This document shows positions 1 to 64,000 of a DNA stretch of 64,000 nucleotides, in pieces. This stretch comes from Terebella lapidaria (lineage: Eukaryota; Annelida; Polychaeta; Terebellida; Terebellidae). The stretch's first letter is position 1. Each line of letters starts with the position of its first letter. The translations under genes and the position numbers were made by a program. Under the pieces are notes generated by a model. It was not told the DNA's origin. It worked only from the letters and a program-made list of their open reading frames with translations, and did no database searches. The DNA lies in the NCBI GenBank assembly GCA_949152475.1, contig OX424564.1, positions 39,430,165 to 39,494,164 of the forward strand. Reading direction: 5' to 3'.

Positions 1-107
1 TATGAAACGACGCTCAATTTTGGACTTTGCAATATTGAAACGTCTTGCCCTCCGAGGCCACTTCATGGAATTTTTTGGCATTTTGTATGTGGATACTGTG
101 GAATATA

Positions 108-1354
108 CCCCCGTCACACTGGAATGGCGGTGCCACGGCGGGGCTTGTACAATGTAAATCGCCGTGGCATTGCCATGATCGCCGTGGTTCCTCGGCGATT
201 CCGCATTTGATCGCCGTAGCACCGCGGAAAACTGTCAACACCGCGGACCTTCGCGGTGGCATGGCGGAAGTTTTGAACATGTTCAAAACTTCCGCATTGC
301 CACCGTGATTGGGCCAATCCGCAGTAGGATCGTCGTGGCACCGCCATAACCACCGTGGAACCGTACTAAGACCTCATTAGCATCTCCATAACCGTCATGC
401 ATCCTCAGGAAGACCGCCGTGCAACCGCCAGAAAAGTAAACTGGCAACACTACTGCGATCAAGTGGCGGTGATGGCGGTGCTACTGAGGTGCTACCACGG
501 GAGCACTGCGGGTATGGGGGTGCCACGACAGACTCAATGAGGAATTCAAGAATACTAGGCGATCTTACTGCGATTCACACGGCGGTGGTGGCGGTGTTAT
601 TGAGGTGTCTGTACGGCAATGGCGTTTCCACTGCGGTTGCACGGATGTTGCACTGAGGGTCTTGCACGGTGCTACGGCGGTCAAATTTTTGCATATAAAA
701 GCTTTGGTTTTCTGAATAAATTTCAAGTGTTCTGAAAGTTTTGAAACACTTCAGATCAATTCATTGAAAAAGAATAATGGTAGATAACAGAAATCTGATC
801 GTCATGCAAAACTTGCTGTCAGATGAGCAAGCAATCCTCATGGGAAGACTCCTCTTCCGAGGGTGGAGGGGCGTAAGAGGGCGTTTTTTGGTAGCTCTTC
901 CCCTTGTTGTGGTACGTTTCGGCATAATTACTGTAGTGTACACGTCACCAAAAAAAGGTAATGAATTTCACCGAAAACCACCTCCCTTTTATAGAGCCGC
1001 ATCGTTTCGCGATGCTGCCGCAGTGCCACCGTCGTAGCACCTCGGTAGCACCGCCACCCCGTAGTAGCACCTCAGTGGCCCCTCAATGCTTCCCCCAACA
1101 GCGTAGTACTGCCGCCAATGATCACCATGGAACCGCCAAACAAACCATAGTGGTAACTCAGTAGGATCGCCATGTCCGCAGTGACGCCGCCGTGCTTCCT
1201 CCCTGGATCCTCAGTAGTACCGTGAAGAAAAACTCACGTTTGATGAGAGGGGAAAAATACGAAAACCCTACTGGAGGTGTCACTACGGTGATGGCGGTTT
1301 TGACTGAAAACAGTTGTGGTACCGTAGTGGCACCGCCAGTCCAGTGTGACGGGG
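108..1354. mobile_element. Non-autonomous TIR DNA transposon (MITE-like)
   Basis: The left end reads CCCCCGTCACACTGG and continues to about 136. The right end, read on the opposite strand, starts CCCCGTCACACTGG and continues to about 1327. The inverted repeats span about 29 bp with one mismatch and one C-tract length difference. A TA dinucleotide flanks both ends (106-107 and 1355-1356), as expected of a TA target duplication. The interior is full of short GC-rich pieces based on CACCGCCGTGG in both orientations. No transposase-like reading frame is visible, and the short ORFs here look like chance. The superfamily is not identified; the TA duplication would suit a Tc1/mariner relative, but the tips are not typical of one. 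Confidence 0.7.
253..306. repeat. Near-perfect palindrome with a 32-bp perfect core
   Basis: Positions 264-295 are a perfect spacerless palindrome. The left half is GCGGAAGTTTTGAACA and the right half is its exact reverse complement. After one unpaired base on each side, the symmetry continues through CGGTGGCAT on the left and ATTGCCACCG on the right. It lies inside the TIR element and could extrude as a cruciform. Confidence 0.85.
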
Positions 1355-1432
1355 TAACAAACCAATCTTTTTGAATTTCTCCCCCATATTTTTTTCTATC
1401 AAGATTATTAGGGATCAAACACCCTCTTTAAT

Positions 1433-1640
1433 GTGGAGTTAAGGGTAATTGTAATTTGGGTAATTTTCATAAAACAATTCCGACCAATCTGCCCTAGCAA
1501 TATTCCATTTCGGGATCCGAAAGTAGGAAAATGATCACTGCCACACAGGTCATCATAGAAATCCTTTGACAATGACGGATGACCCAATAAGATATCACTA
1601 ACTAAAAATGTTCCATATGCTATGGGGCTTATTGAAACAA
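1433..1640 (-). mobile_element. LINE endonuclease fragment
   Basis: A minus-strand reading frame contains the block DDLCGSDHFPTF preceded by hydrophobic sequence. GSDH[FY]P is the conserved C-terminal motif of the APE-type endonuclease of non-LTR retrotransposons. About 70 residues around the motif look LINE-derived. No reverse transcriptase is visible, so this is a short remnant. The clade (CR1, Jockey or another) cannot be told from this piece. Confidence 0.6.
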
Positions 1641-1712
1641 AACAAAGGCATATTATCATTATATATGTGCACAAATCCAGCAATACACATGAATTGCACA
1701 CATTAATTAAAA

Positions 1713-2110
1713 TCAGCCCAAGAGCTAAGAAAGGCACCGGAGAATTACTTTTAATCAACAACTTTTTTCCACCAAAATTGCCGTTTTGACCTTTCAAAGT
1801 CGTTAAAGGTCGAATTCAAGGTCACTACTGAAACCGCAATACACGTATATGATTTTCTATTTGAATCTGCCGATATTTAACCTCTATCTTGAAGTGTTCT
1901 AGGAGTTTACTCTGTACAGCTCCCATTATGAAGGGAAAATTGCGTGATATTTTTGGCTGCAAATCACTCAAATCGAATAATATATTGATATTTGTCTCAT
2001 AAGGTGCTTTTGTTGCCAGTAAATCGAGCAAACTCTCACCTTCATTCGATTTGAATAATAAATCATTCAAAATATTATCACACTCAAGAAGTGGGCATAT
2101 TAAAACTTAT
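1713..2110 (+). mobile_element. Eroded family 1 element head with 1B/family 3-type body
   Basis: At 1713 the sequence TCAGCCCAAGAGCTAAG followed by AAAGGCACCGGA is a decayed version of the family 1 head: a hairpin followed by GGTTACCGGAC. It follows AAAA, as other heads do. The next 380 bp carry the body module with TTGACCTTTCAAAG, a TTCAAGGTCA motif and CAGCTCCCATTATGAAGG, which is shared with family 1B and family 3. No tail is seen, so this is an old truncated copy. Confidence 0.55.
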
Positions 2111-2406
2111 TCTGGTGCAAGAAAAGGTTGATATTTGTCTCAAAACCATGGATGACTTTGATTTCATTTCGTCTGTTTGAGAATTTTTTTTTCAATTCGG
2201 TAATCTTTCCAGGCATTGGCCTTTTTTTGGCTTGGCACATATTCCTATATAATGTATTTATTAATTTCGTAAAAAGTACAAGTGCGAGATACAATACAAC
2301 AGTGATCCAAATCAACATTAACACATGAGGTGGTGTACAATTGATCATTCAACTCGTCAATCTCAGACGATTCAAACTGAGGTAGTATTATTTGGCGACA
2401 TTTGCC

Positions 2407-2444
2407 CAAAGAGTGTAACATCATTGATGTTGTTACACTCTTTG
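2407..2444. repeat. 14-bp perfect inverted repeat
   Basis: CAAAGAGTGTAACA at 2407-2420 is exactly inverted at 2431-2444, with a 10-nt loop. It resembles the terminal hairpins of the mobile elements elsewhere in the window, but no matching head was found nearby. Confidence 0.75.
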
Positions 2445-3073
2445 ATTTGACATCTAACACATCTCGGTAACAGAGGCACAGTCTTCTTCATTGTGTGGTT
2501 TAAATTAACCGCGGGAGTTTTCTTGCAGTTGATGACATTACGTTTGTTGACAGAGTAAGAAGAACTTTTGTAAGATAAAGAGTTAGACACGACAGAACCG
2601 CTAATCTGAACACGCCAGTCTGGTGCATAATTGGACGAGAGCAGTACCGGTTCTTGATTTAAAAAAAAAACCTGGTGTACATTCGAATGTGCCCATTCAC
2701 ACCATCGACGTATAAATCAAGTAGATCTAGGCCTACTTAATACCTAGACCCCCCCCCCCCCCCTCACCCCAAAGCATAAGAATTTGCTAAATAAACTTTT
2801 CCCTAATATGTCAAATATTAATTGTCATTGCCGCGATTCTAAATTTGACCACATTAACGAAATAAGGAATAACAACTAAAAACAGTCTAAGAACAATGTG
2901 TTCAGTCCGTGCTGACCTACGTGTAAATTCTCTTCAGAAATCATTTGCATTTTGCAATATTGTTATCAGTTTCGACCCAAGAAATTTCAACCCAAATAGT
3001 GAAGATGTTTCGAATTCAGGTATCGGATGCGCATGGGAAATTGAATCCAGTTTCTTTATTCGTCCAGTGTCCT
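2445..3073. other. Intergenic, no gene recognised
   Basis: No supported coding sequence. It holds a poly-C tract near 2750-2763 and otherwise AT-rich unique-looking sequence. It is downstream of the caveolin-like exon on the minus strand and could include its 3' UTR. Confidence 0.5.
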
Positions 3074-3391
3074 TTATTGGTCCGTGCACTGTCGCGTTCC
3101 TTCCATTCCTCTGTTTCTGTCCATTAAGTTCACATCAATTCTGAAATATCCTCGAATGTAGAAGAAAGCTTGTCCAAACGAGAAGACTCACACACGAATG
3201 CAGACGATACACCTGGTCAGGCCCAGGCACACGGATAAAGCGCATGCGCAAAGGCGGATCCAAGTGAAGAACAGCACGATGATTGGCTGAATGGCCCAGA
3301 CCTGCACCGCGGCGTTGATTCCATAGATTAGGCCGCAAATCGAAACCGAAAGCCAGCCACATAGCTGCGAGGTCACGATGAAAGTCATGGC
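3074..3391 (-). pseudogene. Caveolin-like terminal exon, copy A, with an in-frame TGA
   Basis: A minus-strand exon starts after a good acceptor (TTTTCTTCGTCACAG) at 3391, in phase 0 if the first codon is GCC. It encodes a hydrophobic hairpin-like segment followed by VWAIQPIIVLFFTW, matching the caveolin pattern IWxVxPxIK. It aligns residue for residue with the exon at 4673-4990. A TGA at 3188-3190 stops the frame after CIRV, yet the same frame continues with GQAFFYIRGYFRID, clearly homologous to GQSLAYIRGRFRTD in copy B, down to TAA at 3074-3076. The TGA aligns with a cysteine of copy B. A recent nonsense mutation is the simplest reading; a genuine shortened C-terminus or a sequencing error is possible. 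The 5' exons, expected between 3392 and 4672 or further upstream, were not found. Confidence 0.65.
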
Positions 3392-4672
3392 CTGTGACGA
3401 AGAAAACAACGAACGATGATTATCTGATTATTTGGTTTGGATATGTTGCTCGAATACTGTTGATAAACTGTTATGTCAGTTTGTGTATTGATAAGTATTT
3501 TGTTGCAGTTATGCATGTATATTATTATCTATGCACTTATCATGCTTATGTGGACAAACCCTAGATTTACTGTATTTTCAATTGAATGTGTCACAGTTCA
3601 GTTCAAATAATATGTAGATCAGATCATAAATATAATCAAAAGATCCAACCCTTTCCTTGTTAATCTTACGTAGGCCTATTATTAATATGCTTTAATCCCA
3701 TGGAATTTTTTTTTTTCAACATATAGCATTTCACGAAAAATAAAGTAGCAATCATAAAAGCATGTCATTCCAATGAAGTAAAACAGTTTTTTTAATCACG
3801 GCCTCATGGCCTATATATGTCTATTGCAAGTTTTGCTATATATTTTATTAGAATTGTTTAAATAATAAGGTTGGATAAATAAATGTAACTCAACAGCAAA
3901 TTACAAGGATAATATATTTTATTCGACAGCGTTTACACGAATGACAACCCCGAATTGACTCCCGACAGAAAATATTCCGAAACATGGTCTACACACATGA
4001 CACAGTTAAAATATCTGAATCCGATTTTATTGAAATGTAGACATGCATGTTCCGTGAAACAACCTAAAACTTCTTCGCTTGAATAGTACAAAATATCAAA
4101 ATAGTACAAATATTTGCAACTATGTCACACATCACTTGATTATTAGGTCGAGTTATAATGTTATTTTCTGAGTCAGTTCATTGAAAAGACACCAATTATA
4201 CTCGCATCGTCTCGAGTTTCGAAAGAATGTGATAATATATAACATTATCATAAATACATGTATAGGCATGTGTATTTACAAAGACTGCAGGTTAATAAGG
4301 TCATAATGGACATTTATTACACGGATCACTCACACACCGGCTTTCTGGCCAATGTAGTCATAATGATAATCTGTGTAACGTTACATCTCATGCACAGCCA
4401 GCATAAAAAAAATAAGAGCACACAAAAGGCACGTTATACATGTAGGTCGAAATGACATTTCGGAAGTTTGAATCACAGCAAACTGAAACACAACTAAATA
4501 ATCTTTACCCAATTTCGAATGTCTAATTATATATTATACGACAAGCAAAATAATTACGACTATAAGGTCCAAAAACTTAATTATCGCATTTTCCGGATGT
4601 CTATCCAAAAATTAAGTTTCCTCCCACAGTTGACCCATTTTTCATCGTCCCGTCCGTTCATCGTCAGCGCGA
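3392..4672. other. Interval between the two caveolin-like exons
   Basis: AT-rich sequence with no recognisable exon. It should contain the intron and possibly an upstream exon of copy A, plus the 3' flank of copy B. Caveolin N-terminal exons are short and poorly conserved, so one could be missed by eye. Confidence 0.4.
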
Positions 4673-4990
4673 TCATTTGTCTTCGGCGTCGGCGGTGGCC
4701 CCGTAGTTGTACGTCGACGTCGAGTTGGTGACGTTGAGGCCGGTCAAGTCAGTGCGGAAGCGCCCCCTGATGTAGGCAAGACTCTGGCCGAGCGACTGGC
4801 AGCACGGGTCGCAGCAGGCGCGCACACAGGCGCGGTTACACGCGAAACACAGTCGGAACCAGGTGAACAGCAGCTTGATGACAGGCTGCACGACCCAGAT
4901 CTGCACGGCCGCGTTGACGCCGTAGATACAGCCGCAGACCAGCACCGAAATCCAGCCGAAGATAGCCGAGAGAACGTAGAATACGCCGCT
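4673..4990 (-). CDS. Caveolin-like protein, terminal exon (copy B)
   Basis: Caveolins are hairpin-inserted membrane scaffold proteins of caveolae. This minus-strand exon begins after an acceptor (CACACACCAACAG) at 4990 in phase 0 and encodes 105 residues to a stop at 4673. Visible features, in order: a long hydrophobic stretch (residues about 3-33), IWVVQPVIKLLFTW at the position of IWAVVPCIK of vertebrate caveolin-1, a cysteine-rich segment (CFACNRACVRACC) suited to palmitoylation, then DPCCQSLGQ and YIRGRFRTDL matching the C-terminal DPxxxxxG...R of the family. The tail to ADAEDK is polar. Upstream exons are not recognised; 4991-5448 shows none. The paralogous exon at 3074-3391 has the same start phase and similar intron ends, so the two genes arose by tandem duplication. 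The symbol is withheld because invertebrate caveolins do not map one to one on CAV1-3. Confidence 0.75.
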   Translation of the reverse strand, partial: SGVFYVLSAIFGWISVLVCGCIYGVNAAVQIWVVQPVIKLLFTWFRLCFACNRACVRACCDPCCQSLGQSLAYIRGRFRTDLTGLNVTNSTSTYNYGATADAEDK

Positions 4991-5448
4991 CTGTTGGTGT
5001 GTGAGGAAGAAATAACAACGTGAAATGATTTTCAACGGCAAATATTGTGTTCAGGTAATTAGTAACAGAGTGACTATTTATTCGATTTATGAGTTAGACG
5101 AAGCATTATGGCATCCCAATCACGTTCTGAGATGTAAAAAAAGTTGAAGATCGTGCCTTGCACTTATCCGAATGTACTAAATGCATTTTATTTCCATGCA
5201 ATGAATCCGCTATGTACTGGAAATGAGCTTTAGCATATTGGCAGCTCTTTTATGATTAAGCATTGAAAGGTTCAAAGCCCAGATGTTAAATTAAACACAC
5301 CTGTCAGTCGTTTTCCACCAACAATGATAAGTTCGGTATTATTGACGTTAGTTCGTCATGCTTGACGTTATTGAAAGCCATGTTAGAAATTTTTGTCGTT
5401 ATTTTTGATGCATGATTGCAATTTAATTAAGTAGTAAAATTGAAACAT

Positions 5449-6035
5449 AGCACCAAGGGTGCTGTAGCTTACCGACAATCATGTGAATTGCGTAGAATAC
5501 TGAATACATCTAAATTGTTACACTGATGTTAAAATCTATATGTTAAAACATGTTCGTAAATGTTGATAGAAACACATTTTCTGTATAGACTATAATACGA
5601 AATCAAGTTACATCTTGAAAGATTTTTTTCGTTAATGACAAATTTTCACAGACAGTCGATTCAAAGGCAACAAAACTTATACACATCACAAAGGTACATA
5701 AGGATAATCTTATACATGATTTTGAGGAAAACTGTCTGAATAGATTTTGAGAAACTGACCACCAAAGGCAAAATTCATCGTTTTTTAGACAAAAAAGAGC
5801 GTTTTGACCTTTCAAGGTCATTGTAGGTCAAATTCAAGGTCACCACTCAAACCGCTATATATGATTTCCCATTTGAATGTGCCAATACTTAGGCTCTATC
5901 TTTAAGTGTTCTATGAGTTTACTCCGCACAGCTCCCATTATGAAGGAAAATTTGGGTGAAGTCCAAAAAAATTTTCAATGGCCAAAAAAAATTTTTTTTT
6001 TTTGCTGGAAATGGCTCAAAATGAATACTGACTCG
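5449..6035 (+). mobile_element. Family 3 element, 5' part
   Basis: The head is the hairpin AGCACC-AAG-GGTGCT at 5449, then GTA and the TIR-like GCTTACCGACAAT. The same head occurs at 59931. The body (about 5790-5945) carries GACCTTTCAAGGTCA, TTCAAGGTCA and CAGCTCCCATTATGAAGG, shared with family 1B. At about 6036 the body passes straight into the 37-bp minisatellite. Confidence 0.65.
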
Positions 6036-9000
6036 ATTTGAGACCCCCTCCCTGTGTGCAAGTGATGTGATGTCCGTCTCCCCCCTCCGTGTGCAAGTGA
6101 TGTGATGTCCGTCTCCCCCTCCCTGTGTGCAAGTGATGTGATGTCCGTCTCCCCCCTCCCTGTGTGCAAGTGATGTGATGTCCGTCTCCCCCCTCCCTGT
6201 GTGCAAGTGATGTGATGTCCGTCTCCCCCCTCCCTGTGTGCAAGTGATGATATGTCCGTCTCCCCCCTCCCTGTGTGCAAGTGATGTGATGTCCGTCTCC
6301 CCCCTCCCTGTGTGCAAGTGATGTGATGTCCGTCTCCCTGTGTGCAAGTGATGTGATGTCCGTCTCCCTGTGTGCAAGTGATGTGATGTCCGTCTCCCTG
6401 TGTGCAAGTGATGTGATGTCCGTCTCCCCCCTCCCTGTGTGTAAGTGATGCGATGTCCGTCCCCCCCCCCCTCCCTGTGTGCAACTGATGCGATGTCCGT
6501 CTCCCCCCTCCCTGTGTGCAAGTGATGTGATGTCCGACTCCCCCCTCCCTGTGTGCAAGTGATGTGATGTCCGTCTCCCCCCTCCCTGTGTGCAAGTGAT
6601 GTGATGTCCGTCTCCCCCCTCCCTGTGTGCAAGTGATGTGATGTCCGTCTCCCCCCTCCCTGTGTGCAAGTGATGTGATGTCCGTCTCCCCCCTCCCTGT
6701 GTGCAAGTGATGTGATGTCCGTCTCCCCCCTCCCTGTGTGCAAGTGATGTGATGTCCGTCTCCCCCCTCCCTGTGTGCAAGTGATGTGATGTCCGTCTCC
6801 CCCCTCCCTGTGTGCAAGAGATGCGATGTCCGTCTCCCCCCTCCCTGTGTGCAAGTGATGCGATGTCCGTCTCCCCCCTCCCTGTGTGCAAGTGATGCGA
6901 TGTCCGTCTCCCCCCTCCCTGTGTGCAACTGATGCGATGTCCGTCTCCCCCCTCCCTGTGTGCAACTGATGCGATGTCCGTCTCCCCCCTCCCTGTGTGC
7001 AAGTGATGCGATGTCCGTCTCCCCCCTCCCTGTGTGCAAGTGATGTGATGTTCGTCTCCCCCCTCCCTGTGTGCAAGTGATGTGATGTCCGTCTCCCCCC
7101 TCCCTGTGTGCAAGTGATGTGATGTCCGTCTCCCCCCTCCCTGTGTGCAAGTGATGTGATGTCCGTCTCCCCCCTCCCTGTGTGCAAGTGATGTGATGTC
7201 CGTCTCCCCTTCTCCCTGTGTGCAAGTGATGTGATGTCCGTCTCCCCTTCTCCCTGTGTGCAAGTGATGTGATGTCCGTCTCTCCTTCTCCCTGTGTGCA
7301 AGTGATGTGATGTCCGTCTCCCCTTCTCCCTGTGTGCAAGTGATGTGATGTCCGTCTCCCCTTCTCCCTGTGTGCAAGTGATGTGATGTCCGTCTCCCCT
7401 TCTCCCTGTGTGCAAGTGATGTGATGTCCGTCTCCCCCCTCCCTGTGTGCAAGTGATGTGATGTCCGTCTCCCCCCTCCCTGTGTGCAAGTGATGTGATG
7501 TCCGTCTCCCCCCTCCCTGTGTGCAAGTGATGTGATGTCCGTCTCCCCTTCTCCCTGTGTGCAAGTGATGTGATGTCCGTCTCCCCTTCTCCCTGGGTGC
7601 AAGTGATGTGATGTCCGTCTCCCCCCCTCCCTGTGTGCAAGTGATGTGATGTCCGTCTCCCCCCCTCCCTGTGTGCAAGTGATGTGATGTCCGTCTCCCC
7701 CCCCTCCCTGTGTGCAAGTGATGTGACGTCCGTCTCCCCCCTCCCTGTGTGCAAGTGATGTGATGTCCGTCTCCCCCCTCCCTGTGTGCAAGTGATGTGA
7801 TGTCCGTCTCCCCCCTCCCTGTGTGCAAGTGATGTGATGTCCGTCTCCCCCCTCCCTGTGTGCAAGTGATGTGATGTCCGTCTCCCCCCTCCCTGTGTGC
7901 AAGTGATGTGATGTCCGTCTCCCCCCTCCCTGTGTGCAAGTGATGTGATGTCCGTCTCCCCCCTCCCTGTGTGCAAGTGATGTGATGTCCGTCTCCCCCC
8001 TCCCTGTGTGCAAGTGATGTGATGTCAGTCTCCCCCCTCCCTGTGTGCAAGTGATGTGATGTCCGTCTCCCCCTCCCTGTGTGCAAGTGATGTGATGTCC
8101 GTCTCCCCCCCTCCCTGTGTGCAACTGATGTGATGTCCGTCTCCCCCCCTCCCTGTGTGCAAGTGATGTGATGTCCGTCTCCCCCCCCTCCCTGTGTGCA
8201 AGTGATGTGACGTCCGTCTCCCCTCCCTGTGTGCAAGTGATGTGACGTCCGTCTCCCCCTCCCTGTGTGCAAGTGATGTGACGTCCGTCTCCCCCTCCCT
8301 TTGTGCAAGTGATGTGACGTCCGTCTCCCCCTCCCTGTGTGCAAGTGATGTGACGTCCGTCTCCCCCTCCCTGTGTGCAAGTGATGTGACGTCCGTCTCC
8401 CCCTCCCTGTGTGCAAGTGATGTGACGTCCGTCTCCCCCTCCCTGTGTGCAAGTGATGTGACGTCCGTCTCCCCCTCCCTGTGTGCAAGTGATGTGACGT
8501 CCGTCTCCCCCTCCCTGTGTGCAAGTGATGTGACGTCCGTCTCCCCCTCCCTGTGTGCAAGTGATGTGACGTCCGTCTCCCCCTCCCTGTGTGCAAGTGA
8601 TGTGACGTCCGTCTCCCCCTCCCTGTGTGCAAGTGATGTGACGTCCGTCTCCCCTCCCTGTGTGCAAGTGATGTGAAGTCCGTCTCCCCTCCCTGTGTGC
8701 AAGTGATGTGAAGTCCGTCTCCCCTCCCTGTGTGCAAGTGATGTGACGTCCGTCTCCCCTCCCTGTGTGCAAGTGATGTGACGTCCGTCTCCCCTCCCTG
8801 TGTGCAAGTGATGTGACGTCCGTCTCCCCTCCCTGTGTGCAAGTGATGTGACGTCCGTCTCCCCTCCCTGTGTGCAAGTGATGTGACGTCCGTCTCCCCC
8901 TCCCTGTGTGCAAGTGATGTGACGTCCGTTTCCCCTCCCTGTGTGCAAGTGATGTGACGTCCGTCTCCCCTCCCTGTGTGCAAGTGATGTGACATCCGTC

Positions 9001-9538
9001 TCCCCTCCCTGTGTGCAAGTGATGTGACGTCCGTCTCCCCTCCCTGTGTGCAAGTGATGTGACGTCCGTCTCCCCTCCCTGTGTGCAAGTGATGTGACGT
9101 CCGTCTCCCCTCCCTGTGTGCAAGTGATGTGACGTCCGTCTCCCCTCCCTGTGTGCAAGTGATGTGACGTCCGTCTCCCCTCCCTGTGTGCAAGTGATGT
9201 GATGTCCGTCTCCCCCCTCCCTGTGTGCAAGTGATGTGATGTCCGTCTCCCCCCTCCCTGTGTGCAAGTGATGGGATGTCCGTCTCCCCCCCCCCCCCCT
9301 CCCTGTGTGCAAGTGATGGGATGTCCGTCTCCCCCCCTCCCTGTGTGCAAGCGATGGGATGTCCGTCTCCCCCCCCCCCTCCCTGTGTGCAAGCGATGGG
9401 ATGTCCGTCTCCCCCCCTCCCTGTATGCAAGTGATGGGATGTCCGTCTCCCCCCCCCCCCCTCCCTGTGTGCAAGTGATGGGATGTCCGTCTCCCCCCCC
9501 CTCCCTGTGTGCAAGTGATGTGATGTCCGTCTCCCCAC
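6036..9538. repeat. Minisatellite of 35-37-bp units, about 95 copies
   Basis: The unit is built on CCTGTGTGCAAGTGATGTGA followed by TGTCCGTCTCC and a C tract. Unit length depends on the C tract: 37 bp in most of 6036-8215, 36 bp in about 8216-8650, 35 bp in about 8650-9190, and 37 bp or longer with up to 12-13 C in 9190-9538. Sequence variants also cluster: GATGCGATG (near 6450-6500 and 6820-7020), CCTTCTCC (7200-7600), TGACGTCC (7720-9180) and GATGGGATG (9270-9500). A truncated unit lacking the C tract repeats at about 6330-6420. Long minus-strand reading frames run through it in all three frames because the unit has no stop codon; they are not genes. Confidence 0.95.
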
Positions 9539-9540
9539 GT

Positions 9541-11115
9541 CGAAGAGGACTCGCTAGGGTTGAGTTTCACCTCCGGATCGAACACAGGCCAGTTGCGCTA
9601 GTAATGCTGTGTCCGCACATAAGGGTGAACTCCTGTTGCCCGAGTCTCCAAGGTATTCAGAGTTGCGGCGGTCTGCGGTCTCTCTGGAGGGTCCAGGTGC
9701 ACAGTCCAGATTCTTGCACTTATGACAACGTGACAGTCCATCAGCATTGCTCAAGAAAGCCTGAGGTCGGTCGGGCAGGTCGGCCAACCCTGAACTGTAA
9801 GAAACGTGGGGTCCAGGCTCGGCGTGGCTGGCTGACTGCGCTTGTGCTCTCGTCAAGTGCAATTTGGATCAGCCACCGCTCCCTCTCCGTCAACCGAGCG
9901 TGCCCTACGATCAGATCGCTCCAAGTGAGGTGATCGGCCGTGGTCATCGCAGTCAGTGAGCGAGTCAGTGAGCTGATCAACTGCACTTCGGAGTGACTAT
10001 CCGACGCCTGGATCGGGGGTCCTCGAGGGGATCGACCTGGCCGGGCGAGGAAGCCGGTACAGTCTATCTAACTGCCCAGGGCCAGCCAACGTCGCCGGAA
10101 CCCTATCTGTTGCGCCCAAGGACATCGGAGGTTACAGGATGGCTGGGTCGGCTGTTCGTACAGAGGAAGGTGTGGGAGTGATCCATCCCTGGATCCGCTG
10201 GTCGTGCTTGGGGTAACTTGAAGACCGGAGAGTGTCTCCGGCCGCAACAACCGTTGCAACCCCGCAGAGTTCGACTCTACGTCCGGAGATGGAGTCGGGG
10301 ATGTACGGGACGTCTCCGCAGACTGGGACATGTCCTACGGGTTGTCCGGATGACCTTCCGTGAGGACTGAGCTCTCACGTGTCGACTCGCAGTCGACCCG
10401 AGATCAGGTGCTGCTTGATATAGGATCAGTTTCGCCTTCACTCATGTCTTTTTGTCGAGCTTGTCCCGGAGGAGAGTAGCAGGTCCCCAGGGACGAAGGA
10501 GCAAAGACGAATGCGTGTTAGGCCGCGATGGGATGCCAGTGGACTACCCTAGTCACGGCAACATTGTAACATTTGACGCCCCTTACCTAGGGCGCAAGTG
10601 CCCTGTCTCTGAGCATGGTCATGGCGGGCATTGTAATTACTTATCTACGACCAGGTAGTAGTCTGTCGTACAATTCCGGCCTCGATACATCACTCAGATA
10701 TTACATCATAGTAGTGTAGCCCGGTGCGACGAGCCTGAAAGCCATGAGGGCGGCTTCTGGAACATGCGCACGTGGGCATGTTGTTGGCCGGCCTCGCCGA
10801 CGATACACCACAAGGATAAAACCCCGCCAGAGCCTGTGCGCACCATCCCAGGGCAAGAGACTACCAATCCATGGGGGCGTGAGCCCCCGAAACAAAAGTA
10901 GTCTCCCCCCTGGGTCCACGATTGGAATTGTCCCCGGGTTCCTCACGGACCCTCCAGCCAGACAAAGAGAACAAGTAGCACATGGCCGTGCTCACCGTCG
11001 TCCTCTCGCATTGACAACTCTGAAACAACTTAGATAGCAAGACGAGAGCACGAGAGCGAACTTGTGGTCATGGCCAATGATACAGTATAGTGGAGTGAGA
11101 GAAGACAATACATCA
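9541..11115. other. GC-rich island between two minisatellites
   Basis: About 1.6 kb with clearly higher GC than the rest of the window. A Ty3/gypsy scrap lies at its left end. The remainder has no recognised gene; short ORFs on both strands resemble nothing I know. It may be retroelement-derived as a whole, but that is inference. Confidence 0.5.
9554..9790 (-). mobile_element. Ty3/gypsy LTR retrotransposon fossil, pol fragment
   Basis: A minus-strand stretch contains NADGLSRCHKCKN, the type of sequence that links RNase H to integrase in Ty3/gypsy polyproteins (the family pattern is NADALSR followed by Cys residues). Only this small part of pol is recognisable. No LTRs, gag or complete enzyme domains are seen, so it is a broken remnant. 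Its age cannot be set without relatives. Confidence 0.45.
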
Positions 11116-11129
11116 CCCAGGCAACACAC

Positions 11130-12570
11130 GAGCAAATCATGTGTATCTTCCTGTGTACAAATCATGTTTATCTACCTGTTTGCAAGTCATGTGTATCTTC
11201 CTGTGTACAAGTCATACGTATCTTCCTGTGTACAAGTCATGTGTATCTTCCTGTGCACAAGTCATGTGTATCGTCCTGTGTACATGTCATATGTATCTTC
11301 CTGTTTACAAGTCATGTATATCTTCCTGTGTACAAGTCATGTGTCTTCCTGTGTACAAGTCATGTGTATCTTCCTGTGTACAAGTCATGTGTATCTTCCT
11401 GTGTACAAGTCATGTGTATCTTCCTGTGTACAAGTCATATGTATCTTCCTGTTTACAAGTCATGTATATCTTCCTGTGTACAAGTCATGTGTGGCTTCGT
11501 GTGTACAAGTCATGTGTATCTTCCTGTGTACAAGTCATGTGTATCTTCCTGTGTACAAGTCATATGTATCTTCCTGTGTACAAGTCATATGCATCTTCCT
11601 ATTTACAAATCATGTGTATCTTCCTGTGTACAAGTCATGTTTATCTTCCTGTGTACAAGTCATATCTATCTTCCTGTGTACAAGTCCTGAGTATCTTCTT
11701 GTGTACAAGCCATCTGTATCTTTTGTGTACAAGTCATGTGTATCTTCCTGTGTACAAGTCCTATGTATCTTCCTGTGTACAAGTCATATGTATCTTCCTG
11801 TGTACAAGTAATGTGTATATTTTGTGTACAAGCCATGTGTATCTTTTGTGTACAAGTCATGTGTATCTTCCTGTGTACAAGTCATGTGTGTCTTCCTGTG
11901 TACAAGTCATATATGTGTCCTCTCATGTACAAGTCATGTGTATCTTCCTGTGTACAAGTCATATGTATCTTCCTGTGTACAAGTAATGTGTATCTTTTGT
12001 GTACAAGCCATGTGTATCTTTTTGTGTACAAGTCATGTATATCTTCCTGTGTACAAGTCATGTGTATCTTCCTATGTACAAGTCATGTGTGTCTTCCTGT
12101 GTACAAGTCATATGTATCTTCCTGTGTACAAGTAATGTGTATCTTTTGTGTACAAGCCATGTGTATCTTTTTGTGTACAAGTCATGTATATCTTCCTGTG
12201 TACAAGTCATATGTATCTTCCTGTGTACAAGTCATATGTATCTTCCTGTGTACAAGTCATGTGTGTCTCCCTGTGTAGAAGTCATATGTATCTTCCTGTG
12301 TACAAGTCATATGTATCTTTCTGTGTACAAATCATGTGTATCTTCCTGTGTACAAGTCATGTTTATCTTCCTGTGTACAAGTCATATGTATCTTCCTGTG
12401 TACAAGTCATGTGTATATTTTGTTTACAAGTCATGTGTATCTTTTTGTGTACAAGTCATGTATATCTTCCTGTGTACAAGTACATACAGGTTTAACGTGT
12501 ATCTTCCTGATTACAAGTTTTGTGTATCTTCCTGTGTGCAAGTCATGTCGGTCTTTCTGTGTACAAGTTT
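11130..12570. repeat. Minisatellite of 25-bp units, about 57 copies
   Basis: The unit is TGTGTATCTTCCTGTGTACA plus AGTCA. Variants include ATATGTAT and TAATGTGTAT. A higher-order pattern is visible: the block with AAGTAATGTGTATCTTTTG then AAGCCATGTG recurs at about 11806, 11981 and 12130. Since 25 is not a multiple of three and the unit lacks stops on the plus strand, it gives long overlapping plus-strand ORFs that are not genes. Its right end includes a unit with GTGTGCAAGTCATGTCGGTC, intermediate between this array and the 37-bp array. Confidence 0.95.
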
Positions 12571-12683
12571 TAAGATATCTTTTCCCAAATTTTTCGGAAA
12601 GATTTGACTGTAAACTGGACAACGGACGAATGAGGGATGCAACGGCATGACAATAGGTTATCGGACCATATGTCCGGTAGCCT
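12571..12683 (+). mobile_element. Family 1-type element tail
   Basis: After the minisatellite comes the usual family 1 3' region (AAGATATCTTTTCCCAAAT...GGAAAGATT), a short ACGGACG stretch, and a terminal hairpin GGTTATCGGACC-ATA-TGTCCGGTAGCC at 12656-12682. This puts both minisatellites and the GC island between an element head/body on the left and an element tail on the right. Confidence 0.6.
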
Positions 12684-12874
12684 GAAGACAGAGTTTGTTG
12701 TATGCATATATGTAAAGTCTACCAGTACATGTGTGTTTACTACCTCTGTCTACACCACCGTCCACTGGTTTGAAATTTTTGTTTGAAAGTCATGTTTTGT
12801 GTGAAAGCCCGATCTGGATACAATGTTGGTTTGTAGTATGTGCATTTTATTTACATTTGTATATGTGACTATAA
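12684..12874. other. Short unassigned spacer
   Basis: About 190 bp between the family 1-type tail and a family 2 head; nothing recognised. Confidence 0.4.
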
Positions 12875-14056
12875 CTAGAATCTTCCGGTCACCTACGACC
12901 GCTTGGGTGTATCCCCCGTAGCACTATCATTCCTCTTGCCCAAAATATATTGCTAATAAGTGTGAAAAACTAGAACAAGGAGAAATTATCAGAGAAATGT
13001 AAAATCTCAAGTCACAACTGTTTTTTTCCCCATCAAAATTGCTGCAATAATCTTTCAAGGTTATTGAAGGTTGAATTCAAGATCACCACTGAAACCACTA
13101 CATATGAATGTCCATTTCGTCATGTTCGATAACAAAAACGAATTCACAGCCAGATCAAACTATTCACCTAGTTATATTTCAACTCAGGATTTCTGACATA
13201 CTTGGTTCCAAGTTGCAATTCAAAGTAAAAATTGACCAAAACTGCATTTCAAGATAACGAAATTGGAGCCAGATCGAACTTTCACCATAAGTTATATATC
13301 AACTCATAATATGTGACAAACTTGTTTCCAAGTTGAAATTCAAAGTAAAAGTTGACCAAAACTGCATTTCAAGATGACGAAATTGGAGCCAGATTGAACT
13401 TTTTACTATAAGTTATATTTTTACTCATAATATGTATCAAACGTGGTTTCAAGTTGAAATTCAGAGTAAAAGTTGACCAAAACTGCATTTCAAGATGATG
13501 AAATTCGGGCCAGATCAATATTTCAGTAAAAATAAGGTTAACTTATTCAGTTACACCCAAATATCTCTACTGAACAAAACCTTAAACCTTGTTGAGCTCA
13601 ATAATAAATGTTTCTCGTCTTAACTATTATTATTGAAGTCAATGATAGATTTAACTAGCAAAAATAATGTTAACTTAATTGGTTTGTTAACTTATTTGGT
13701 TACAGCCATAACATCTTAACTATTTTAATTGTGGTCTATAATAGACTTAACTAGTAAAATTAAGGTTAACTTATTCGATTATATCGATCTGTTTTCACTA
13801 AAAACATCAGTTCTCTATTCTGAAGAATCCAGCGCTATTTGTTTTCATAGTACAGGGTATTGGATTGATCACAGATGTTCAAGTCGGTATTTTAATGGTA
13901 GTCCGTTAACTAATTAATATTTATTCGATCGTTCTGAAAAACGATAGGTTTCGTGTGAGGGTCTCTCTCTCCGAGTCTGTGCGATTTCATCATCATTCAT
14001 TGAAAACTCCCACTCGTAGAGCGTTCACAAGCCATGTGTGTTAAACAGGCTAATTA
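12875..14056 (+). mobile_element. Family 2 element (outer copy), 5' part
   Basis: The head at 12875 begins CTAGAATCTTCCGGTC, with a hairpin equivalent to CGGTCG-CCTA-CGACCG (one arm mutated), then CTTGG and the TIR GTGTATCCCCCG. Inside are about 110-bp tandem units (CAAGTTGAAATTCAAAGTAAAA) and then about 145-bp units (TTAACTTATTCGGTTACA). It is interrupted at about 14056 and resumes at 20091. Confidence 0.75.
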
Positions 14057-15230
14057 AGGCATTTCGGCAGAAATGCCTTTATGGTTTTAGCAGAATTTTT
14101 TTTTTTTTTTCTTTTTTTTTTTTTTCTTTTTTTTCTTCTTCCGCCACTTTTGGTTTCCGGACGATAACTTTAGATTGCCTTGACGGATCCTCGTCAAATT
14201 TTCACCACAAGTCAGAAATGATATGTGGAAGAACCCTATTCTTTTTGAGCCGGATCCGAGGTCCGTGAGGTCCGTGAGGATGAAATCAAGGCTAATTTTG
14301 AGACTTGGTTTCCGGACGATAACTGGAAAAATATTTACGCAATAGTTGCAGAACTCTGCATGGAGGTTCATATGCCACCATGCAAGAACCCTATTGATTT
14401 TGGGATCGATCCGTCAAACGACCTTTGACCTAGAGGTCGAAATAATTTTTTGCTGATTCATCCTTGAGGCTTCCTGCATATCTCAGAAACCGTGCATCGT
14501 AGAGCGAAACGGACGTTATTTTCGGACTCGTCGCCCTAGACAAACATCTCTAGGGTGTATTATTTTTTTTGATCCGGCTCCGAGGTCCGTGAGGTCCTTG
14601 AGGATGAAATCGAGGCTGATCTTGAAACTTGGTTTCCGGACAATAACTCGAAAAATATTCAGGCAATAGTTGCAGAATTTTGCACGGAGGTTTATATATC
14701 AACAGGGAAGAACCCTATTGATTTTGGGATCGATACGTCAAACGACCTTTGACCTAGAGGTCGAAATAATTTTTTGCTGAGTCATCCTTGAGGCATCCTG
14801 CATATCTCGGAAACGGTGCGTCGTAGAGCGAAACGGACGTTATTTTCGGACTCGTCGCCCTAGACAAACATGTCTAAGGGGTATTATGGATGAACTTTGA
14901 CCTTGACCCGAATTTTTTTTGCCGAGTCGGCATTTTTCGTTTTCGTCGATATCTCGGAAACGGTGCTTCGTAGAGCGAAACGGACGTTATTTTCGGACTC
15001 GTCGCCCTAGACAAACATGTCTACGGGGTATTATGGATGAACTTTGACCTTGACCCCAAATTTTTTTGCCGAGTCTGCATTTTTCGTTTTCGTCGATATC
15101 TCGGGAACGGTGTGTCGTAGAGCGAAACGGACGTTATTTTCGGACTCGTCGCCCTAGACAAACATGTCTTAAGGGTATTATGGATGAACTTTCACCTTGA
15201 CACGAAATTTTTTTGCCGAGTCGGCATTTT

Positions 15231-18200
15231 TAGGTTACCGGACCTATGGTCCGATAACCTATTGGCATGGCGTTGCGTCCGTCGTCGGTCGTCCGTCGTC
15301 ATCCACATTTTTATCTTTTTTGTTTACAGGCGAATTTTTCTGAAATTTTGCACAAAAATACTTAAAAACTAGACGCTTCCGGTCGCCTACGACCGCTTGG
15401 GTGTATCCCCCGTAGCCCTATCATCTCTGTTGCCCCAAATATATCACTGTCAAGTGTGAAAAACTAGAGCAAGGGCTAAAAAAGATTACCAGAGAAATGT
15501 TAAATCTCAAGTCACAACTGTTTTCTTTTCCCCACCAAAATTGCTGCACTGATTTTCCGAGGTTATTGAAGGTCGAATTCAAAATCACCACTGAAATCTC
15601 TTTATATGAATTTCCTTTCGACATGTTTGATAAAATAACGAAAATACAGATAGATAAATCTTTTCACCTATTTATATTTCAACTCAGAATATTTTACAAA
15701 CTTGGTTCCAAGTTGAAATTCAAAGTAAAATTTGACCAAAAATGCATTTCAAGATGACAAAATTGGAGCTAGATTGAACTTCTCACCATAAGTTATATTT
15801 CGATCCATTATACATGTATGTGCCAAACATGGTTTCAAGTTGAAATTCAAAGTAAAAGGTAATCAAAACTGCATTTCAAGATGACAAAATTGGAGCCAGA
15901 TCAAACTTTTCGTCATGAGTTATATTTTAACTCATAATACCTGCCCAACTTGATTTCAAGTTGAAATTCAAACTAAAAGTTGACCAAAACTGCATTTTAA
16001 GATGACGAAATTGAACCTAGATCAAACTTTTCGCCATGAGTTATATTTCAACTCATAATATGTGCCAAACTTGGTATTAAGTTGAAATTCAATGTAAAAG
16101 TTGACCAAAACTGCATTTCAAGATGACGAAATTGGAGCCAGATAGAACTTTTCGTCATAAGTTATATTTTAACTCATATGTGCCAAACTTGGTTTCAAGT
16201 TGAAATTCAAGCTAAAAGTTTACCAAAACTGCATTTCAAGATGAAGAACTTGGAGCCAGATCGAACTTTTCATCATAAGTTATATTTTAACTCATAATAT
16301 GTGCCAAACTTGGTTTCAAGTTGAAATTCAAACTAAAAATTGACCAAAACTGCATTTCAAGATGACGAAAATGGAGCCAGATCGAACTTTTCACCATAAG
16401 TTATATTTCGACTCATAATATGTGCCAAACATGCTTTCAAGTTGAAATTCAAAGTAAAAGTTGACCAAAACTGCATTTCAAGATGACAAAATTGGAGCCA
16501 GATCGAATTTTTCACCATAAGTTATATTTTAACTCATAATTTGAGCCAAACATGGTCTCAAGTTGAAATTCAAAGTAAAAGTTGATCAATGTTTTCATAA
16601 AAAGCTATTGTGATCAATAATAAACTTAACTAGCAAAAAAATAATGTTGACTTATTTGGTCACAGCCAAAAAATCTCTACTGGACAAAGCCTTCACCTTG
16701 TTGAGCCCAATAATAAATATTTCTTGTCTTAACTATTTTCATTGTGGTCAATAATAGACTTAACATGTAAAAATAAAGTTAACTTATTCGGTTACACCCA
16801 GAAATTTCTACCGGACAAAACCTTAACCTTGTTGAGCTCAATAATAATTGTTTCTCATCTTAACTATTTTTATTGAGGTCAATAATAGACTTAACTAGCA
16901 AAAAAAATGTTAACTTATTTGGTTACAGACATAAAATGTCTACTTGACCAAAACTTTACCTTGTTGAGCCCAATAATAAATATTTCTTGTCTTAACTATT
17001 TTTATTGTGGTCAATAATAGACTAAACTAGTAAAAATAATGTGAACTTATTCAGTACACCCATGAAATCTGTACTGGACATACTTTCACCTTGTTGAGCT
17101 TAATAATAAATATTTCTCATCTTAACTATTTTTATTGTGGTCAATAATAGACTTAACTATTTTTATTGTGGTCAATAATAGACTTAACTAGTGAAAATAA
17201 TGTTAACTTATTCGGTTACACCAATGAAATTTGTACTGGACAAAACATTTACCTTGTTGAGGTTAATAATAAATATTTCTTGTCTTAACTATTTTTATTG
17301 TGGTCAATAATAGACTTAACTATTAAAAATAATGTTAACTTATTCAGTTACACCCATGAAATTTGTACTGGACAAAACCTTTACCTTGTTGAGCTTAATA
17401 ATAAACGTTTCTCGTCTTAACTATTTTTATTGTGGACAATAATAGACTTAACTAATAAAACTAATGTTAACTTATTCAGTAATATTGTCCTGTTTTCACT
17501 GAAAACTTCAGTTCTCCATTCTGAACAAGAAACTAGTGTCATTACCTTCCACTGTACAGGCTATTGGAATGATCGTACATGTCAAAATGGATATTTAAAA
17601 ATTCTGTAATAAGTTAGGCTGTTAACATATTAGTATTTATATGATCATTCCAAAAAACGATTGGTTTCGTGTGACAGCCCTTCCCAACAACACTTCCAAA
17701 TATTATCGAGATTCGTCAAAAATTGCCATCTGTAGAGCGTTCACAAGCCATATGTCTCAAACAGGCTGTTTTCAATGCAAAATGTGTCCCCAAACGACCA
17801 ATTCAGTTGCCACGGCAACCAAAATCGATTGGTGTCGGGATCTTACCATAATATATGTGCCTGCGAAAAATAATGGTGATCGGGTGAGAATTGCGGCCTA
17901 TAGCGCGTTCACAAGCCATGTGTCTCAAACAGGCTGTTTTTAATGCAAAATGTGTCCCCAAACGACCAATTCAGTTGCCACGGCAACCAAAATCGATTGG
18001 TGTCGGGATCTTACCATTATATATGTGCCTGCAAAAAATAATGGTGATCGGATGAGAATTGCGGCCTGAAGCGTTCACAAGAAAATCTCTGCGGACGCGG
18101 ACGACGAAGCCAAATCCATAGTATCCGCCGAACTTTGTTCGGGGGATACAATAATTCAAGAAGGAGGTATTTTTTAGTTTTTTGATTTTCGCATTTTTTT

Positions 18201-19302
18201 CAAAATGGCGGCCGTTTTCGACGAAAAATGCCTGATTTTGGATTTGGCAGCCATTTTCTCAAAATCTGTTCAGTAACATTTTTTCCTTTTGATAAATAAC
18301 ACTCCTCATATGTACTCCTATGATATCTATGAATTTCGTTGCGCTTGAATCGCTCGAAGTGGGCCATTTTGGCCCAAACTCAGCTCAAAAGGGACTTTCC
18401 CATCTTAAATTCTCCTATGCTTTATAATGGGACACATTATGCCTAATATCTCACTTGATATTGAGATTAGAGACTAGGAATCAATTGTGGACCTATAGGA
18501 AATGATATATGCTGAATATTCTCGTGACCTTGAATTTGACCTCTGACCTCAGTTTCAAGGTCAGAGCACAAAATGGCTTATATCTCGCTTATTATCGACT
18601 CTACAGCTTAGGAATCAATTGTGGACATATAGGAAATGATATATGCTGAATATTCTGATGACCTTGATTTGACCTTCGACCTCATTTTCAAGGTCACAGG
18701 ACAAAATGGCTAATATCTCGCTTGTTATCGACTTTACAGCTTAGCAATCAATTATGAACATATAAGAAATGATATATGCAGATTATTGTCATGACCTTGA
18801 ATTTGACCTTTGACCTCATTTTCAAGGTCACAGGACAAAATGGCTAATATCTCACTTATTATCGATTTTACAGCTTAGGAATCAATTGTGGACATATAGG
18901 AAATGATATATGCTGAATATTCTCGTGACCTTGAATTTGACCTCTGACCTCATTTCCAAGGTCCAAGGACAAACTGGCTCATATGTTGCTCCTCTATTGA
19001 CTGTATGGCTTGGGAATCAATTGTGGACATGATATACATGATATAGAAAATGATATACACTGAATATTTTGATGACCTTGAATTTGACCTTTGCCCCTTC
19101 ATTTTCAAGGCTACAGCATAAAATTGCTAATATCTCTCTGATTATTGAACTTACAGCTTAGCAATCAACTGTGGACATGATATATGCTTAATGTTATATA
19201 TGCTGAATATTCTCTTGACCTTGAATTCAACCAGTTACCTAACTAACACCTAAAATATTAAACATTATCCGGTAACCTATCTTTAACCCTTGACCTAATT
19301 TT
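15231..19302 (-). mobile_element. Family 1 element (subfamily A4), minus orientation
   Basis: The reverse-complement tail hairpin (GGTTACCGGACC, TAT loop, GGTCCGATAACC) is at 15233-15259, followed by a CGTCGTCC microsatellite. The head in reverse (ATTATCCGGTAACC...AACCCTTGACCTAA) ends at 19302. Family 4 sequence resumes right after it at TTTTCGTTTTCGTCG. The interior from 18152 on holds the usual 134-bp family 1 units in reverse. It is split by a family 2 element at 15369-18151. Confidence 0.75.
15369..18151 (+). mobile_element. Family 2 element, complete inner copy
   Basis: The head CTAGACGCTTCCGG has the hairpin CGGTCG-CCTA-CGACCG and the TIR GTGTATCCCCCG. Then come about 110-bp units (15650-16590), about 145-bp units (16600-17500) and a terminal region with repeats of GCGTTCACAAGCCAT. 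A GCGGACGCGGACG stretch precedes the tail hairpin GTATCCGCCGAAC-TTT-GTTCGGGGGATAC (18121-18149) and AA. The flanks CTTAAAAA and TAATTC join to the uninterrupted family 1 sequence seen in other copies, so insertion was between A and T with no target duplication, as for Helitron-type transposition. Confidence 0.85.
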
Positions 19303-19596
19303 CGTTTTCGTCGATATCTCGGAAACGGTGCTTCGTAGAGCGAAACGGACGTTATTTTCGGACTCGTCGCCCTAGACAAACATGTCTAAGGGGTATTATG
19401 GATGAACTTTGACCTTGACCCCAAATTTTTTTGCCGAGTCGGCATTTTTCGTTTTCGTCAATATCTCGGGAACGGTGTGTCGTAGAGCCAAACGGACATT
19501 ATTTTCGGACTCGTCGCCCTAGACAAACATGTCTAAGGGGTATTACGGATGAACTTTGACCTTGACCCGAAATTTTTTTGCCGAGTCAGCATTTTT

Positions 19597-19727
19597 AATG
19601 TTATGTTATGCTTAATGTTATATATGCTGAATATTCTCTTGACCTTGAATTCAACCAGTGACCTGGCTAACACCTAAAATATTAAACATTGTCCGGTAAC
19701 CTATCTTTGGCCCTTGGCCTAATTTTC
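19597..19727 (-). mobile_element. Second family 1 (A4) head piece, part of a 424-bp tandem duplication
   Basis: The reverse head (ACATTGTCCGGTAACC...GCCCTTGGCCTAA) and its adjoining 90 bp repeat sequence found 424 bp to the left (19184-19302), each copy followed by family 4 units. Several differences separate the copies, so the duplication is not recent. Confidence 0.6.
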
Positions 19728-20090
19728 GTTTTCGTCGATATCTCGGAAACGGTGCGTCGTAGAGCGAAACGGACGTTATTTTCGGACTTTTCGCTCTAGA
19801 CAACATTTATCTTATATGTATTATGGATGAACTTTGACCTTGACTAAAAAATGTTTTGCCAAGTTGGCATGTTTAGTTTTCGTCGATATCTCGGAAACAC
19901 TGAGTCGTAGAGCGAAACAGACTTTTTTTTCGGACTCGTCGCCCTAGACAAACATGTCTAAGGGGTATTATTTTAACGCTAAATTTTTTTGCGGAGTCAA
20001 CATTTTTCATTTTCGTCGATATCTAGTATATATTATAAATTAATCATCACACCGAAATGCCTCCAAGGCATCTTTAGGCTTTGACGTCTA

Positions 20091-20312
20091 GTTTGAGCAC
20101 AAAATGTGTCGCCAATCGGCCAATTTGGTTGCTATGGCAACCAAAATTGATAGGTGTCGTGATCTCACCATAGGACATGTCCATATAAAATATTATCAAA
20201 ATCGGTTCGGATTTGCAAGCTGTAGCGCGTTCACAAGCAAGTGTCTGCGGACGCGGACGCGACGCGACGATCGTAAATCCATAGTATCCTCCGAACTTTG
20301 TTCGGGGGATAC
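20091..20312 (+). mobile_element. Family 2 element (outer copy), 3' part
   Basis: Resumes at GTTTGAGCACAAAATGTG, the sequence that follows AAACAGGCTAA in the uninterrupted family 2 copy at 24889-26476. It ends with GCGGACGCGGACGCG and the hairpin GTATCCTCCGAAC-TTT-GTTCGGGGGATAC (20284-20312). Confidence 0.8.
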
Positions 20313-21317
20313 AATAAACAAATATTCATTCATTCAACAAATTTTATTTTTGAAAGAAAACATACAATAAAACAAACAAGTGCAATCTTCACTCCTACAG
20401 AGGTTTTAAACACTCTTTCGGTGATAACTGGCTCTTGTGGTGAAAACATGTGAGAATGTAACGACAGCAAGAAGTGAATTGAACAAAAATGGAAAAAAGA
20501 CCATTAAAACTAGGTAATCAAGTGTGTGCATTGAGTGTCTTCATAACCCCAATAGAATCTGATATGATTTTAGTTTTTGAATATGATATTGAAAGCTGTA
20601 TTTTTTGCATTCCGGTGACGGTCCTGGGATCGCTGTTGTTGAAAAGCGTATACTATCAGTGTATATCGAGGAAAATATGAAGTTTATTCCTCACAGAAGT
20701 GCTCTGAGCCAAAGGGAATATATGGGATGCAACTGGTGTTGTTAAACTTGAAGGAAAAGTAACATAATTAATTTTCATTTGTTGACAACACACTCTTGTG
20801 GTGTAAATAACTCTTGTGGCAAACATTCCTTACAAAGAACTCTTCCGGATCACTTCCTGAAATATATAGATTAATTGTGACCCTTTCACACTTTGTTTCA
20901 GAAAGGGATTATAAATGTATGCATAAAATAATTTGTCTATAGATACAAAACATTTGTAGAGTGCTACATGTGTTAAATTCTGACACATGCAATCAAGAAG
21001 AAACAAATTCTTACAAATCAAGAAGAAAACTGTGACGCACTCTATACCCGACACAACTAGGTACTGGCGAGTATTAATTTTTGTGCCAAATAATTGATTA
21101 ATTATTGTTCACACAGGGCCTATCGTGTGTATTTATGTGACATGTATTCTACATTAAAGTTAAAGGTCGTTATAGCCAGTAAGCATGAGATACAAGATTG
21201 TTTGAAATGATGGATGAACTATAAATCTCAGCATGCCTAATAATATATGTAGGCAGGGTTCAGAAGGCAGGGTTTAGTTGTCAACATACGCTCCTGAACA
21301 GTGCCTTGTAAAAAAAA
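20313..21317. other. AT-rich interval, no gene recognised
   Basis: About 1 kb without a recognised gene or element terminus. CTCTTGTGG occurs three times (near 20430, 20792 and 20811). A 63-codon plus-strand ORF at 20489 has no recognisable features. Confidence 0.4.
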
Positions 21318-23061
21318 TTAGCCCAATGGGCTAGAAAGGTTACCGGAGAAATATACAGAGTTAAGCCGAGAAAGTTGAAGGTCAAATTCAAGGTGACCAC
21401 TGAAATCGCCATATCTCTAACCTTGAAAATGGGATCAAAGCTTAAATTCTAGATCACCAAACTATTCAGCATACATCATTTCCTATATGTTCACTATGGC
21501 CCCTAAGCTGTAAATTTGATAATAAGCGAGATATAAGCCACTTTGTAATCTGACTGAAAATAAAATGACTGACCTTGAAATTTAGGTCAAAGGTCAAATT
21601 CAATATCATTAAAATATTCAGAATATATCATTTCCTATATATGTTCACAATTGATTCCTAAGCTGTAAAGTCGATAATAAGCGAGATATTAGCCATTTTG
21701 TCCTGTTAACCTTGAAAATGAGGTCAAAAGTCAAATTCAAGGTCACTAGAATATTCAGCATATATCATTTCATATATGTTCACAATTGATTTCTAAGCTG
21801 TAAAGGCGCTAATAAGCAAGATATTGGCCATTTTGTCCTGTGACCTTGAAAATGAGGTCAAAGGTCAAATTCAAGGTTATGAGAATATTCGGCATATATC
21901 ATTTCCTATATGTTCACAATTGATTCCTCAGCTGTAAAGTCGATAATAAGCGAGATATTAGCAATTTTGTCCTGTGACCTTGGAAATGAGGTCAAAGGTC
22001 AAATTTAAGGTCATGAGAATATTCAGCATATATCATTTCCTATATGTTAACAATTGATTCCTAAGCTGTAAAGTCGATAATAAGCGAGATACTAGCCATT
22101 TTGTCATGTGACCTTGAAAATGAGGTCAAAGGTCAAATTCAAGGTCATGAGAATTTTCAGCATATATCATTTCCTATATGTTCACAATTGATTCCTAAGC
22201 TGTAAAGTCGCTAATAAGCAAGATATTGGCCGTTTTGTCCTGTGACCTAAAATGAGGTCAAAGGTCAAATTCAAGGTCACGAGAATTTTCAGCATATATC
22301 ATTTCCTATATGTTCACAATCGATTCCTAAGCTGTAAAGTCGCTAATAAGCAAGATATTGGCCATTTTGTCCTGTGACCTTGAAAATGAGGTCAAAGCTC
22401 AAATTCAAGGCCACGAGAATATTCAGCATATATCATTTCCTATATGTTCACAATTGATTCCTAAGCTGTAAAGTCGATAATAAGCGAGATATTAGCAATT
22501 TTGTCCTGCGACCTTGGAAATGAGGTCAAAGGTCAAATTCAAGGTCACGAAAATATTCAGCATATATCATTTCCTAAATGTTCACAATTGATTCCTAAAC
22601 TGTAAAGTCGATAATAAGCGAGATATTAGCCATTTTGTCATGTGACCTTGAAAATGAGGTCAAAGGTCAAATTCAAGGTCACAAGAATATTCAGCATATA
22701 TCATTTCCTATATGTTCACAACTGATTCCTAAGCTGTAAAGTGGATAATAAGCGAGATATTAGCCATTTCGTCCTGTGACCTTGAAAATGAGGTCAAAAG
22801 TCAAATTCAAGGTCACGAGAATATTCAGCATATATCATTTCCTATATGTCCACAATTCATTCCTAGTCTCTAATTTCAATATTAAGTGAGATATTAGGCT
22901 TAATGTGTGCCATTATAAAGCATAGGAAAATTTAACATGGGAAAGTCACATTTGGGCCGAGTTTGGGCCCAAAATGGCCCACTTCAAGCGATTCAAGCGC
23001 AACGAAATTTAAACATGTCACAGGGGTACATATGAGGAGTGTTTTTCATCAATAAGAAAAA
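21318..23061 (+). mobile_element. Family 1 element, subfamily A1, first segment
   Basis: The head TTAGCCC-AAT-GGGCTAG at 21318 is followed by GGTTACCGGAG. The interior is a run of 134-bp units (TCATTTCCTATATGTTCACA, AAGCGAGATATTAGCC, TGACCTTGAAAATGAGG). It breaks at 23061 in an A run after CATCAATAAG and appears to resume at 40786, after more than 17 kb of nested elements. Confidence 0.7.
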
Positions 23062-24888
23062 TTAGCCCAAGGGCTAAGAAAGGTTATCGGACAATACATT
23101 TTAGATATTAGCCTTTTGTCCAGTGACCTTGAAAATAAAGTCACTGATAAATTCAAGGCCATGAAATTTTCAACAAATATATCACTTCTAGTATGTCCAC
23201 AATAAATTCCTATGCTGTAAAGTCGATAATAAGTGAGACATTAGCCATTCTGTGATGTGACCTTGAAAATGAGGTCAAAGTTCAAGTTCAAGGTCATGAA
23301 AATATTCAGTATATATCATTCCTCTATATTCGCAATTGATTCCTATGCTGTAAATGTAAGTATCAATCTATTACCACCAATACAATCAGATTTTGATGAT
23401 GCCAATAAGAAACGCAAAATACTACATTTTGCAATAGAAACAAACAAAGCCCGACCAAACAGTTTATCCAAAGACACACTGGCGTCTTCAGGGGCAGACA
23501 ATGTGTTAAATGTAGTTGTTTCTACTGTACACCAGATGGAATTAGTATACAACTGCCCAACAACCTATGAAAATAATTTAGAAATCCGAATCCAACCCCA
23601 TGGAACAGATACATGACAAGTACAGTCAAAAGTACCCAATCACAAGCCCGAAGGCTAATGAGTTGATGGTATCCTCGGGGACAGATTTAACCTCCGCCAG
23701 CAGTGACACCGACTCAGTGATATAAATGTAAGTATCAATCTATTACCACCAATACAATCAAATTTTGATGGTGCCAAAAAGAAACGTAAAATACAACATT
23801 TTGCAATAGAAACAAAGCCCGACCAAATAGTTTATCCAAAGACACACTGGTGTCATCAGGGGCAGATGTAAAGATGATAATAAGCGATATATTAGCCATT
23901 TTGTTCTCTAACCTTGAAAATGAGATCAACGGTCAAATTCTAGATCACCAAAATATTCAGCATACATCTTTTCCTATATGTTCACTCTGGACCCCTAAGC
24001 TGTAAATTTGATAATAAGCGAGATCTAAGCCATTTTGTATTCTGACCTTGAAAATAAAATGATTAACCTTGAAATTTAGGTCAAGGGTCAAATTCAAGGT
24101 CACTAGAATATTCAGCATATATTATTTCCTATATGTTCACAATTGATTCCTAAGCTGCAAAGTCGCTAATAAGCAAGATATTGGCCATTTTGTCCTGTGA
24201 CCTTGAAAATGAGGTCAAAGTCAAGGTCACGAGAATATTCAGCAGATATCATTTCCTATATGTTCACAATTGATTCCTAAGCCGTAAAGTCGATAATAAG
24301 CGAGATATTAGCAATTTTGTCCTGTGACCTTGGAAATGAGGTCAAAGGTCAAATTCAAGGTCACGAGAATATTCAGCATATATCATTTCCTATATGTTCA
24401 CAATTGATTCCTAAGCTGTGAAGTCGATAATAAGCGAGATATTAGCCATTTTGTCCTGTGACCTTGAAAATGAGGCCAAAGGTCAAATTCAAGGTCACGA
24501 GGATATTCAGCATATATCATTTCCTATATGTTCACAATAGATTCCTAAGCTGTAAAGTCGATAATAAGCGAGATATTAGCCATTTTGTCCTGTGACCTTG
24601 AAAATGAGGTCAAAGGTCAAATTCAAGGTCACGAGAATATTCAGCATATATCATTTCCTATATGTCCACAATTGATTCCTAGTCTCTAATCTCAATATTA
24701 AGTGATATATTAGGCTTAATGTGTCCCATTATAAAGCATAGGAAAATTTAACATGGGAAAGTCACATCTGGGCCGAGTTTGGGCCCAAAATGGCCCACTT
24801 CGAGTGATTCAAGCGCATCGAAGTTTATACATGTCACAGAAGTACATATGAGGAGTGTTATGCATCAATAAAAAAAAACTAGACTCTT
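23062..24888 (+). mobile_element. Family 1 element, subfamily A2, first segment
   Basis: The head at 23062 has the standard hairpin; the TIR reads GGTTATCGGAC here. The 134-bp units carry a gene-like insert at 23355-23872. The element breaks at 24888 after CATCAATAAAAAAAAA and resumes at 28807 with AAAAGTTACTGAACAG, the sequence that normally follows that A run. Confidence 0.7.
23355..23872 (+). pseudogene. Gene-like insert inside a family 1 A2 element, copy 1
   Basis: Sequence unlike the surrounding 134-bp units, bounded on both sides by GTAAA. A 147-bp block occurs twice, offset by 372 bp (from 23355 and 23727). It reads in one frame as INLLPPIQSDFDDANKK then ETNKARPNSLSKDTLASS. Between the blocks, after an acceptor-like AATAATTTAG, a 47-codon frame (23582-23725) starts KSESNPMEQIHDKYSQ and ends SASSDTDSVI before TAA. 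Composition and splice-like borders suggest captured 3' exons of a host gene I do not recognise. The second block is frameshifted by a 4-nt deletion. Confidence 0.5.
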
Positions 24889-26476
24889 CCGGTCGCCTAC
24901 GACCGCTTGGGTGTATCCCCCATAGCCCTATCATCCCTGTTGCCCCAAATATATCATTGATGTACATTGTGAGTGTGAAACCTTTCAAGCTTATTGAAGG
25001 TCGAATTCAAGATCACCACTAAAATCACTGCATACGAATTTCCATTTCGACATGTTCGATAAAATAACGAAATTACAGCCAGATAAAAGTTTTCACCCAA
25101 AGTTATACTTCAACTCAGAATATTTGACAAACTTGGTTCCAAGTTGAAATTCAAGCAAAAGTTGACAAAAACTGCATTTCAAGATGACCAAATTGGAGCC
25201 AGATCGAACTTTTCACCATAAATGATATTTCAACTCATACTATATGCCAAACTTGGTTCCAAGTTGAAATTCAAAGTAAAAGTTGACCAAAACTACATTT
25301 CAAGATGACGAAATAGGAGCCAGATCAAACTTTTCACCATAATTTAAATTTTAATTCATAATAATTATGTGCCAAACTTGGTTTCGAGCTGAAATTCAAG
25401 TAAAAGTTTACCAAAACTGCATTTCACGATGACGAAATTGGAACCAGATCGATTTTTTCACAATAAATTATATTTTAATTCATAATATGTGCCAAACTTG
25501 GTTTCAAGTTGAAATTCAAAGTAAAAATTGACTTTAATGGTAAAAATAATGTTAACTTATCCAGTTACACCCATGAAATCTCTACTGGACAAAACTTTCA
25601 AATTGTTGAGCCCAATAATAAATGTTTCTTGTCTTAACTATTTTTCTTGAGGTCATTAATAGACTTAACTAGTAAAAATGATGTTAACTTATTCGGCTAC
25701 AGCCATGAAATCTCTACTGCACAGAAGCTTTACCTTGTTGATCCCAATAATAAATGTTTCTTGTCTTAACTATTTTTATTGTGGTCAATAATAGACTTAA
25801 CTAGTGAAAATAATGTTAACTTATTTGGTTACACCTGTGAAATCTCTACTGGACAAAACCTTTACCTTGTTGAGCTCAATAATAAATGTTTCTCATCTTA
25901 ACTTTTTTTATTGTGGTCAATAATAGACTTAACTAGTAAAACCAATGTTAACTTATTCAGTAATATTGTTCTGTTTTCACCAAAAACATCAGTTCTGTAT
26001 TCTGAACAAGAATCCAGTGCAATTTGCTTACATAGTACAGGTTATTGGAGTGATCACACATGTCAAAGTAGGCATTTTAATTGTTGTAATAAGTTAACCT
26101 CTCAAACTTATTAATATTTATTCGATCATTCTGAAAAACAATAGGTTTCGTGTGATGGTCTTTCTCATTGAGCCTGTGCGATTTCATCATCATTCATCGA
26201 AAACTCCCACCCGTAGAGCGTTCACAACCCATGTGTGTTAAACAGGCTAATTTGAGCACAAAATGTTACACCAATCGGCTATTTTGGTTGCTATGGCAAC
26301 CAAAATCGATAGGTGTTGAGATCTCACCATAAGTCATGTCCATATAAAATATTATCAAAATCGGTTCAGATTTGTAAGCTGTAGCGCGTTCACAAGAAAG
26401 TGTCTGCGGACGCGGACGCGGCGGCGCGACGATCGTAAATCCATAGTATCCGCCGAACTTTGTTCGGGGGATACAA
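24889..26476 (+). mobile_element. Family 2 element, complete
   Basis: The head CTAGACTCTTCCGGTCG at 24889 has the intact hairpin and GTGTATCCCCC. The interior has about 110-bp units (25080-25530) and about 145-bp units (25540-25960). The 3' region has GCGTTCACAA, GCGGACGCGGACG and the tail hairpin at 26446-26474, then AA. A family 1B head follows immediately at 26477. Confidence 0.85.
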
Positions 26477-26521
26477 TTAGCCCAAGGGCTAAGATAGGTT
26501 ACCGGACAATTTTGGCTTTAA

Positions 26522-26945
26522 AGTGATATTGGCAGTAAGTTAAATGGATTTTTCCATATCTTTCTGATCGAACGAAGAAAACATAACAGTTATATATCTG
26601 CACTTGTATGCCCAAACAGACGCCCCTTTCTAATAGATTTCGTTTCGAGTTTCTGGTGGAGATATTTTGAGTTTGTTTACATTTCGCCATTCTCGGTGCT
26701 TTGTATACCGTGACACAGTGCGATTCCAGCTTACTTGTGTATGTTCGAGCCAATCGAGCGTGAACTAGGTTAAGTCAGAGGTAACTCTGAGTGGCGCACA
26801 AACCAAAAAAAAGCGGCTGCTAGTACTGTCATATGCTTGATTTATCCATTTGATCAAGCAAAGTTTGTTTTGTAACCTATTATTCTGAGACCACAGGCAT
26901 ATATGTAATTGATTTGGAAAAAATAGTTTTCCTGCCAACATCACT
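26522..26945. mobile_element. piggyBac-like MITE (TTAA target duplication)
   Basis: The ends AGTGATATTGGCAG and CTGCCAACATCACT are 14-bp inverted repeats with one mismatch. TTAA flanks both sides (26518-26521 and 26946-26949). The uninterrupted site is visible in the 1B copy at 49628, where TTTCAAG stands in place of the duplicated TTTAAG. TTAA duplication is typical of piggyBac and some Kolobok elements. No transposase is present in 424 bp. Confidence 0.8.
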
Positions 26946-27055
26946 TTAAGCATTGCAGGTGACATATGACTTTGAGATTTTCCAATCAAGGTCATCTTTG
27001 TGAACTGCAATATCACCATTAGGTATGCTGCATATGACTTCATATATGTTCATAA

Positions 27056-27732
27056 GGCCATCGTTTTTTAATTAATTGTTTTACGAACTTTTTTGCTTTT
27101 AATATTTTAAGTCGGTCGGTAGGAAGGAATAAAAATAATAGTTACTGAAAATGTGTAGTCGGGCTAATAAAAAAAAATGCAGCAGTGAAAAATTTGGTCA
27201 TTTCTTACACTTTCATTTACCAGCATGCTTGTGCGCATCAGACTCACTAGTGCGTTTAGGCGGCCCAGAAATACCGCTGGGCATAAACACATAGAGTCAA
27301 AGTAAGCTTCAGTTGAGTATAGATATGGAAAAAGGTATTTTGACTTCAATGAATGTATTTGGGGAATAGTGAGTAAAATTGAATTATCTCAATATAATCT
27401 AAATATATGGATCATCAGTTATATTCAAACGGGACATATCCGTGATATCTGGGAAGAAATATGAGCAAGTCATTGTAGCAAAACCATAGTCGAAAGCACA
27501 GGCAGACAGACATACATATAATCGTTTTGAATTGCTGACAAGAGACTATTCCTTCGCATAACCATGGAAGCAAAGAATTATCATTTTGATGCTGCATATT
27601 TTTATCTGCGCATTTTCTCCAGTCGGTGGGTAAAATAAAAATGTAAAAAGGAACTGCTGAATTTATTTCTTATCGGCCGATTTTATGTGGAGTCGGCGGG
27701 TTTGTAAAACAATCAATCAAAAAATAATGGCC
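27056..27732. mobile_element. PIF/Harbinger-like MITE (TAA target duplication)
   Basis: The left end is GGCCATCGTTTTTTAATTAA; the right end read inversely is GGCCATTATTTTTTGATTGA, then a shared TTGTTTTAC (about 25 of 29 matching). TAA flanks both sides (27053-27055 and 27733-27735). The 1B copy at 49628 reads TTCATAATACAAAC without the insert, giving a clean empty site. A three-base TWA duplication and GGCC tips suit PIF/Harbinger. No transposase is visible. Confidence 0.8.
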
Positions 27733-28806
27733 TAATACAAACATATAAGCTCTATCAACAAGTATTTTGTCTGTAGAGGCCAATTTACACATGTCAGGTC
27801 AGGCAAGGTTGTGAGATTTGGATTTCAAGGTCATATATAAAGTCAAATTCAAGGTCTCCAAGAGATGTGCTATAAATACATGACTTCTTGTAAGCTTATA
27901 CACAATCCTAATCTGTATGTGCAAGTGTTTAAGCCTCGATGGTTTATTTACACATTTCACATCGGACATTTAGCACTCAAGGTCATCTGAGGTCAAGGTC
28001 AAGGTCATCATCAGTTGTTCCATATATGACTTCCTATATGCTCATAATGCAAACTTGAGCTCTATCTACAAGCATTTCATGTGTAGAGGCAAATCTGGGC
28101 ATTTTTTTACCCCAAAATGGCTGTTTTGACCTTTCAAGGTCATCAAAGGTCAAATTCAAGGTCACCACACAAGTCGCCATATACGACTTCCCATTTGAAA
28201 GTGCCAATTTCTAAGCTCTATCTTCAAGCGTTCTATGAGTACAGTCCTGGCAGCTCCCATTATGAAGGAAAAAAGTGACGAAAATGTTCTAAGTCCAAAA
28301 TTTTTTTCAAAGGGTGAAAATTTTTTTTTGCCTAGAAATGGCCCAAAATGGATAGTAATGCGATTTGGGCCGAAAATTTTTTTTTTCGTCGACCCGTCAA
28401 AAATTCAAAATGGCCGCCATACGCAGACCGGCGATTCAAGAACAACCAAACTTATACACATCACAGAGGTACATAACGGGAATCTTTTGAAACAAAAATC
28501 TCAAATCTGATCAGACAGTTTTTGAGAAAATGGCCGCCAAAGTTCAAAATTGACTGTTTTTCGACGAAAACGGCCGCCATTTTGAAAAAAATTAAAAAAT
28601 CAAAAAAACTAAAAAATACCTCCTTCTCAAATTATTTTAAGGTATCTTTTCCCAAATTTTCAGAAAGATTGGACCGTAAACTTTAAAGATAAAAATGTGG
28701 ACGGACAACGACGACGACGACGACGACGACGGACGGACGGACGGACGGACGGACGCCGGACGCAACGCCATGGCAATAGGTTATCGGACCAAAGGTCCGG
28801 TAACCT

Positions 28807-29440
28807 AAAAAAGTTACTGAACAGATTTTGAGAAAACCACCATCAATGTCCAAAATTAGCCATTTTCGACAAGAACGGCCGCTATGACCTTGAAACCAAG
28901 GTCAGAGGTCAAATTCAAGGTCACGAGAATATTCATCATATATCATTTCCTATATGTCCACAATTGATTCCTAGTCTCTAATCTCAATATTAAGTGAGAT
29001 ATTAGGCTTAATGTGTCCCATTATAAAGCATAGGAGAATTTAACATGGGAAAGTCCCATTTGGGCCGAGTATGGGCCAAAATGGCCCACTTAGAGCGATT
29101 GAAGCGCGACGAAATTTATAGACATCATAGGAGTACATATGAGGAGTGTTATGTATCAAAAAGAAAAAAAGTTACTAAACAGATTTTGAGAAAACGACCG
29201 TCAAAGTCCAAAATTGCCCATTTGGGCCGAGTATGGGCCAAAATGGCCCACTTCGAGCGATTCAAGCGCGACGAAATTTATAGACATCATAGAAGTACAT
29301 ATGAGGAGTGTTATGTATCAAAAAGAAAAAAAGTTACTCAACAGATTTTGAGAAAACGACCGTCAAAGTCCAAAATTGGCCATTTTTCGACGAAAACGGC
29401 CGCCATTTTGAAAAAAATGCGAAAATCAAAAAACTAAAAA
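28807..29440 (+). mobile_element. Family 1 A2 element, second segment
   Basis: Resumes at AAAAGTTACTGAACAG and contains repeated modules with GGGCCAAAATGGCCCAC and GTACATATGAGGAGTG. It breaks again at 29440 after AAACTAAAAA and appears to resume at 35573 with AAAATACCTCC. Confidence 0.65.
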
Positions 29441-30685
29441 TTAGCCCAAGGGCTAAGAAAGGTTACCGGACAATATATATTTTAGATATTAGTATTTTGT
29501 CCCGTGACCTTGAAAATAAGGTCATCGGTCAATTCGAGGACACGAATAATATTTGGCATAAGTCATTTCTAGTATGTCCACAATTGATTCCTAAGCTGTA
29601 AAGTCAATAATAAGCGAGATATTAGCAATTATGTCCTGTGACCTTGAAAATGAGGTCAGAGGTCAAATTCAAGGTCATCAGAATATTCGGCATTTATCAT
29701 TTCCTATATATCCACAATTGATTCCTAAGCTGTAAAGTCGATAATAAGCAAGATATTAGACATTTTGTGCTCTGACCTTGAAATCGAGGTCAGAGGTCAA
29801 ATTCAAGGTCACGAGAATATTCAGCATATATCATTTCCTATATGTCCACAATTGATCCCTAAGCTGTAAAATCGATAATAAATGAGATATTAGCCATTTT
29901 GCCCTGTGACCTTGAAAATGAGGTCAAAGGTCAAATTCAAGGTCATCAGAATAACCGGCATTTATCTTTTCCTATATGTCCACAATTGATTCCTAAGCTG
30001 TAAAGTCGATAATAAGCAAGATATTAGACATTTTGTGCTCTGACCTTGAAACCGAGGTCAGAGGTCAAATTCAAGGTCACGAGAATATTCAGCATATATC
30101 ATTTCCTATATGTCCACAATTGATTCCTAGTCTCTAATCTCAATATTAAGTGAGATATTAGGCTTAATGTGTCCCATTATAAAGCATAGGAGAATTTAAC
30201 ATGGGAAAGTCCCATTTGGGCCGAGTTTGGGCCAAAAATAGCCCACTTCGAGCAATTCAAGGGCAAAGAAATTTATACATGTCACAGAGGTACATATGAG
30301 GAGTGTTATGCATCAACAAGAACAAAAGTTACTGAACAGATTTTGAGAAAACGACCATCAAAGTCCAAAATTGGTCATTTTTCTACGAAAACGGCTGCTC
30401 TGACCTTGAGACTTAGGTCAGAGGTCAAATTCAAGATCACGAGAATATTCAGCATATATCATATCCTATATGTCCACAATTGATTCCTAGTCTCTAACCT
30501 CAATATTAAGTGAGATATTAGGCATAATGTGACCCATTATAAAGCATAGGAGAATTTAACATGGGAAAGTCCCATTTGGGCCGAGTTTGGGTCAAAATGG
30601 CCCACTTCGAGCGATTCAAGCGCAACGAAATTTATAGACATCATAGGAGTACATATGAGGAGTGTTATGTATCAAAAAGAAAAAA
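29441..30685 (+). mobile_element. Family 1 element, subfamily A3, first segment
   Basis: Standard head hairpin and GGTTACCGGACAATATATAT. Heads of the same subtype are at 41151 and 43488. It breaks at 30685 in AAAAGAAAAAA; the rest appears to be 33199-33390 and 35465-35572. Confidence 0.7.
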
Positions 30686-33198
30686 TTAGCCCAATGGGCT
30701 AGTAAGGTTACCGGAGAAATATACAGAGTTAAGCCGAGAAAGTTGAAAGTCAAATTCAAGGTGACCACTGAAATCGCCATATCTCTAACCGTGAAAATGG
30801 GATCAAAGGTTAAATTCTAGATCACCAAACTATTCAGCATACATCATTTCCTATATGTTCACTATGGACCCCTAAGCTGTAAATTTGATGATAAGCGAGA
30901 TATAAGCCATTTTGTAATCTGACTTTGAAAATAAAATGACTGACCTTGAAATTTAGGTCAAAGGTCAAATTCAATATCATTAAAATATTAAGAATATATC
31001 ATTTCCTATATGTTCACAATTGATTCCTAAGCTGTAAAGTCGATAATAAGCAAGATATTAGCCATTTTGTCCTGTTGACCTTGAAAATGAGGTCAAAGGT
31101 CAAATTCAAGGTCATGAGAATTTTCAGCATATATCATTTCCTATATGTTCACAATTAATTCCTAAGCTGTAAAGTCGCTAATAAGCAAGATATTGGCCAT
31201 TTTGTCCTGTGACCTTGAGAATAGGTCAAAGGTCAAATTCAAGGTCACGAGCATTTTCAGCATATATCATTTCCTATATGTTCACAATTGATTCCTAAGC
31301 TGTAAAGTCGCTAATAAGCAAGATATTGGCCATTTTGTCCTGTGACCTTGAAAATAGGTCAAAGGTCAAATTCAAGGTCACGAGCATTTTCAGCATATAT
31401 CATTTCCTATATGTTCACAATTGATTCCTAAGCTGTAAAGTCGCTAATAAGCAAGATATTTGCCATTTTGTCCTGTGACCTTGAAAATGAGGTCAAAGGT
31501 CAAATTCAAGGTCACGAGAATATTCAGCATATATCATTTCCCATATGTTCACAATTGATTCCTAAGCTGTAAAGTCGATAATAAGCGAGATATCAGCAAT
31601 TTTGTCCTGTGACCTTGGAAATGAGGTCAAAGGTCAAATTCAAGGTCATGAGAATATTCTGCGTATATCATTTCCTATATGTTCACAATTGATTCCTAAG
31701 CTGTAAAGTCGATAATAAGCGAGATCTTAGCCATTTTGTCATGTGACCTTCAAAATGAGGTCAAAGGTCAAATTCAAGGTCATGAGAATTTTCAGCATAT
31801 ATCATTTCCTATATGTTCACAATTGATTTCTAAGCTGTTAAGTCGCTAATAAGCAAGATATTGGCCGTTTTGTCCTGTGACCTTGAAAATGAGGTCAAAG
31901 GTCAAATTCAAGGTCATGAGAATATTCAGCATATATCATTTCCTATATGTTCACAATTGATTCCTAAGCTGTAAAGTCGATAATAAGCGAGATATTAGCA
32001 ATTTTGTCCTGTGACCTTGGAAATGAGGTCAGTGTCAAATTCAAGGTCATGGAAATATTCAGCATATATCATTTCCTATATGTTCACAATTGATGATTAA
32101 ACTGTAAAGTCGATAATAAGCGAGATATTAGCCATTTTGTCATGTGACCTTGAAAATGAGGTCAAAGGTCAAATTCAAGGTCACAAGAATATTCAGCATA
32201 TATCATTTCCTATATGTTCACAACTGATTCCTAAGCTGTAAAGTCGATAATAAGCGAGATATTAGCCATTTTGTCCTGTGACCTTGAAAATGAGGTCGAA
32301 AGTCAAATTCAAGGTCACGAGAATATTCAGCATATATCATTTCCTATATGTCCACAATTCATTCCTAGTCTCTAATTTCAATATTAAGTGAGATATTAGG
32401 CTTAATGTGTCCCATTATAAAGCATAGGAATATTTAACATGGGAAAGTCCCATTTGGGCTGAGTTTGGGCCCAAAATGGGCCACTTCGAGCGATTCAAGG
32501 GCAACGAAATTTATACATGTCACAGAGATACATAGGAGGAGTGTCATGCATCAATAAGAAAAAAAGTTACTGAACAGATTTTGAGAAAACGACCGTCGAA
32601 GTCCAAAATTGGCCATTTTTCGACGAAAACGGCCGCTCTGACCTTGAAACCAAGGTCAGAGGTCAAATTCAAGGTCACGACAATATTCAGCATATATAAT
32701 TTCCTATATGTCCACAATTGATTCCTAGTCTCTAATCTCAATATTAAGTGTGATATTAGGCTTTAATGTGTCCCATTATAAAGCATAGGAGAATTTAACA
32801 TGGGAAAGTCCCATTTGGGCCGAGTTTGGGCCAAAATGGCCCACTTCGAGCGATTGAAGCGCAACGAAATTTATAGACATCATAGAAGTACATATGAGGA
32901 GTCTTATGTATCAAAGAGAAAAAAAGTTACTGAACAGATTTTGAGAAAATGGCCGCCAAAGTCCAAAATCTGGCCTTTTTCGTCGAAAACGGCCGCCATT
33001 TTGAAGAAAAAGCGAAAATCAAAAAACTAAAAAATACCTCCTTCTTGAATTATTTTTAAGTATTTTTCTGCAAAATTTCAGAAAAATTCGCCCGTAAACA
33101 AAAAAGATAAAAATGTGGACGACGACGACGGACGACGACGGACGACGACGGACGCAAGGCCATGCCAATAGGTTATCGGACCATAGGTCCGGTAACCT
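30686..33198 (+). mobile_element. Family 1 element, subfamily A1, complete
   Basis: The head TTAGCCC-AAT-GGGCTAG is at 30686. More than ten 134-bp units follow, then GGCCGCCATTTTGAAG, a GACGACG microsatellite (33117-33153) and the tail hairpin at 33171-33197. The host element resumes at once with AAAAAGTTACTGAACAG. Confidence 0.8.
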
Positions 33199-33390
33199 AA
33201 AAAGTTACTGAACAGATTTTGAGAGAATGGCCGCCAAAGTCCAAAATCAGGCATTTTTCGTCGAAAATGGCCGCCATTTTGAAAAAAATGCGGAAATCTG
33301 AAAACTAAAAAAAATCTTTCCTGGAAATATTTTGAGGTATTTTTGTGCAAAATTTCAGAAAGATCAGACCATATACTTTAAAGATAAAAA

Positions 33391-35464
33391 TTAGCCCAAG
33401 GGCTAAGAAAGGTTACCGGACAATATACATTTTAGATATTAGCCTTTTGTCCAGTGACCTTGAAAATAATTTTTCAACAAATATATCACTTCTAGTATGT
33501 CCACAATAAATTCCTAAGCTGTAAAGTCGATAATAAGTGAGATATTAGCCATTCTGTGATCGGTGATGTGACCTAGAAAATGAGGTCAAAGTTCAAGTTC
33601 ATGAAAAGATTCACTATATATCATTCCTCTATATTCGCAATTGATTCCTAAGCTGTAAAGATGATAATAAGCGACATATTAGCCATTTTGTTCTCTGACC
33701 TTGAAAATTGGATCAAAGGTCAAATTCTAGATCACCAAAATATTCAGCATACATCCTAAGCTGTGAATTTGATAATAAGAGAGATATAAACCATTTTGTA
33801 TTCTGACCTTGAAAATAAAATGACTGGCCTTGAAATTTAGGTCAAAGGTCAAATTCAAGGTCATGAGAATATTCAGAATATATCATTTCCTATATGTTCA
33901 CAATTGATTCCTAAGCTGTAAAGTTGATAATAAGCAAGATATTAGCCATTTTGTCCTGTTGACCTTGAAAATGAGGTCAAAAGTCAAATTCAAGGTCACT
34001 AGAATATTCAGCATATATCATTTCCTATATGTTCACAATTGATACATAAGGCGTAAAGTCACTAATAAGCAAGATATTGGCCATTTTGTCCTGTGACCTT
34101 GAAAATGAGGTCAAAGGTCAAATTCAAGGTCACAAAAATATTCAGCATATATCATTTCCTATATGTTCACAATTGATTCCTAAGCTGTTAAGTCAATAAT
34201 AAGCGAGATATTAGCAATTTTGTCCTGTGACCTTGGAAATGAGGTCAAGGTCAAATTCGAGGTCACGAGAAAATTCAGCATATATCATTTCCTATATGTT
34301 CACAATGTACTCCTAAGCTGTAAAGTCGATAATAAGCGAGATATTAGCCATTTTGTCATGTGACCTTGAAAATGAGGTCAAAGGTCAAATTCAAGGTCAT
34401 GAGAATATTCAGCATATATCATTTCCTATATGTTCACAATGTATTCCTAAGCTGTAAAGTCGATAATAAGCGAGATATTAGCTATTTTGTCATGTGACCT
34501 TGAAAACGAGGTCAAAGGTCAAATTCAAGCTCATGAGAATATTCAGCATATATCATTCCCTATATGTTCACAATTGAATCCTAAGCTGTAAAGTCGATAA
34601 TAAGCGAGATATTAGCCATTTTGTCCTGTGACCTTGAAAATGAGGTCGAAGGTCAAATTCAAGGTCATGACAATAATCTGCATATATCATTTCCTAAATG
34701 TTCATAATTGATTCCTAAGCTGTAAAGTCGTTAGAAGTGAGATATTAGCCATTTTGTCCTGTGACCTTGAAAATGAGGTCAAAGGTCAAATTCAAGGTCA
34801 TCAGAATATTCGGTATATATCATTTCTTATATGTCCACAATTGATTTCTAAGCTGTAAAGTCGATAATAAGCGAGATATTAGCCATTTTGTTCTTTGACC
34901 TTGAAACTGAGGTCAGAGGTCAAACTCAAGGTCACGAGGATATTCAGCATATATCATTTCCTATATGTCCACAATTGATTCCTAGTCTCTAATCTCAATA
35001 TTAAGTGAGATATAAGGCATAATGTGTCCCATTATAAAGCATAGGAAAATTTAACATGGGAATGTCCCATTTGGGCCAAGTTTGGCCCAAAATGGCCCAC
35101 TTCGAGCGATTCAAGCGCAACGAAACTTATACACATCACAGGAGTACATATGAGGAGTGCTGTGTATCAAAAAGAAAAAAAGTTACTGAACAGTTTTTGA
35201 GAAAATGGCCGCCAAAGTCCAAAATCAGGCATTTTTCGTCGAAAACGGCCGCCATTTTGAAACAAATGCGAAAATCGAAAAACAAAAAAAAACCTTTCCT
35301 TGAAATATTTTTAGGTATTTTTGTGCAAAATTTCAGAAAGATTCCATCACATACTTTAAAGATAAAAATGTGAACGGACGACGGACGGAGGGACGGACGA
35401 CGGACGACGGACGACGGACGCAACGCCATGCCAATAGGTTATCGGACCATAGGTCCGGTAACCT
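33391..35464 (+). mobile_element. Family 1 element, subfamily A2, complete, without the gene-like insert
   Basis: The head at 33391 follows GATAAAAA and the tail hairpin ends at 35464. The same A2-specific leader (GATATTAGCCTTTTGTCCAG) is present. At the place where other A2 copies carry the insert, this copy reads CTAAGCTGTAAAGATGATAATAAG straight through (near 33653-33670). It is the empty-site allele of the insert. The host resumes with TGTGAACGG at 35470. Confidence 0.8.
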
Positions 35465-35939
35465 AAAAATGTGAACGGACGGACGGACGACGGACGGACG
35501 ACGGACACCGGACGACGGACGACGAACGCAACGCCATGCCAATAGGTTATCGGACCATAGGTCCGGTAACCTAAAAATACCTCCTTTTTGAATTATTTTT
35601 AAGCATTTTTGTGCAAAATTACAGAAAAATCCGATCGTAAACTTCAAAGATAAAATTGTTTACGGACGGACGGACGGACGGACGGACGGACGGACGGACG
35701 GGCAGACGGAACGGACTTACGGGCCTTTCCCATGTTAAATTTCCTAAATTTCCTATCTCGACTGGCCCCTAAAATTGCAAAACTGGCCCCTAAAATCTAA
35801 CTTTTGGCCTAAACCATAGTTAGGGGCCGTTTTCAGCTTTTCCCAGGCCCCCAACTCCGTTCCGTTAGCCCGGACGGACGGACGGACGACGGACGCAACG
35901 CCATGGCAATAGGTTATCGGACCATAGGTCCGGTAACCT
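35465..35939 (+). mobile_element. Tails of two outer family 1 elements
   Basis: 35465-35572 is a microsatellite plus tail hairpin that fits the A3 element opened at 29441. 35573-35939 is AATACCTCC...AAGATAAAATTG, a (GACG)n tract and another tail hairpin (35912-35938) that fits the A2 element opened at 23062. A 160-bp foreign segment interrupts the second microsatellite. Confidence 0.65.
35706..35865. mobile_element. Short inverted-ended insert in an ACGG microsatellite
   Basis: ACGGAACGGA at 35706-35715 is exactly inverted as TCCGTTCCGT at 35856-35865. The interior (CTGGCCCCTAAAAT twice, TAGGGGCC) is unlike any neighbour. Microsatellite repeats continue on both sides. It could be a small MITE or a templated insertion; the ends may partly derive from the microsatellite. 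Confidence 0.5.
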
Positions 35940-35946
35940 AAAAAAA

Positions 35947-38808
35947 TTAGCCCAAGGGCTAAGAAAGGTTACCGGACAATATACATTTTAGATATTAGCC
36001 TTTTGTCCAGTGACCTTGAAAATAAAGTCACTGATAAATTCAAGGCCATGAAATTTTCAACAAATATATCACTTCTAGTATGTCCACAATAAATTCATAA
36101 GCTGTAAAGTCGATAATAAGTGAGACATTAGCCATTCTGTGATGTGACCTTGAAAATGAGGTCAAAGTTCAAGTTCAAGGTTATGAAAATATTCAGTATA
36201 TATCATTCCTCTATATTCGTAATTGATTCCTATGCTGTAAATGTAAGTACCAATCTATTACCACCAATACAATCAGATTTTGATGATGCCAATAAGAAAC
36301 GTAAAATACTACACTTTGCCATGGAAACAAACAAAGCCCAACCAAATAGTTTATCCAAAGACACACTGGCGTCTTCAGGGGCAGACAATGTGTTAAATGT
36401 AGTTGTTTCTACAGTACACCAGATGGAATTAGTACTAGGAAAATAATTTAGAAATCCGAATCTAACCCCATGGAATAGATACATGACAAGTACAAAAGTA
36501 CCCAATCACAAGCCCGAAGGCTACTGAGTTGATGGTATCCTCGGGGACAGATTTAACGTCCGCCAGCAGTGACACCGACTCAGTGGTATAAATGTAAGTA
36601 TCAATCTATTACCACCAATACAATCAAATTTTGAAGTTGCCAATAAGGAAAGTAAAATACAACATTTTGCAATAGAAATAAAGCCCGACCAAATAGTTTA
36701 TCCAAAGACACACTGGCGTCATCAGGGGCAGATGTAAAGATGATAATAAGGGACATATTAGCCATTTTGTTCTCTGACCTTGAAAATGAGATCAAAGGTC
36801 AAATTCTAGATCACCAAAATATTCAGCATACATCATTTCCTATATGTTCACTATGGACCCCTAAGCTGTAAATTTGATAATAAGCGAGATATAAGCCATT
36901 TTGTATTTTGACCTTGAAAATAAAATGACTAACCTTGAAATTTAGGTCAAGGGTCAAATTCAAGGTCACTAGAATATTCAGCATATATCATTTCCTATAT
37001 GTTCACAATTGATTCCTAAGCTGCAAAGTCGCTAATAAGCAAGATATTGGCCATTTTGTCCTGTGACCTTGAAAATGAGGTCAAAGGTCAAATTCAAGGT
37101 CACGAGAATATTCAGCATATATCATTTCCTATATGTTCACAATTGATTCCTAAGCTGCAAAGTCGCTAATAAGCAAGATATTGGCCATTTTGTCCTGTGA
37201 CCTTGAAAATGAGGTCAAAGGTCAAATTCAAGGTCACGAGAATACTCAGCATATATCATTTCCTATATGTTCACAATTGATTCCTAAGCTGCAAAGTCGC
37301 TAATAAGCAAGATATTGGCCATTTTGTCCTGTGACCTTGAAAATGAGGTCAAAGGTCAAATTCAAGGTCACGAGAATATTCAGCATATATCATTTCCTAT
37401 ATGTTCACAATTGATTCCTAAGCCGTAAAGTCGATAATAAGCGAGATATTAGCAATTTTGTCCTGTGACCTTGGAAATGAGGTCAAAGGTCAAATTCAAG
37501 GTCACGAGAATATTCAGCATATATCATTTCCTATATGTTCACAATTGATTCCTAAGCTGTAAAGTCGATAATAAGCGAGATATTAGCCATTTTGTCTTGT
37601 GACCTTGAAAATGAGGCCAAAGGTCAAATTCAAGGTCACGAGAATATTCAGCATATATCATTTCCTATATGTTCACAATGGATTCCTAAGCTGTAAAGTC
37701 GATAATAAGCGAGATATTAGCCATTTTGTCCTGTGACCTTGAAAATGAGGTCAAAGGTCAAATTCAAGGTCACGAGAATATTCAGCATATATCATTTCCT
37801 ATATGTTCACAATTGATTTCTAAGCTGTAAAGTCGATAATAAGCGAGATATTAGCCATTTTGTCCTGTGACCTTGAAAATGAGGTCAAAGGTCAAATTCA
37901 AGGTCACGAGAATATTCAGCATATATCATTTCCTATATGTCCACAATTGATTCCTAGTCTCTAATCTCAATATTAAGTGAGATATTAGGCTTGATGTGTC
38001 CCATTATAAAGCATGGGAAAATTTAACATGGGAAAGTCACATCTGGGCCGAGTTTGGGCCCAAAATGGCCCACTTCGAGTGATTCAAGCACAACGAAATT
38101 TATAAATGTCACAGAAGTACATATGAGGAGTGTTATGCATCAATAAGAAAAAAAGTTACTGAACAGATTTTGAGAAAACGACCATCAAAGTCCAAAATTA
38201 GCCATTTTCGACGAGAACGGCCGCTATGACCTTGAAACCAAGGTCAGAGGTCAAATTCAAGGTCACGAGAATATTCAGCATATATCATTTCCTATATGTC
38301 CACAATTGATTCTTAGTCTCTAATTTCAATTTTAAGTGAGATATTAGGCTTAATGTGTCCCATTATAAAGCATAGGAGAATTTAACATGGGAAAGTCCCA
38401 TTTGGGCCGAGTTTGGGCCCAAAATGGCCCACTTCGAGCGATTCAAGGGCAACGAAATTTATACATGTCAAAGGGGTACATAGGAGGAGTGTCATGCATC
38501 AATAAGAAAAAAAGTTACTGAACAGATTTTGAGAAAACGACCGTCAAAGTCCAAAATTGGCCATTTTTCGACGAAAAAGGCCGCCATTTTGAAAAAAATG
38601 CGAAAATCAAAAAACTAAAAAAAACCTTTCCTGGAAATATTTTTAGGTATTTTTGTGCAAAATTTCAGAAATATTCGACCATAAACTTTAAAGATAAAAA
38701 TGTGAACGGACGACGGACGGACGGACGGACGGACGGACGGACGACGGACGACGGACGACGGACGCAACGCCACGGCAATAGGTTATCGGACCAAAGGTCC
38801 GGTAACCT
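35947..38808 (+). mobile_element. Family 1 element, subfamily A2, complete, with gene-like insert
   Basis: The head hairpin is at 35947, preceded by an A run after a preceding tail. The gene-like insert is at 36242-36738, followed by about seven 134-bp units. The 3' modules follow, with the (GACG)n tract at 38707-38762 and the tail hairpin at 38781-38807. It is followed within six bases by the next head. Confidence 0.85.
36242..36738 (+). pseudogene. Gene-like insert, copy 2
   Basis: Same borders (GTAAA) and two-block structure as copy 1. It has a deletion in the middle (ACAACTGCCCAACAACC is missing) and the reading frame of the putative last exon is broken (GAATAG for GAACAG, and a 4-bp loss after GACAAGTACA). 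Confidence 0.5.
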
Positions 38809-38813
38809 AAAAA

Positions 38814-40785
38814 TTAGCCCAAGGGCTAAGAAAGGTTACCGGACAATATACATTTTAGATATTAGCCTTTTGTCCAGTGACCTTGAAAATAAAGTCACTG
38901 ATAAATTCAAGGCCATGAAATTTTCAACAAATATATCACTTCTAGTATGTCCACAATAAATTTCTAAGCTGTAAAGTCGATAATAAGTGAGACATTAGCC
39001 ATTCTGTGATGTCACTTTGAAAATGAGGTCAAAGTTCAAGTTCAAGGTCATGAAAATATTCAGTATATATCATTCCTCTATATTCGCAATTGATTCCTAT
39101 GCTGTAAATGTAAGTATCAATCTATTACCACTAATACAATCAGATTTTGATGATGCCAATAAGAAACGTAAAATACTACATTTTGCAATAGAAACAAACA
39201 AAGCCCGACCCAAGTTTATCCAAAGACACACTGGCGTCTTCAGGGGCAGACAATGTGTTAAATGTAGTTGTTTCTACTGTACACCAGATGGAATTAGTAT
39301 ACAACTGCCCAACAACCTATGAAAATAATTTAGAAATCCTAATCTAACCCCATGGAATAGATACATGACAATGACAAGTACAAAAGTACCCAATCACAAG
39401 CCCGAAGGCTACTGAGTTGATGGTATCCTCGAGGACAGATTTAACGTCCGCCAGCAGTGACACCGACTCAGTGGTATAAATGTAAGTATCAATCTATTAC
39501 CACCAATACAATCAAATTTTGATGATGCCAATAAGAAACGTAGAATACAACATTTTGCAATAGGAACAAAGCCCGACCAAATAGTTTATCCAAAGACACA
39601 CTGGCGTCATCAGGGGCAGATGTAAAGATGATAATAAGCGACATATTAGCCATTTTGTTCTCTGACCTTGAAAATGAGATCAAAGGTCAAATTCTAGATC
39701 ACCAAAATATTCAGCATACATCATTTCCTATATGTCCACTATGGACCCCTAAGCTGTAAATTTGATAATAAGCGAGATATAAGCCATTTTGTATTCTGAC
39801 CTTGAAAATAAAATGACTAACCTTGAAATTTAGGTCAAGGGTCAAATTCAAGGTCACTAGAATATTCAGCATATATCATTTCCTATATGTTCACAATTGA
39901 TTCCTAAGCTGCAGAGTCGCTAATAAGCAAGATATTGGCCATTTTGTCCTGTGACCTTGAAAATGAGGTCAAGGTCAAATTCAAGGTCACGAGAATATTC
40001 AGCATATATCATTTCCTATATGTTCACAATTGATTCCTAAGCCGTAAAGTCGATAATAAGGGAGATATTAACAATTTTGTCCTGTGACCTTGGAAATGAG
40101 GTCAAAGGTCAAATTCAAGGTCACGAGAATATTCAGCATATATCATTTCCTATATGTTCACAATTGATTTCTAAGCTGTAAAGTCGATAATAAGCGAGAT
40201 ATTAGCCATTTTGTCCTGTGATCTTGAAAATGAGGTCAAAGGTCAAATTCAAGGTCACGAGAATATTCAGCATATATCATTTCCTATATGTCCACAATTG
40301 ATTCCTAGTCTCTAATCTCAATATTAAGTGAGATATTAGGCTTAATGTGTCCCATTATAAAGCATAGGAGAATTTAACATGGGAAAGTCCCATTTGGGCC
40401 GAGTTTGGGCCCAAAATGGCCCACTTCGAGCGATTCAAGGGCAACGAAATTTATACATGTCACTGAGGTACATATGAGGAGTGTTATGCATGAATAAGAA
40501 AAAAAGTTACTGAACAGATTTTGAGAAAACGACAGCCAAAGTCCAAAATTGGCCATTTTTCGACGAAAACGGCCGCCATTTTGAAATAATTGCGAAAATC
40601 AAAAAACTAAAAAATACCTCCCTGTCGAAATATTTTTAGGCATTTTTGTGCAAAATTTCAGAAAGATTCGATCATAAACTTTAGAGATAAAAATGTAGAC
40701 GGACGACGACGACGGACGACGACGACGACGGACGACGGACGCAACGCCACGGCAATAGGTTATCGGACCAAAGGTCCGGTAACCT
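38814..40785 (+). mobile_element. Family 1 element, subfamily A2, complete, with gene-like insert
   Basis: The head is at 38814 and the tail hairpin at 40758-40784 after a GACGACG tract. It has fewer 134-bp units than its neighbour. The outer A1 element opened at 21318 appears to resume at 40786 (AAAAAGTTACTGAACAG). Confidence 0.8.
39109..39626 (+). pseudogene. Gene-like insert, copy 3
   Basis: Same structure as copies 1 and 2. The first block has lost a few bases (CCCGACCCAAGTTTATCC) and is frameshifted, and the putative last exon carries the same TAG as copy 2. Shared damage in copies 2-5, absent from copy 1, suggests they descend from one degraded ancestor. Confidence 0.5.
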
Positions 40786-41150
40786 AAAAAGTTACTGAAC
40801 AGATTTTGAGAAAAACGACCGTCGAAGTCCAAAATTGGCCATTTTTCGACGAAAACGGCCGCTCTGACCTTGAAACCAAGGTCAGAGGTCAAATTCAAGG
40901 TCACGACAATATTCAGCATATATCATTTCCTATATGTCCACAAATGATTCCTAGTCTCTAATCTCAATATTAAGTGAGATATTAAGCTTTAATGTGTCCC
41001 ATTATAAAGCATAGGAGAATTTAACATGGGAAAGTCCCATTTGGGCCGAGTTTGGGCCCAAAATGGCCGACTTTGAGCGATTCAAGCGCAACGAAATTTA
41101 TACATGTCACAGGGGTACATATGAGGAGTGTTATGCATCAATAAAAAAAA
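40786..41150 (+). mobile_element. Family 1 A1 element, later segment
   Basis: Contains GGCCGCTCTGACCTTG and GGGCCCAAAATGGCC modules, ending CATCAATAAAAAAAA where another head begins. Confidence 0.6.
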
Positions 41151-42034
41151 TTAGCCCAAGGGCTAAGAAAGGTTACCGGACAATATATATTTTAGATATT
41201 AGTATTTTGTCCCGTGACCTTGAAAATAAGGTCATTGGTCAATTCGAGGACACGAATAATATTTGGCATAAGTCATTTCTAGTATGTCCACAATTGATTC
41301 CTAAGCTGTAAAGTCAATAATAAGCGAGATATTAGCCATTATGTCCTGTGACCTTGAAAATGAGGTCAAAGGTCAAATTCAAGGTCATCAGAATATTCGG
41401 CATTTATCATTTCCTATATGTCCACAATTGATTCCTAAGCTGTAAAGTCGATAATAAGCAAGATATTAGACATTTTGTGCTCTGACCTTGAAATCGAGGT
41501 CAGAGGTCAAATTCAAGGTCACAAGAATATTCAGCATATATCATTTCCTATATGTCCACAATTGATCCCTAAGCTGTAAAATCGATAATAAATGAGATAT
41601 TAGCCATTTTGCCCTGTGACCTTGAAAATGAGGTCAAAGGTCAACTTCAAGGTCATCAGAATAACCGGCATTTATCATTTCCTATATGTCCACAATTGAT
41701 TCCTAAGCTGTAAAGTCGATAATAAGCAAGATATTAGACATTTTGTGCTCTGACCTTGAAACCGAGGTCAGAGGTCAAATTCAAGGTCACGAGAATATTC
41801 AGCATATATCATTTCCTATATGTCCACAATTGATTCCTAGTCTCTAATCTCAATATTAAGTGAGATATTAGGCTTAATGTGTCCCATTATAAAGCATAGG
41901 AAAATTTAACATGGGAAAGTCCCATTTGGGCCGAGTTTGGGCCCAAAATGGCCGACTTTGAGCGATTCAAGCGCAACGAAATTTATACATGTCACAGGGG
42001 TACATATGAGGAGTGTTATGCATCAATAAAAAAA
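41151..42034 (+). mobile_element. Family 1 element, subfamily A3, first segment
   Basis: Head at 41151 with the same leader as 29441 and 43488. It breaks at 42034 in an A run after CATCAATA. Confidence 0.7.
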
Positions 42035-43482
42035 TTAGGCCAAGGGCCGAAAATAGGTTACCGGACAATATTTAATATCTTAGATGTTAGCCAGGTCACT
42101 GGTTGAATTCAAGGTCAAGAGAATATTCAGCATATATAACATTAAGCATATATCATGTCCACAGTTGATTGCTAAGCTGTAAATTCAATAATCAGAGAGA
42201 TATTAGCAATTTTGTGCTGTGGCCTTGAGAATGAAGGGGCAAAGGTCGAATTCAAGGTCATCAAAATATTCAATGTATATCATTTTCTATATCATGTCCA
42301 CAATTGATTCCCAAGCCATACAGTCAATAGAGGAGCAAGATATGAGCCAGTTTGTTCTGTGACCTTGAAAATGAGGTCAGAGGTCAAATTCAAGGTCCCG
42401 AGAATATTCAGCATATATAATCTTCTATATGTCCACAATTGATTCTAAAGCTGTAAAATCGATAATAAGTGAGCTATTAGCCATTTTGTCCTGTGACCTT
42501 GAAAATGAGGTCAAAGGTCAAATTCAAGGTCATGACAATAATCTGCATATATCATTTCCTATATGTTCATAATTGATTGCCAAGCTGTAAAGTCGATAAC
42601 AAGCGAGATATTAGCCATTTTGTCCTGTGACCTTGAAAACGAGGTCGAAGGTCAAATTCAAGGTCATCAGAATATTCAGCATATATCATTTTCTATATGT
42701 CCACAATTGATTCCTAAGCTGTAGAGTCGATAATAAGCGAGATATAAGCCATTTTGTGCTCTGACCTTGAAACTGAGGTCAGAGGTCAAATTCAAGGTCA
42801 CGAGAATATTCAGCATATATTATTTCCTATATGTCCACAATTGATTCCTAAGCTGTAGAGTCGATAATAAGCGAGATATAAGCCATTTTGTGCTCTGACC
42901 TTGAAACTGAGCTCAGAGGTCAAATTCAAGGTCACGAGAATATTCAGCATATATCATTTCCTATATGTCCACAATTGATTCCTAGTCTCTAATCTCAATA
43001 TCAAGTGAGATATTAGGCATAATGTGTCGCATTATAAAGCATAGGAGAATTTAACATGGGAAAGTCCCATTTGGGCCGAGTTTGGGCCAAAATGGCCCAC
43101 TTCGAGCGATTCAAGCGCAACAAAATTTATAGACATCATAGGAGTACATATGAGGAGTCTTATTTATCAAAAAGAAAAAAAGTTACTGAACAGATTTTGA
43201 GAAAATGGCCGCCAAAGTCCAAAATCAGGCATTTTTCGTCGAAAACGGCCGCCATTTTGAAAAAAATGTGAAAATCAAAAAACTAAAAAATACCTCCTTC
43301 TTGAATTATTTTTAAGTATTTTTGTGCAAAATTTCAGAAAAATTCGCCTGTAAACAAAAAAGATAAAAATGTGGACGACGACGACGACGACGGACGACGA
43401 CGACGACGACGACGACGACGGACGACGGACGACGGACGCAACGCCATGCCAATAGGTTATCGGACCATAGGTCCGGTAACCT
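42035..43482 (+). mobile_element. Family 1 element, subfamily A4, complete
   Basis: The head TTAGGCC-AAG-GGCCGAA at 42035 differs from the standard hairpin but still pairs. The leader GACAATATTTAATATC matches the minus-strand copies ending at 19302 and 19727. Tail hairpin at 43455-43481 after a long GACGACG tract (43374-43437). Confidence 0.8.
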
Positions 43483-43487
43483 AAAAA

Positions 43488-44909
43488 TTAGCCCAAGGGC
43501 TAAGAAAGGTTACCGGACAATATATATTTTAGATATTAGTATTTTGTCCCGTGACCTTGAAAATAAGGTCATTGGTCAATTCGAGGACACGAATAATATT
43601 TGGCATAAGTCATTTCTAGTATGTCCACAATTGATTCCTAAGCTGTAAAGTCAATAATAAGCGAGATATTAACCATTATGTCCTGTGACCTTGAAAATGA
43701 GGTCAAAGGTCAAATTCAAGGTCATCAGAATATTCGGCATTTATCATTTCCTATATGTCCACAATTGATTCCTAAGCTGTAAAGTCGATAATAAGCAAGA
43801 TATTAGACATTTTGTGCTCTGACCTTGAAATCGAGGTCAGAGGTCAAATTCAAGGTCACAAGAATATTCAGCATATATCATTTCCTATATGTCCACAATT
43901 GATCCCTAAGCTGTAAAATCGATAATAAATGAGATATCAGCCATTTTGCCCTGTGACCTTGAAAATGAGGTCAAAGGTCAACTTCAAGGTCATCAGAATA
44001 ACCGGCATTTATCATTTCCTATATGTCCACAATTGATTCCTAAGCTGTAAAGTCGATAATAAGCAAGATATTAGACATTTTGTGCTCTGACCTTGAAACC
44101 GAGATCAGAGGTCAAATTCAAGGTCACGAGAATATTCAGCATATATCATTTCCTATATGTCCACAATTGATTCCTAGTCTCTAATATCAATATTAAGTGA
44201 GATATTAGGCTTAATGTGTCCCATTATAAAGCCTAGGAGAATTTAACATGGGAAAGTCCCATTTGGGCCAAGTTTGGGCCAAAAATAGCCCACTTCGAGC
44301 AATTCAAGGGCAAAGAAATTTATACATGTCACAGAGGTACATATGAGGAGTGTTATGCATCAACAAGAACAAAAGTTACTGAACAGATTTTGAGAAAACG
44401 ACCATCAAAGTCCAAAATTGGTCATTTTTCAACGAAAACGGCTGCTCTGACCTTGAGACTGAGGCAGAGGTCAAATTCAAGATCACAAGAATATTCAGCA
44501 TATATCATATCCTATATGTCCACAATTGATTCCTAGTGTCTAACCTCAATATTAAGTGAGATATTAGGCATAATGTGACCCATTATATAGCATAGGAGAA
44601 TTTAACATGGGAAAGTCCCGAGTTTGGGCCAAAATGGCCCACTTCGAGCGATTCAAGCGCAACGAAATTTATAGACATCATAGGAGTACATATGAGGAGT
44701 GTTATGTATCAAAAAGAAAAAAAGTTACTGAACAGATTTTGAGAGAATGGCCGCCAAAGTCCAAAATCAGGCATTTTTCGTCGAAAATGGCCGCCATTTT
44801 GAAAAAAATGCGGAAATCTGAAAACTAAAAAAACCCTTTCCTGGAAATATTTTTAGGTATTTTTGTGCAAAATTTCAGAAAGATCGGACCATATACTTTA
44901 AAGATAAAA
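43488..44909 (+). mobile_element. Family 1 element, subfamily A3, 5' segment
   Basis: The head follows the preceding tail within six bases. It breaks at 44909 in AAAGATAAAA, just before where its microsatellite and tail would be expected, where an A2 head is inserted. Confidence 0.7.
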
Positions 44910-46169
44910 TTAGCCCAAGGGCTAAGAAAGGTTACCGGACAATATACATTTTAGATATTAGCCTTTTGTCCAGTGACCTTGAAAATAAAGTCACTGATAA
45001 ATTCAAGGCCATGAAATTTTTAACAAATATATCACTTCTAGTATGTCCACAATAAATTCCTAAGCTGTAAAGTCGATAATAAGTGAGACATTAGCCATTC
45101 TGTGATGTGACCTTGAAAATGAGGTCAAAGTTCAAGTTCAAGGTCATGAAAATATTCAGTATATATCATTCCTCTATATTCGCAATTGATTCCTATGCTG
45201 TAAATGTAAGTATCAATCTATTACCACCAATACAATCAGATTTTGATGATGCCAATAAGAAACGTAAAATACTACATTTTGCAATAGAAACAAACAAAGC
45301 CCGACCAAATAGTTTATCCAAAGACACACTGGCGTCTTCAGGGGCAGACAATGTGTTAAATGTAGTTGTTTCTACTGTACACCAGATGGAATTAGTATAC
45401 AACTGCCCAACAACCTATGAAAATAATTTAGAAATCCGAATCTAACCCCATGGAATAGATACATGACAAGTACAAAAGTACCCAATCACAAGCCCGAAGG
45501 CTACTGAGTTGATGGTATCCTCGGGGACAGATTTAACGTCCGCCAGCAGTGACACCGACTCAATGGTATAAATGTAAGTATCAATCTATTACCACCAATA
45601 CAATCAAATTTTGATGATGCCAATAAGAAACGTAAAATACAACATTTTGCAATAGAAACAAAGCCCGACCAAATAGTTTATCCAAAGACACACTGGCGTC
45701 ATCAGAGGCAGATGTAAAGATGATAATAAGCGACATATTAGCCATTTTGTTCTCTGACCTTGAAAATGGAATCAAAGGTCAAATTCTAGATCACGAAAAT
45801 ATTCAGCATACATCATTTCCTATATGTTCACTATGGACCCCTAAGCTGTAAATTTGATAAGCGAGATATAAGCCATTTTGTATTCTGACCTTGAAAATAA
45901 AAAGACTAACCTTGAAATTTAGGTCAAGGGTGAAATTCAAGGTCACTAGAATATTCAGCATATATCATTTCCTATATGTTCACAATTGATTCCTAAGCTG
46001 CAAAGTCGCTAATAAGCAAGATATTGGCCATTTTGTCCTGCGACCTTGAAAATGAGGTCAAAGGTCAAATTCAAGGTCACGAGAATATTCAGCATATATC
46101 ATTTCCTATATGTTCACAATTGATTCCTAAGCTGTCAAGTTGAGAATAAGCGAGATATTGGCAATTTTG
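44910..46169 (+). mobile_element. Family 1 element, subfamily A2, with gene-like insert (duplicated part)
   Basis: The head is at 44910 and the insert at 45205-45718. The element passes into A3-type sequence at about 46170, the junction created by the 2,221-bp duplication. Confidence 0.7.
45205..45718 (+). pseudogene. Gene-like insert, copy 4
   Basis: Same borders and two-block structure. The first block is open as in copy 1 (DFDDANKKRK...), while the putative last exon shows the TAG and 4-bp loss shared with copies 2, 3 and 5. Confidence 0.5.
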
Positions 46170-47130
46170 CCCTGTGACCTTGAAAATGAGGTCAAAGGTC
46201 AACTTCAAGGTCATCAGAATAACCGGCATTTATCATTTCCTATATGTCCACAATTGATTCCTAAGCTGTAAAGTCGATAATAAGCAAGATATTAGACATT
46301 TTGTGCTCTGACCTTGAAACCGAGGTCAGAGGTCAAATTCAAGGTCACGAGAATATTCAGCATATATCATTTCCTATATGTCCACAATTGATTCCTAGTC
46401 TCTAATATCAATATTAAGTGAGATATTAGGCTTAATGTGTCCCATTATAAAGCATAGGAGAATTTAACATGGGAAAGTCCCATTTGGGCCAAGTTTGGGC
46501 CAAAAATAGCCCACTTCGAGCAATTCAAGGGCAAAGAAATTTATACATGTCACAGAGGTACATATGAGGAGTGTTATGCATCAACAAGAACAAAAGTTAC
46601 TGAACAGATTTTGAGAAAACGACCATCAAAGTCCAAAATTGGTCATTTTTCAACGAAAACGGCTGCTCTGACCTTGAGACTGAGGCAGAGGTCAAATTCA
46701 AGATCACGAGAATATTCAGCATATATCATATCCTATATGTCCCCAATTGATTCCTAGTGTCTAACCTCAATATTAAGTGAGATATTAGGCATAATGTGAC
46801 CCATTATATAGCATAGGAGAATTTAACATGGGAAAGTCCCGAGTTTGGGCCAAAATGGCCCACTTCGAGCGATTCAAGCGCAACGAAATTTATAGACATC
46901 ATAGGAGTACATATGAGGAGTGTTATGTATCAAAAAGAAAAAAAGTTACTGAACAGATTTTGAGAGAATGGCCGCCAAAGTCCAAAATCAGGCATTTTTC
47001 GTCGAAAATGGCCGCCATTTTGAAAAAAATGCGGAAATCTGAAAACTAAAAAAACCCTTTCCTGGAAATATTTTTAGGTATTTTTGTGCAAAATTTCAGA
47101 AAGATCGGACCATATACTTTAAAGATAAAA

Positions 47131-49627
47131 TTAGCCCAAGGGCTAAGAAAGGTTACCGGACAATATACATTTTAGATATTAGCCTTTTGTCCAGTGACCT
47201 TGAAAATAAAGTCACTGATAAATTCAAGGCCATGAAATTTTTAACAAATATATCACTTCTAGTATGTCCACAATAAATTCCTAAGCTGTAAAGTCGATAA
47301 TAAGTGAGACATTAGCCATTCTGTGATGTGACCTTGAAAATGAGGTCAAAGTTCAAGTTCAAGGTCATGAAAATATTCAGTATATATCATTCCTCTATAT
47401 TCGCAATTGATTCCTATGCTGTAAATGTAAGTATCAATCTATTACCACCAATACAATCAGATTTTGATGATGCCAATAAGAAACGTAAAATACTACATTT
47501 TGCAATAGAAACAAACAAAGCCCGACCAAATAGTTTATCCAAAGACACACTGGCGTCTTCAGGGGCAGACAATGTGTTAAATGTAGTTGTTTCTACTGTA
47601 CACCAGATGGAATTAGTATACAACTGCCCAACAACCTATGAAAATAATTTAGAAATCCGAATCTAACCCCATGGAATAGATACATGACAAGTACAAAAGT
47701 ACCCAATCACAAGCCCGAAGGCTACTGAGTTGATGGTATCCTCGGGGACAGATTTAACGTCCGCCAGCAGTGACACCGACTCAATGGTATAAATGTAAGT
47801 ATCAATCTATTACCACCAATACAATCAAATTTTGATGATGCTAATAAGAAACGTAAAATACAACATTTTGCAATAGAAACAAAGCCCGACCAAATAGTTT
47901 ATCCAAACACACACTGGCGTCATCAGAGGCAGATGTAAAGATGATAATAAGCGACATATTAGCCATTTTGTTCTCTGACCTTGAAAATGGAATCAAAGGT
48001 CAAATTCTAGATCACGAAAATATTCAGCATACATCATTTCCTATATGTTCACTATGGACCCCTAAGCTGTAAATTTGATAAGCGAGATATAAGCCATTTT
48101 GTATTCTGACCTTGAAAATAAAAAGACTAACCTTGAAATTTAGGTCAAGGGTGAAATTCAAGGTCACTAGAATATTCAGCATATATCATTTCCTATATGT
48201 TCACAATTGATTCCTAAGCTGCAAAGTCGCTAATAAGCAAGATATTGGCCATTTTGTCCTGCGACCTTGAAAATGAGGTCAAAGGTCAAATTCAAGGTCA
48301 CGAGAATATTCAGCATATATCATTTCCTATATGTTCACAATTGATTCCTAAGCTGTCAAGTTGAGAATAAGCGAGATATTGGCAATTTTGTCCTGTGACC
48401 TTGGAAATGAGGTTAAAGGTCAAATTCAAGGTCATGAGAATATTCAGCATATATCATTTCCTATATATGTTCACAATGGATTCCTAAGCTGTAAAGTCGA
48501 TAATAAGCGAGATATTAGCCATTTTGTCCTGTGACCTTGAAAATGAGGTCAAAGGTCAAATTCAAGGTCACAAGAATATTCAGCATATATCATTTCCTAT
48601 ATGTTCACAATTGATTTCTAAGCTGTAAAGTTGATAATAAGCGATATATTAGCCATTTTGTCCTGTGACCTTGAAAATGAGGTCAAAGGTCAAATTCAAG
48701 GTCACGAGAATATTCAGCATATATCATTTCCTATATGTCCACAATTGATTCCTAGTCTCTAGTCTCAATATTAAGTGAGATATTAGGCTTAATGTGTCCC
48801 ATTATAAAGCATAGGAAAATTTAACATGGGAAAGTCACATCTGGGCCGAGTTTGGGCCCAAAATGGCCCACTTCGAATGATTCAAGGGCAATGAAATTTA
48901 TACATGTCACAGGGGTACATATGAGGAGTGTTATGCATCAATAAGAAGAAAAGTTACTGAACAGATTTTGAGAAAACGATCGTCAAAGTCCAAAATTGGC
49001 CATTTTTCGACGAAAATGGTCGTTCTGACCTTGAAACCGAGGTCAGGGGTCAAATTCAAGGTCACGAGAATATTCAGTATATATCATTTCCTATATGTCC
49101 ACAATTGATTCCTAGTCTCTAATCTCAATATTAAGTGAGATATTAGGCGTAATGTGTCCCATTATGAAGCATAGGAGAGTTTAACATGGGAAAGTCCTAT
49201 CTGGGCCGAGTTTGGGCCAAAATGGCCCACTTCGAGCGATTCAAGCGCGACGAAACTGATACACATCACAGGAGTACATATGAGGAGTGTTATGTATCAA
49301 AAAGAAAAAAAGTTACTGAACAGATTTTGAGAAAATGGCCGCCAAAGTCCAAAATCAGGCATTTTTCGTCGAAAATGGCCGCAATTTTGAAAAAAATGCG
49401 AAAATCAAAAAACTAAAAAAAACCTTTCCTGGGAATATTTTTAGGTATTTTAGTGCAAAATTTCAGAAAGATCGGACCGTATACTTTAAAGATAAAAATG
49501 TGAACGGACGGACGACGGACGGACGGACGGACGACGGACGACGGACGCAACGCCATGCCAATAGGTTATCGGACCAAAATCCAAAATTGACCGTTTTTCG
49601 ACGAAAACGGCTGCCATTTTGAAAAAA
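47131..49627 (+). mobile_element. Family 1 element, subfamily A2, with gene-like insert, truncated tail
   Basis: Head at 47131; this is the right copy of the tandem duplication up to about 48390 and then continues with its own units. The microsatellite at 49503-49545 leads to GGTTATCGGACCAAAA at 49564, where the tail hairpin is cut and joined to outer-element sequence (CCAAAATTGACCG...TTTTGAAAAAA). Confidence 0.7.
47426..47939 (+). pseudogene. Gene-like insert, copy 5
   Basis: Duplicate of copy 4 at an offset of exactly 2,221 bp, with single-base differences in the second block (GATGCTAAT; CCAAACACAC). Confidence 0.5.
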
Positions 49628-50787
49628 TTAGCCCAAGGGCTAAGATAGGTTACCGGACGATTTTGGTTTCAAGCATTGTAGGTGACATATGATTTTGAGA
49701 TTTACCAGTCAAGGTCATCTTTGTGAATCTCAATGTCACCATCAGGTATGCTGCATATGACTTCGTATGTTCATAATACAAACATATAAGTTTTATCAAC
49801 AAGTATTTCGTGTGTAGAGGCCAATTTCAGATTTTGAGAATCGCCCTTCAAGGTCTTTAAGGTCAAGTTCAAGGTCACCAAAAAATGTGCCATTTATACA
49901 TGACTTTTTTACAGGCTTATATACAATCCTTACCTGTATGTGCAAAAGTTTATGCTTCAGAGGCCACTTTCAAGATTTCATGTCAGACATTTAGCACTCA
50001 AGGTCATCCAAGGTCAAAATCAAGGTCATCATTAGTTGTTCCATATATGACTTCCTATATGTTCATAATGCAAACTGAAGCTCTATATACATGCATTTCA
50101 TCTGTAGAGGCAAATTTGGGCATTTTTTTCACCCAAAAATGGCTGTTTTGACCTTTCAAGGTCATCAAAGGTCAAATTCAAGGTCACCTCCCAACTCGCT
50201 ATATATGACTTCCTATTTGAAAGTGCCAATATCTAAGCTCTATCTTCAAGCGTACTATGAGTACAGTCCTGGCAGCTCCCATTATGAAGGAAAAAAGTGC
50301 CGAAAATTTTCTAAGTCCAAAATTTTTTTCAAAGGGTGAAAATTTTTTTTTTGTCTAGAAATGACCCAAAATGAATAGTAACACGATTTGGGGCAAACAA
50401 AATTTTTTTCGCCGACCCGTCAAAAATTTGAAATGGCCGCCACATGGAGACCGGCGATTCAAGGGCAACAAAACTTATACACATCATAAAGGTACATAAG
50501 GGGAATATTTCGAAACAATAATCTCAAAACTGATCAGACAGATTTTGAGAAAATGGCCGCCATAGTCCAAAATTGACCATTTTTCGTCAAAAATGGCCGC
50601 CCTTTTGAGAAAAATGCGAAAATCAAAAAACTAAAAAATAACCCCCTCTTGAAATATTTTTAGGCAACTTTGTGCAAAATTTCAGGAAAATCCGCCTGTA
50701 AACTTTAAAGATAAAAATGTGGACGGACGACGGACGACGGACGCAACGCGACGGCAATAGGTTATCGGACCATAGGTCCGGTAACAT
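49628..50787 (+). mobile_element. Family 1B element, complete and compact
   Basis: Head hairpin at 49628 and tail hairpin at 50760-50786 (last bases GTAACAT). This 1.16-kb copy lacks both MITEs of the 26477 copy and so supplies their empty sites. The outer sequence resumes with AAAAAATGCAAAAATC. Confidence 0.8.
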
Positions 50788-50808
50788 AAAAAATGCAAAA
50801 ATCAAAAA

Positions 50809-52120
50809 TTAGCCCAAAGGCTAAGATAGGTTACCGGACAATTTTGGTTTGGCCATGGCAGCATTGGCAGGTAACAGACCTTGAGATTTACCAATCAAGG
50901 TTCGCAGTGTAAACATATGACCTTGGGATTTACCAATCAAGGTCATCCGTATGAACTTCGATGTTACCATTACATGTATGTGTGCGGCATATGATATTCT
51001 ATATTTTGGGTGGAATCGTTTAGGCCGCTCAGGTCAATTTACACATTCCAAGTCAGACATTTGGCACTCAAGGTCATCTGACGTCAAGTTCAAGGTCATC
51101 ATTAGTTGTGCCATATATGTCTTCCTATATGTTCATAATGCAAACATGAGCTCTATCTGCAAGCATTTCATCTACGGAGGCAAATCTGGGCATTTTTTGA
51201 CCCCAAAATGGCTGTTTTGACCTTTCAAGGTCATCGAAGGTCAAATTCAAGGTCAACACACAAGGCGCCATATATGACTTCCCATTTGAAAGTGCCAATT
51301 TCTAAGCTCTATCTTCAAGCGTTCTATGAGTACAGTCTTTTCTAAGTCCAAAATTTTTTTCAAAGGGTGAAAACTTTTTTGTGCCTAGAAATGGCCCAAA
51401 ATGGATAGTAATGCGATTTGGGGCGAAAAAATTTTTTTTCGCCGACTCGTCAAAAATTCAAAATGGCCGCCACACTGAGATCGGCGATTCAAGGGCAACA
51501 AAACTTATACACGTCACAGAGGTATATAAGAGGAATCTTTTTAAGCAAAAATCTCAAAACTGATCAGACAGTTTTTGAGAAAATACAGACCAGGTGCAAA
51601 TTTGAGCGTTTTTCGACCCAAAAACGGCTGTTTTGACCTTTCAAGGTCATCCAAGGTCAAATTCAAGGTCACCACGCAAGTCGCCATATATGACTTCCCA
51701 TTTGAAAGTGCCAATTTCTAAGCTCTATCTTCAAGCGTTCTAGGAGTACAGTCCGGACAGCTCCCATTATGAAGGATAAAAGTGCCGAAAATTTTCTAAG
51801 TCCAAAATTTTTTTCAAAGGGTGAAAAAATTTTTTTGCCCTAGAAATGGCCCAAAATGGATAGTAATGCGATTTGGGGCGAAAAAAAAATTTTTCGCCGA
51901 CCCGCCAAAAATTCAAAATGGCCGCCACACGGAAACCGGCGAATTTAGGGCAACCAAACTTATTACATATCACAGAGGTATATGAGGGGAATCTTTTGAA
52001 ACCAAAAACTCAAAACTGATCAGACAGTTTTTGAGAAAATGGCCGTCAAAGTCCAAAATTGAGCGTTTTTCGACAAAAACGGCCGCCATTTTGAAAAAAA
52101 TGCGAAAATCAAAAAACAAA
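50809..52120 (+). mobile_element. Family 1B element, 5' segment
   Basis: The head TTAGCC-CAAA-GGCTAA at 50809 is followed by GGTTACCGGACAATTTTGG. The body repeats a module with AGTGCCAATTTCTAAGCTC and CAGCTCCCATTATGAAGG. It breaks at 52120 in AAAAAACAAA where family 5 is inserted; its tail is probably within 55886-56076. Confidence 0.65.
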
Positions 52121-55100
52121 CAAGGGCCACTGGCCTCAAAGGAAGAGCTTTGAAAATGTTTGCACAAAACTATTTAAAAACCCTTGAATATTGTATTTGA
52201 TTTGGTACATATATGTTGTGGCCATATTGTAACTCTACTGGGCAGAATCTATACCTTGTTGGGCCAATAAATTTGTCATGTAACTATTTTCTTGTCATGT
52301 AACTATTTTTATTGTGGTCAATAATAGACTTAACTAGTAAAACTAATGATAATCTATTCGGTTAGTCATGACTGGATAGAACTTTTTAGGGCCCGAGTGA
52401 GTCGGAAATTTCCGAACTGGGTACCTGTGTCGTCTGACCCGACCCGTCCAAATATATAGCAAAATTTGAATGATACTCACTGAAGCAATTTGTAACACGT
52501 AAACGCCAGACATTGATCTTTGACACATATTATTTGTTTCGTCAGTAATTACCGGTATTTTCAAGTTTGAGAAAGATCACAATGTCATGACCTCATAAAA
52601 CTATCGTTTTTTTTCCTGATGATTTCCTTGTCATTCTTGTGATTTTACTAGTGTTTATCACAAATATTCAAAACTATATCTTTATTTGTTCTCAAATACG
52701 AGTAACAAAATTCCGATCCAGGTAATTGTATGACCCGCCCCGAATTTGGGTACCTGTCGACTCGTCTGGGCCCCAGAACCTTTACATTGTTGAACCCAAT
52801 AATAAATGTTTCTTGTAATAATTATTTTTATTGTGGCCAATAAGACTTAATCAATAAAACTAATGTTACTTATTCCGTTACAGCCATGAAATCTCTACAA
52901 GTCAGAAGCTTTACCTTGTTGAACACGTTTAAAAATCACCCGACTATTTTTGGGACCAATGTGTAAGATTTTCAAGGTTCTGATTATGTTTTTCTGATTT
53001 AGGAGGCACAATGTTTTTTGAGCTTTAGTCTTAGATTTAAATTTCTTTATGGATTTTTTTTCAGTGTTTTGATTTGTACTGCAGAGACATTTCAGTAACT
53101 TGTCTGCATTTCCAATAATTCATGTCATGCATGAAAGCTTATGAATGCGTACATGAATGCGATCATGTTTCTCCTTGCCCAAATGTTGGTTTGAAGATCA
53201 GCGTACATGTTGTGTCAGTGTGCAGTGTGTAGTGTCAGCTGCCAAATACTGAAGTAGCCCAGGCACACCCCCCACCCCGAATCGCCGCTCGTGTGACTGC
53301 TATCAAAATCAGCACTGACAATTCTCGTCGGCAATATGAAACTATCATAAACATGATAAAAGTGCTAGATCTAGTATCCATTTGTTTCTGCTTATTTTAG
53401 TAGGAAACTAAGTTTTTTCCCGTGTAAAAGCTCCGCAAATCTGCCAAGTTTTGTTTGTTTCCGACTGTTCCTTTTAGTCAAATCTCGTTGAAATCTCGCT
53501 TCACTTCAATGGCATTTTTAATTAAATTCCCCCATAAACAAGCTTTCGGTGGTGATATTTTTATGAAGTATTACCAGTGAAGTAGGAAAGAGTCATAGAA
53601 AAGACCATTTATTTGGGTCGTAACAAGTATTTCCACAAATACCGCAATAAAGTTGGACGATCTCTTGGCGGCTGGCATTTTGACCTTGACCCTGCAGCAC
53701 TTTTTGGGGCAGTACGCTAATTGGCGGGACTCGCTCACGTGATCATTTGCATATCATTATATCCACGTGTATTTCATAAACATGTGGGTGTGTCCGCCAA
53801 GACAGCTTCCCGATTGGACTATTCAGTGACTCTCTGGCTGGCGGGCCGACTGCCGTGACTGCTTATCGGGGCCACACGAGAATTGAATTTGCCCACTGGA
53901 ATATGGAATACCACCACTAACACATAATTATTATGTTGCCGTATCAACTTGTTTTTCATTGTTGCAATACCATACTGTATCTATATATTGTGCGGAATGT
54001 ATATCCAAAACTTTGAGTGCATATGATTGCAAGAAAGCACTGTTCCAGTGGAGATCAAAACGGGAGTGGTGATGGGTATGAAACGGTGACATACAAAAAA
54101 AAAAACGGTCGGAACACACGTCTCCTGGGATTATTATCGCTAATAACTTATTACATTAACCATGATTAGGTACACGGGCGTCATTTTCCTCCCAACGGGC
54201 TCCGGGCCCTCCCAATTAGCCACAGTTGAATAGCCTGTTGTGGTTCCAAGTGGCACTTTCAAGAATGTAAACAAAAGAAAAAATTCAAAAATCCAAAAAA
54301 AAAAATCAGCCCAAAGGCTAAGATAGGTTACCGGACAATTTTGGTTTGGCCATGGCAGCATTGGCAGGTAACAGACCTTGAGATTTACCAATCAAGGTTC
54401 GCAGTGTAAACATATGACCTTGGGATTTACCAATCAAGGTCATCCGTATGAACTTCGATGTAACCATCACATGTATGTGTGCGGCATTTGATATTCTATA
54501 TGTTGGGTGGAATCATTTAGGCCGCTCAGGTCAATTTACACATTCCAAGTCAGACATTTGGCACTCAAGGTCATCTGACGTCAAGTTCAAGGTCATCATT
54601 AGTTGTGCCATATATGTCTTCCTATATGTTCATAATGCAAACAGGAGCTCTATCTGCAAGCATTTCATCTACAAAGGCAAATCTGGGCATTTTTTGACCC
54701 CAAAATGGCTGTTTTGACCTTTCAAGGTCATCCAAGGTCAAATTCAAGGTCACCACACAAGTCGCCATATATGACTTCCGATTTGAAAGTGCCAATTTCT
54801 AAGCTCTATCTTCAAGCGTTCTATGAGTACAGTCCTGACAGCTCCCATTATGAAGGAAAAAAGTGCCGAAAATTTTCTAAGTCCAAAATTTTTTTCAAAG
54901 GGTGAAAATTTTTTTTTGCCTAGAAATGGCCCAAAATGGATAGTAATGTTATTTGGGGCGAAAAATTTTTTTTTCGCCGACTCGTCAAAAATTCAAAATG
55001 GCCGCCACACTGAGATCGGCGATTCAAGGGCAACAAAACTTATACACGTCGCAGAGGTATATAAGAGGAATCTTTTTAAGCAAAAATCTCAAAACTGATC

Positions 55101-55885
55101 AGAGAGTTTTTGAGAAAATACAGACCAGGTGCAAATTTGAGCGTTTTTCGACCCAAAAATGGCTGTTTTGACCTTTCAAGGTCATCCAAGGTCAAATTCA
55201 AGGTCACCACACAAGTCGCCATATATGACTTCCCATTTGAAAGTGCCAATTTCTAAGCTCTATCTTCAAGCGTTCTATGAGTACAGTCCGGACAGCTCCC
55301 ATTATGAAGGGAAAAAGTGCCGAAAATTTTCTAAGTCCAAAATTTTTTTCAAAGGGTGAAAATTTTTTTTTGCTCTAGAAATGGCCCAAAATGGATAGTA
55401 ATGCGATCTGGGGCGAAAAAATTTTTTTTCGCCGACCCGCCAAAAATTCAAAATGGCCGCCACACGAAAACCGGCAGATTTAGGGCAACCAAACTTATAC
55501 ATATCACAGAGGTATATGAGGGGAATCTTTTGAAACCAAAAACTCAAAACTGATCAGACAGTTTTTGAGAAAATGGCCGTCAAAGTCCAAAATTCAGCGT
55601 TTTTCGACAAAAACGGCCGCCATTTTGAAAAAAATGCGAAAATCAAAAAACAAAAAAATACCTCCTTCTCAAAATATTTTTAGGCATTTTTGTGCAAAAT
55701 TTCAGAAAGATTCGATCGTTAACTTTAAAGATAAAAATGTTAACGCCGGACGGACGGACGGACGGACGGACGGACGGACGGACGGACGGCTAGACGGACG
55801 ACGGACGCAACGCCATGCCAATAGGTTATCGGACCAAAGGTCCGGTAACCTAACAACATCATAGAGGAAGAGCCCTGCTCTTCCT
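52121..55885 (+). mobile_element. Family 5 element, with nested 1B copy
   Basis: The head CAAGGGCCACTGGCCTC at 52121 has a short GGCC-ACT-GGCC hairpin, followed by the TIR AGGAAGAGC (52140-52148). The tail at 55865-55885 is the perfect hairpin AGGAAGAGC-CCT-GCTCTTCCT. The host 1B sequence is uninterrupted across the two ends (AAAACAAA then AAAAAATACCTCC). The interior includes family 2-like 145-bp units (about 52190-52380 and 52780-52930), then roughly 1.3 kb of sequence I do not recognise (52960-54290). A 1B copy is nested at 54306-55851. Confidence 0.65.
54306..55851 (+). mobile_element. Family 1B element, complete
   Basis: The head TCAGCC-CAAA-GGCTAA is at 54306 after an A run. Two 454-bp tandem modules follow (e.g. 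CAAAATGGCTGTTTTGACC near 54701 and 55155), then a (GACG)n tract (55748-55790) and the tail hairpin 55824-55850. Copies at 60403 and 62564 are very similar. Confidence 0.85.
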
Positions 55886-56249
55886 AAAAAATACCTCCTT
55901 CTCAAAATATTTTTAGGCATTTTTGTGCAAAATTTCAGAAAGATTTGATCATTAACTTTAAAGATAAAAATGTTAACGCCGGACGGACGGCGGGACGGAC
56001 GGACGGACGGCTAGACGGACGGACGACGGACGCAACGCCATGCCAATAGGTTATCGGACCAAAGGTCCGGTAACCTAAAAACTAAAAAATACCTCCCTCT
56101 CGAAATATTTTTAGGCATTTTTGTGCAAAATTTCTGAAAAATTCGATCGTAAACTTTAAAGATAAAATTGTTGACGGACGACGACGACGACGACGACGCC
56201 GGACGCATCGCCATGCCAATAGGTTACGGACCATAGGCCCAGTAACCTA
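55886..56249 (+). mobile_element. Two family 1 tails in series
   Basis: 55886-56076 and 56077-56249 each hold TACCTCC...GGCATTTTTGTGCAAAATTTC, a GACG/ACG microsatellite and a tail hairpin (56049-56075, and an eroded one at about 56222-56248). They are probably the resumed ends of outer elements. Confidence 0.65.
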
Positions 56250-57742
56250 AAAATTTAAGCGCCACCGCCTCCAGCAAAAGCCTCCAAAACAGTTCTTTGT
56301 ATTAACCATGTTAACCAGAAGAGTGTGTTGTTTCAAACTGATATTGCCGAACTGCTTATTTCTTGATTTATGTTCATTTGTAACTATATAATTGAAGCAA
56401 ACACATATATGCCATCCATATGCTTATATACTAATGGTTATGCGAATGAAATATGGAAATTGTGCATTTATTGAACATATCACCAATAGGTGTTTTTCAC
56501 TACAATATTTTACAACATAATTTACTAGTAGCACCAAAAGAGTGCTATATTATGTAGTTCATAGAAATTACTGGCATACATTCCAATTTGATCGAAAATG
56601 ATAGTATAAATATTTTTACATTATCAAAAGCAACTTCATCTATCATAAATGTGATATAATCCCATGAGCAATTGCCGAATAATGTGCAGAACACTCCACG
56701 ATACCACCCCTCTTGCTCGCGGTGTGTGGGGGCTGGAATCGCGGAGTGTTAAGAATTGAGCCTTTGTAGCAAACCTTGTGTCTTGCGAGTATCATATATA
56801 TATTCCGACACTCAATGCAATACCTTTTATATGATTATTCCGTACCAAGCTATTAAAAAAGTTAGAAATTCAACATTACTCACGTTTCCAGCCATGCTTA
56901 TTCACCATAAGAGTGCCTTCATACACCACAAGAGTGCATCATCGCTGAAAGAGTGCTTAAAAACTCTGTAAGAGTGAAGATCGCACTTACACCGTGATAA
57001 AAACAATTCTCTGCATGAATTTACTGGACTAATTCCAAATCTATTGCATTGTTTTCAAGCAAATGGTATTTAAAAGAGAATCCTTCAAAATGTTGACTAA
57101 CTTACCTGACGATTCACCCTTGAATTTTGTGATGCCTCCCGACATAGGTCAACCTCAGGTGGCCATTTAAAAATAACATTTTGGAGGACCACTTACAATA
57201 CACCAGCTACAGAATCCACCGTGAAGTAAGTCTTATCATTAAGCCCTAACGACAACAAAGAGGTAGAAATGCGTCAGGATTTGCAAGGATCCAGAACACC
57301 ATTACACACCAGTGTGAGCTAGGTGTGTATCATCTCCACAGACTTGTGTTACACTCTCGACCTGACCCCATCCTGTCTCTGCTTGGCTCGGTATTCACTT
57401 CTCCCCCAATCTCGGCCGAATGTGCAGCGAAAGGCCAGCTTCAACAAACATCAATCAATAACACATGTGAACTTTGGAGGATATTTGATGTTTCGAATAA
57501 AACTAGATCCAAATTCTATTTTGGTTGTATCTAAATCCAGGTAGGATTCCCAAAAATCCCACTAATAATACATATAACACATATCTAACATTGAAATAGT
57601 TTATCAATAATTTACCGAACAATTTTTATACAAAATAGAGTGGCACATTGAAACATTCCAAAAATGGCCGCGACTTCTTGGAATATTCGACACATATTGA
57701 TAAAAAAATTTATGGAGTAAGACACAAGATAAGAAGACATAC
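56250..57742. other. Intergenic or 3' region of ZC3H3, no exon assigned
   Basis: AT-rich to about 56640. An imperfect palindrome lies at 56690-56750. AGAGTGC recurs at least five times between 56529 and 56990. The last coding exon and 3' UTR of ZC3H3 should lie here on the minus strand; a GC-richer patch at about 57320-57440 is a weak candidate that I cannot confirm. Confidence 0.4.
56690..56750. repeat. Imperfect palindrome
   Basis: AACACTCCACGAT at 56690-56702 pairs with ATCGCGGAGTGTT at 56738-56750 with one mismatch; further pairing of ACCCC with GGGGG is possible inside. Confidence 0.65.
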
Positions 57743-59770
57743 TTGTGCCAGCATTAACTGAACCATGGCGCGTGGCATCCTGTGTTTCTATGGCGATGAA
57801 GGCAGGAAGTGTTCTGTGCTTCAGGGGCAGCGATAAGTCGTCTTCCTCGCGGAACGTCACTTCCTCCCGGGGTATCACATCCACACGAGGCTGCTTCGGT
57901 GCACAGCTGGACACAACACAGAATGGTACCAGTGGAAGTATGTAACTACTAGTGTATAAATATCAAATACCTTACTCTATATAGCACCAACATATGACCT
58001 GGAACTGTCACAAAGACCTGGGAACACAATGAGAATGCTGCATGATCAATCACAGACAATCCATGTACCTCTGTACAGCTTCCACAGCTCTTCTCTTTCT
58101 CCCTGACTGGTTTCTGACATGCTTGAGAGGACATCGGCGGCCGAGAGCACACTTGCCATTGGTGATGTACTCCGCACACATAAAGCTGTGCTTCTTGGTA
58201 CACTTCAATGGAATAGAATCAACACTAAGTCATCAACGGAGTACAGACAATTAATTTAACAGACCGATTTCTGACTCTTTGTAAGTCTTAAAATAACGAG
58301 CAATTCAAACATGAGTCCCGAGCTACATGAGCTAACTAGTGTGGACTGTTGACATGTTTATGACATGTGAGTGTGAGTTACATACCTGATCCCCGAGAGT
58401 GCAGAAACCCTGCACAAAATCTCGGCAGAGCTCTGCATCCTTAGCGACATTGCTATGGAGATAGGGGCAGTTGTCACGACTACATAGACCACGGAGGAAA
58501 AACTGACAGACCGGCATCTTCTCCTTGGTGACGCGGTGAGAGAACGGACAGTCCGTGACACCACAGCGCCCACGCAGGAACCTGTAGACAGCAGGCGGGT
58601 ACAGGTCAATGACTCAATATGGAAAACATCTAGCAATCACTGGGACACTTGGTTATGCACTCAACAAAAATGTCAATGCCCTATTTGACATATATAAAAT
58701 AGTTGACCCGATGCGTTTAAATCACTGCAAAATCGACAACAATAGATATATGTATAGTACATGTATTGCAAATATCGCCCATGTTGGACAGACAACTTCG
58801 AACTATGTTACAACTACATGTACAGTGACAAAGATGTTCATTGGTTTAGAGACCCACTATCGTAGTGACTCTGAGGTGAGACAGACCTGGTACAGACGGC
58901 CACGCGGTCAGGGTCATGGATGTGCTTGCACTGGCTGCCACGGTTACACCGGCCAAAGCGCTGGTAGTACAGGCAGTAGGAGGGTGTCGGTGGCGTGACT
59001 TTCCGATAACGCGCCTGCTGAGCTGTCTGGATGCTTCTCTGCAGAGCTCGACTGAAAAACACAATCTCAATCATTAACCTTGTTGTCAGTCTACTGTTAA
59101 TGTAATATTTCTGACATGACATCATTTCCATGAAATATCACTTTTGAGACTTTGCAGGCATTTCAGATTTGTATGAAGTTTAGCGGTCAGTGAGTATTTT
59201 GTTGAAAATTTGTGCTTTCCTTGTCTGTACAATCCTACAAACCTTGCCACCTTCTGCCTGTTGTCAGCCTTCAGACGTCGAGTGACCACACCGCTGGTTG
59301 TAGACAGCTGTCTGCCTGATGAGATCGTATTCTGCACCTTGTATTTGTTTGGTTTCAAACCTGCAATACACAGTACAAGTGTCACTCGCATCACTAAAGA
59401 TATTTATAACACAATCACACAAACACAAATGTAAGATAGTGGATAACAGCTCACCCATCCTCCTGAGTGAAGTCCCAGTATTCCTGTAGCTCCTCCCCTT
59501 GATCACCACGGTGTTTCCATGGTTACCATGTCTATGCACATGTCCCGGACGACGGTCTAACTTCAGGGAGACCGATAATCTGAAAACAGTTTACAACAGA
59601 GTGTTGTTAAAAGGTTGGGAACTCAAGGATTGGTTTTGTGGGGCGAGAAATGACACCGACCTTGGCGAAGTTTTTCCACCCCGTCTGTGGCCTCTAGCTC
59701 GTGAAGAAGTGGTGAGTTTAACGTACTTGAACTTGTCGTGGCTTGCATTGATGACTCGTCGTCCGAGGAC
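57743..59770 (-). CDS. ZC3H3: ZC3H3 (Smicl) CCCH zinc-finger protein, seven internal exons
   Basis: ZC3H3 is a nuclear CCCH protein linked to mRNA polyadenylation and export. Minus-strand exons, 5' to 3': 59661-59770, 59455-59579, 59243-59360, 58887-59051, 58386-58581, 58069-58202, 57743-57906. All junctions have AG acceptors and GT donors, and phases agree (337 codons in total). Exon 4 starts SRALQRSIQTAQQARYRKV and has finger 1 (C-x8-C-x5-C-x3-H, CLYYQRFGRCNRGSQCKHIH). Finger 2 (CTRFLRGRCGVTDCPFSH) spans the exon 4/5 junction. Finger 3 is CQFFLRGLCSRDNCPYLH. Finger 4 (CRDFVQGFCTLGDQ|CTKKH) spans the exon 5/6 junction. Finger 5 is CAEYITNGKCALGRRCPLKH. All metal ligands are present. The last exon seen ends LPAFIAIETQDATRHGSVNAG, like the LPSFIAL tail region of vertebrate ZC3H3. 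N-terminal exons are not in the window, and the stop codon is not found. The upstream intron or flank is filled by mobile elements. Confidence 0.9.
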
Positions 59771-59930
59771 CTGATTAATCGTTAGAGTCCGCGGCTGACT
59801 GGAGTCTGTGGACATGCACAGTGGTCTGACCAGGTGGAGAACAACTTATTACTGTTATCTCTGCCTATTACTGCCTATTTCAATGAAACACAGAGAGATT
59901 TTGTCAGGAAGTAAAACATTCATCAAACAT

Positions 59931-60402
59931 AGCACCAAGGGTGCTGTAGCTTACCGGCAATCATGAGAAACGCAGAGTATTGATTTTCCAACATATAAAT
60001 TGTTACACTGATCTTGAACTCTAAATGTCAAAACATGTTCGTAAATGTTGCTGGAAACACATTTTCTGCATGGACTATAATACGAAATCAAATAACACAT
60101 CACAACTTTAGGTAGATAAAGATAATCATATACATTATTTTGAGAAAAACTGTCTGAATAGACTTTGACAAAATGGCCACCAAAGACAAAATTCATCGTT
60201 TTTGACCTTTCAAGGTCATTGAAGGTCAAATTCAAGGTCATCACTCAAACTGCAATATATGATTTCCCATTTGAATCTGCCAATACTGAGGCTCTATTTT
60301 GAAGTCTTCTATGAGTTTACTCCGCACAGCTCCCATTATGAAGGAAAAATTGGGCAAAATTTTCTAAGTCCAAAAAATTTTTCAATGGCCAAAAAAAAAA
60401 AA
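59931..60402 (+). mobile_element. Family 3 element, 5' segment
   Basis: The head AGCACC-AAG-GGTGCT-GTA-GCTTACCGGCAAT is at 59931, then a body matching 5449-5990. It breaks at 60402 in an A run after TTCAATGGCC, where a 1B copy is inserted. Confidence 0.7.
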
Positions 60403-61787
60403 TTAGCCCAAAGGCTAAGATAGGTTACCGGACAATTTTGGTTTGGCCATGGCAGCATTGGCAGGTAACAGACCTTGGGATTTACCAATCAAGGTCATCC
60501 GTATGAACTTCGATGTAACCATTACATGTATGTGTGCGGCATTTGATATTCTATATGTTGGGTGGAATCGTTTAGGCCGCTCAGGTCAATTTACACATTC
60601 CAAGTCAGACATTTGGCACTCAAGGTCATCTGACGTCAAGTTCAAGGTCATCATTAGTTGTGCCATATATGTCTTCCTATATGTTCATAATGCAAACAGG
60701 AGCTCTATCTGCAAGCATTTCATCTACAAAGGCAAATCTGGGCATTTTTTGACCCCAAAATGGCTGTTTTGACCTTTCAAGGTCATCCAAGGTCAAATTC
60801 AAGGTCACCACACAAGTCGCCATATATGACTTCCCATTTGAAAGTGCCAATTTCTAAGCTCTATCTTCAAGCGTTCTATGAGTACAGTCCTGACAGCTCC
60901 CATTATGAAGGAAAAAAGTGCCGAAAATTTTCTAAGTCCAAAATTTTTTTCAAAGGGTGAAAATTTTTTTTTGCCTAGAAATGGCCCAAAATGGATAGTA
61001 ATGTTATTTGGGGCGAAAAAATTTTTTTTCGCCGACTCGTCAAAAATTCAAAATGGCCGCCACACTGAGATCGGCGATTCAAGGGCAACAAAACTTATAC
61101 ACGTCGCAGAGGTATATAAGAGGAATCTTTTTAAGCAAAAATCTCAAAACTGATCAGAGAGGTTTTGAGAAAATACAGACCAGGTGCAAATTTGAGCGTT
61201 TTTCGACCCAAAAATGGCTGTTTTGACCTTTCAAGGTCATCCAAGGTCAAATTCAAGGTCACCACACAAGTCGCCATATATGACTTCCCATTTGAAAGTG
61301 CCAATTTCTAAGCTCTATCTTCAAGCGTTCTATGAGTACAGTCCCGACAGCTCCCATTATGAAGGGAAAGAGTGCCGAAAATTTTCTAAGTCCAAAATTT
61401 TTTTCAAAGGGTGAAAATTTTTTTTTGCTCTAGAAATGGCCCAAAATGGATAGTAATGCGATCTGGGGCGAAAAAAATTTTTTTCGCCGACCCGCCAAAA
61501 ATTCAAAATGGCCGCCACACGAAAACCGGCAGATTTAGGGCAACCAAACTTATACATATCACAGAGGTATATGAGGGGAATCTTTTGAAACCAAAAACTC
61601 AAAACTGATCAGACAGTTTTTGAGAAAATGGCCGTCAAAGTCCAAAATTTAGCGTTTTTCGACAAAAACGGCCGCCATTTTGAAAAAAATGCGAAAATCA
61701 AAAAACAAAAAAATACCTCCTTCTCAAAATATTTTAAGGCATTTTTGTGCAAAATTTCATATAGAACACTTGAAGGTCCGGTAACCT
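60403..61787 (+). mobile_element. Family 1B element with reduced tail
   Basis: Head at 60403, two 454-bp modules, then an abrupt end: after GTGCAAAATTTCAT only ACTTGAAGGTCCGGTAACCT of the tail remains and the microsatellite is missing. Family 3 sequence resumes with GCTGGAAATGGCTC. Confidence 0.75.
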
Positions 61788-62563
61788 AAAAATGCGTTTT
61801 TTTTTGCTGGAAATGGCTCAAAATAGTGACTTGAAAATAGTGAATAGTGACTTGATTTTGGACCAAAAAAAAATTTTTTTGCCGACCCGTCAAAAAATCA
61901 AAATGTCCGCCACACGCAGACAGGCAATTCAAGGGCAACAAAACTCATACACATCATAGAAGTACATGAGTGGAATGTTTTGAAACAAAAATCTCAAAAC
62001 TGATCAGACAGTTTTTGAGAAAATGGCCATCAAAAATCCAAAATTAGCCATTTTTCGACAAAAAACGTCGTTTTGACCTTCCAAGGTCATTGAAGGTCAA
62101 ATTCAAGGTCATCACTCAAACCGCAATATATGATTTCCCATTTGAATGTGCCAATACTTAGGCTCTATCTTCAAGTGTTCTATGAGTTTACTCTGCACAG
62201 CTCCCATTATGAAGGAAAATTGGGTGAAATTTTCTAAGTCCAAAAAATTTTTCAATGGCCCAAAAAAAAATTTTTTTTTTTTTTGCTGGAAATGGCTCAA
62301 AACGAATAGTGACTTGATTTGGGACAAAAAAATTTTTTTTCGCCGACCCGTCAAAAAATCAAAATGGCCGCCACAAGCAGACCGGCGATTCAAGGGCAAC
62401 GAAACTTATACACGTCTCAAAGGTACATGAGAGGAGTGTTTTGAAACAAAAATCTCAAAACTGATCAGACAGTTTTTGAGAAAATGGCCTCCAAAGTCCA
62501 AAATTGGCAATTTTTTCGTCAAAAATGGCCGCCAAACAGGCAAAAACGATTCAATAAAAAAAA
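61788..62563 (+). mobile_element. Family 3 element, later segment
   Basis: Contains TTTGCTGGAAATGGCTCAA twice (about 61803 and 62283) and the AGGTCA-bearing module, so it holds at least two tandem modules. It breaks at 62563 in an A run after GATTCAAT. Confidence 0.6.
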
Positions 62564-64000
62564 TTAGCCCAAAGGCTAAGATAGGTTACCGGACAATTTT
62601 GGTTTGGCCATGGCAGCATTGGCAGGTAACAGACCTTGAGATTTACCAATCAAGGTTCGCAGTGTAAACATATGACCTTGGGATTTACCAATCAAGGTCA
62701 TCCGTATGAACTTCGATGTAACCATTACATGTGTGCGGCATTTGATATTCTATATGTTGGGTGGAATCGTTTAGGCCGCTCAGGTCAATTTACACATTCC
62801 AAGTCAGACATTTGGCACTCAAGGTCATCTGACGTCAAGTTCAAGGTCATCATTAGTTGTGCCATATATGTCTTCCTATATGTTCATAATGCAAACAGGA
62901 GCTCTATCTGCAAGCATTTCATCTACAAAGGCAAATCTGGGCATTTTTTGACCCCAAAATGGCTGTTTTGACCTTTCAAGGTCATCCAAGGTCAAATTCA
63001 AGGTCACCACACAAGTCGCCATATATGACTTCCGATATGAAAGTGCCAATTTCTAAGCTCTATCTTCAAGCGTTCTATGAGTACAGTCCTGACAGCTCCC
63101 ATTATGAAGGAAAAAAGTGCCGAAAATTTTCAAAGTCCAAAATTTTTTTCAAAGGGTGAAAATTTTTTTTTGCCTAGAAATGGCCCAAAATGGATAGTAA
63201 TGTTATTTGGGGCGAAAAAATTTTTTTTCGCCGACTCGTCAAAAATTCAAAATGGCCGCCACACTGAGATCGGCGATTCAAGGGCAACAAAACTTATACA
63301 CGTCGCAGAGGTATATAAGAGGAATCTTTTTAAGCAAAAATCTCAAAACTGATCAGAGAGGTTTTGAGAAAATACAGACCAGGTGCAAATTTGAGCGTTT
63401 TTCGACCCAAAAATGGCTGTTTTGACCTTTCAAGGTCATCCAAGGTCAAATTCAAGGTCACCACACAAGTCGCCATATATGACTTCCCATTTGAAAGTGC
63501 CAATTTCTAAGCTCTATCTTCAAGCGTTCTATGAGTACAGTCCGGACAGCTCCCATTATGAAGGGAAAAAGTGCCGAAAATTTTCTAAGTCCAAAATTGT
63601 TTTCAAAGGGTGAAAATTTTTTTTTGCTCTAGAAATGGCCCAAAATGGATAGTAATGCGATCTGGGGCGAAAATTTTTTTTTCGCCGACCCGCCAAAAAT
63701 TCAAAATGGCCGCCACACGAAAACCGGCAGATTTAGGGCAACCAAACTTATACATATCACAGAGGTATATGAGGGGAATCTTTTGAAACCAAAAACTCAA
63801 AACTGATCAGACAGTTTTTGAGAAAATGGCCGTCAAAGTCCAAAATTCAGCGTTTTTCGACAAAAACGGCCGCCATTTTGAAAAAAATGCGAAAATCAAA
63901 AAACAAAAAAATACCTCCTTCTCAAAATATTTTTAGGCATTTTTGTGCAAAATTTCAGAAAGATTCGATCGTTAACTTTAAAGATAAAAATGTTAACGAC
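62564..64000 (+). mobile_element. Family 1B element, cut by the window edge
   Basis: Head at 62564 with two 454-bp modules and the start of the pre-tail region (AAGATAAAAATGTTAACG) at the window end. It is nearly identical to the copy at 54306. Confidence 0.85.

Follow-up and report, generated by a model that had tools for sequence, protein, structure and literature searches.

A free 363-bp tandem repeat, most likely not a captured gene, as the cargo of a Helentron-type element in the annelid Terebella lapidaria

The DNA analysed here, a stretch of 64,000 nucleotides from Terebella lapidaria (contig OX424564.1) that we call the window, contains several related mobile elements of a subfamily named A2, five of which carry the same cargo. 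This cargo is derived from a free, very abundant repeat of 363 bp, tandem and dispersed, and does not appear to be a stolen gene. The best reading of the whole is a transposon nested in a transposon, a retroposon-like tandem repeat hitch-hiking in a Helentron-type element: a free copy of the repeat inserted once into an ancestral A2 and was then amplified with it, a scenario to which we give a probability of about 0.9. Behind it stand a free family, an end common to its members and to the cargo, a short repeat flanking the insert and a subfamily of empty elements, and the insert gave no coding signal.

An initial annotation of the window, made from its letters alone, described five A2 copies with a common insert, GTAAA at both borders of this insert, and a further copy, at 33391, running uninterrupted through the site. 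Each of these observations was confirmed. With blastn (E up to 1e-3) exactly five places in the window match the insert, and identity to copy 1 is 92-97% in the remaining four; TGTAAA stands to the left and to the right of each insert, and just once at the site in the copy at 33391. The inserted length is 491-512 bp, the 497-518 bp given earlier being the insert plus one TGTAAA. The relevant features are the following.

23355..23866, forward strand: insert copy 1 (363-bp repeat, 1.4 units), with TGTAAA at 23349..23354 on the left and 23867..23872 on the right as target-site duplication
36242..36732, forward strand: insert copy 2, with TGTAAA at 36236-36241 and 36733-36738
39109..39620, forward strand: insert copy 3, with TGTAAA at 39103-39108 and 39621-39626
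45205..45712, forward strand: insert copy 4, with TGTAAA at 45199-45204 and 45713-45718
47426..47933, forward strand: insert copy 5, with TGTAAA at 47420-47425 and 47934-47939
33654..33659, forward strand: empty site with a single TGTAAA, in the sixth A2 copy (33391; element start ~33386)
35942..38810, forward strand: A2 host of HINE/Helentron type, both ends found, 5' end TTAGCCCAAGGGCTAA, 3' end matching the last 45 bp of the element at genome locus L022
38809..40787, forward strand: A2 host of HINE/Helentron type, both ends found

Copy 1 of the insert is internally repeated, the final ~144 bp being about 92% identical to the opening ~148 bp, and an end that repeats the start already hints at a tandem repeat. 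Aligned with the 363-bp unit, the inserts of the window run from position ~3 to 363 and then again from ~3 to 143, that is, over 1.4 units. Elsewhere in the window, at 6044-9536, there is a C- and T-rich minisatellite of 37 bp in about 95 copies.

The genome searched for the cargo comprises 761.6 Mb in 438 contigs. A first look gave 3,710 insert candidates, the best 40 of which, the window copy itself aside, are 97-99% identical. At locus L022 the arrangement is the reverse of that in the window: an A2 element sits within the start of the cargo sequence, which continues past the 3' end of the element, so the cargo occurs outside A2. The free form lacks four nucleotides (AACA) of the A2 form, and this made possible a specific search with a 71-nt signature, which matched 5,098 places of the genome at up to 3 mismatches; the reversed control matched none. 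Many of the 100 matches listed form arrays with a spacing of 360-364 bp, and one array on contig C1 is made of near-identical 363-bp units. Identity to the free-copy consensus is 94.5-96.6% for the A2 inserts and 93.5-99.4% for the free copies themselves; the GC content of the repeat is 0.39. Three further observations concern this family and its neighbourhood. The two halves of the consensus unit resemble each other slightly more than those of shuffled sequence do (score 37, the maximum in 200 mononucleotide shuffles being 36), perhaps as the trace of an old dimer. At locus L096 signature copies stand 1,154 bp apart, in a higher-order tandem that includes the 363-bp repeat. Another locus (L032:2532-2666) holds a long, near-perfect hairpin, scored below cut-off as MIR476 and perhaps a foldback element or a MITE.

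The host, A2, has the features of the HINE/Helentron type. It starts at its 5' end with the palindrome TTAGCCCAAGGGCTAA; near this end GGTTACCGGAC has its reverse complement, GTCCGGTAACC, at the 3' end, which also bears the hairpin GGACCATAGGTCC. Central tandem arrays of 134-bp monomers are present in the window copies, with microsatellite arrays of ACGG before the 3' end. At L022 (1243-3600) the element splits a free 363-bp copy within AGAAACAAAG, a T/A-rich dinucleotide target and the sole one known for A2, with no target-site duplication there beyond an ambiguous A/AA. Nesting is thus seen in both directions, A2 inside the repeat as well as the repeat inside A2. Elements of the HINE type also stand head to tail in the window, with the 3' end of each meeting the 5' end of its successor, at 35941/35942, 38810/38809 and 43484/43483.

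How the repeat may travel is suggested by its ends. We examined 52 free loci, taken from the first 100 signature places listed, all on contig C1; all are exact matches to the 71-nt signature, which leaves unsampled the copies without unit positions ~80-150, and 18 loci (L038-L053, L057 and L058), most of which overlap one another within common arrays, were omitted. The left boundary is in view in 46 of the 52, and in 45 of these 46 copies on C1 it falls between unit positions -4 and +4, the exception being L096. The A2 inserts, aligning from unit position 3, have the same fixed end. By contrast, the right ends of the 41 complete free copies cover the whole unit with no departure from a uniform distribution (Kolmogorov-Smirnov p = 0.93). 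(Locus L031, a duplicate of L030, is counted in the 46 and left out of the 41, and L096 belongs to both sets.) The flanks of these 41 copies also resemble each other more than expected: the longest match between them has a mean length of 5.15 nt, compared with 4.36 (sd 0.14) after permutation, none of 500 permutations reaching this value. Matches of at least 7 nt occur in 6 of the 41 copies (1.1 expected, permutation maximum 5), and those of at least 6 nt in 11 (4.9 expected, the permutation maximum likewise being 11). Examples of these matches, similar to target-site duplications, measure 15 nt (L055), 9 nt (L084) and 8 nt (L060); in the free copies at large they are short and often absent, and in L084 and L094 extra bases separate the repeat from the duplication. 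The latter locus (L094:60-1100) shows that the 363-bp repeat has, independently, entered a HINE a second time, here one of A type; TCTTAATG flanks it left and right, and there are ~18 nt of additional sequence.

Target-primed reverse transcription, the mode of transposition of LINE-type elements, yields copies with one end fixed and the other random, and duplicates the target. With its border at the fixed end and its own 6-bp duplication, the A2 insert is most readily understood as the product of a single, ordinary transposition of the 363-bp repeat. The common end of the free copies and the excess of matches between their flanks further suggest that the repeat does not depend on the Helentron to move.

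That the insertion took place once is supported by the filled elements. Twenty-four were checked, namely 20 genome loci, window copy 1 being among them as L001, and the other four copies of the window. The diagnostic AACA is present in 22 of the 24, the exact left border in 21 and the exact right border also in 21, the misses being single-base changes or small indels. The filled 3' junction matches 826 places in the genome at up to 3 mismatches. The earlier proposal of a single capture followed by amplification with A2 thus stands in one half, the single event and its amplification, which the single site, the pair of TGTAAA and the common 3' end bear out; its other half, the exons of a host gene as source, finds no support.

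Capture of the 3' exons of a host gene by the Helentron, with their subsequent amplification, has something in its favour: Helitrons are described, in passages of a study of such elements, as prone to capturing genomic sequence, genes included (PMC7492417), and the insert does have open stretches in several frames. These stretches do not exceed chance, the longest open reading frame of the tandem consensus having 65 codons, a length that 202 of 300 dinucleotide shuffles equal or better. The third codon position is the most mismatched in four of the nine frames of the repeat, among them both frames of the peptides proposed by the initial annotation, yet the excess is significant in none (p = 0.16 to 0.95 with sites shuffled; 682 mismatches in 44 copies). 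Two insert peptides found no match in Pfam at E up to 10, nor did one open reading frame of the window in PDB. Above all, free copies in their thousands, together with tandem arrays, contradict capture, and the insert turning out to be a free repeat family is the very finding that the annotation had named as speaking against its own proposal. We hold gene capture to be extremely unlikely, and an identifiable piece of a host gene is not supported as the cargo, which is a free repeat with no Pfam or PDB match for the peptides searched and no coding signal; that the repeat family itself descends from a gene in the distant past, a distinct matter, is still conceivable. A second alternative is that the copy at 33391 once carried the insert and lost it when the two TGTAAA repeats recombined. 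To be sure, direct repeats that recombine precisely, deleting what lies between them, would leave an identical site, and after the site GCGACATAT is common to 33391 and to 7 of the 24 filled copies, so that the base there does not split the classes. For this reason GCGAC versus GCGAT after the site was dropped as a diagnostic in favour of TAAGC versus TATGC before it. There, 33391 reads TAAGCTG, like ordinary 134-bp monomers, whereas 22 of the 24 filled copies read TATGCTG (one of the others has TTTGCTG and one is unscored); this speaks against the deletion, which would have retained the filled-type base. Furthermore, 397 places in the genome match the empty site of 33391 at up to 1 mismatch, which makes this copy part of a common empty subfamily. 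A looser search, which allowed up to 3 mismatches and counted 899 places, was set aside because it can take in ordinary monomers, which are just 4 mismatches away; the loose pattern has one chance match in the window, at 48608. Judged from these sites, the empty state of 33391 does not seem to be a loss peculiar to this copy, and we regard such a loss as very improbable.

A third alternative keeps the core of our reading and changes its mechanism. A piece of the 363-bp repeat might have been copied as filler DNA into the array of A2 during Helentron replication or break repair, joined by microhomology at TGTAAA or TAAA, and no retroposition would be involved. HINEs are reported, in excerpts of the same study, to gain internal segments, and models of filler DNA have been put forward (PMC7492417); moreover, the flanking match is just 6 bp, and TAAA is found in both repeat and target. 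Against this, the left border of the insert coincides with the fixed end of 45 of the 46 free copies, a coincidence with a chance of about 9 in 363, and the free copies combine the same fixed end with an excess of duplication-like matches. Filler capture is accordingly an unlikely route in our eyes.

Under the preferred reading, that of a transposition, the sequence of events would run as follows. A dispersed, tandem and retroposon-like repeat would have jumped once into an ancestral A2, a non-autonomous Helentron (HINE), landing in its tandem-repeat region and duplicating 6 bp of the target, TGTAAA. Viewed on its minus strand, the repeat has a fixed 3' end and a variable 5' end, often with more than one unit in tandem. 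A minus-strand RNA ending near CUUACAUU would be copied by target-primed reverse transcription, presumably with an enzyme borrowed from a LINE or from a Penelope-like element. Both strands of the repeat fold about equally (z -2.86 and -2.73), so the choice of RNA strand is drawn solely from the fixed and variable ends. The filled lineage of A2 would then have been copied to hundreds of sites, presumably through the Helentron machinery. As to the first of these vehicles, we lean towards movement of the 363-bp repeat via RNA.

The case has several consequences. When few copies are in view, a nested mobile repeat can mimic a captured gene. Here, an ordered chain can be laid out for the travel of a satellite unit, from free repeat to Helentron insert to hundreds of copies, with the reverse nesting besides. 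And a tandem repeat with one fixed and one random end, matched by its signature at more than 5,000 places, makes RNA-mediated dispersal of satellites testable in this genome. A search of the literature found no paper joining target-primed reverse transcription, tandem repeats, satellites and circular RNA, and we make no claim that the family is unpublished.

Among known systems, A2 is close to Cg_HINE of the oyster Crassostrea gigas, which, as portrayed in passages of its description (PMC7492417), shares with it central tandem repeats, a 3' hairpin, a microsatellite near the 3' end, a 5' subterminal segment with an inverted match to the 3' end, and insertion with no target-site duplication, a trait seen for A2 at L022 only. 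The likeness is one of description, not of sequence; unlike Cg_HINE, A2 is built on 134-bp monomers and holds a second, unrelated repeat nested in it. DINE-1, as partly described in PMC4067079, is also to be named among the nearest non-autonomous Helentron systems.

For the 363-bp repeat itself, animal retrozymes are the closest architectural match, and it may work like one. Metazoan non-LTR retrozymes are characterized, in sections of PMC7229834, by tandem units of 150-450 bp, low GC content and, when present, target-site duplications above 4 bp. The repeat resembles them in unit size, in a GC content below 50% and in its thousands of copies; duplication-like matches above 4 bp occur in some copies, in excess as a set, yet they reach 7 nt in just 6 of the 41. 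It differs from what those sections describe in that no type I hammerhead was found on either strand, and for this reason it is not classed as a retrozyme. In the motif scan, the minus strand has CTGATGA with no GAAA within 40 nt, and the plus strand has no such pair. Rfam gave five weak matches and no ribozyme for 801 bp of array (E up to 10), five miRNA-like matches below cut-off and no ribozyme for six repeat loci (E up to 5), and no match over the window at gathering scores; a genome-wide search with RF00163 matched nowhere, its controls included, and hence says nothing about hammerheads. We entertain, tentatively and with more doubt than conviction, the idea of a retrozyme-like retroposon devoid of a hammerhead, with a fixed, processed 3' end and a multimeric or circular RNA reverse-transcribed at the target. 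If true, it would explain arrays that keep a constant phase and are truncated at random at the 5' end, it would have the repeat supply a satellite to a Helentron that then spread it, and it would constitute a second route from RNA to satellite DNA, ribozyme-less or with an unknown ribozyme.

Mollusc satellites related to SINEs offer another precedent, as parts of PMC11121367 relate. PcH-sat of Patella, related to Nin-SINE, is like the 363-bp repeat both dispersed and tandem, with traits of a mobile element; compared in this way by traits, not by sequence, the repeat stands apart from what is related of PcH-sat in having one end fixed in the dispersed copies examined.
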